Positions 1 through 33,848 of a stretch of DNA of 33,848 bases are shown piece by piece; within the stretch, counting starts at the first letter, position 1, and each line of letters starts with the position of its first letter. The translations under genes and the position numbers were made by a program. The DNA is from Sulfurovum sp. FS08-3 (GTDB taxonomy: Bacteria; Campylobacterota; Campylobacteria; Campylobacterales; Sulfurovaceae). The DNA lies in NCBI GenBank assembly GCA_000830175.1, contig JQIS01000028.1:1-33848 (forward strand), in the 5' to 3' direction. Under the pieces are notes generated by a model. That model did not search any database. It was not told the origin of the DNA and saw nothing but the letters and a program-made list of their open reading frames with translations.

Positions 1-49
1 ACCATTAACCTCAAAAAACTATAATACCCCACACATCCACACTTTTTGA

Positions 50-148
50 CCTCTACGGTATGTGGACGAAGCTCAACATTGGCGATACTCTAGTGCTAGA
101 GATTATGAGGGTATCGAGGGTTTATTGAAAGTAGAGAGGTTATGGTGA
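50..148 (+). pseudogene. C-terminal remnant of a REP-associated (Y1) transposase-like gene, copy 1
   Basis: From the CCT at 50 a frame reads PLRYVDEAQHWRYSSARDYE, then GLLKVERLW and a TGA at 146-148. The W-x-YSSA-x-DY-x-G...GLL pattern resembles the C-terminal tail of Y1/HUH REP-associated tyrosine transposases (RAYT). The catalytic HUH and Tyr region is absent and a TGA lies just upstream in frame, so only the last ~32 codons survive. The three copies in the window differ partly by silent changes. The family call rests on this short tail and is moderate. Confidence 0.55.
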
Positions 149-168
149 TGCAATAGACCAATAGGGCA

Positions 169-190
169 TTACGAAGCTGGAGCTTCGTAA
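169..190. repeat. REP-like palindrome 1
   Basis: Two perfect 10-base arms, TTACGAAGCT and AGCTTCGTAA, flank a GG centre, with CGAG following. The same palindrome recurs at 386, 13464 and 13702 (one arm mutated), degenerately at 13247, and split by an IS at 9599/11413. It lies just 3' of a RAYT-like coding remnant, the usual layout of REP elements and their transposase. Confidence 0.8.
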
Positions 191-266
191 CGAGTAAAAC
201 TACATACACAAAACCAACCATTAACCTAAAAAAAACTATAATACCCCACACATCCACACTTTTTGA

Positions 267-365
267 CCTCTACGGTATGTGGACGAGGCTCAACATTGGC
301 GATACTCTAGTGCTAGAGATTATGAGGGTAGCGAGGGTTTATTGAAAGTAGAGAGATTATGGTGA
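267..365 (+). pseudogene. C-terminal remnant of a REP-associated (Y1) transposase-like gene, copy 2
   Basis: Same reading as copy 1 with an Ile-to-Ser change (YEGSEGLL). It ends in TGA at 363-365. The frame is kept while silent positions differ, as expected for duplication of a once-coding segment. Confidence 0.55.
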
Positions 366-385
366 TGCATCAGACCAATAGGGCA

Positions 386-407
386 TTACGAAGCTGGAGC
401 TTCGTAA
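386..407. repeat. REP-like palindrome 2
   Basis: Identical arms to palindrome 1, in the same orientation relative to the transposase remnant, followed by CGAG. Confidence 0.8.
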
Positions 408-413
408 CGAGTA

Positions 414-663
414 AAAAAGTATATCATAAAACTATACTTTTAGCGTACTGTATAACTAAAATTTAGCTTAATTTTAAATTTTTTTCGTCATTGCGAACCC
501 TTTGGGGTGAAGTAATCTCAAATATTATAGATTGCTTCGTCATTTTGGGTCTCTTTTGATGACAAAATCATCCAAAAATCAAAAAAATGTAAAAAAAATT
601 GCAGTTTAAGCTATATTTTAGTTATATAGTACACTAAAAGTATAGTTTTGTGTTACACTTTTT
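414..663. mobile_element. MITE-like element with ~58-bp terminal inverted repeats
   Basis: The left end (about 414-471) contains ATAAAACTATACTTTTAG; the right end (about 605-663) contains its complement, CTAAAAGTATAGTTTTGTG. The two arms stay complementary over about 58 bases with scattered mismatches. The 130-bp interior has no credible ORF and holds a TCATTGCGA-type repeat (486-552). The right end stops about 27 bp before the start codon of the large surface-protein gene, so it may supply promoter sequence (a TATAGT lies at 641-646). No clear target duplication could be fixed by eye. Confidence 0.7.
486..552. repeat. TCATTGCGA / AGATTGCTTC dispersed palindromic repeat
   Basis: CGTCATTGCGA is followed by GAAGTAATCT, then AGATTGCTTCGTCATTTT in the opposite sense. 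Related fragments lie at 8105-8129 and 22380-22408. It resembles a short repeat family common in intergenic DNA of many bacteria. Confidence 0.5.
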
Positions 664-690
664 TACAACAAAATTTTAAAGGAATAAAAA

Positions 691-3600
691 ATGAAAAAAT
701 ATCGCTTTTTGAAAGCACTATTTTTGGCAATGCTCTTCTCTTCGTCCGCTGTAGCTACAAATACTTGCGATGGTGGTTTATGTTCAAATGATCTATCTAA
801 CTGTAGCATAGATGCAGACTGTAATGCGGTTACTGTAGGAGGTGGTATAGGCGTTGCCCCTACTTTTGAGAATGCACCTTCAGTCTCTATCACAGTTCCC
901 AAAGACCAACCTACACAACTTCTCTCCCATTTCAGGGTAAACTACTCAGGTGTAGGTACGCTCACATGGAGCGAGAAGACTGCTCCTACTAAAGGCACTC
1001 TATATATTGATAGCGCAACATCATCAGGGAGTAGCCCCTATGAACCTAACTCTATAGAGTACACCCCCGATACGGGAGTATCAGGAGTCGATACTTTTAC
1101 TATCGAGGTAAGTGATGGTTCAGCTACTGCGACCATAGATGTCACCGTCACGATTGCCAATCCTCTTCCCCTTGGTTGGACAGATTTGGGTAATGGCTTC
1201 TATTTGGAAGATAATAATGTCACTATCAACTGTACCGATGCTACAGCAGGAGCATCATCATCTACGCCAAACAACGGCAAAATCTACACCAAAATCACGG
1301 CAAAAGCCCAACTCACAACTGAAGGTGGTGGAACAAACCCTGCCAATGCCTGTACGAGTGGGATTACGGATATGAATAGGTGGTTTAAGAGTAAACCTAC
1401 CTTCAATGAGGATATTTCGCATTGGGATACAAGCAGTGTGACGGATATGTATAGTATGTTTGAGGGTGCCACCGCATTTAACCAACCCATCGGCGATTGG
1501 GATACAAGCAAAGTGACGAATATGTATGGTGTGTTTTATAAAGCCTCCGCTTTCAATCAACCCATCGGCGATTGGAATACAAGCAGTGTGACGAATATGA
1601 GTTATTTGTTTGAGGGTGCCACCGCCTTTAACCAGCCCATCGGCAATTGGAATACAAGCAGTGTGACGGATATGGGTTATATGTTTTCTAGTGCCTCCGC
1701 CTTTAACCAACCCATCGGCAATTGGGATACAAGCAGTGTGAACAATATGAGGAGTATGTTTAGTAGTGTCTCTGCCTTTAACAAACTCATCAGCAATTGG
1801 GATACAAGCAAAGTGACGGATATGAGTAATATGTTTCTGGGTGCCACCGCCTTTAATCAAGACATTGGCAATTGGAATACAAGCAGTGTGACGAATATGA
1901 GTAGTATGTTTCAGGGTGCCACCGCCTTTAATCAAGACATTGGCAATTGGAATACAAGCAAAGTGACGAATATGGGTGGTATGCTTCGTAGTCTCGCCGC
2001 CTTTAATCAAGACATCGGCGATTGGAATACAAGCAGTGTGACGAATATGAGTAATATGTTTTCTAGTGCCACCGCCTTTAATCAAGACATCGGCGATTGG
2101 AATACAAGCAAAGTGACGAATATGAGTGGTATGTTTTATAATGCCTCCGCCTTTGACCAACCCATCGGCAATTGGGATACAAGCAAAGTGACGGATATGG
2201 GTAGTATGTTTCAGAATGCCTATGCCTTTAACCAATCCATCGGCGATTGGAATACAAGCAGTGTGATGTATATGAGTTTTATGTTTGATGGTGCTACCAC
2301 CTTTAACCAATGCCTCAAATCGTGGGATGTTCATAACTTTACCTCAATGCCTGGCAATTTTGATACCTCTTCGGGGTTTGCAAACGATACCACCAAGCAA
2401 CCCATTTGGGGAACGATTGGCACATCATGTAATGCCGCCCCAACCGCCAATCACTTCACCTACGCTACGGCTATCGGTAGCAGTGCCAAAACCTTTGATT
2501 GGAATACCTCTTCGGGTGCGAGTGATGCCGAGGGAGATCCCTATACCGCTACCGTTAAAACACAAGGAAGCAAAGGAGATGCCAATATTACAGGTACTCA
2601 TATCACCTATACTCCCAATGCCAACCAAAGCGGAAGCGATAAGATAATCATTACCATTACAGATAGCTACAATGGAAAAGTAGATGTTAATATCACCCTC
2701 AACGGTATCGATACCCTAGCCCCATCGCAACCTACTATCCACTCTACCAACGGTACAACTATCACAGGTACAGGCGAAGCAGGAGCGACTATCACGCTCA
2801 AAGACGGTAGCAATACTACTATCGGCACAGCAACCGTAGATAGCAATGGCACATGGAGCATTACCCCTACGACTCCCGTAAGCAGTGGCACAGCACTGAG
2901 TGCAACCCAAAGCGATAGCTACAACAACATTTCAGTAGCTTCAAGCAGTATGAGTGTATTACCCTCCGATTGGACAAACATAGGCAACGGCTTCTGGATA
3001 GAATCCAACGGCGTAACAGTCAATTGCGACTACAACACCAGTGCCTCATCCAACGATTACAACGGCAAAACTTATACCAAAATCACAACGGTAAACGACC
3101 TCAATACCAGTGGTGGAAACGTAGCCCCTGCCAATGCCTGTACGAGTGGGATTACGAGTATGAATAGGTGGTTTAAGAGTAAATCTACCTTCAATGAGGA
3201 TATCTCGCATTGGGATACAAGCAGTGTGACGACTATGAGTAGTATGTTTCGTGGAGCCTCCGTCTTTAACCAACCCATCAGCGATTGGAATACAAGCAGT
3301 GTGACGAATATGTCCGTTATGTTTTCCTATGCCTCCGCCTTTAATCAACCCATCGGCGATTGGAATACAAGCAGTGTGACGGATATGCATGGTATGTTTA
3401 ACTATGCCTCCGCCTTTAACCAACCCATCGGCGATTGGAATACAAGCAGTGTGACGGATATGGGTAATATGTTTACTGGTGTCTCTGCCTTTAACAAACC
3501 CATCGGCGATTGGGATACAAGCAAAGTGACGAGTATGTATGGTATGTTCCGGAATGCCTCCGCTTTCAATCAACCCATCGGCGATTGGAATACAAGCAGT

Positions 3601-5679
3601 GTGACAACTATGACCGAAATGTTTAACGGTGCTACCGCCCTCTCTAGTGCCAACGAGTGTGCTATTGTCAGAGGATGGGATGTAAATGAAACCTATGCCA
3701 ACGCAACGCTCTACATTACAGGAAGCAACAGCGGGTTTGATATGGAGGTGTGCCGTGATAGAACCCCCGATAGCTTTAGCTTCACCGCCCTTACCAATCA
3801 AGCCCGAAGTACGCTATTGACATCCAACAGTGTAACAATCAATGGAATCGATGCTAATACCTCGGTCTCTATTAGCGGTGGAGAGTATGAAATCAACGGA
3901 GATAGCAACTGGACAACGACAAGCTCTACCGTCGATAGTGGAGATACTGTCACAGTACGATTAACCTCTTCAAGTAGCTATAGCACCAAAGTATCTGCAA
4001 CCCTTACCGTAGGGACATTAGCTAGAGCCTTTGAGGTCACCACACTAAACGCTCCCCCACCACCCCCAACAGCAAGTGAACTGGCAATGCAAAAAGTGCA
4101 ACAAGTCATCAAAGACAAAGCCACGACCCTTATCACTTCGCAAGAACTCAATGCTATTGGCGGTGTATCGGGTGCAGTTGAGGGAGTAGAGTACAGCAAA
4201 GCTTTGGCAAATGGCACATACCAAGACCCCGCCAACCCAACAGCCAGTGAGATACAAGCCATCATCGATGCCCTCAACACCCAAAACGACCAAACGATGG
4301 ATAAAATCGTGCGTGTCATTGGTGGAGAGAGCAATATCACCATCGAAGCCTACGAGCTTAACGATTTAGCCAATGTATCGGGAGCGGTAGTAGGAGTAAA
4401 CTACAATCAAGCGCTTGCAGAGGGAAGCTACAAAGATAGACTCAACCCCACCAGTGCCGAGATACAAGCCGTTATCAATAGCCTCAATACTCAAAATGAG
4501 CAAACGATGGATAAGATTGTACGCATTATCGCAGGTGAGAGCCTCACTATCAACGCCCACGAACTCAACAGCCTAGCCAACGTAACAGGAGCTATAGAGG
4601 GAGTCGATTACAGCGATGCTCTAGCAAACGGCAGATACAGCGACAAAGCCAATCCTACCAGTGAGGAGATACAAGCCATCATTAACGCCCACAACCAAAC
4701 ACTGCTAGAGACTCCTACGGAGGATAACAGCACAACAGAAAACAACAGCAGTGAGCCAACACCAGAGGATAACGCTACTATCGAAGAACCAACCGTTGAT
4801 GAACCCACACCAGAGGACAACACTACTATTGAAGAACCAACAGTAGAAGAACCAATTGTTGAGGACAACGCTACCACTGAAGAACCAACCGTAGAAGAGC
4901 CAATTGTTGAGGACAACGCTACCACTGAAGAACCAACAGTAGATGAACCAATTGTTGAGGACAACGCTACTATCGAAGAACCCACCGTTGATGAACCCAC
5001 ACCAGAAGACAACACCACCAACCCACAAGCCTTTGCGATAGAAGTGCTTCAAACATTAGCCTCTTTTAGTCCCAACCTTGATATAGAGATACAAGAGGAT
5101 GACAAACAAAAACAAGCCCGTATCCTCGCTCCCAATGGCAATGAGATAGTAATCATCATCGACAACGCTACCCAAAGAGCAACGATAAGCATCACCAATC
5201 CCAACACAAACCAAACGCAAACTTTTGCGATTGAGCTTCGAGGGAGTCAAACCAATGTGGATGAAGAGGGGAATATACTCATCACTGCTTCAACCGATAC
5301 ACAAAGCTCTATTGAACTTAGAATTACCCAAGAGGGCAAACTTACCCACAAAGTAACCTTTGAGGGTCAAGTAAGCTTAGCGGAGTTTCAAGAAGATGCC
5401 AATACAAGTGTGGATGAAAACGGCACAGTAGAGAGTACTTTGGTAAAACGCAACGATAGATTTATCTTCAAAGCCGTAGTGGTCACAGACAAAAACGCAA
5501 AAAGCAGAACCAAGTTTGTCAAAATCAATCTTACTACAGGCGAAGAGATAGAGCTTGACAATACACTTCGTCAAGATATGCAGTTTGATGTAGGCAGTAA
5601 GTTTAAAATATTTATTGTCAATTACACAGTATTTATCAAAGCAACAACACTTATGAGTGGGGATTTGGTAATAGAGTAA
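691..5679 (+). CDS. BspA-like (DUF285) repeat surface/secreted protein, 1662 aa
   Basis: Large exported protein of unknown specific function, probably an adhesin or surface-layer component. Residues 1-22 form a signal peptide (MKK, hydrophobic core, SSAVA). A cadherin/Ig-like segment follows at about 50-155. Two blocks of 25-residue DUF285 repeats follow, each preceded by a WT-[DN]-[LI]-GNGF module with paired cysteines: about 13 units at 244-550 and 6 units at 840-985. The unit core is W-[DN]-TS-x-VT-x-M...F..A.AFNQPIG. Between the blocks are Ig-like (Big/bacterial Ig) segments, about 597-755. About 1130-1337 holds three copies of a ~65-aa module with a GV-[SDN]-Y...NP[TS] motif. An acidic, Pro/Thr-rich EDN/EEP spacer (about 1338-1440) leads to a C-terminal beta-rich domain. 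Start chosen at ATG 691, with AAAGGAA at 680-686. No LPXTG or obvious outer-membrane barrel was seen, so the export route is unclear. Confidence 0.85.
1420..2337 (+). repeat. 75-bp tandem coding repeats, block 1 (about 12-13 units)
   Basis: Each unit encodes one 25-residue DUF285 repeat. Many are nearly identical at DNA level (GATTGGAATACAAGCAG is common), with two alternating variants, TSSVT and TSKVT, and NQPIG versus NQDIG. Such identity suggests recent expansion and a tendency to change copy number. Confidence 0.9.
3208..3640 (+). repeat. 75-bp tandem coding repeats, block 2 (6 units)
   Basis: Second array of the same 75-bp unit in the same gene. Its leading module (about 3140-3210) is almost identical to the lead-in of block 1 (about 1350-1420), indicating a segmental duplication inside the gene. 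Confidence 0.9.
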
Positions 5680-5691
5680 ACACCCATCATC

Positions 5692-5768
5692 GTAGGGGTA
5701 ACCCTTGTGGTTACCCTCAATCACAAACGCATAGCCAATCAAGGGCGACCACAAGGGTACGCCCCTAC
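5692..5768. repeat. imperfect inverted repeat, MITE-like or terminator-like
   Basis: GTAGGGGTAACCCTTGTGG at the left is complementary to CCACAAGGGTACGCCCCTAC at the right, with about 25 bases between. It sits between the surface-protein stop and the next gene. The paired GTAGGGG...CCCCTAC ends look like a small mobile repeat; no T-run follows, so termination is uncertain. Confidence 0.65.
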
Positions 5769-5787
5769 ACAAAAAAGGAGAAAAACC

Positions 5788-6060
5788 ATGAAAACAACCA
5801 CTCAATTAACACTTTTAATACTCGCTACCCTAACGTTTAACAGTTGTGGCGGAGGAAGTTGTCCTGCTGCCACGCAAGTATTAGCCATCAATGCTCATTG
5901 CAATATCAATAACGACATGAGTCAATACACCCCACTCCAAAGTGGCGATATTATCACCAAAGAGGAAGACAACACCCTCATTAGCATCTTTCATGATCAA
6001 GATAATAATAAAGTCGTTTGCATAGAGAGCGGTAAGGCGAGTATTATTAGGGGGGTTTAG
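5788..6060 (+). CDS. small predicted lipoprotein, 90 aa
   Basis: Not a recognised family. The first 20 residues are basic then hydrophobic, leading to FNSC-GGG, which fits a lipobox with the lipidated Cys at about residue 20. The mature part (about 70 aa) has further cysteines and a C-terminal segment ending in a basic, hydrophobic tail. The start at 5788 is preferred because AAAAAAGGAG at 5771-5780 sits 7 bases upstream; an earlier in-frame start would lie inside the inverted repeat. The gene follows the surface-protein gene by 108 bp and might be cotranscribed with it. Confidence 0.65.
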   Translation: MKTTTQLTLLILATLTFNSCGGGSCPAATQVLAINAHCNINNDMSQYTPLQSGDIITKEEDNTLISIFHDQDNNKVVCIESGKASIIRGV

Positions 6061-6163
6061 AGGTTTTTGCTCAATAATTATTCATCTAAAAGATTATTTA
6101 TTGGGCAATTTTAGCATTGAACGAGAAAATATTTTACTATCTATACCCCTAATATGCCCTAAA

Positions 6164-6176
6164 TATAATGTATAAT
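6164..6176 (+). promoter_or_regulatory. candidate -10 elements for the histidine kinase gene
   Basis: TATAAT occurs at 6164-6169 and again at 6171-6176, about 31-43 bases upstream of the kinase start codon, in AT-rich DNA. Campylobacterota sigma70 promoters depend mainly on a good -10. Which copy is used cannot be told. Confidence 0.45.
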
Positions 6177-6206
6177 CGCATTTATACTATTTTTAGGGAA
6201 TTTAAA

Positions 6207-8075
6207 ATGCAAAAAGTATTCATTTTTATGTTGGCATTCTCTTTTGGGTATGCCAAATGGCTCAAAATTGATACCAACGACTCGTATGATTTGCAACAAT
6301 ATCTTCAATATGCCAAAACTCCAACCCCTGTTCTAAGCCCATTAGAGATCAACGCTTCGCAATGGAGCGAGGATAGTGCCGTCGTAGAGGGGTCAAATCA
6401 TCTATACAATCCCTACTGGATAAAGCTTTCACTGCACAACACAACCCCACAAGCCAAAGAGTTTGCTCTACGCCTCAACTCTTTGTATTTTAGCAAAGCC
6501 ACACTTTTTAGCTACGAGGACAGCACTTTGATAGAGAGCCATAGTGCTGGAATACAAGCCAAAAAGGGTTGGACTTTTGCGGATGTGCCAAATGTCACTT
6601 TTGTACGCATTCAAGCGCATCAAAAACTTGATGTCTATATGGCGGTATATCTCAACAATACGACTCTCGTAGCACCCTATCAAATGCTCAAAAAGAGCCT
6701 CTACGATCACCAATGGCACTATTTTTTGCTTTTTGAGGGGATTTTCATCGGTGTTTTTGCGATTATTATACTCACATCCTTATTGCACTATCTCTTTTCG
6801 AGGGAGTCTCTTTTTGTCTATTATGCCCTGTATGTATCGACTTTGGGACTCTATTACCTTATGCTTTACGGTTTGGTTGGATTTGGGGAGTATATCGAAC
6901 TTTTTACGTCGTGGATTGGGTGTGTCGCATGGATATTTTTGTTGCTCTACTTTAGCACAATACTTGACCTAAAGAGTCATCTGCCACGCTTCAATCGCTA
7001 CTTTGTGCCTATCTATATCGGTTTGCTTATTGCTTTGGAGGTTCTCTCTTTGGTGGGATATGTTACAAACAACATACTGCTTATGGAGTATCGATTTTCG
7101 CTCACCTACATACTCTATCCGATATTACCTGCTGTTGCTTTGACAATAAGTATCTATCTAGCATCCAAAAAAATCAAACTCGCCAACTATTTTGTTATTA
7201 CGTGGGCATTGGTATCGCTTAGTACGGTCGTGGATTTATCCGTAACCATTGGGTGGATTGAAGATACGGATTATTATGCTTATTGGAGTCAATTTAGCTA
7301 TATGGTAGAGACACTACTTTTTGCACTCATCTTGGCGATTCGTCACAATGATCTTCAAAAAGCCAAAACGATACACCTACAACTCATCGCACATCAAAAC
7401 AGACTCGTCTCTATGGGTGAGATGATACACAATATCGCCCATCAGTGGAGGCAACCATTAGCCTCTATCAACAGCACAATATTTGCAATTGATAGTGCCT
7501 TGTCCAAAAACAATATCAATGGCGATTTTTTAGAGCATGATTTGATGCACATTGAAGATATCACCCAATACCTATCGCAAACAATAGATGATTTTATGGG
7601 ATTTTTAAGTCAAAACAAAATCAAAAAGCATTTTTATCTCAAAGAGACGATTTTAAAAGTACTATCCATACTGCAATTGGAAAAACAGAGCATCAATGTG
7701 ACACTCAAACTCGATAGTGATGCGACACTGCTAGGATACCCATCAGAACTCATTCAAGTATTGATGTCGATTTTAAATAATGCAAAAGATGCTTTTGAAA
7801 TCAACAAGATTGAAGATAGAGAGATTACTATTGCTACGCAAACTTTGCCCCAAAGTATCAAGCTTCTCATTTGCGATAATGCCAAAGGAGTACCTGCATC
7901 TATCGTAGAAAAAATATTTAATCCCTATTTTTCGACCAAACAAAAACAATCAGGACAAGGCTTGGGACTCTATATCGTCAAGCTCATTGTAGAAGAGAGC
8001 ATAAAAGGCAATATCAAAGCCTACAATAAAGACGATGGATTTTGCATAGAGATTTCTATCACCAAAGAGATATAA
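6207..8075 (+). CDS. 7TM-DISM sensor histidine kinase, 622 aa
   Basis: Membrane sensor kinase. A signal peptide (residues 1-16) is followed by an extracytoplasmic 7TMR-DISMED2-like domain (about 20-160; motif NPYWIKLSLHN) and a seven-helix 7TM-DISM region (about 175-385). A HisKA-type dimerisation box follows, with phosphoacceptor His412 in AHQWRQPL, a form common in Campylobacterota kinases. The HATPase_c domain shows an N-box (LNNAKDAF), G1 (DNAKGVP), an F-box (FNPYFSTK) and G2 (GQGLGLYIVK). Start at 6207 is favoured over an in-frame ATG at 6168 because AGGGA sits 7 bases before it and the signal peptide begins there. The likely partner is the convergent response regulator at 8131-8808. The signal is unknown; DISMED2 domains resemble carbohydrate-binding modules. 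Confidence 0.92.
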   Translation: MQKVFIFMLAFSFGYAKWLKIDTNDSYDLQQYLQYAKTPTPVLSPLEINASQWSEDSAVVEGSNHLYNPYWIKLSLHNTTPQAKEFALRLNSLYFSKATLFSYEDSTLIESHSAGIQAKKGWTFADVPNVTFVRIQAHQKLDVYMAVYLNNTTLVAPYQMLKKSLYDHQWHYFLLFEGIFIGVFAIIILTSLLHYLFSRESLFVYYALYVSTLGLYYLMLYGLVGFGEYIELFTSWIGCVAWIFLLLYFSTILDLKSHLPRFNRYFVPIYIGLLIALEVLSLVGYVTNNILLMEYRFSLTYILYPILPAVALTISIYLASKKIKLANYFVITWALVSLSTVVDLSVTIGWIEDTDYYAYWSQFSYMVETLLFALILAIRHNDLQKAKTIHLQLIAHQNRLVSMGEMIHNIAHQWRQPLASINSTIFAIDSALSKNNINGDFLEHDLMHIEDITQYLSQTIDDFMGFLSQNKIKKHFYLKETILKVLSILQLEKQSINVTLKLDSDATLLGYPSELIQVLMSILNNAKDAFEINKIEDREITIATQTLPQSIKLLICDNAKGVPASIVEKIFNPYFSTKQKQSGQGLGLYIVKLIVEESIKGNIKAYNKDDGFCIEISITKEI

Positions 8076-8104
8076 CCGATACTACGCACTTTAATCTTTG
8101 GACA

Positions 8105-8129
8105 ATCGTTGCGAGGCACGAAGCAATCT
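8105..8129. repeat. TCATTGCGA-type repeat fragment
   Basis: ATCGTTGCGAGGCACGAAGC then AATCT lies in the 55-bp gap between the convergent kinase and regulator genes. It matches the family seen at 486-552. Confidence 0.5.
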
Positions 8130-8130
8130 A

Positions 8131-8808
8131 CTATGACAAAACGTGCAAGATGTAGCCTTGTTTGTGAATCGTTTCGATAGCGTTTGGGGGCAAAAGTTCT
8201 CGAAGGCGTTTGATGGTGTTGCGTAAATTTGCACCGTTGTACTCCAGCATGTGATCCTCTCGAATAAAAGCAAAAAGCTCTTTGGAGGATACGATTTGAT
8301 TGGGGAAACGCAACAAATACTCCAAAGCTCGTGTTTGTTGATAGGTAGTAACTACAAGCTCGTCATTTCTAAAGAGTATTTTGGTTTGAATATTAAAACT
8401 GTACTCGCTATCAATTGCGATGATACTTTTGGTTTGCGTTGCACTAAAGGCTCCATCAATAGCATCCTTCAAGGCACTTCTTGATACGGGTTTGTAGATA
8501 TAGTCTATCAATCCTACACGAATACCTTTTAAAAGCTTCTCTTTGTCTGAGTGACCGCTAATGATGATGATTGGCACGTTGCTTGAATTTTGCCTAATCT
8601 TTTGGGCAAGGCTCAAACCATCCATATAGGGCATATCAATATCTGTAATGAGCAAATCAATATGCATCTCTTCAAAAATCTTTAGCCCCTCTTTCCCGTT
8701 GGAGGCCTCTATGACTTCAAAATCTCTAAGTCTCAAAAATGCTGCGATAGGGGAGCGAACGCTAACGTCGTCTTCTAAATATAAAATCGTTTTTTTCTCT
8801 TTTTTCAT
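8131..8808 (-). CDS. OmpR/PhoB-family response regulator, 225 aa
   Basis: Two-component transcription factor. The N-terminal receiver domain has an acidic pocket (Glu12, Asp13, Asp14), phosphoacceptor Asp56 in LITDIDMP, and the conserved Lys106 in IYKP. The C-terminal winged-helix effector domain (about 130-225) ends in the typical GYILHV hairpin, and LRNTIKRLRE forms the recognition helix. It is convergent with the 7TM kinase gene, 55 bp apart, so the two probably work as a pair although they cannot share a transcript. No strong Shine-Dalgarno precedes the ATG at 8808 (AATATTCCCC), which is unusual here; initiation may be weak or leaderless. Confidence 0.92.
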   Translation of the reverse strand: MKKEKKTILYLEDDVSVRSPIAAFLRLRDFEVIEASNGKEGLKIFEEMHIDLLITDIDMPYMDGLSLAQKIRQNSSNVPIIIISGHSDKEKLLKGIRVGLIDYIYKPVSRSALKDAIDGAFSATQTKSIIAIDSEYSFNIQTKILFRNDELVVTTYQQTRALEYLLRFPNQIVSSKELFAFIREDHMLEYNGANLRNTIKRLRELLPPNAIETIHKQGYILHVLS

Positions 8809-8942
8809 GGGGAATATTTTATCTAAAAGAGTAGAAAAAATTCTTTATAATTGCAAATAATCAATAAAATTTTATCTATTTTGGTTTCGACTCTACACTT
8901 TGCCCTATCTTTCATAAATGTAAACCCTTTGATTTCAAATAG

Positions 8943-8959
8943 GTTTGGCACTGCCAAAC
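8943..8959 (-). terminator. hairpin after the diguanylate cyclase fragment
   Basis: GTTTGGC / GCCAAAC, a perfect 7-bp stem with a 3-base loop, lies between the stop of the GGDEF gene and the start of the regulator gene. There is no T-run after it on the minus strand, so it is only a weak terminator candidate. Confidence 0.3.
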
Positions 8960-8976
8960 GCTTAAAAACTTAATAT

Positions 8977-9612
8977 TTAAAGCTCCACCTTATAACAATT
9001 TCTTCCGTTTGCTTTGGCTTTGTAGAGTGCATCATCGGCTCGTTTTTGTATCGATGCGGCACTATCTCCCGCCTTGTAGAGCGTCACGCCAAAAGATACG
9101 GTAATATTGGGTACGGAATCAAAGGAGCTTTTGGCAATGGCGTTTTGAATGGCAAAAATTAAAACTTCCATCGCTTCAAGGGTTGATTGGGGTGTGATGA
9201 TAATAAACTCCTCGCCTCCCCATCTCGCAAAGGTATCGTGGACTCCTATCTGTTTGGCAACCGCCTCGGTGGCTTTTTTGAGTACGCTATCCCCAACGGC
9301 ATGTCCGTAGGTGTCATTGACACTTTTGAAGTGATCAATATCCAGCATAATAAAACCAAATGAGTGATTCTCACGCACCGCAACGTTTATCTTTTGGTTG
9401 AGGGCTTGTTGAAAATACTCTCTGTTGTGTACCCCCGTGAGCGTATCGTGTGTGGAGATATACTCCAGCTCTTTTTTGTCGGTTATGTTCTCTCGATAAG
9501 AGCTGTAGCCCACTTTTAACCCATTTTCATCAAACATTGGGCTAATGGTAATCTTAAGCCACTGTTTTTTGCCCTCTTTGGTGTAGTTTTTGATTTTACT
9601 CGTTACGAAGCT
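8977..9612 (-). pseudogene. 5'-truncated PAS/GGDEF diguanylate cyclase
   Basis: The remaining ~200 residues carry the end of a PAS/PAC domain (YTKEGKKQWL...ITDKKELEY) and a full-length GGDEF domain with an intact catalytic motif, RWGGEEF, and the metal-binding LDIDHFKSVND segment. GGDEF domains make c-di-GMP from GTP. The inhibitory RxxD I-site expected just before GGEEF is not present. The open frame continues to a start at 9630, but that start lies inside the inserted IS. Real homology appears to begin at about SKIKNY, right where a REP-like palindrome half (9599-9616) begins. So the sensory N-terminus was lost. Activity of a fragment made from an internal or IS-borne start is possible but unproven. 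Confidence 0.8.
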
Positions 9613-9657
9613 CCAGAGAGTGTGAAACAACCCTCTCTATTTCGGAGGGATTTCACG

Positions 9658-11241
9658 CTAAAATCTATCATTTTCAACTCTCAACTCATAAAATCCAATC
9701 ATTTTAAAACAATAGAGCCAAAGAGTATAAAAATAGGCGATATGTAGGGCAATTTTTGTTCTTATTTGCTCTAAGTTGTTATCTTTTATGGCTCTTATGA
9801 GTTCTCTAAAGAGAGCTATCCCTATAAGGTTGAGTAGTCGCTTGAAGTTGTAGGTAAACATAATAAGAGCATTCTCTCCTGATACCTTCTCTTTGCCTCT
9901 CACCAAATAATGCTCCCAACCAAGATTGCGTTTAATAGTTCCAAAGGGGTGTTCGACGATTGAGCCTCTTTGTTTGATAAGCTCTTTGGCTTTATGGCTT
10001 TGCATCTTTTGGGTATAGGCTTCAATAGTATTGGCATATTGTGACCTTGAAATTCTTTTATAAGCTGTCTTTTGGGGTATGCACTTCTCTCTTAAGGGAC
10101 ACTCTTTGCAGGTTTTACTTTCTGCCCGATAAACATAATACTTCGTACCATTTTCTTTGATAATAGTTGATGAACTTTTGGTGAGTGTTTGATTATTGGG
10201 ACAGATATAACAATCGCTATCTTTATCGTATTGAAACTCTTTGGGAGTAAAGTACCCTCTATCTTTTTGTTGTTTGGTTTTATTGGGTATTGCAACAACG
10301 GTTTCAATACCATTGGCTTCACACTCATCAATCTCTTTGGCACTGTAATATCCACTATCAGCTAGAAAGATTCCCTTTTCATTGTGTGTTATGGCTTTAG
10401 TCTCTTGTGCCATTTGATGAAGTTTTTGATTATCATTGCCCTCACTGCTTACATCCGTTGCTACAATAAACTTATGTTTGGCATCTACGGCTATTTGGCT
10501 ATTGTATGCCATAAGGTTATGAGCAGGTTTGACCATCAATTTGGCATCAGGGTCTGTTTTGTTGTATTGATTTTCTCCCATCTCTTCAAGCATTGCTAGA
10601 TTTTTATCAAGTTGTGCTTTTTTGGCTTTTAGATTGGTAAGCTTCTTGCTCTCTTTAACCAGTAGGTTTTCACCTATATCATCGTTATCACTGGTTTCAA
10701 GTTGTGTGAGATATTCATTGATTTTTTCATCAATCTCTTTACTATCTTGTTGGAGTGTTTTTTTAGAGATGAGTTAATTTTTGGAGGCATTGGCTCTTAG
10801 AAATGCTCCATCTACTGCTACTACATCACCTGTGATTAAATCAATGTTTTTTAGTATCAAGCTAAACGCTTTAAATACTTGCTTAAGTGCTTGTGAGTGA
10901 TCTTTTCTAAAGTTGGCAATACTCTTATAAGTTGGCGTTAAATTCTCACACAGCCACATCATCTCTATATTGCGTTTGATTTCAGTTTCCAATCGTCTTG
11001 AAGAGCGTACACGGTTCATATAGCCATAGATATAGATTTTCAAGAAGAGTTTAGGATTATAAGCTTTTTGACCATCGAGGGAGTTTTTGAGGTTTTTATC
11101 TAGTTTTAATGTAGCAATATTGAGTATCTCGACATATTCATCAATGACTCTTACTGCATTATCTTCACTCACATACTCATCAAAGCTTGGTGGAAAGAGT
11201 AGTTGTTGTCTTCTATTATCTCCCTGCTTATATCGTGCCAT
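9658..11241 (-). pseudogene. IS1182-family transposase with one in-frame stop
   Basis: DDE transposase of the IS1182/InsH-like type. The first part (from ATG 11241, with GGGAGAG 8 bases upstream) has the DUF772-like N-terminal domain, FPPSFDEYV...VIDEYVEIL, then YKSIANFRKDH and the DG of VDGAF. A TAA at 10774-10776 follows ASKN. The frame then stays open without a break for 60 codons to a Met at 10593 and on to the stop at 9658. It carries the second catalytic region (VATDVSSEGNDNQKL, ADSGYYSAKE), a cysteine cluster (C..CPLREKC) and the C-terminal EHPFGTIKR with the catalytic Glu. Without the stop the protein would be about 527 aa, normal for the family. A single nonsense mutation (or programmed readthrough) therefore separates the halves. 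Confidence 0.9.
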
Positions 11242-11321
11242 AATCAATCTCTCCCAAAGTGGATAAATCTATCATCCAAAACTCTTTCAAAGCCCCTAAA
11301 TACAGGCGTTTGATTGCTATT

Positions 11322-11327
11322 ATTATA
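11322..11327 (-). promoter_or_regulatory. candidate -10 of the IS transposase
   Basis: On the minus strand GCTATAATAATAG gives a TATAAT about 80 bases before the transposase ATG at 11241. Confidence 0.35.
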
Positions 11328-11416
11328 GCTTTTTTGTGGTATTATTGGGGTAAGATATTCAATTAAACCAACTCGTTTAAGGTTGGGGTAAGGGGGTTGT
11401 TTCACGGTCTCTCCAG

Positions 11417-12502
11417 CTTCGTAACGAGGAAACGCCGACCGAAACCGTCGAGTACAATTACGACGCAAACGATAACCGCATCGCCAAAACTACAAGCAAT
11501 GGAACAACTACTTATCTAGTGGATACCAATACACCGTATGCACAAGTCATCACAGAATCCAAAGAAAATGGGACAAAAATAGGCTATACTTACGGAAATG
11601 ATCTTTTACATAATGGCACACATTTCTACCTCACTGATGCTTTGGGAAGCACGAGAGGATTGGTAGATAGTGGTGAGAGGCTTACTGATAGCTATAGTTA
11701 TACTCCGTATGGGGAGCTAAGCGAACATAACGGGACGAGTGAGAATAGCTTCTTGTTTACTGGGGAGCAGTTGGACCCTGAGACCGATGATTATTATTTG
11801 AGGGCGAGGTATTATTCACCGTCTTCTATTAGGTTTTTGAGTAGAGATAGTTATGATGGGACGCTTATAGAGCCGATAACGCTTAACCATTATGCTTATG
11901 CCCACTCTAATCCAACTATATTTATTGATCCATCGGGAAACATGGTTGCTACGCAACAAGAGCTAAGTTTTAATATAGCAGTAATAGGGCAACTTTCACA
12001 TACCAACATAAGAGCTACAGTTAAAGTGACAAGTTCTGTATTGTCACAACTTAGAGATAGTAAAAAATATATAATAAACCCTAGACATGGAGAAACTCAT
12101 TCGACTATTTATGCTACTGATATTCAGACATCAGGAGGATATATTTATGATTTGGAATATGATACCTATGATGAAGCAGATATAAGTTGGGATGTGTGGG
12201 AGAAGCGTATTGCTGTAGATGGTTGGATTAGAAAGAGAACTATTGATTCTTCACGAAACCCATTTTACACAAGTCCTGTTAAACTTTCTTCATTTCAGTT
12301 TGAAGTTTGGGATTATATGATATTTGAAAAATATCCAATATATAGAGATATGTTTCCCGATAGAGTTACATCTAATCCTGATTATTTATTGGATACTACA
12401 CGACATCATCCGTATTTAGCAGATAAAATAAATTGTGTAAGTTATGTTAATGAAGCCTATAAGAAGGCTTGGTGGGTTATGTTACATATACCTTCAATAT
12501 AA
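11417..12502 (+). pseudogene. 5'-truncated RHS protein with variable C-terminal toxin domain
   Basis: The frame is open from the REP/IS junction and reads as the last YD repeats (EYNYDANDNR) and the RHS core: LTDALGSTRG, SYTPYGE, FTGEQLDPETDDYYLRARYY, then NHYAYAHSNPTIFIDPSG, which closes the core at about 11940. The remaining ~187 residues are the variable toxin tip and match no family I can name. They contain HSTIY near the front (about 12100) and a late DKINCVSYVNEAY (about 12424-12462). This His-early/Cys-late layout recalls permuted NlpC/P60-like or other papain-fold domains; that is inference. The N-terminal thousand-odd residues of a normal RHS protein are missing. A GTG at 11519 could start translation, but no ribosome site was seen. 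The immunity-like gene follows by 10 bp. Confidence 0.85.
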
Positions 12503-12512
12503 GGAGTATAAA

Positions 12513-13235
12513 ATGATTTCTAAATATAATAATAAAAACCAAACTATTGAGATAGAAGAGAACTATGTCTTACTTAAAATAGAAGATGATTATATGCAAA
12601 AATATTTGATAAATGAAATACAAGAAATATTTTTTAACATCGATGAAGAAGGTTATTATTTTAGAGTTATAGCTAATCGTCAAATTGCTTTTGATTATGA
12701 ACATAATACAAAATTCAGAATTGAAGATAAAGATATATTAATGAGAAAAGTAAAAAACAAAGAGATTAAATTACTTCCTAACTTTGGAATTGATTTAATA
12801 GGTGAAGGTGTTATGAAATATTGTCAAAGTAGAAAAAAATATTCTTTAATTATGACAAGAGTACGAAGCAAGATAATCCCTAACAAAAACTTATTTGCCA
12901 TTAATTATGGAAATATAAGTAGGTATTTTTATAAAATAATTGGTGATGATTTAAAAGACTTGAATTTGGAAGAAGAACTACTAGCAGAGCATGATAATCG
13001 TGATTTTACAAAACAACTACGAAACTTTGGTTCAAATTGTGTATTTTTATTGGACAAAAGTCTAACTCTTGGTCAAGGATATGCTATTACGGCTATTAAA
13101 GCAATGCCACATACTGATGGATTTCAAGATTTTTCTTTAGATGTTTTTTATTCATTTGATACGAAAGAAATAAAAAATAAAATTATTGAACTTTTATCTC
13201 CTTCTTATGTGATGAAAGAAAGTGGTTTTGTTTAA
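12513..13235 (+). CDS. putative immunity protein of the RHS toxin, 240 aa
   Basis: No recognised domain. It is soluble-looking, with no signal peptide or membrane segment, and rich in Lys, Ile, Asn and acidic residues. The position is the classic one: its ATG lies 10 bases after the RHS stop, with AAGGAG (12501-12506) overlapping the junction and 6 bases of spacing. In polymorphic toxin systems the gene directly after the toxin tip normally encodes the cognate immunity protein. An upstream in-frame ATG at 12444 lies inside the RHS coding end and was not used. Base composition is unusual: the stretch 12541-12600 has 15 G/C in 60, against 33 in 60 for a clpX stretch (15061-15120), pointing to recent acquisition. 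Function as an antidote is inferred from context alone. Confidence 0.7.
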   Translation: MISKYNNKNQTIEIEENYVLLKIEDDYMQKYLINEIQEIFFNIDEEGYYFRVIANRQIAFDYEHNTKFRIEDKDILMRKVKNKEIKLLPNFGIDLIGEGVMKYCQSRKKYSLIMTRVRSKIIPNKNLFAINYGNISRYFYKIIGDDLKDLNLEEELLAEHDNRDFTKQLRNFGSNCVFLLDKSLTLGQGYAITAIKAMPHTDGFQDFSLDVFYSFDTKEIKNKIIELLSPSYVMKESGFV

Positions 13236-13246
13236 TTTTTTTGCTC

Positions 13247-13270
13247 GTTGCGAAGCTCCAGCTTCGACAA
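13247..13270. repeat. REP-like palindrome, degenerate copy
   Basis: GTTGCGAAGCTCCAGCTTCG then ACAA, in inverted orientation to copies 1 and 2. It is followed by TGCCCTATTGGACTCTA and the ACTACATATACAAAACC spacer. It starts 12 bases after the immunity-gene stop. Confidence 0.65.
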
Positions 13271-13350
13271 TGCCCTATTGGACTCTAAAACCTCAATAAA
13301 ACTACATATACAAAACCAACCATTAACCTAAAAAAAATATAATACTTTCC
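13271..13350. repeat. partial repeat-unit spacer, first of a direct pair
   Basis: The segment from TGCCCTATTGGACTCTA through ACCATTAACC to ATAATAC recurs almost unchanged at about 13486-13560. The two copies flank the group II intron scrap. Confidence 0.75.
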
Positions 13351-13355
13351 TATAG

Positions 13356-13440
13356 GGGTAGAGAAGTGAAAACTCCCCTCCCTCCGAACCGTGCGTGCGG
13401 TTCTCCCGCATACGGCTCTCCAGTTGATAGTTTCCTCATC
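13356..13440 (-). mobile_element. 3' fragment of a group II intron (domains V-VI)
   Basis: On the minus strand, 13418-13386 reads GAGCCGTATGCGG, a GAGAA loop region, then CCGCACGCACGGTTC. That is a 33-base hairpin with the AGC triad near its start and a two-base bulge, as in catalytic domain V. It is followed by GGAGGGAGGGG and a second short hairpin region ending CTACCCCTAT, as expected for domain VI and the intron 3' end. No reverse transcriptase frame remains, so this is a dead remnant. The assignment rests on the domain V consensus recalled from known introns. Confidence 0.75.
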
Positions 13441-13463
13441 GGGATTGATACGCCTTTTACTCG

Positions 13464-13485
13464 TTACGAAGCTCCAGCTTCGTAA
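13464..13485. repeat. REP-like palindrome, inverted copy
   Basis: Perfect arms TTACGAAGCT and AGCTTCGTAA around a CC centre, with ATGCCCTATTGG after it. This is the complement of the flank of copies 1 and 2. Confidence 0.8.
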
Positions 13486-13582
13486 TGCCCTATTGGACTC
13501 TACAACCTCAATAAAACTACATATACAAAACCAACCATTAACCTCAAAAAACTATAATACCCCACACATCCACACTTTTTGA

Positions 13583-13681
13583 CCTCTACGGTATGTGGAT
13601 GAGGCTCAACATTGGCGATACTCTAGTGCTAGAGATTATGAGGGTATCGAGGGTTTAATGGAGGTAGAAAGATTATGGTGA
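13583..13681 (+). pseudogene. C-terminal remnant of a REP-associated (Y1) transposase-like gene, copy 3
   Basis: The same frame as at 50-148 is kept, with GLMEVERLW in place of GLLKVERLW, ending in TGA at 13679-13681. Differences from the other copies include silent changes (GAT for GAC). Confidence 0.55.
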
Positions 13682-13701
13682 TGCATCAGACCAATAGGGC
13701 A

Positions 13702-13723
13702 TTACTAAGCTGGAGCTTCGTAA
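13702..13723. repeat. REP-like palindrome with one mutated arm
   Basis: TTACTAAGCT pairs with AGCTTCGTAA except at one base. It is directly followed by CGAGTAAAGTCCCACTTCCG. Confidence 0.7.
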
Positions 13724-13729
13724 CGAGTA

Positions 13730-13744
13730 AAGTCCCACTTCCGA
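13730..13744. repeat. AAGTCCCACTTCCGA repeat, left of the SIR2/ClpX operon
   Basis: The same motif returns as an inverted pair at 16313-16325 and 16385-16397 on the other side of the operon. Confidence 0.6.
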
Positions 13745-13802
13745 AATGTCACTCGTCTGCATATTTTACAAATAGAGTGCAATAGTTTTTGCATTTGGAT
13801 TG

Positions 13803-13820
13803 CAGGAACACTTATTGCAT
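13803..13820 (+). promoter_or_regulatory. candidate sigma54 (-24/-12) promoter of the SIR2-like/clpX operon
   Basis: AGGAAC-ACTTA-TTGCA places GG at 13805-13806 and GC at 13817-13818 with exactly 10 bases between, the diagnostic spacing for RpoN. The -12 half (TTGCA) is perfect; the -24 half has AGGAAC against TGGCAC. A start site near 13830 would leave about 20 bases of leader containing the GGGGA ribosome site before ATG 13849. No TGT-N10-ACA NifA-type site was found in the ~100 bases upstream. Confidence 0.5.
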
Positions 13821-13848
13821 CTTTATAAATAAAAAATGGGGATAGAGT

Positions 13849-14670
13849 ATGGAAAATATAAAAGAAAAATTAATCAATGGAGAGCTTGTACCCTTTGTAG
13901 GTATGGGAGTCTTTGCCAATACCCAAGCCAGTGATGGCACACAGTTGCCCTTTGATAGCGATTCGATGATACTAGCTCTTAATAATGGTCGAGCGATGAG
14001 TGCAAGATTGATGTATGAGTACAGTCGAGCCGCCATGAGTTTAGAGCAACGCAAAGGTAGAGAGTATATCACCCAAATGACCAACCATATCTACGCCTCC
14101 AAAGAGTATGCTCCTCCTTTTGTCTATCAATACCTCAAAACTCTTCAACCCAAATACCTAATCGATACCAATATGGACGACAGCTCTACTACCGTTTATG
14201 AAGATGTGGCTCACTTTATGATTACAGGTGTTTCACGCGTGATGGGAGGGTATGAACGCTTTGTTATCTATCGCTACAACCTTGAAACCAAAGCGTATAT
14301 TAAGATAGAAAATGAGTTGCTTGATGATTCATTGCCTATACTCTTTAAGCCTATGGGATGTATGACTCCAAAGATGGATTTTATTGTCTCCGATGCCGAT
14401 TTTGTCGATTGGCTTACTGAGGCGATGGGGGGATACGCCTTGCCGCCTTTTCTCAAAAGCTACAAAAACGATAAATCTTATCTCTTTTTGGGTGTGGACT
14501 TTGGTCGTGATACCTTTAGAATGGTAGCCAATGAGATTACACTAGGGCTTAGTGGCGGAGTGGTGGTGACAAACAAGGAGGAACTCACCAAAAAAGAGCA
14601 AAAATTCATCGATACCCACAATCTTGAAGTTGTCCAAAACGAGGTTGATAGCTTTTTAAAGGAGTTGTAA
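13849..14670 (+). CDS. degenerate SIR2-like domain protein, 273 aa
   Basis: The landmarks of a SIR2_2-type Rossmann domain appear in order: LVPFVGMGVF (about 12-21) in place of the GAGxS loop, YLIDTNMDD (about 104-112) for the TxNxD motif, FKPMG (about 166-170) where K-x-HG is expected, IVSDADFVDWL for the following T-x-x-D-[YF] segment, and YLFLGVDFGRD (about 210-220) for the late LF-[IL]-G-x-x-x-x-D motif. The catalytic His is replaced by Met169, and the small Ser of the GAGxS loop by Phe. Deacylase or NADase activity is therefore doubtful; NAD binding or sensing remains possible. The ATG has GGGGA upstream. Its stop overlaps the clpX start (TAATG), so the two are translationally coupled. 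A sigma54-type promoter lies just upstream. Family assignment comes from motif order. Confidence 0.7.
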   Translation: MENIKEKLINGELVPFVGMGVFANTQASDGTQLPFDSDSMILALNNGRAMSARLMYEYSRAAMSLEQRKGREYITQMTNHIYASKEYAPPFVYQYLKTLQPKYLIDTNMDDSSTTVYEDVAHFMITGVSRVMGGYERFVIYRYNLETKAYIKIENELLDDSLPILFKPMGCMTPKMDFIVSDADFVDWLTEAMGGYALPPFLKSYKNDKSYLFLGVDFGRDTFRMVANEITLGLSGGVVVTNKEELTKKEQKFIDTHNLEVVQNEVDSFLKEL

Positions 14671-15887
14671 TGGAGCAAAGCAGACTAATGTGTGATTTTT
14701 GCGGTAAGGGTGTAGCGGAGGTTGATAAAATCTTTAGTGCTGAAAATGCCCATATTTGCAACGAGTGTATCGAAACTTGCTCAACCATTCTCCACAAAGA
14801 ACATATCAAAAAAAATAAAAAAGAGTTTCAAAAGGGTTTAAGCATCCCTACCAAAATCAAAGAGCATTTGGATGGCTACGTGATAGGGCAAGATGAGGCA
14901 AAGAAAGTACTAAGTGTCGCACTCTATTCACACTACAAACGCATCGAAAAGCCTATTCTCCATGATGTAGAGATCGAAAAATCCAATATCATGCTTATAG
15001 GTCCTACGGGAAGCGGTAAGACACTCCTTGCTAAATCTTTGGCTAAAATTATGAATGTACCCTTTGCGATAGCCGATGCTACGGCTTTGACAGAGGCTGG
15101 ATATGTGGGTGAGGATGTCGAATCGATCCTCTCACGCCTTTTGGCTGCGGCGGATTTTGATGTGGCTAAGGCTCAAAAGGGGATTATCTACATCGACGAA
15201 ATCGACAAAATAGCCAATAAAAGCGAGAGTGCTTCAAGCGGGCGAGATGTAAGCGGTGAGGGGGTTCAACAAGGATTGCTTAAGATTTTGGAGGGCGGAG
15301 AGGTCTATGTGCCTATCAAAGGAAGTCGCAAAAGCTCTTCTGCGGAGACGATTTTGTTTGATACCACGCACGTGCTTTTTATTTGCGGTGGTGCATTTGT
15401 GGGGCTTGTGGAGGATGATAAGCACAAACGCAAAGATAAAACGATGGGCTTTTTAAACGCCAACGCCGTCGAATCCCAAAAAGAGATAGCACCCAAAGAT
15501 TTGATAGGTTTTGGACTTATTCCCGAATTTATCGGACGTATCCCTGTGGTAGCTACGCTCAATCCGCTCACAATTGAGGATCTTGTATCTATCTTGCAAG
15601 AGCCAAAAAATGCTATTATCAAACAATACAAAGCCCTCTTTGAGCTTGATGGGGTGGAGCTTGAAGTAGAAGATGAGGCGTTGCACTATATCGCTCAAAT
15701 GGCGTGGGAGACGGGAGTGGGAGCAAGGGGACTAAGGGGAATCATTGAAAAAATCATGCTCCCGCTTCAATACGAACTCCCCGCCAAAGACAATATCGAT
15801 AGATGCATCCTTACCAAAGCCTTTATCAAGCAAGAAGCCGATGTGATACTTGAATATACCAGCCAAACGGAGCGTGAAAATGGATGA
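14670..15887 (+). CDS. clpX: ClpX-type AAA+ unfoldase, divergent paralog candidate, 405 aa
   Basis: Hexameric unfoldase that feeds ClpP. Present are a C4 zinc-binding domain (CDFC...CNEC, about 9-32), Walker A GPTGSGKT (about 112-119), the pore loop GYVG, Walker B YIDEIDKI (about 174-181), the GLIPEFIGR segment, and sensor 2 GARGLRG. A MGF tripeptide (about 257-260) stands where the ClpP-binding IGF loop belongs, so ClpP docking looks retained. The substrate-tag loop reads SRKSSS instead of the near-invariant RKH, which implies changed tag recognition. Gene context differs from the fabZ-lpxA-clpX-mreB order of some Campylobacterota such as Helicobacter. It is coupled to a SIR2-like gene before it and overlaps a 116-aa gene after it. 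It may be a second, specialised ClpX; whether the genome has another cannot be seen here. Confidence 0.9.
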   Translation: MEQSRLMCDFCGKGVAEVDKIFSAENAHICNECIETCSTILHKEHIKKNKKEFQKGLSIPTKIKEHLDGYVIGQDEAKKVLSVALYSHYKRIEKPILHDVEIEKSNIMLIGPTGSGKTLLAKSLAKIMNVPFAIADATALTEAGYVGEDVESILSRLLAAADFDVAKAQKGIIYIDEIDKIANKSESASSGRDVSGEGVQQGLLKILEGGEVYVPIKGSRKSSSAETILFDTTHVLFICGGAFVGLVEDDKHKRKDKTMGFLNANAVESQKEIAPKDLIGFGLIPEFIGRIPVVATLNPLTIEDLVSILQEPKNAIIKQYKALFELDGVELEVEDEALHYIAQMAWETGVGARGLRGIIEKIMLPLQYELPAKDNIDRCILTKAFIKQEADVILEYTSQTERENG

Positions 15888-16230
15888 TTTAGCCTCGGTC
15901 TATGAGTGGGCAAAAACTTATGATTTTGATGAGATAGAGTTGCAATACGCTACGATTTTGGCTCTCAAAATCCTTGATGGACAGTGCAAAATGGATTATG
16001 ACAACTACAACCTCTTTATGTCTGCTTATGATGGCATTTGCGACAAAACCGCCTCCCCACTCAACAAAAAAGTACACCGTATCATCGCTTTGGCTCGAAC
16101 CGACGACCCAATCATCCCCAAAGCCCAATACAAAGAGGCTATCCACGCCCTTAGAGTTGCCATGATGCAAGATATGGAGAAATCCACCATGAAAGCCTTT
16201 AAGGAGCTAGTGTGGGGGAGTATCTGTTGA
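15880..16230 (+). CDS. unknown protein in the SIR2-like/clpX operon, 116 aa
   Basis: No recognised family. It is small, soluble and mostly helical by composition, with an N-terminal MDDLASVYEWA, acidic Tyr-rich stretches, and a C-terminal helix ending in a Cys. The ATG at 15880 overlaps the last 8 bases of clpX (ATGGATGA), with CGGAG nearby, so translation is coupled. An earlier TTG at 15850 was rejected because it lies deep in clpX. By position it is a candidate adaptor, substrate or antagonist of the ClpX before it; that is inference only. No terminator with a T-run was identified after it; an inverted repeat follows at 16313. Confidence 0.75.
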   Translation: MDDLASVYEWAKTYDFDEIELQYATILALKILDGQCKMDYDNYNLFMSAYDGICDKTASPLNKKVHRIIALARTDDPIIPKAQYKEAIHALRVAMMQDMEKSTMKAFKELVWGSIC

Positions 16231-16312
16231 TGGGTGGGTTGCAAAACTTTTTTAGCCGAACATTTAGAGGTTATTAGCTGACCTTACGCAGCTGCTCTAT
16301 AATGGTATTTTT

Positions 16313-16397
16313 GGAAGTGGGACTTCACCCTCACCTATTAGCTTCGATAGTAATAACAACCAAATTTTGGCTTTTGTGGGACTAAAGTCCCGCTTCC
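16313..16397. repeat. inverted pair of GGAAGTGGGACTT repeats
   Basis: GGAAGTGGGACTT (16313-16325) is nearly the complement of AAGTCCCGCTTCC (16385-16397). The right arm also contains the palindrome GGGACTAAAGTCCC. The motif matches the copy at 13730-13744, so the three-gene operon is bracketed by the same dispersed repeat. Confidence 0.65.
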
Positions 16398-16428
16398 GAT
16401 AGAAGTGCGTAACATCAAATCACAATCA

Positions 16429-17160
16429 TCAATATGCCCCAAAAGCAGCTTCGATTTGGGAGTGGGATAGTACTCTATACTCCCCAGCTTGTAAATCCTC
16501 TAGTGTTAATGTACCAAAGCTAGAGCGGTGCAACGCTGTGACGTGGCTGCCAAGGGCTGCAAACATTCGTCGTACTTGATGGTAGCGTCCTTCGGTGATG
16601 GTTAGCTGCATATAGGTATCGTCTATAACGCTCAATTGAGCAGGAAGGCAGGGTATTTTTTCGCCCTTTAGCATCAGTGTCCCCAAAGCAAAAATACCCA
16701 ACTTATCATCTTCCAAAGCCCTATCGAGTCTAGCTTCATATACTTTTGGTACTTTGTGTTTGGGGGAGATGAGGCGGTGCAACAAATCTCCATCATCGGT
16801 AAGCAAGAGTAACCCGCTTGTCTGTTTATCCAATCTTCCAACGGTAGAGATTTTTGGAACTCTTTTACGCCATCTTTGTGGAAGCAGCTCATAGACCAAT
16901 CGCCCCTCTCCCTCGTCGTGAGTGCATATATAGCCTATGGGTTTGTGCATCAAAATCACCATCCCAAAAGGCGAATCAAGTGGCTCATTGTCAAACAATA
17001 TCTCATCGTGAAGTACTTTTGTATCGGGTTTGAGAGGAGTATGTTGGATATGTTTTACGATACCGTTTCGCAGTAAAAATAGAACATCTTTGCGACTGCA
17101 ATAGCCCAAAGATGAGAGAAGTTTGTCTAGGCGAATTTTTGATTTTTGAACGAGACGCAT
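16429..17160 (-). CDS. RsuA/RluB-family rRNA pseudouridine synthase, 243 aa
   Basis: Isomerises a specific uridine in rRNA. An S4 RNA-binding domain (about 9-60; RLDKLLSSLGYCSRKD) precedes the catalytic domain. Catalytic Asp111 lies in GRLDKQTSGLLLLT. The KPIGYICTH segment and the late EGRYHQVRRMFAALG motif are typical of RsuA/RluB/RluE/RluF. Length and the S4 domain point to RsuA (16S rRNA) or RluB (23S rRNA); the sequence alone does not decide, so no symbol is given. It is convergent with the clpX operon and divergent from pepA, apparently monocistronic. A start inside the S4 domain is excluded; ATG 17160 gives the full domain. Confidence 0.92.
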   Translation of the reverse strand: MRLVQKSKIRLDKLLSSLGYCSRKDVLFLLRNGIVKHIQHTPLKPDTKVLHDEILFDNEPLDSPFGMVILMHKPIGYICTHDEGEGRLVYELLPQRWRKRVPKISTVGRLDKQTSGLLLLTDDGDLLHRLISPKHKVPKVYEARLDRALEDDKLGIFALGTLMLKGEKIPCLPAQLSVIDDTYMQLTITEGRYHQVRRMFAALGSHVTALHRSSFGTLTLEDLQAGEYRVLSHSQIEAAFGAY

Positions 17161-17275
17161 GTTATCATCCTTGTCAATATGCCCGTTAAGGGAGTTTGAA
17201 AGGCATTGTATCTCAAAGAATTTGACAATGAGATTAAAGAGTTCAAAAGCTTAGCCTACATTAATTTTATTTATC

Positions 17276-17281
17276 TATAAT
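17276..17281 (+). promoter_or_regulatory. candidate -10 of pepA
   Basis: TATAAT lies 32 bases before the pepA start codon in AT-rich DNA, with no clear -35, as is common in this phylum. TTAGGAAAATAG just before the ATG supplies the ribosome site. Confidence 0.5.
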
Positions 17282-17312
17282 TAGTATTCAACTCATAGTA
17301 TTAGGAAAATAG

Positions 17313-18764
17313 ATGAAAATTCAACTCAAAGATAAAAAACTCAAAGATATTGATGCGCAACTAGAGATTGTTTTTGTGGTCAATAGAGACTTTGAAGATC
17401 TCTTTGTGCGAGATGCCAAAGAGCTAAAAAAGCTCAATTTTAAAGCCGAACAAGACAGCACCGCTTTGATAGTAGGAAGCGATAGAATCTATGTAGGCGT
17501 TGATGATCTCAAAAGCTACAACCTACGAACCGCAGCCGCAAAAGCAATCAAAGCGATACAATTGACAACCTATAGCACTCTCAAAGTCGCTTCGTATATT
17601 AATGAAGATGAAACCTCAATTGAGGCTATGGTGGAGGGATTTATACTGGGTGCTTACCGCTTTGAAAGATACAAAAGTGAAAAATCCAAAAACGTTATCG
17701 AATCGATTACTTTTTCAACCCAAAGCTTCAACGCCCAAACGTTGGATATCCAAAAAGCCAAAGAGGCAATTGCCAAAGCCCATGTCGTGGCTACCTCGAC
17801 CAACTTTACTCGTGACATTGTCAATACTACTCCCGATGATTGTTACCCTGAAGTCTTAGCCGATATTGCTACGCATTTAGCCAAAGAACAAGGATTGGAG
17901 TGCAATGTCTTAAAACCCAATGAGATAAAAGAGCAAAAAATGGAGGCACTTTTGGCCGTAGCAAGAGCGAGTCGTCATAAGCCTCGTGTGATTCATCTCA
18001 TGCACAAACCCAAAAATCCCAAAGCCGTTGTCTCTCTTGTGGGCAAAGGGCTTACCTACGATAGCGGAGGACTTTCACTCAAACCCTCCGAACACATGGT
18101 CACAATGAAAGCCGACAAAAGTGGCGGAAGTGCCGTGCTGGGGATTATGAGAGCTGTAGCGATACTCAAGCTCCCTATCGAAGTGCATGGATTTGTGGGT
18201 GCGGTGGAGAATATGATAGGAGGCGATGCCTATAAGCCCGATGATGTTTTGGTATCCAAAAACGGCAAAACCATAGAGGTACGCAATACCGATGCCGAGG
18301 GGCGTTTGGTACTTGCCGATGTCTTAGCCTATGCCCAGCAAGAGGTCAAAGCCGACTATCTCTACGATATGGCAACGCTTACAGGAGCGTGCGTGGTGGG
18401 TGTTGGAGAATATACGATAGGGATAATGAGCAACGACTCCAAAGCTTCACAAACGATTGTGGAAGTAGGGCATGAGGTTTCAGGAGAGCTTGTGACCAAG
18501 CTTGATTTTAACCGCTATCTCAAAGCCACACTCAAAAGCAACATCGCCGATATTTGCAACATCTCCAATACACGCTACGGCGGAGCTATTACGGCGGGAC
18601 TCTTTTTGTCAGAGTTTATCGACGAGAACCACAAAAACAAATGGGTACATCTTGATATAGCCGGCCCCTCTTTTGTCGAACACGAATGGGGCGAAAATCC
18701 CGCAGGTGCAAGTGGTGCGGGGGTACGCTTGATAGTAGCTACGCTTGAGCATCTTGCAAGGTAG
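17313..18764 (+). CDS. pepA: leucyl aminopeptidase (M17), 483 aa
   Basis: Cytosolic hexameric metallopeptidase that removes N-terminal residues in peptide turnover. The C-terminal catalytic domain has the two-metal ligands in their usual order: Lys245 and Asp250 in KGLTYDSGG, an Asp in MKADKSGGSA (about 268), and Asp/Glu in the M17 signature NTDAEGRLVLADVLAYA (about 328-330). The ITAGLFLSEF segment near the C-terminus is also typical. The N-terminal macro-like domain (about 1-160) is more divergent. Length is normal. It is followed closely by a hairpin terminator, so it is probably a single-gene transcript. Confidence 0.96.
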   Translation: MKIQLKDKKLKDIDAQLEIVFVVNRDFEDLFVRDAKELKKLNFKAEQDSTALIVGSDRIYVGVDDLKSYNLRTAAAKAIKAIQLTTYSTLKVASYINEDETSIEAMVEGFILGAYRFERYKSEKSKNVIESITFSTQSFNAQTLDIQKAKEAIAKAHVVATSTNFTRDIVNTTPDDCYPEVLADIATHLAKEQGLECNVLKPNEIKEQKMEALLAVARASRHKPRVIHLMHKPKNPKAVVSLVGKGLTYDSGGLSLKPSEHMVTMKADKSGGSAVLGIMRAVAILKLPIEVHGFVGAVENMIGGDAYKPDDVLVSKNGKTIEVRNTDAEGRLVLADVLAYAQQEVKADYLYDMATLTGACVVGVGEYTIGIMSNDSKASQTIVEVGHEVSGELVTKLDFNRYLKATLKSNIADICNISNTRYGGAITAGLFLSEFIDENHKNKWVHLDIAGPSFVEHEWGENPAGASGAGVRLIVATLEHLAR

Positions 18765-18770
18765 GCAAAA

Positions 18771-18806
18771 ATAGGTTTGGCTTTTTAGTCAAACCTATCC
18801 TTTTTA
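18771..18806 (+). terminator. intrinsic terminator of pepA
   Basis: ATAGGTTTG pairs with CAAACCTAT (9 bp, 10-base loop), followed by CCTTTTT. It begins 7 bases after the pepA stop. Leading A residues make it partly bidirectional. Confidence 0.75.
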
Positions 18807-18820
18807 CGCTATAATAGCCC

Positions 18821-19005
18821 ATGAAAAAAGACATCACCACCCAAGATATAGCCAAAATCTTAGAAATTGAAGTAACCGATACAAAGAACTCAAACGCATA
18901 GAAAAAAGAGAAACTGATAGAGTAGCTCATTGCAAAGCAGACGGCATTGAAGCTATTTTGCACTTAGAGATTCAAAACGACTTTAAAAGCATTGGCGAGT
19001 GGTGA
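18821..19005 (+). pseudogene. decayed Rpn-type nuclease/transposase-like gene
   Basis: An ATG at 18821 opens MKKDITTQDIAKILE, a start seen in Rpn (recombination-promoting nuclease) family proteins, but ends at a TAG at 18899-18901. In a shifted frame the DNA reads ELKRIEKRETDRVAHC, then AILHLEIQND up to a TGA at 19003. The RIEKRE-x-D-x-V-x-x-C and H-x-EIQND motifs are hallmarks of the family. An internal deletion and a frameshift, plus loss of the long C-terminal part, show it is dead. This fills most of the gap between pepA and ftsW; the rest (19006-19111) shows nothing clear. Confidence 0.75.
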
Positions 19006-19111
19006 TGCTTTTTGCCTATTTTTTAAAAAAAGTAGAAATAAATCTTAGATTACTCGCATTCGCAATGCCCTGTTGCAATGGGGTAATTTTTTAAGTGCAG
19101 GAGGTGTGTAG

Positions 19112-20320
19112 CTACAATCTCTTCTTCATATCTTCAAGTAGCTTTTGGTCTATCTCCTCTTTGGAGACTCGCTCTTTGGAGATCATCAAAATCAACCCGA
19201 TAGCAAATGAAGAGGCCATAATGTGTGACCCTCCGTAGCTCAAAAAGGGCAAAGCAATACCTTTGATAGGAAAGAGTCCCGTAATTCCAAAGCTATTGAT
19301 GATAAACGAAAGAGCAATAATAAGTCCTACCCCTACCGAAAAGAGATAATGGGTAGGATTTTGTACCATAGCGGCGATTTTGAAGATACGATAGATGATA
19401 AAAAGTGTCAATCCCGTCACCACCAAAATACCCACGAAGCCAAACTCCTCGGCAATACCCGCCAATACAAAATCGGTATGAACTTCACTTAGATACCCCA
19501 GTTCAAATTGTCCACCGCCCAATCCTTTGCCCCAAAAACCGCCATTGTGTATGGCATTGAGGGAGTTTGATATTTGGTAGGGTTCTTCATAGGCTTCGAC
19601 TTTGAGATCTTGTACTACCTCAAAAGGAAAAATCGCCAATACGGTATCTTGTACGCCTCCCCACCAACTTGCTACCCGTTGGATTCGGTGGGGTGCAGAG
19701 AGTATCAACGCCCCCATTCCTACCAAAGCACTCCCTAAAAGCGTGAGAAAAAACTTGAAACTGCTCCCTGCAAACAAAAAAAGTACTGCCAAAGTCCCCC
19801 CTAGCACCACCACTTGTCCCAAATCTTTTTGAAGTATCGCAATAAGTAATACCGCTACAAAAAAGACAATAATGTAAGGAAAAAAGACCTTAATCTCCTC
19901 TGCAAAGCTCATCTTCTCTCTATCAAGAAGTTTGCGTGAAAAGCTCCACGCCAAAAAAAAGACAAATCCAATCTTGAAAAACTCCACAGGGGCAATCGAA
20001 AAAGAACCCAACTGTATCCAGCGTTTCGCCCCGCTTACGGCATTGACAACGCTTGAGGGCAAAAACTGCATCATAATAAGAAGAAAAAAGAAGATACCAA
20101 AGAGACCTAGCCCAATGCCATCAAACCATCTATCGGGGTTAAGCCAACTAAGCGTTATAATCATCACAAATCCCACCCCCACAGCCACAGCTTGACGAAT
20201 CAAAAAGTGGTTGGAGTCGTACTCATAATAGACAACGGTATAGATGGGGAGTGAGTAGCTCAAAATTATCGAAAATCCAAGCAGTGCCATGACGGCAAAA
20301 AGGAGCGACCTATCAATCAT
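19112..20320 (-). CDS. ftsW: FtsW/RodA-family peptidoglycan polymerase, probably FtsW, 402 aa
   Basis: SEDS-family glycosyltransferase that polymerises lipid II with a partner class B PBP. Ten or so membrane helices are visible. Family motifs include GAKRWIQLG followed by APVEFFKIG, GKGLGGGQFELGYLSEVHTD with the conserved Asp after the large loop, AEEFGFVG, and the late LPFLSYGGSH. FtsW rather than RodA is favoured by the neighbouring divergent ftsI-type gene and by the SYGGS region; RodA cannot be wholly excluded. Start ATG 20320 places the first membrane helix at residues 5-25. The 86-bp gap to ftsI is AT-rich and may hold divergent promoters. Confidence 0.88.
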   Translation of the reverse strand: MIDRSLLFAVMALLGFSIILSYSLPIYTVVYYEYDSNHFLIRQAVAVGVGFVMIITLSWLNPDRWFDGIGLGLFGIFFFLLIMMQFLPSSVVNAVSGAKRWIQLGSFSIAPVEFFKIGFVFFLAWSFSRKLLDREKMSFAEEIKVFFPYIIVFFVAVLLIAILQKDLGQVVVLGGTLAVLFLFAGSSFKFFLTLLGSALVGMGALILSAPHRIQRVASWWGGVQDTVLAIFPFEVVQDLKVEAYEEPYQISNSLNAIHNGGFWGKGLGGGQFELGYLSEVHTDFVLAGIAEEFGFVGILVVTGLTLFIIYRIFKIAAMVQNPTHYLFSVGVGLIIALSFIINSFGITGLFPIKGIALPFLSYGGSHIMASSFAIGLILMISKERVSKEEIDQKLLEDMKKRL

Positions 20321-20448
20321 AATGAATGCACTTTCTACTATTTAATATTAATCATCTATCCCTTTTGTAATGGGATTTATCTTTATTTATTATTTTATCC
20401 AAAAATGTGCTTGATTTAAAGAATATTTCGTATAAAATTATATTTAAT

Positions 20449-22329
20449 ATGAATAAATATAGAAAAAATCAATCAACCAATGTGCGAAGCAGTAAATTGT
20501 TGCTTCTCTACCTTATTATTTTTGCAGCTATTTCGACTTTTTTATACAGAACCTATACCGTTATCAAAACTCCTAGAGATTTGCCCTCTTCGACGACCAA
20601 GCTCAAAGAGCGTTCAAAAAGAGGTGTCATTGTCTCTGCCGATAACTATCGTGTAAGCTACAGTAAAAAAATCTATGAAGCTACCATCAATACATTGGGT
20701 ATTGACTCCGATAAACTCGATTTGTTTATTGAGCTTTTTAGCATCTACAGCGGTATGGATAGAGATATAGTCAAAAGCTCCTTGCTTGATGATAGGGGTG
20801 AATTGATAGAGGGACGTGTCGTCATTAGTCGCTACCTTGATGCCAAAAGTGCTAATCATCTCAAATCTCTAGCCTACAAACTACGCCAAATGAAGATTTT
20901 TAAACCCATCAAAAACGCCAATGGAGTCGAAATCCTTTATGGGCTTGATATTGTCGAAGTGGGAGAGAGTCGCTACTATCCCCTTAGCGATACCCTTACA
21001 CCCGTATTGGGCTATACCCGCAACAATCTTCAAGATGGTTACACAAGACCTTATGGCATTAAAGGTTTGGAGCGATACTACAATACCTACATTCAATTCA
21101 AACGTGACGGCTTCTATATGGGCAAACGAGACGTTGTGGGCAATATCGTTTACGGTGACAACTCCCGCCATGTTGAGTTTATCGATGGATTGGATTTACA
21201 CCTCGCTATCCCCCTTAGGCTCCAAAGACGTGTCGAAAAGGTACTTGATTATATGAAAATCTTTGTTGGTGCCAAAGAGATTATCGCAGGAGTCATGGAC
21301 AACACAAACGGCAAAATCCTAGCTCTTGCTAGTAGCGAACGCTTCGATCCCAACCGTATCACGCAAGATAAAATTGAAGCCCTCAATCCTAAATTTACAG
21401 AGTATCTCTACGAACCAGGATCGGTTATTAAGCCTCTCTCTTTTGCTATCGTCATGGATAGAGGCAAGGTTACACCCGATGAAATCATCCCTACCGATAA
21501 TGGAAAGTTGCGTATTGGTCGCTATCTTATCACCGATGATGATAAATTTGCCGCTTTGAGTGCTACTGACGTACTCGTACACTCTTCCAATGTGGGTATA
21601 TCCAAACTGGTATGGCGTATTTCGGGGCGTGAGCTTTATGATGGGTTTAGAAGATTTGGTTTGGGGGAGTCTAGCGGTATCGATTTGACACGAGAACTTA
21701 CTGGAAAAATCAAAAAAGCCTTTATGCTTCGCCATCCACTCCACAGTGCCAACAGTGCTTATGGCTACGGTATGCAAGCTACCTTTATCCAGCTTTTTAA
21801 GGCTTATAGTGCTTTTAACAACGAGGGCATTGCCCAAACGCCCCAAATCTTAGACTACTTCAAGGATGCTCAAAAAGAGGAGTACTACACACTTCCTCCC
21901 ACCAAACCCAATCGTAGAGTGATGACTAGAGATACCGCCCGCAAAATGAACACCATCTTGCAAAAAATTGTGCAAGGAGGTACAGGGAAAAAGGCTCAAT
22001 GCGAGGGACTTATCATCGGAGGCAAAACGGGTACATCGCATATCGCTACAGGAGGAAGCTACACCAAACGCTACAACAGTAGCTTTTTTGGCTTTGCCAA
22101 CGACAACTTTAACCATCGCTACACCATCGGAGTCCTTGTCGTAGAGGCTCAAAAACCCTACAAATACTTCGCCTCCGAATCGGCAGCACCGACTTTTAAA
22201 AAGATTGTCGAACAACTTGTGAAGCTCAAATACCTCAAGCCCACTTTGCCCCCCAAGCCCACTCTTGATACCAATACCACAAATACTCTAAAACAACAAA
22301 ACAAACCAATACCCAAGCCTAACTTTTGA
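20449..22329 (+). CDS. ftsI: class B penicillin-binding protein, FtsI/PBP3-type, about 626 aa
   Basis: Septal transpeptidase anchored in the inner membrane. A single N-terminal membrane helix (about 18-35) is followed by a PBP dimerisation domain (RSKRGVIVSADNYR) and the transpeptidase domain. Active-site motifs are present: Ser325-x-x-Lys in EPGSVIKPLS, Ser379-x-Asn in HSSN, and Lys526-Thr-Gly in GGKTGTSH. A Pro/Thr/Asn-rich tail ends the protein. The start is uncertain: an in-frame GTG at 20407 gives 14 more residues, and neither has a clear ribosome site; TATAAAAT at 20431-20438 would fit a -10 for the ATG at 20449 only with a very short leader. It is divergent from ftsW, a natural SEDS-PBP partner pair. 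Confidence 0.9.
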   Translation: MNKYRKNQSTNVRSSKLLLLYLIIFAAISTFLYRTYTVIKTPRDLPSSTTKLKERSKRGVIVSADNYRVSYSKKIYEATINTLGIDSDKLDLFIELFSIYSGMDRDIVKSSLLDDRGELIEGRVVISRYLDAKSANHLKSLAYKLRQMKIFKPIKNANGVEILYGLDIVEVGESRYYPLSDTLTPVLGYTRNNLQDGYTRPYGIKGLERYYNTYIQFKRDGFYMGKRDVVGNIVYGDNSRHVEFIDGLDLHLAIPLRLQRRVEKVLDYMKIFVGAKEIIAGVMDNTNGKILALASSERFDPNRITQDKIEALNPKFTEYLYEPGSVIKPLSFAIVMDRGKVTPDEIIPTDNGKLRIGRYLITDDDKFAALSATDVLVHSSNVGISKLVWRISGRELYDGFRRFGLGESSGIDLTRELTGKIKKAFMLRHPLHSANSAYGYGMQATFIQLFKAYSAFNNEGIAQTPQILDYFKDAQKEEYYTLPPTKPNRRVMTRDTARKMNTILQKIVQGGTGKKAQCEGLIIGGKTGTSHIATGGSYTKRYNSSFFGFANDNFNHRYTIGVLVVEAQKPYKYFASESAAPTFKKIVEQLVKLKYLKPTLPPKPTLDTNTTNTLKQQNKPIPKPNF

Positions 22330-22379
22330 GTCTTTTAAAAATCCCATAGTTTGTAGAGAAATCTCTCAAAACCTAGATT

Positions 22380-22408
22380 GCTTCATTTTGTTTACAATGA
22401 CGAGTTTG
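22380..22408. repeat. TCATTGCGA-type repeat fragment, inverted
   Basis: AGATTGCTTC and ACAATGACGA, about 10 bases apart, lie in the convergent gap after ftsI and match the family at 486-552 and 8105-8129. Confidence 0.4.
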
Positions 22409-22477
22409 AAGATGATTGGATAGGTAAAGTGCGTAATATCCGTTAATTACGGGTGATATTTAGTGTTGCTTTTATGT

Positions 22478-22495
22478 AAGGGTGAAGCCACCCTT
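22478..22495 (-). terminator. hairpin overlapping the end of the AIM24-type gene
   Basis: AAGGGTG / CACCCTT form a perfect 7-bp stem with a 4-base loop at the convergent end of ftsI and the AIM24-type gene. There is no strong T-run on either side, so termination is only likely. Confidence 0.4.
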
Positions 22496-23561
22496 AAAAG
22501 TTTCGATTGCCCATGGCCAAATCGCCTACTATGCCCAAAACCGATCCTTCACCTGCGTCACGACCTCCTGCTTGTGGAGCTGCGGCGTACATTCTACCTG
22601 CCAACCTTGAAAAGGGCAACGATTGTACCCATACACGCCCAGGACCCTTAAGCTGTGCGAAGAAAAATCCCTCTCCACCAAAAAGCCCCGTTTTGATACC
22701 TCCTGCTTGAATAATATCAAAATCAACCGTTGGTTCCATGGCTACAAGACATCCTGTATCGAGATGAATCACTTCGCCTTGTTGGAGCTTAATCTCTTTG
22801 AGCATTCCCCCTGCGTGAATAAAGGCTTGTCCGTCGCCTTCAAGCTTTTGCATAATAAATCCCTCACCTCCAAAGAGTGCGGTTAAGATCTTTTTTTGGA
22901 AGAAGATACCAATAGATACCCCTTTGGCAGCACACAAAAAACAATCTTTTTGGCAAATAAGCACGCCTCCATGCTCTTTGAGATTGATAGGAATGATACG
23001 CCCTGGATAGGGTGCTGCAAAAGCCACTTTGGCTTTGCCACTGCCTGAGTGGGTAAATACAGTAGTAAAGAGTGATTCACCTGTAATGATTCGTTTACCC
23101 GCTCCCAAAAGCTTATCCCAAACTCCGCCTTTATCCTCTTTTGTTCCCGAACCATCGCCAAAGAGTGTATCCATCGTAATAGCACTGTGTTTGTACATCA
23201 TCGATCCCGCTTCGGCTACGGCACTCTCTCCTGGGTCAAGTTCGATTTCAACGTATTGAATATCCTCTCCAAATATCTCATAATCAATCGCATCGGCTAC
23301 CTTTTGCGTATAGGTTTGCACGGGTTCGACGGTTGGGGTGTTTTGTTTGTGTATAGGGGGAGGAGGGGAGGGTGGATTGTAGGGTTGTACATTCTCCTCA
23401 CCTACCAAATCAGCTAGGGTGTTCATGGGTTGCCACTCATTCATTCCCGTCGTCCACGCATACCCACTGCTATCACTTTTGGCTGCTAATTTTGCCTCAA
23501 TCTTACTAATAGGTCCTTGTTTGCGTCCATCATCGTACTCAATATACCAATCTCTTGCCAT
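22494..23561 (-). CDS. GYF_2 domain plus AIM24/TIGR00266-family protein, 355 aa
   Basis: The N-terminal ~55 residues (WYIEYDDGRKQGP...WTTGMNEWQPM) form a GYF_2-type domain, usually a protein-protein interaction module. A Pro-rich linker with PPSPPPP (about 60-85) follows. The rest is an AIM24-type double beta-sandwich with repeated Gly-rich segments: VEIELDPGESAVAEAGSMM, LFTTVFTHSGSGKAKVAFA, GGEGFIMQKLEGDGQAF, and a late GGEGFFFAQLKGPG. The function of the bacterial family is not established. No signal peptide or membrane segment. Start ATG 23561 gives the intact GYF domain. A 355-aa length fits GYF-AIM24 fusions. Confidence 0.88.
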   Translation of the reverse strand: MARDWYIEYDDGRKQGPISKIEAKLAAKSDSSGYAWTTGMNEWQPMNTLADLVGEENVQPYNPPSPPPPIHKQNTPTVEPVQTYTQKVADAIDYEIFGEDIQYVEIELDPGESAVAEAGSMMYKHSAITMDTLFGDGSGTKEDKGGVWDKLLGAGKRIITGESLFTTVFTHSGSGKAKVAFAAPYPGRIIPINLKEHGGVLICQKDCFLCAAKGVSIGIFFQKKILTALFGGEGFIMQKLEGDGQAFIHAGGMLKEIKLQQGEVIHLDTGCLVAMEPTVDFDIIQAGGIKTGLFGGEGFFFAQLKGPGRVWVQSLPFSRLAGRMYAAAPQAGGRDAGEGSVLGIVGDLAMGNRNF

Positions 23562-23644
23562 ACTATCCTCCCTGTAAATTTATCATGCGATTATGATACC
23601 ACAACTAGGCTAATACTCTATTGGTATTTTGCTTTGCATTGATT

Positions 23645-25324
23645 TTACTGCTCCTCTTGCGCTCCAATATCAATTGTGCCATTAAATCTAGGATTGTGGT
23701 TGTAGTCTTGATTGAAGTGCGTTTGAAAATTGCTTACAAAGCGTGATACTTCATCGGCAGACATTGCGAACTCTCCCACATCATTAAAACTCTCAACCAA
23801 ACTCATAATATCACTGTATCCTCTCTCTTTGAGTTGGCTCATAGTGGTTTGTAGTGCGATTGAGCTTGTAGGAGATGTGCTAATGAGTGATGTATTATCA
23901 CTTAGCTTAACTGAGTCTTTGGCACTCTCTCGAAAGTCGCTGTACTCATCCCATCCTTTATCTTTATAGACTCTTAGAGCGTTGTTGTAAATCCTAAAAT
24001 CCTCAAAGTTGTAGAGTGAATTTTGATAAGCATTGCCTATATCGCCACCGTTTCGTGTGGTGTATTCGATATTTTTAGCTCCCAACAGATAGCCTCCTTT
24101 GGTATCTACGCCATCAACAAGGTTATTGGCTACCACTATATTGGCAAAGCTTTTGAAATCTTGAAAATTTTCAGAGATAAAGATACCGCTGTAGGTGTTG
24201 GTGATGGTATTATTGATAATTGCGATGTTGTGGATAGGGTTTTTATCGTAGCTCTTTTGCCCTGCACCCGTCGTTACTGCAATTCCACTGTAGTAGGTGG
24301 TATTGACATTTGCAATGAAGTTGTTGTGAATAAAGATATTCTCCACCTCTCCGTTTCGCTCCGAAGCGACACTAATCCCAAAGCCACGCACCCCGCCAAT
24401 ACCGCAATCAACCACACGGTTTTGGTAAATCTCAATATTGTAGGTGTGATGCTCCCAGCCGTCAATATAGATGCAATTTTTGGAAATATCGTGAAGATTG
24501 TTGTTGTGCAATGAGCCATTGCGTGAGCCGTCTTTGATATCAACACCCTCTTTGTAGCCATCTAGTACGCCGTTTTGGTCTTTGTGGGTTACCTCGTTGT
24601 AACTGATTTCAAACCCATCGGTTGCACTGATACTAAGGGCTTCATTGCCTGAGTTGTCACCTGCTACGTTGGCGTGAACGATTTTGTTGTTTTGGATGGT
24701 AATGTTGGTATTAAATCGAGTAATAGTAGTAGGTGAAGTGGAGCGATCCGTATCTCCTAGAAGCAAAATTGCCGAGGAGTTGGTGCGTTGAATAAGATTG
24801 TCGCTTAGTGTCACGCTATCGCTTCCTTGTACCAATATGCCCACACTATCACTTCCCTTTGCATCTTCTACAACCAGATTGCTAATCGTAATACGGCTTG
24901 AGTTTTGGATGGTAATGAAACCGTAGTAGTTGTTTTTGGCACCTTTGGCGGATAAAATGGCACCTTTTGGGTTTGCATCGTTGGTTTTGTCTGGAGCGAC
25001 TACCCCCTTGAGCGTCAAGCCCTCTTTGTTGCGTATAAAAACTGCTCCTTGATTATAGACTCCAGCCTCCAGACAGATTACCGCTTCGCTTTGGGCATTG
25101 TCGATGGCATCTTGAATGGTATCATTCGTTGTAAGTTTCACCGTACAACTTTGAGTTTGGGGTATCGTAGGGGTATTGGCTTGATGTGTGTTTGGCGTTG
25201 CATTGGTATCGCTTGGCGTGGTTGCTTGTGTAGCATCGGATTGAGGAGTTTGAGATGTTGTACCTCCTCCACCGCACCCTGCAAGAAACAAAAAACTCAA
25301 TAAGAACAAAAATAGATAACGCAT
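23645..25324 (-). CDS. predicted lipoprotein with right-handed parallel beta-helix, 559 aa
   Basis: The signal peptide ends in FLAGC, a clear lipobox with Cys at about residue 17, then a GGGG and a Thr/Pro/Gln-rich linker. The body has stacked short repeats with Asn ladders: ITIQNSSRITISNLVVEDA, VTLSDNLIQR, NITIQNNKIVHA, IFIHNNFIANV, IAIINNTITN, IVVANNLVDG. These are PbH1-type repeats of a parallel beta-helix of the NosD/pectate-lyase-like type. The front contains TIQDAIDNAQ and an EAGVY segment, common at the start of such domains (DUF1565-like). The C-terminal GTIDIGAQE tail is usual in bacterial beta-helix proteins. It probably binds or cleaves a polysaccharide at the cell surface; the substrate is unknown. 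It may be cotranscribed with the 132-aa gene 9 bp upstream. Confidence 0.85.
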   Translation of the reverse strand: MRYLFLFLLSFLFLAGCGGGGTTSQTPQSDATQATTPSDTNATPNTHQANTPTIPQTQSCTVKLTTNDTIQDAIDNAQSEAVICLEAGVYNQGAVFIRNKEGLTLKGVVAPDKTNDANPKGAILSAKGAKNNYYGFITIQNSSRITISNLVVEDAKGSDSVGILVQGSDSVTLSDNLIQRTNSSAILLLGDTDRSTSPTTITRFNTNITIQNNKIVHANVAGDNSGNEALSISATDGFEISYNEVTHKDQNGVLDGYKEGVDIKDGSRNGSLHNNNLHDISKNCIYIDGWEHHTYNIEIYQNRVVDCGIGGVRGFGISVASERNGEVENIFIHNNFIANVNTTYYSGIAVTTGAGQKSYDKNPIHNIAIINNTITNTYSGIFISENFQDFKSFANIVVANNLVDGVDTKGGYLLGAKNIEYTTRNGGDIGNAYQNSLYNFEDFRIYNNALRVYKDKGWDEYSDFRESAKDSVKLSDNTSLISTSPTSSIALQTTMSQLKERGYSDIMSLVESFNDVGEFAMSADEVSRFVSNFQTHFNQDYNHNPRFNGTIDIGAQEEQ

Positions 25325-25333
25325 ACAAACTCC

Positions 25334-25732
25334 TTATTTTTTTTGGCGGAAGAGATGATAGAGTTCTTTTTGCACAATGCGTTCAATATACTCTTCATCA
25401 GCCTTTTCGACACCTTTCCATACACCCGAGGGCAATCGCACCTCTAGGGCGTTTTCTTGGCGTAGCTTGATGATGTGTTTGTGTCCCAATACCTCTTCTA
25501 CGGGTGAAAAATCTTCATTGAAGAGGTCTATATCTTGACGATAGAAGAGCGTTTGCGTATCAAAGCTCCCCCAACTAGGAATGCCCTCATCGGTATAAGG
25601 CACTTCGTATCCATTGTTGAATTTCACCATAATGGAATAGTAGCTCTCGCTAAAGACTTGGAGAATTTTGCCTTTTCCAAAAATCAATCCGTAAACCTCT
25701 TCACCCTCTTTTGCATTTGAAAAATATGCCAT
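25334..25732 (-). CDS. uncharacterised protein, 132 aa
   Basis: No family recognised. The first ~50 residues (VYGLIFGKGKILQVF...IMVKFNNGYEVPYTDEG) look like a small SH3-like/Tudor-like beta barrel, as in proteins with a GxGxV...V.F.nG...fT.dG pattern. The C-terminal half is charged and helical, ending RQKK. There is no signal peptide. AAGGAG is placed 7 bases before ATG 25732. The beta-helix lipoprotein gene starts 9 bases after its stop, so the two likely share a transcript. Confidence 0.75.
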   Translation of the reverse strand: MAYFSNAKEGEEVYGLIFGKGKILQVFSESYYSIMVKFNNGYEVPYTDEGIPSWGSFDTQTLFYRQDIDLFNEDFSPVEEVLGHKHIIKLRQENALEVRLPSGVWKGVEKADEEYIERIVQKELYHLFRQKK

Positions 25733-25868
25733 TTTTCACTCCTTTTGGTTTGTAAATCATCTAACTATTATAGCGATTTAGGGTAAAGAAGCGATAATCC
25801 TAAACTCAAAAGATTGTTTAACCATCAACATTTACTCTCTATTTAACAACCCAAAGTAAAATCCCATC

Positions 25869-26699
25869 ATGGATAAAAAAGCAAAAAAAATCATTCTCAA
25901 AAGTAAAAAACAAGTCTATAGCGATAGGTTGGGCAATAATCCCTCCATGTTTCACGGCGAGGGGTATGAGTTTAGTGAGCTACGAGAGTATCTCTACGGC
26001 GATGATGTGCGAAAGATTGATTGGAAAAGCACCGCAAAGCTTGGCAAACCGTTTGTCAAAGTCTATAAAGAAGAGCGTGAACTCAATATCGTCGTAGCCT
26101 CTATGCTTAATGGTTCGACCTATTTTGGGACACACAAGCAAAAAATTGAGATTATTGCCCAGCTAGTAGGACTCTTGGGCTTTTTGGCAATCAAAAACTC
26201 CGATCGCTTTACCCACGCTATCTTTGCCGATAAGCTCTACGAATTGACAAAGTCTTCCAAAAAGTTTTTTAGCGTACATCAGGCGGTTGAGAGCGTTGTG
26301 GAGTTCCAACCCCTTGGTAAAGAGGGCGATTTTGCAGGTATGGTGGATACACTCTATAGGAGAATCGCTAAAAAATCCTTACTTTTTCTTGTGAGTGATT
26401 TTGTAGGCGAGATAGATTTGAGGATACTTGCCAAAAAGCACGATGTGGTAGCTTTGATAGTGCGAGACCGCTTTGAAGAGAATCCACAAGAGTTGGGTTT
26501 GCTCAATATGATCGATATGGAGTCCCAAAAGAGCTTTGAGGGGATGATTGACCTTGCCGCCATCAAACGCTACAAAAAAGCCCTACACGACAACGATGAA
26601 AAGCTCTATGCCCATTTCAAAAAACACTCCATCCGCTTTGTCAAAATCTATACCGATGATGCCGTAGCGATGAGATTAGCCAGACTGTTTAGGAGATAA
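25869..26699 (+). CDS. DUF58 domain protein, 276 aa
   Basis: The signature region is clear: GEGYEFSELREYLYGDDVRKIDWKSTA, the DUF58 core, followed by a vWA-like Rossmann fold without an obvious MIDAS. Family members usually sit in MoxR-DUF58-(DUF4381)-BatA/BatB operons linked to cell envelope stress and assembly. Here only the DUF4381-like gene follows, 1 base after the stop. The MoxR ATPase gene that normally precedes it is absent. No ribosome site is obvious before ATG 25869 (AAAATCCCATC). Confidence 0.88.
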   Translation: MDKKAKKIILKSKKQVYSDRLGNNPSMFHGEGYEFSELREYLYGDDVRKIDWKSTAKLGKPFVKVYKEERELNIVVASMLNGSTYFGTHKQKIEIIAQLVGLLGFLAIKNSDRFTHAIFADKLYELTKSSKKFFSVHQAVESVVEFQPLGKEGDFAGMVDTLYRRIAKKSLLFLVSDFVGEIDLRILAKKHDVVALIVRDRFEENPQELGLLNMIDMESQKSFEGMIDLAAIKRYKKALHDNDEKLYAHFKKHSIRFVKIYTDDAVAMRLARLFRR

Positions 26700-26700
26700 A

Positions 26701-27093
26701 ATGGAAGAACTTAAAACGTTGCGAGATATTAAACCCCTCGTCGATATTCCTGATAGCTCTATCTATATCTATTGGGCTTTGATAGGAGTAGGCGTTGTTT
26801 TGGGATTGCTTTTGCTCTCTTTTGTGCTACGCAAACTCCTTTCTTTACGAAAAGAGAACAAACGAAAAATCTATATCCAAAAGCTTCACGCCATTGACTT
26901 CAAAGAGGCGAAACAATCCGCCTATGAGGCTACCCACTACGGACGCTTAGTAGCCCAAAGCGATAGAGAAAAAGAGATATACTCCCAACTCCTCCCCTAT
27001 TTGGAGCGTTACAAATACCGCAAAATTGTCGAAAAGGTCGATAGCGATACCCAAAAGCAGTTTCGTCTTTTTTTGCAAGTTATTGAACCCTAA
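26701..27093 (+). CDS. DUF4381-like single-span membrane protein, 130 aa
   Basis: One membrane helix at about 23-45 (YWALIGVGVVLGLLLLSFVL), preceded by a short LRDIKPLVDIP segment, the usual N-terminal motif of DUF4381 proteins, and followed by a basic, helical cytoplasmic domain with YLERYKYRK. The ribosome site AGGAG overlaps the end of the DUF58 gene, so the two are coupled. The vWA (BatA) gene expected next is missing; an unrelated Uma2-type gene follows. Confidence 0.75.
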   Translation: MEELKTLRDIKPLVDIPDSSIYIYWALIGVGVVLGLLLLSFVLRKLLSLRKENKRKIYIQKLHAIDFKEAKQSAYEATHYGRLVAQSDREKEIYSQLLPYLERYKYRKIVEKVDSDTQKQFRLFLQVIEP

Positions 27094-27104
27094 TCTTTTC
27101 TATT

Positions 27105-27115
27105 TGTGCTATAAT
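27105..27115 (+). promoter_or_regulatory. extended -10 promoter of the Uma2-type gene
   Basis: TGTGCTATAAT gives a consensus TATAAT with an upstream TG, 32 bases before ATG 27147. Confidence 0.55.
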
Positions 27116-27146
27116 AACTAACCTGACGCAGACAAAGGAGTTGGTC

Positions 27147-27701
27147 ATGCAAGAAGCAATACAATACGACAATTTTCCCTACTACACGATTGAAGATTAT
27201 GTGCAGTGGGAGGATAGATGGGAGCTAATAGGAGGAGTTGCTTACGCTATGGCACCCGCTCCCTATCCACGCCATCAAAACGTTGTGGTTAATATTGTCT
27301 ATGAACTCAAAAAAAATTTAGATTGCGGCACAAAAAATTGCAAGGTGTTTGTCTCGCCTATTGATTGGCGTATCAACTCCAACACCGTTGTACAGCCCGA
27401 TGTAGCCATCTTTTGCGAAGCGGGAGATTTGCAATATTTTACCCTTGCACCGCCCCTTATCGTCGAGGTACTTTCACGCTCAACCGCTCTCAAAGATGTC
27501 ACAACCAAATACCAACTCTACGAAGCCCAAGGGGTAGAGTACTACATCATTATCGAACCCAACACCCAAATAGCCGATATTTTTAGATTGGTCGAGGGGC
27601 GATACACACTCCAAAAAAAGGCTACCAAAGAAGATAGCTACACCTTTGAGATGTTTCAATGCAAAGCAGCGGTTGATTTTGGTTTGGTTTTTGAAGATTG
27701 A
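27147..27701 (+). CDS. Uma2-family (DUF820) PD-(D/E)XK nuclease-like protein, 184 aa
   Basis: Restriction-endonuclease-fold protein of unknown biological role. Core motifs are an N-terminal YTIEDYVQWEDRWELIGG, QPDVAIF carrying the active-site Asp, LIVEVLSRST carrying the Glu, and the helix KYQLYEAQGVEYYIIIEP. The third catalytic position, normally E-x-[KQ/VLS], reads EVLS, as in most members. ATG 27147 was chosen over TTG 27141 because AAAGGAG (27134-27140) is spaced 6 bases from it. The stop lies 1 base from the convergent VanZ-like gene. Confidence 0.88.
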   Translation: MQEAIQYDNFPYYTIEDYVQWEDRWELIGGVAYAMAPAPYPRHQNVVVNIVYELKKNLDCGTKNCKVFVSPIDWRINSNTVVQPDVAIFCEAGDLQYFTLAPPLIVEVLSRSTALKDVTTKYQLYEAQGVEYYIIIEPNTQIADIFRLVEGRYTLQKKATKEDSYTFEMFQCKAAVDFGLVFED

Positions 27702-27702
27702 C

Positions 27703-28059
27703 CTAGACTCGTATCAACGAAAAAAGCACCACGCCTACAATATCCGCCAACAAATCGCCCCAATCAAGCGTTCGGTTGGGGTTAAAGGCTTGACTGAGTT
27801 CTTCCAATCCTGCAAAAGCCAATACAATCATAGCCCCTATTTGCATATCCAAACGCCACACTTTGAGGGAGCGAAAGTTGAGCGAATAGTTTAGCAACAT
27901 CGCCATGACCCCAAAAAGCACTCCGTGGGCGATTTTGTCTGAATAGGGAATATGTTTGAGAAAAACAAAAAACTCACTACGAGGTGCGGTGTTTGCCATA
28001 TAGATGATAAAAACAATAATAGCAAAAAAAGTAAGGCTTAAGAGATGGCGATGATTCAT
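27703..28059 (-). CDS. VanZ-like small membrane protein, 118 aa
   Basis: Four predicted membrane helices and the VanZ-family features: DKIAHGVLFGVMA (helix 2 start), LEELSQAFNPNRTLDWGDLLAD in the loop and final helix, with E, Q, R and D in conserved places. The function of VanZ-like proteins outside glycopeptide resistance is unknown. The ATG overlaps the uppP stop (ATGA), so it is cotranslated with uppP, hinting at a shared envelope role. Confidence 0.85.
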   Translation of the reverse strand: MNHRHLLSLTFFAIIVFIIYMANTAPRSEFFVFLKHIPYSDKIAHGVLFGVMAMLLNYSLNFRSLKVWRLDMQIGAMIVLAFAGLEELSQAFNPNRTLDWGDLLADIVGVVLFSLIRV

Positions 28060-28823
28060 AGATAAAAAGCCAACAACACTATCCCAAAAAGGATACGATA
28101 AATCCCAAACGCCACGAAGCTAAATCGTGCCAAAAACGCCAAAAAGAGCTTAATCGTAATATATGCCACCACAAAAGCCACGACAAAACCTACTACAAAA
28201 GGGGTATAATCAATCCCTATAAAATCTTGATAGTGTTTGAGCAAATCGTACCCACTCACTGCTCCCATGACGGGAATAGCAAGGAGAAACGAAAACTCCG
28301 CTGAACTTTTGCGATCCATTTTGAGTAGCATCCCGCCTATAATCGTAGCCCCCGCTCTGCTAGTGCCTGGAATGAAAGAGAAGAGCTGTGCTATCCCAAT
28401 CCAAAGAGCTTGTTTGTAGCTAAGTTCATCCACATTGGTAATATGTGCTTTCTCTTCTTTGTAAAAATACTCCACAATCAAAAATATCACCCCTCCCACA
28501 ATAAACATCCACGCCACAATTTCGATAGAAAAGAGTGCCTTAATGGGGTCTTTGAAGAGATAACCGATGATGGCTAAGGGCAAAAAAGCTACCATTATCT
28601 TTTGCCACAATAGGATTTGGGAGGGTTTGAGCTTGTCACGGTAGAGTATCATGACGGCAAGTATGGCAGCAAGTTGGATAATCACCTCATAGGCTTTGAT
28701 AAGTTTGCTTTGTTCTATCCCCAAAAAATCACTCGCCACAATCATGTGTCCCGTCGAAGAGATAGGTAAAAACTCCGTAAACCCCTCTATCGTACCAATT
28801 ATAATCGCATCAAAAATATCCAT
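28056..28823 (-). CDS. uppP: undecaprenyl-diphosphatase UppP (BacA), 255 aa
   Basis: Inner-membrane enzyme that converts undecaprenyl pyrophosphate to the monophosphate, recycling the lipid carrier for peptidoglycan. Motifs are present: EGFTEFLPISSTGHM near the N-terminus with catalytic Glu, Ser and His, and PGTSRAGATI in the second half with the key Arg. About eight membrane helices. Length is normal. The gene overlaps the downstream VanZ-like gene by 4 bases. Confidence 0.96.
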   Translation of the reverse strand: MDIFDAIIIGTIEGFTEFLPISSTGHMIVASDFLGIEQSKLIKAYEVIIQLAAILAVMILYRDKLKPSQILLWQKIMVAFLPLAIIGYLFKDPIKALFSIEIVAWMFIVGGVIFLIVEYFYKEEKAHITNVDELSYKQALWIGIAQLFSFIPGTSRAGATIIGGMLLKMDRKSSAEFSFLLAIPVMGAVSGYDLLKHYQDFIGIDYTPFVVGFVVAFVVAYITIKLFLAFLARFSFVAFGIYRILFGIVLLAFYL

Positions 28824-28907
28824 ATCAACCCTTAAAAATTTTTGATGCCATTATAGCTAATTTTGATAGAGGTATAAGATGAGAAATCTTGTTAACGCAA
28901 AGAAATA

Positions 28908-29447
28908 TTATAGTCCTCTCAAATGCCCTTGCTTATCCATATGTTCCATATATTCTCGCTTGTATTCAATAATATCTTTGATAATATCCAATTTCTCTGG
29001 AGCATTCTCCATTCTAGGAAATCGAACCATTGGAAAATCACTGTTTTTGGTTTGGAAGATTAAATGCCCTTGTTTTTTGCTACCAAAGAGCAGTTCGAGT
29101 TTGATATTGCTAATCTCATAATATTCAATGCAATGAACATAGGTGGTAAAAAATCGAATATGTTTAATCTTGATACGTTTACTAGTGATTTCAAATTGAT
29201 TACTATAAAGTCCTAATAGTGCCACCGATACAACTATTATTACAACAATAATAAGTAAAAATGAGAGCTTGTAATATCGCAAAGTGGCTACATAAATTGC
29301 CAAAATCAATACCATTGTCGCCACAGCATAGTGCATTGCCTTGGTGGCATGACGGTATCGACCGCTCCATATAGGGCGTTCTTTACCATAATAACTCAAC
29401 AATTCCTTTTGAACGGATGGTTCCAAATCAATTGTAAAATGTGACAT
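28908..29447 (-). CDS. bacterial PH-domain (bPH2-like) membrane protein, 179 aa
   Basis: Two membrane helices at about 42-83 (one hydrophobic hairpin) are followed by a cytoplasmic bacterial PH-like domain: FEITSKRIKIKHIRFFTTYVHCIEYYEISNIKLE, a usual pattern of YdbS/YdbT-type proteins. ATG 29447 is chosen because AAGGAGGAG sits just before it; an earlier ATG at 29468 lacks such a site. Function unknown; it is divergent from the HTH-like gene at 29674. Confidence 0.8.
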   Translation of the reverse strand: MSHFTIDLEPSVQKELLSYYGKERPIWSGRYRHATKAMHYAVATMVLILAIYVATLRYYKLSFLLIIVVIIVVSVALLGLYSNQFEITSKRIKIKHIRFFTTYVHCIEYYEISNIKLELLFGSKKQGHLIFQTKNSDFPMVRFPRMENAPEKLDIIKDIIEYKREYMEHMDKQGHLRGL

Positions 29448-29610
29448 CTTCTCCTCCTTGCTTCTCATTTAAACTTCATCATCATTGCCAATCATCTCTA
29501 AGCCCTATTCGTGTGTTGTGTAATTGTACACCCAAATGAAAAGTATTATAAGTTTTTGTTATTACAAAGAGAGGCGAAGTTGTTACAGTTGCAAGAGTGT
29601 TGGGAATAGA

Positions 29611-29634
29611 GTTTGTAAGAAAGCTCTTACAAAC
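29611..29634. promoter_or_regulatory. perfect 10-bp inverted repeat, operator candidate
   Basis: GTTTGTAAGA and TCTTACAAAC with a 4-base AAGC centre lie 40 bases upstream of the start of the HTH-like gene (29674) in a divergent gap. It could be an operator for that protein or an RNA hairpin in its leader. Confidence 0.4.
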
Positions 29635-29673
29635 AGATTTTGGAGTACAATACAAATCAAAAAAGAGTCCTAA

Positions 29674-31296
29674 ATGAATGACAACAAGGTGTTTTGTGAT
29701 TCTCAAAAACTATCTACTATTATGGATATTTTAAATCTCCAACCCAAAGATATAGCCCAAAAGTTTGGCGTACGAGTGGGAGATATTTACCATCTACGAA
29801 GTGAAAAATCCAAACGACTCAAACCGCTTCATATCTATGCCCTTATGGCAGCCTACCAACTCCCCGCCAAACTTTTTAGTGATGAAGTGCAAAGCCAACA
29901 GGAGATAGAAGAGATTATCAAAGAGCGTGATAGATATAAAACGCAACCCAAACCTCAAGAGCCAACGCAATGGAGCAAAAATATTGAAAAGATTGCAGGA
30001 GATTGGTTTGTGTATGAAAATGCTTACAACAAAAGCGACTTTACGATATGGGAATACAAAATGACCATTACACTCAATGGCACCGTTTGTTTTTACCATT
30101 TGCACTCAAATGTTTATCTTTTTGAAGGGAATTTGGTGGAGAAAAATGGAAAGTTTGTAATTACACTAGATAAAAAACAATCGGAAAATAGAGCCTATAT
30201 GCAACTAAGCATAGACACTATCAACGATAGATTTCCAGCACTTTTTGTTGGTAGAACCTTTCCGCTGGGATTGGATATTGCCGAGGTGGTGATATTTTCA
30301 AAAGAGCCGCTCACAGGCTACGAGCAACACATTGAGACTATTGTGAGTCGAAATCTTGTCATTGATAAAAACATTATTGATAGCGTCTATTGGCTAGGGC
30401 AAACCAACCACTCCTCCATGCAATACTACGCCTACAACTACACCAGTGGGGATTTTGGGCGTCAAAAGAGCTATTGGGAACGCACGGTAACTATCCATCA
30501 CCGTACCATCGAGTGCCATTTTGAGGATACCATAAGTTTTTATGGAAATCAAATCTCTAACAATGAGGAGGATTTGGTTTATCATTTGATAGAAAAAAAT
30601 ACTCAACAAAACTGCTACCTAATCCTTCGCACCAAAGAACTAAGCACTAAAGCAATCTTTGTGGGCATTTTGGTCAATTATCGCCTCATTGATAATAACG
30701 ATAGAGTAGTCAAAACCATCCTCTTTTCCAAAAACAAGCTTGATGAAAGCCAAATAGAGTATCTCTTGGGAAGCTACAAACAATCCGTGATTCATATCGA
30801 ACAAAGTCACCTCAATCGTAAAATTTTTCAAATCCAAAACACTGTTTTGGAGACTATGCAAAGAGATTATTATGTATATAGTTGGGGAAGCGAACTAACT
30901 CCAAATGGGCAAGAGAGACACCTATGGGAGAAGGTATTGCGTATTCAAAATGACCAAATTGAGTGCTTTGTACAAGAGAAATTGACCCACAGAGGCATCC
31001 TTATTTCGCTTAGCGATGAGGAGTCTCTTATTTATCTTGTCGATAATCTTATCAAAGAGAGTTGGATGATTTTTATACGCAATGCCAATTTGGAACAGGA
31101 GTTTTTTGTAGCTCCCTACATTGATAAATTTTACAAAAAATCTCATGGCAAAATGGTAGGCTATCATCTCTTTTCCAAAACAAAGCTCTCTATCCAAAAC
31201 GCCAAAACAATCCTGGGCAAACCCACCAAAAGCCAACTCCTCACCCCTAACGACGAGTTCTACAAAAAAGCTATTGAGATACTCAATAGTTATTAG
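29674..31296 (+). CDS. HTH-like N-terminus plus three repeats of an unknown domain, 540 aa
   Basis: Unrecognised family. Residues about 13-65 (LSTIMDILNLQPKDIAQKFG...KPLHIYALMAAYQLP) look like a Cro/CI-type helix-turn-helix. After a charged linker come three related ~115-residue beta-rich units at about 105-215, 240-365 and 395-525. Each begins with an aromatic-rich strand and a Trp-Glu (IWEYKMTI, YWERTVTI, LWEKVLRI), then a Y or C-F pair, a segment such as LIYLVDN or LVYHLIE, and ends with F-[SF]-SK-x-x-[LS] (IFSKEPL, LFSKNKL, LFSKTKL). The triplication suggests a ligand-binding sensor fused to a DNA-binding head. AAAAGAG supplies a ribosome site. Confidence 0.75.
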   Translation: MNDNKVFCDSQKLSTIMDILNLQPKDIAQKFGVRVGDIYHLRSEKSKRLKPLHIYALMAAYQLPAKLFSDEVQSQQEIEEIIKERDRYKTQPKPQEPTQWSKNIEKIAGDWFVYENAYNKSDFTIWEYKMTITLNGTVCFYHLHSNVYLFEGNLVEKNGKFVITLDKKQSENRAYMQLSIDTINDRFPALFVGRTFPLGLDIAEVVIFSKEPLTGYEQHIETIVSRNLVIDKNIIDSVYWLGQTNHSSMQYYAYNYTSGDFGRQKSYWERTVTIHHRTIECHFEDTISFYGNQISNNEEDLVYHLIEKNTQQNCYLILRTKELSTKAIFVGILVNYRLIDNNDRVVKTILFSKNKLDESQIEYLLGSYKQSVIHIEQSHLNRKIFQIQNTVLETMQRDYYVYSWGSELTPNGQERHLWEKVLRIQNDQIECFVQEKLTHRGILISLSDEESLIYLVDNLIKESWMIFIRNANLEQEFFVAPYIDKFYKKSHGKMVGYHLFSKTKLSIQNAKTILGKPTKSQLLTPNDEFYKKAIEILNSY

Positions 31297-31299
31297 GTC

Positions 31300-31989
31300 T
31301 TAAATATCCCCCCTAAGGCGACTCCATAAGAGTCCTATGTACTCATGCCATGCGATTTGGGATTTGTGGGCATCACTAGCATTTATAAAATCCAACCATA
31401 CCGTTTTGCGTTGCAAAAATCCCGAGGGTATGGCGATGGGGTGGAGTCCTTGTTTGCCAAAGAGTCTCATAGCCCTAGGCATATGAGAAGCCGATGTGAT
31501 GAGATAAAAAGGGGTTTTGCCTACAAGTTTTTGCATTGCTTGTGCCTCCTCTTGGGTATCTTTGGGTTTGGTGTGTGCGATAATGTGCGCTTTTGGGATG
31601 CCCAATTGGATGAGTTTGTCTCTATTGATAAGTGCTTCGGGCAGCTCCTCTTTGCCCTCGTAGCCCGAAGTGACGATGATAAGGTTGGGGTTTTGGTGAT
31701 AGAGCTTAAGCCCCCCATAGGCTCTCAAATCAAAATCACCGCCCAAAAGCAAAGCATACTTGATGCTATTGTTGATCTCTTGGGGAGGTTGGTATTGGGA
31801 TTCGAGGCCATCTAGGAGTCCATTTGCTACAGGATTGTAACTAAAAAAGAGAATACCCACAAACGAAAGGGTCAAAAATATCTTAGCTTTTGGGATGCTA
31901 TTGCGATACAAAAACCACAATCCCAATAGCCCCACAGCCACAAAAAAGGGTAGAGGCATTAGAAGAGCTGCCAATAGTTTTTTCAACAT
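31300..31989 (-). CDS. YdcF/ElyC (DUF218)-family protein, about 229 aa
   Basis: Two N-terminal membrane helices (about 1-45) precede a DUF218 domain: YALLLGGDFDLR, IIVTSGYEGK, DTQEEAQAMQKLVG, and YLITSASHMPRAMRLF, the last being the diagnostic S-x-x-H-x-x-R-A motif. In the family, ElyC and SanA act in envelope integrity; the reaction is not settled. Start is ambiguous among ATGs at 31989, 31998, 32001 and 32028. The shortest is used because the membrane helix begins there. It is convergent with the HTH-like gene (3-base gap) and divergent from trpS. Confidence 0.85.
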   Translation of the reverse strand: MLKKLLAALLMPLPFFVAVGLLGLWFLYRNSIPKAKIFLTLSFVGILFFSYNPVANGLLDGLESQYQPPQEINNSIKYALLLGGDFDLRAYGGLKLYHQNPNLIIVTSGYEGKEELPEALINRDKLIQLGIPKAHIIAHTKPKDTQEEAQAMQKLVGKTPFYLITSASHMPRAMRLFGKQGLHPIAIPSGFLQRKTVWLDFINASDAHKSQIAWHEYIGLLWSRLRGDI

Positions 31990-32070
31990 AAATCCCATCA
32001 TTTCCCACTTTTTAGCGTAATTTAACAAACACTATTATATCATCTTGACACTATTTATCAAAGGACTACC

Positions 32071-33033
32071 ATGCGTGTACTCACAGGAATACAACCCTCG
32101 GGCAAACTCCATATCGGAAACTACTTTGGAGCGATGAAGCCCATGATTGAACGACAAGAGAAAGAAGAGCTTTTTACCTTTATCGCCTCCTATCATGCCC
32201 TTACATCCTCCAAAGACTCCAAACTCCTCGCCCACTATACGCATGAGGCTGCTATTGATTATCTATCACTGGGCATTGACCCCACCAAAACCACCTTTTG
32301 GATACAAAGCGATGTCAAAGAGGTACTTGAACTCTACTGGATACTCTCCAAATTTACCCCTCTAGGACTCCTTGAAAGAGCACACAGCTACAAAGACAAA
32401 GTCGCCAAAGGTATTGCCCCCAATCATGCGCTTTTCTCCTATCCTATATTGATGGCGGCGGATATTTTACTCTTTGATACCCAGCTTGTCCCTGTCGGCA
32501 AAGATCAAGTCCAACACCTCGAAATGACGCGCGATATTGCCATACGCTTCAATAATGAATACGGTGAGATTTTTACCCTCCCCAAACATCATGTGGATGA
32601 AGAGGTAGCCACCATACCAGGCATTGATGGCGAAAAGATGAGCAAAAGCTACGACAATACCATTGAGATATTTATGGATGAAAAATCTCTTCAAAAACGT
32701 TGCAACAAAGTCGTTACCGACTCAACGCCCATGGGTGAACCTTTGCTTTATGAACATTGCAATGTCTTTGCGTTGGCTTCACTTTTTTTAAATACCCAAG
32801 AGCAAGAGGAGCTACGAGAGCGTTATCTTTCAGGCAAAGAGGGCTTTGGATACTTCAAAAAATATCTCAAAGAGCTTATTTGGGATGCCTTTGCCACTGC
32901 ACGAAACCAACGAGAACACTACCTCAAACACCCCAATGAAGTAAGGGATATACTCAGTATGGGCGCTGCCAAAGCTCGAACGATTGCCAAAATCAAAATG
33001 GAGCAGGTACGCCAAGCCGTTGGGATTATCTAA
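32071..33033 (+). CDS. trpS: tryptophanyl-tRNA synthetase, 320 aa
   Basis: Class Ic aminoacyl-tRNA synthetase that charges tRNA-Trp. The HIGH-like motif PSGKLHIGNYFGA (about 8-20), the KMSKSYDN signature (about 189-196), and GKDQVQHLEMTRDIA in the Rossmann core are all present. Normal length, complete. AAAGGA lies 6 bases before ATG 32071. Confidence 0.97.
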   Translation: MRVLTGIQPSGKLHIGNYFGAMKPMIERQEKEELFTFIASYHALTSSKDSKLLAHYTHEAAIDYLSLGIDPTKTTFWIQSDVKEVLELYWILSKFTPLGLLERAHSYKDKVAKGIAPNHALFSYPILMAADILLFDTQLVPVGKDQVQHLEMTRDIAIRFNNEYGEIFTLPKHHVDEEVATIPGIDGEKMSKSYDNTIEIFMDEKSLQKRCNKVVTDSTPMGEPLLYEHCNVFALASLFLNTQEQEELRERYLSGKEGFGYFKKYLKELIWDAFATARNQREHYLKHPNEVRDILSMGAAKARTIAKIKMEQVRQAVGII

Positions 33034-33214
33034 TCCCTCCCTATCGCCCCAAGCACCTCCCCCTTTTTTTACCTCTCTACTATTCAATAATATTAACTTG
33101 TGTCATTTCTCATTTTTGATATAAAATAATATTAATATTTTTTAGTATTTAAAGTGAAATTAAAGTAACTTATCATATTATTACATATAACAAGTGATTA
33201 GTGAAGTGAGTTAT

Positions 33215-33236
33215 TTTCATATTGTAAGATATGAAA
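33215..33236. other. hairpin TTTCATAT / ATATGAAA
   Basis: A perfect 8-bp stem with a 6-base loop in the AT-rich, gene-free stretch 33034-33515. No T-run; role unknown. Confidence 0.35.
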
Positions 33237-33314
33237 TGAAGAGAAATGATAATCTTAAACATATTAAAAAGACTTTTTGCAAAGGTTGCTTTTGAAGGTT
33301 TGTAAGGCGTAGGT

Positions 33315-33356
33315 TTGAGTTATTCACACCGTTGAATAGAGCGGTGAATAACTCAA
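33315..33356. other. strong hairpin in the gap between trpS and the outer-membrane gene
   Basis: TTGAGTTATTCAC pairs perfectly with GTGAATAACTCAA (13 bp), with a near-pairing CCG/CGG next to the loop. No T-run follows, so it is more likely a small repeat, operator or leader structure than a terminator. The rest of 33034-33515 holds no gene that could be supported. Confidence 0.5.
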
Positions 33357-33515
33357 TCAACGTTTGGATAAAAACAACTCCTAAACCCTCTTTCGTCACT
33401 CCTAACTTCTTTTGGATGCCAAAAGTGTTGGGGGTTTGGGAGGTGATTCAAAGTGCTTTTGTAAAAAGTCTTATTTGATTGCATTAAGATTTCATCAACC
33501 AACAAGGAGCGAGAG

Positions 33516-33848
33516 ATGAAAAAATTAATACTATTTTCCGTAATAGCCAGTAATTTACTCATTGGGGCTGAGGGCAAAGATGATGGTGCCAACTTAGAAT
33601 TTGGTATCAACGGCGGTATGACCTCAATCATCAATGAAGGTACAAACAAATACAACAACCCAACCCTAGGATTAACCATCCAATCCAATGACTACAAGGT
33701 TAAACCAAGAGTTGATTTTAACTACGTCAAGATTGATAGCGAAGACCCTGCTGATGGAGGCGATGAGACGGTAACCTCTATGACTCAACTAGCCATCAAC
33801 GGAGTCTATAACTTCAATGAAGATGAAAAGCTCTCTCCCTATGTACTA
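33516..33848 (+). CDS. outer-membrane beta-barrel protein (OmpA N-terminal-like), 3' end outside window
   Basis: A partial frame of 111 codons runs off the end. A short signal peptide (MKKLILFSVIASNLLIGAEG) is followed by alternating strands typical of an eight-stranded barrel: LEFGINGGMTS, PTLGLTIQS, VKPRVDFNYVKID, MTQLAINGVYNF, then EDEKLSPYVL. The last pattern is common before an AGLGY turn in OmpA-type or porin-like family proteins; an OmpA peptidoglycan-binding domain, if any, lies outside. AACAAGGAG at 33501-33509 is 6 bases upstream of ATG 33516. Confidence 0.8.
   Translation, partial: MKKLILFSVIASNLLIGAEGKDDGANLEFGINGGMTSIINEGTNKYNNPTLGLTIQSNDYKVKPRVDFNYVKIDSEDPADGGDETVTSMTQLAINGVYNFNEDEKLSPYVL

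Follow-up and report, generated by a model that had tools for sequence, protein, structure and literature searches.

A SIR2-like gene translationally coupled to a divergent clpX tracks nif genes in Campylobacterota

Azotobacter has a second ClpX besides its housekeeping copy. In Azotobacter vinelandii this protein, ClpX2, regulates the levels of NifB and NifEN (Martinez-Noel et al. 2011, as cited in PMC8594446 and PMC3916325), and it shares 76% identity with the Azoarcus ClpX encoded beside clpP (PMC3916325). SIR2 proteins are likewise on record in nif clusters: the R. capsulatus SIR2 family protein Rcc03262 was not found in a nifA mutant (PMC6925177), and Zymomonas ZMO1821 is up-regulated under N2 fixation (PMC8600466). 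The nif-cluster SIR2 genes of Alphaproteobacteria and the nitrogen-fixation ClpX2 of Azotobacter are already known separately, and our literature search found no paper joining SIR2, ClpX and nif in Campylobacterota; the pairing of a SIR2-like protein (SIR2L) with a ClpX2, the separate ClpX lineage and the lost residues that we describe here look new.

The window that we analysed, a stretch of 33,848 nucleotides from Sulfurovum sp. FS08-3, carries three genes encoding SIR2L, ClpX2 and a 116-aa protein (Table 1). A first-pass annotation had described the three genes as overlapping and had placed a −24/−12 promoter (GG-N10-GC with TTGCA) at the right distance upstream, and both descriptions hold. 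As judged by the ORF coordinates, the SIR2L and ClpX2 genes share 1 nt through TAATG (14668–14672) and the ClpX2 and 116-aa genes share 8 nt (ATGGATGA, 15880–15887), while the promoter element, AGGAACACTTATTGCA (13804–13819), ends 29 nt 5′ of the first ATG.

Table 1. Features of the SIR2L–ClpX2 module and its flanks in the window
Feature	Position	Strand	Basis or remark
nif-type sigma54 (−24/−12) promoter element, GGAACACTTATTGCA	13805–13819	+	15-mer same as before own nifE
SIR2L, 273 aa	13849–14670	+	ORF; Pfam SIR2_2; first gene of module
ClpX2, 405 aa	14670–15887	+	ORF; NCBIfam ClpX equivalog models; second gene
116-aa protein, start at ATG 15880	15880–16230	+	ORF; all-helical, without family match
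Inverted repeat, 20 nt (90%), left arm	13727–13746	+	brackets three-gene module
Inverted repeat, 20 nt, right arm	16309–16328	−	brackets three-gene module
Inverted repeat, 44 nt	13456–13499 / 13688–13731		adjoins left arm of 20-nt bracketing repeat

By a generic sigma54 matrix the promoter element is not exceptional, with eight other sites in the window scoring at least as high. In place of generic scoring we used the local nif-promoter form, GGAAYN6TGCA, which has a background frequency of 5e-5 per position and lies 36–45 nt 5′ of nifH in the three loci scored. Judged by this form the element is a convincing candidate promoter: it matches, at 15 of 15 bases, the element located 37 nt before the genome’s own nifE, and near-identical elements precede the genome’s own nifH and nifN. 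The GG-N10-GC core thus stands at the right distance in a form shared with the nif promoters of a genome that has rpoN (one copy). Across relatives, GGAAYN6TGCA precedes sir2L in 10 of the 18 loci in which sir2L stands apart from nifA or the peroxiredoxin-like gene c12, as compared to none of the 36 loci in which it is attached (p=1.8e-6), which indicates that sir2L outside the nifA operon often has a nif promoter of its own. We found no NifA upstream site (TGT-N10-ACA) within 320 nt of the module’s ATG, and because none is near the window’s promoter, NifA dependence is something that we infer; the site is also missing upstream of eight of the nine other detached orthologues with a promoter element.

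The remaining components lie elsewhere in the source genome. The neighbourhood of mreB or lpxA had been named as the place to look for another clpX, and one is present there, flanked by both genes (order lpxA-clpX-mreB on contig C10, the two neighbours being presumably lpxA and mreB as named by sight from their sequences). It encodes a protein 50% identical to the window’s ClpX and, in its usual place between these two genes, is the housekeeping copy. There is one copy of clpP. A nifH above the family cut-off lies on contig C51 with nifD, nifK, nifE and nifN nearby, and nifA is followed by c12 on contig C44; nifHDK, nifE, nifN, nifA and rpoN are all on contigs other than that of the window.

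To place the module among relatives, we scanned 397 Campylobacterota genomes, counting SIR2L by profile matches at E < 1e-40 (two more near 1e-5 were left out) and setting ClpX2 apart from housekeeping ClpX by score (the lowest ClpX2 at 577 bits, the next protein at 504). While nifH is present in 75 of the 397, one genome (G418) has SIR2L and an intact nifD in the absence of nifH, which brings the nif-positive total to 76. SIR2L occurs in 72 genomes, ClpX2 in 56 and strong matches to the 116-aa family in 32, and every one of them is nif-positive (72/72, 56/56 and 32/32); by these criteria neither SIR2L nor ClpX2 occurs in any of the 321 nif-negative genomes. The exclusivity of the three proteins gives Fisher p values from 1e-26 to 1e-74 if every genome is taken as an independent sample, an assumption that does not hold; counted by genus, 26 are nif-positive, 23 have SIR2L, 21 have ClpX2 and 12 have the 116-aa protein. 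A partial 116-aa profile match in one nif-negative MAG of the same genus (G004) runs off the contig end, and we therefore counted it neither way. SIR2L tracks nif more tightly (72 of 76) than ClpX2 does (56 of 76), and in one genome (G259) SIR2L, nifH, nifB, nifD and nifE are all fragmented, as expected if SIR2L shares a function with the nif genes. A nif-linked role had been offered as a hypothesis, to be checked by correlation with nitrogenase genes across Campylobacterota; the correlation is as described above, and the role is supported by it, by the nitrogenase genes of the source genome and by the location of the module in nif clusters of most relatives. This assigns a function class, nitrogen fixation, to an uncharacterised SIR2-like gene whose presence in nif clusters extends over two or more phyla.

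Scanning genome contigs gave 58 loci, and going by the record titles every one is from Campylobacterota. The usual order is c9, frdA-like, nifA, c12, sir2L, clpX2, the 116-aa gene or a GNAT gene, fdxN, nifB and nifV, which places sir2L-clpX2 inside nif clusters. The two genes overlap or lie no more than 5 nt apart in 34 of 38 loci. In Helicobacteraceae-type loci sir2L-clpX2 is divergent from nifB-nifV, and Sulfurospirillum-type loci have nifA-sir2L without clpX2. The first-pass annotation had tied the SIR2-like protein to a private ClpX: the tie is borne out by the coupled genes, but it is not universal, as 17 of the 72 genomes with SIR2L, Sulfurospirillum among them, have no ClpX2 (14 of the 17 belong to one genus). 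One genome (G209) has ClpX2 without SIR2L, and within the nif-positive genomes the association of the two is weak (p=0.05). Since some diazotrophs have SIR2L without ClpX2, we treat a direct partnership of the two proteins as putative. As judged by comparison of orthologues, the only SIR2L residues that differ when ClpX2 is absent are Y82F and L259I, plus the start, changes that carry little information.

The window’s ClpX2 scores 555 bits (cut-off 359) and 522 bits with two NCBIfam equivalog models for ClpX, and is approximately 51% identical to E. coli ClpX. In a maximum-likelihood tree all ClpX2 are monophyletic with 100/100 support, and a long branch parts the clade from all other ClpX in the tree, the housekeeping copies of Campylobacterota included. 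The protein keeps the C4 zinc finger, Walker A/B, the GYVG pore loop and an MGF ClpP-docking loop, and in the alignment most ClpX2 rows keep Walker A/B, GYVG, the zinc finger, GARGLR and a [VML]GF-type docking loop. In E. coli ClpX, T199 and H230 contact the ssrA tag, and the substitutions T199A, T199V and H230A raise KM greatly; human ClpX, in which both residues are Leu, leaves ssrA substrates undegraded (PMC7652416). The T199 equivalent is Gly in 42 of 42 ClpX2 and Thr in 20 of 20 other ClpX, and the RKH-loop His (H230) is replaced by Ser, Asn or Glu (RKS, RKN, RKE) in the 20 ClpX2 rows printed, whereas RKH is kept in the housekeeping rows shown; in the window’s ClpX2 the two residues are Gly and Ser. 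These residues lead us to predict that ClpX2 functions as an unfoldase but does not recognise ssrA. As a naturally occurring ClpX whose degron-reading positions are changed, and with candidate adaptors encoded beside it, ClpX2 would be useful for studies of substrate choice.

Like Azotobacter ClpX2, the protein is a second ClpX linked to nitrogen fixation, here by nif-exclusive distribution, nif-cluster location and the nif promoter form, and as far as linkage shows the module may work like the Azotobacter system. The two differ in that the Azotobacter protein resembles a copy of a proteobacterial ClpX, whereas the Campylobacterota ClpX2 form a separate clade coupled to SIR2L. The Azotobacter–Azoarcus identity (PMC3916325) favours separate origins of the two ClpX2, the tree having been built without the Azotobacter sequence, and this suggests that nitrogen fixation has acquired a dedicated ClpX on more than one occasion. 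A plasmid-borne ClpX was also considered as the source of an Azotobacter-like ClpX2; the 40 best matches listed look like housekeeping ClpX, with context checked for few.

SIR2L matches Pfam SIR2_2 barely above the cut-off (24.9 versus 24.5 bits), and a PDB sequence search with its profile gave nothing meaningful. Its AF2 model (pLDDT 94.4) is closest in Foldseek to the SIR2 domains of DSR2, KomC and AVAST5, with E of about 1e-9 to 1e-7 and TM of 0.57–0.69 for DSR2 and KomC. While SIR2L shares the SIR2 fold with the NADases DSR2, KomC and ThsA, the catalytic His of DSR2 (H171) and ThsA (H152) is absent: located via ThsA H152 (through a weak match of a Methylococcus relative) and a six-protein alignment, the position is Met169 in the window’s SIR2L, and it reads KPMG, KPLG or QPMG in all readable Campylobacterota orthologues. 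Asn108 is kept and is at least 90% conserved among orthologues. SIR2L also resembles the nif-cluster SIR2 proteins of Alphaproteobacteria and Methylococcus in its SIR2_2 domain and in the placement of its gene in a nif cluster (Rhizobium nifA-nifB-fdxN-nifT-SIR2; R. capsulatus Rcc03262; Zymomonas ZMO1821), and the rhizobial proteins match it by tblastn with E down to 6e-18 at about 25% identity. In the rhizobial and Methylococcus relatives, by contrast, clpX is not coupled in the three regions read, and the catalytic pair is disrupted differently: His is retained but Asn is replaced by W in both rhizobial proteins examined, and both residues are changed in the Methylococcus protein (the Rhodobacter and Zymomonas proteins are outside the alignment). 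As catalytic residues are missing in orthologues and relatives alike, we predict that SIR2L is a SIR2-fold pseudoenzyme, a better reading than a deacetylase, and the same residues argue that the nif-cluster SIR2-like protein is no deacetylase.

The 116-aa protein is predicted to be all-helical; domain searches returned no family match and a fold search with its model gave no match at E<=0.001. Its strong matches occur only alongside ClpX2 (p=1.6e-6 when genomes are counted, 0.03 when genera are), which makes it a better candidate than SIR2L for an obligate ClpX2 partner.

On balance, and with some confidence, we favour the view that the module serves nitrogen fixation as a proteolysis unit under NifA/RpoN regulation, in which a pseudo-sirtuin is the sensor or adaptor. 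The three genes would form a nitrogen-fixation operon read by sigma54 RNA polymerase and, presumably, under NifA. ClpX2 would be a dedicated unfoldase docking on the single housekeeping ClpP, leaving ordinary ClpX substrates alone through the loss of its ssrA-reading residues, and, with Azotobacter as the model, would turn over chosen nitrogenase-assembly proteins or a regulator (NifB, NifEN and NifA being candidates). SIR2L could act as a non-catalytic sensor or adaptor responding to NAD or ADP-ribose, selecting substrates or gating the machine, and the 116-aa helical protein may be the partner of ClpX2. The divergent ClpX and its candidate adaptors could also help efforts to engineer nitrogenase into other hosts, for which PMC5715403 names the instability of NifB as a bottleneck. 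A more specific version, which we regard as tentative, is a private ClpXP branch, evolved separately from Azotobacter ClpX2, that has dropped general tag recognition and takes substrates only via dedicated partners, its pseudo-sirtuin coupling the degradation of nitrogenase-assembly factors to NAD state. The main weakness of the proteolysis-unit reading is the set of 17 genomes with SIR2L and no ClpX2: together with the rhizobia, which have no coupled clpX, they mean that SIR2L cannot work solely via ClpX2, and they leave room for a role directed at NifA. In that alternative, SIR2L and the peroxiredoxin-like protein would act on NifA as redox/NAD sensors replacing NifL, with ClpX2 merely co-regulated. 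We rate it as rather unlikely, even if it accounts for the tighter tracking of nif by SIR2L and for the position of sir2L after nifA, directly or past c12, in most loci including those of Sulfurospirillum; moreover, in the NifA alignment the proteins of the window’s genome and its relatives lack the four-Cys redox motif of rhizobial and Methylococcus NifA, which makes a separate sensor plausible. However, where ClpX2 and NifA are both present the translational coupling of sir2L is to clpX2, the Helicobacteraceae-type loci pair sir2L-clpX2 with nifB rather than nifA, the window’s genome keeps sir2L with clpX2 and away from nifA-c12, and rhizobia retain the SIR2 gene although their NifA has the Cys motif.

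The proteolysis-unit reading also has to be set against two accounts to which we give little credence. SIR2L could be a catalytically active sirtuin removing acetyl groups or other modifications from Nif proteins, with the neighbouring GNAT acetyltransferase working against it and ClpX2 degrading the modified forms: a GNAT gene does lie near sir2L/clpX2 in several relatives, and the SIR2 of the Zymomonas nif island, where NifA, NifH and NifK are acetylated, has been proposed to be a deacetylase (PMC8600466), but the missing catalytic His of the Campylobacterota orthologues and the residues lost in the rhizobial and Methylococcus relatives speak against activity, and there is no GNAT gene in the window’s module. 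It is similarly improbable that ClpX2 serves in general quality control or as a chaperone, with no special substrates, and boosts ClpXP capacity during nitrogen fixation; its ATPase and docking motifs are intact, and expression of Azoarcus clpX and clpP rises approximately 2-fold under N2 fixation (PMC3916325), while the change of ssrA-recognising residues across the clade and its long branch away from other ClpX point the other way. Finally, we reject an anti-phage defence module with a SIR2 effector and an AAA+ partner, the defence role having been raised as an alternative when the locus was first annotated. The nearest folds are SIR2 domains of defence proteins, but SIR2L has no PADLOC match and no catalytic His, and the genes are nif-exclusive and lie in nif clusters.

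As for its present surroundings, the window’s sir2L-clpX2-116-aa block stands apart from nifA-c12 at a site flanked by inverted repeats, and has probably moved there in this genome. The pseudouridine-synthase gene that adjoins the 116-aa gene is found in the same position in the two other genomes of the genus that we examined.

Most relatives have nifA and sir2L separated by a gene, c12, whose product is a peroxiredoxin/Tpx-like protein. In the protein alignment the expected peroxidatic position, itself inferred, carries no Cys, and the Cys of the C-terminal GCH motif is conserved; the c12 product is possibly a second pseudoenzyme, after the SIR2-like protein, or a redox sensor encoded in the same operon as sir2L. 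Neither of the two NifA proteins compared, from G006 and G000, has the four-Cys redox motif seen in rhizobial NifA. While the DNA-binding HTH is retained in G000 NifA, the G006 protein (453 aa) stops short of it. Several relatives carry rpoN (sigma54) inside their nif clusters (loci L045, L047, L055 and L044), possibly as a nif-dedicated sigma54.

In the closest MAG (G003; loci L058 / L054), codon 346 of clpX2 reads TGA (stop) instead of TGG (Trp), leaving a 345-aa product; as the contig is of low coverage, an error and a recent loss are indistinguishable. At locus L123 (G259:C1), nifH, nifB, nifD, nifE and sir2L all appear fragmented, and the nif cluster appears to be in decay, with sir2L decaying along with it. 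In the window, the transposase fragments, the RHS-like fragment and the repeated or inverted elements upstream of the module are consistent with relocation of sir2L, clpX2 and the 116-aa gene.

Features and their coordinates
Feature	Location	Remarks
nifA, G006	L045:8435-9796	compared with L121
nifA, contig C44	L121:13648-15153	compared with L045
c12, own genome	L121:15149-15667 (contig C44)	relatives' c12 in L045, L060-L109
rpoN, G006	L045:17560-18795	
Transposase fragments, RHS-like fragment, repeated/inverted 25-77 nt elements	window 9658-13750	upstream of module
Predicted surface protein, 1662 aa	window 691-5679	many repeated N-W-D/N-T-S-x-V-T/N-x-M type units

Finally, the nif cluster on the Methylococcus sp. 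EFPC2 plasmid (L117) contains a SIR2 family gene, with a clpP-clpX-lon block ~10 kb from it.
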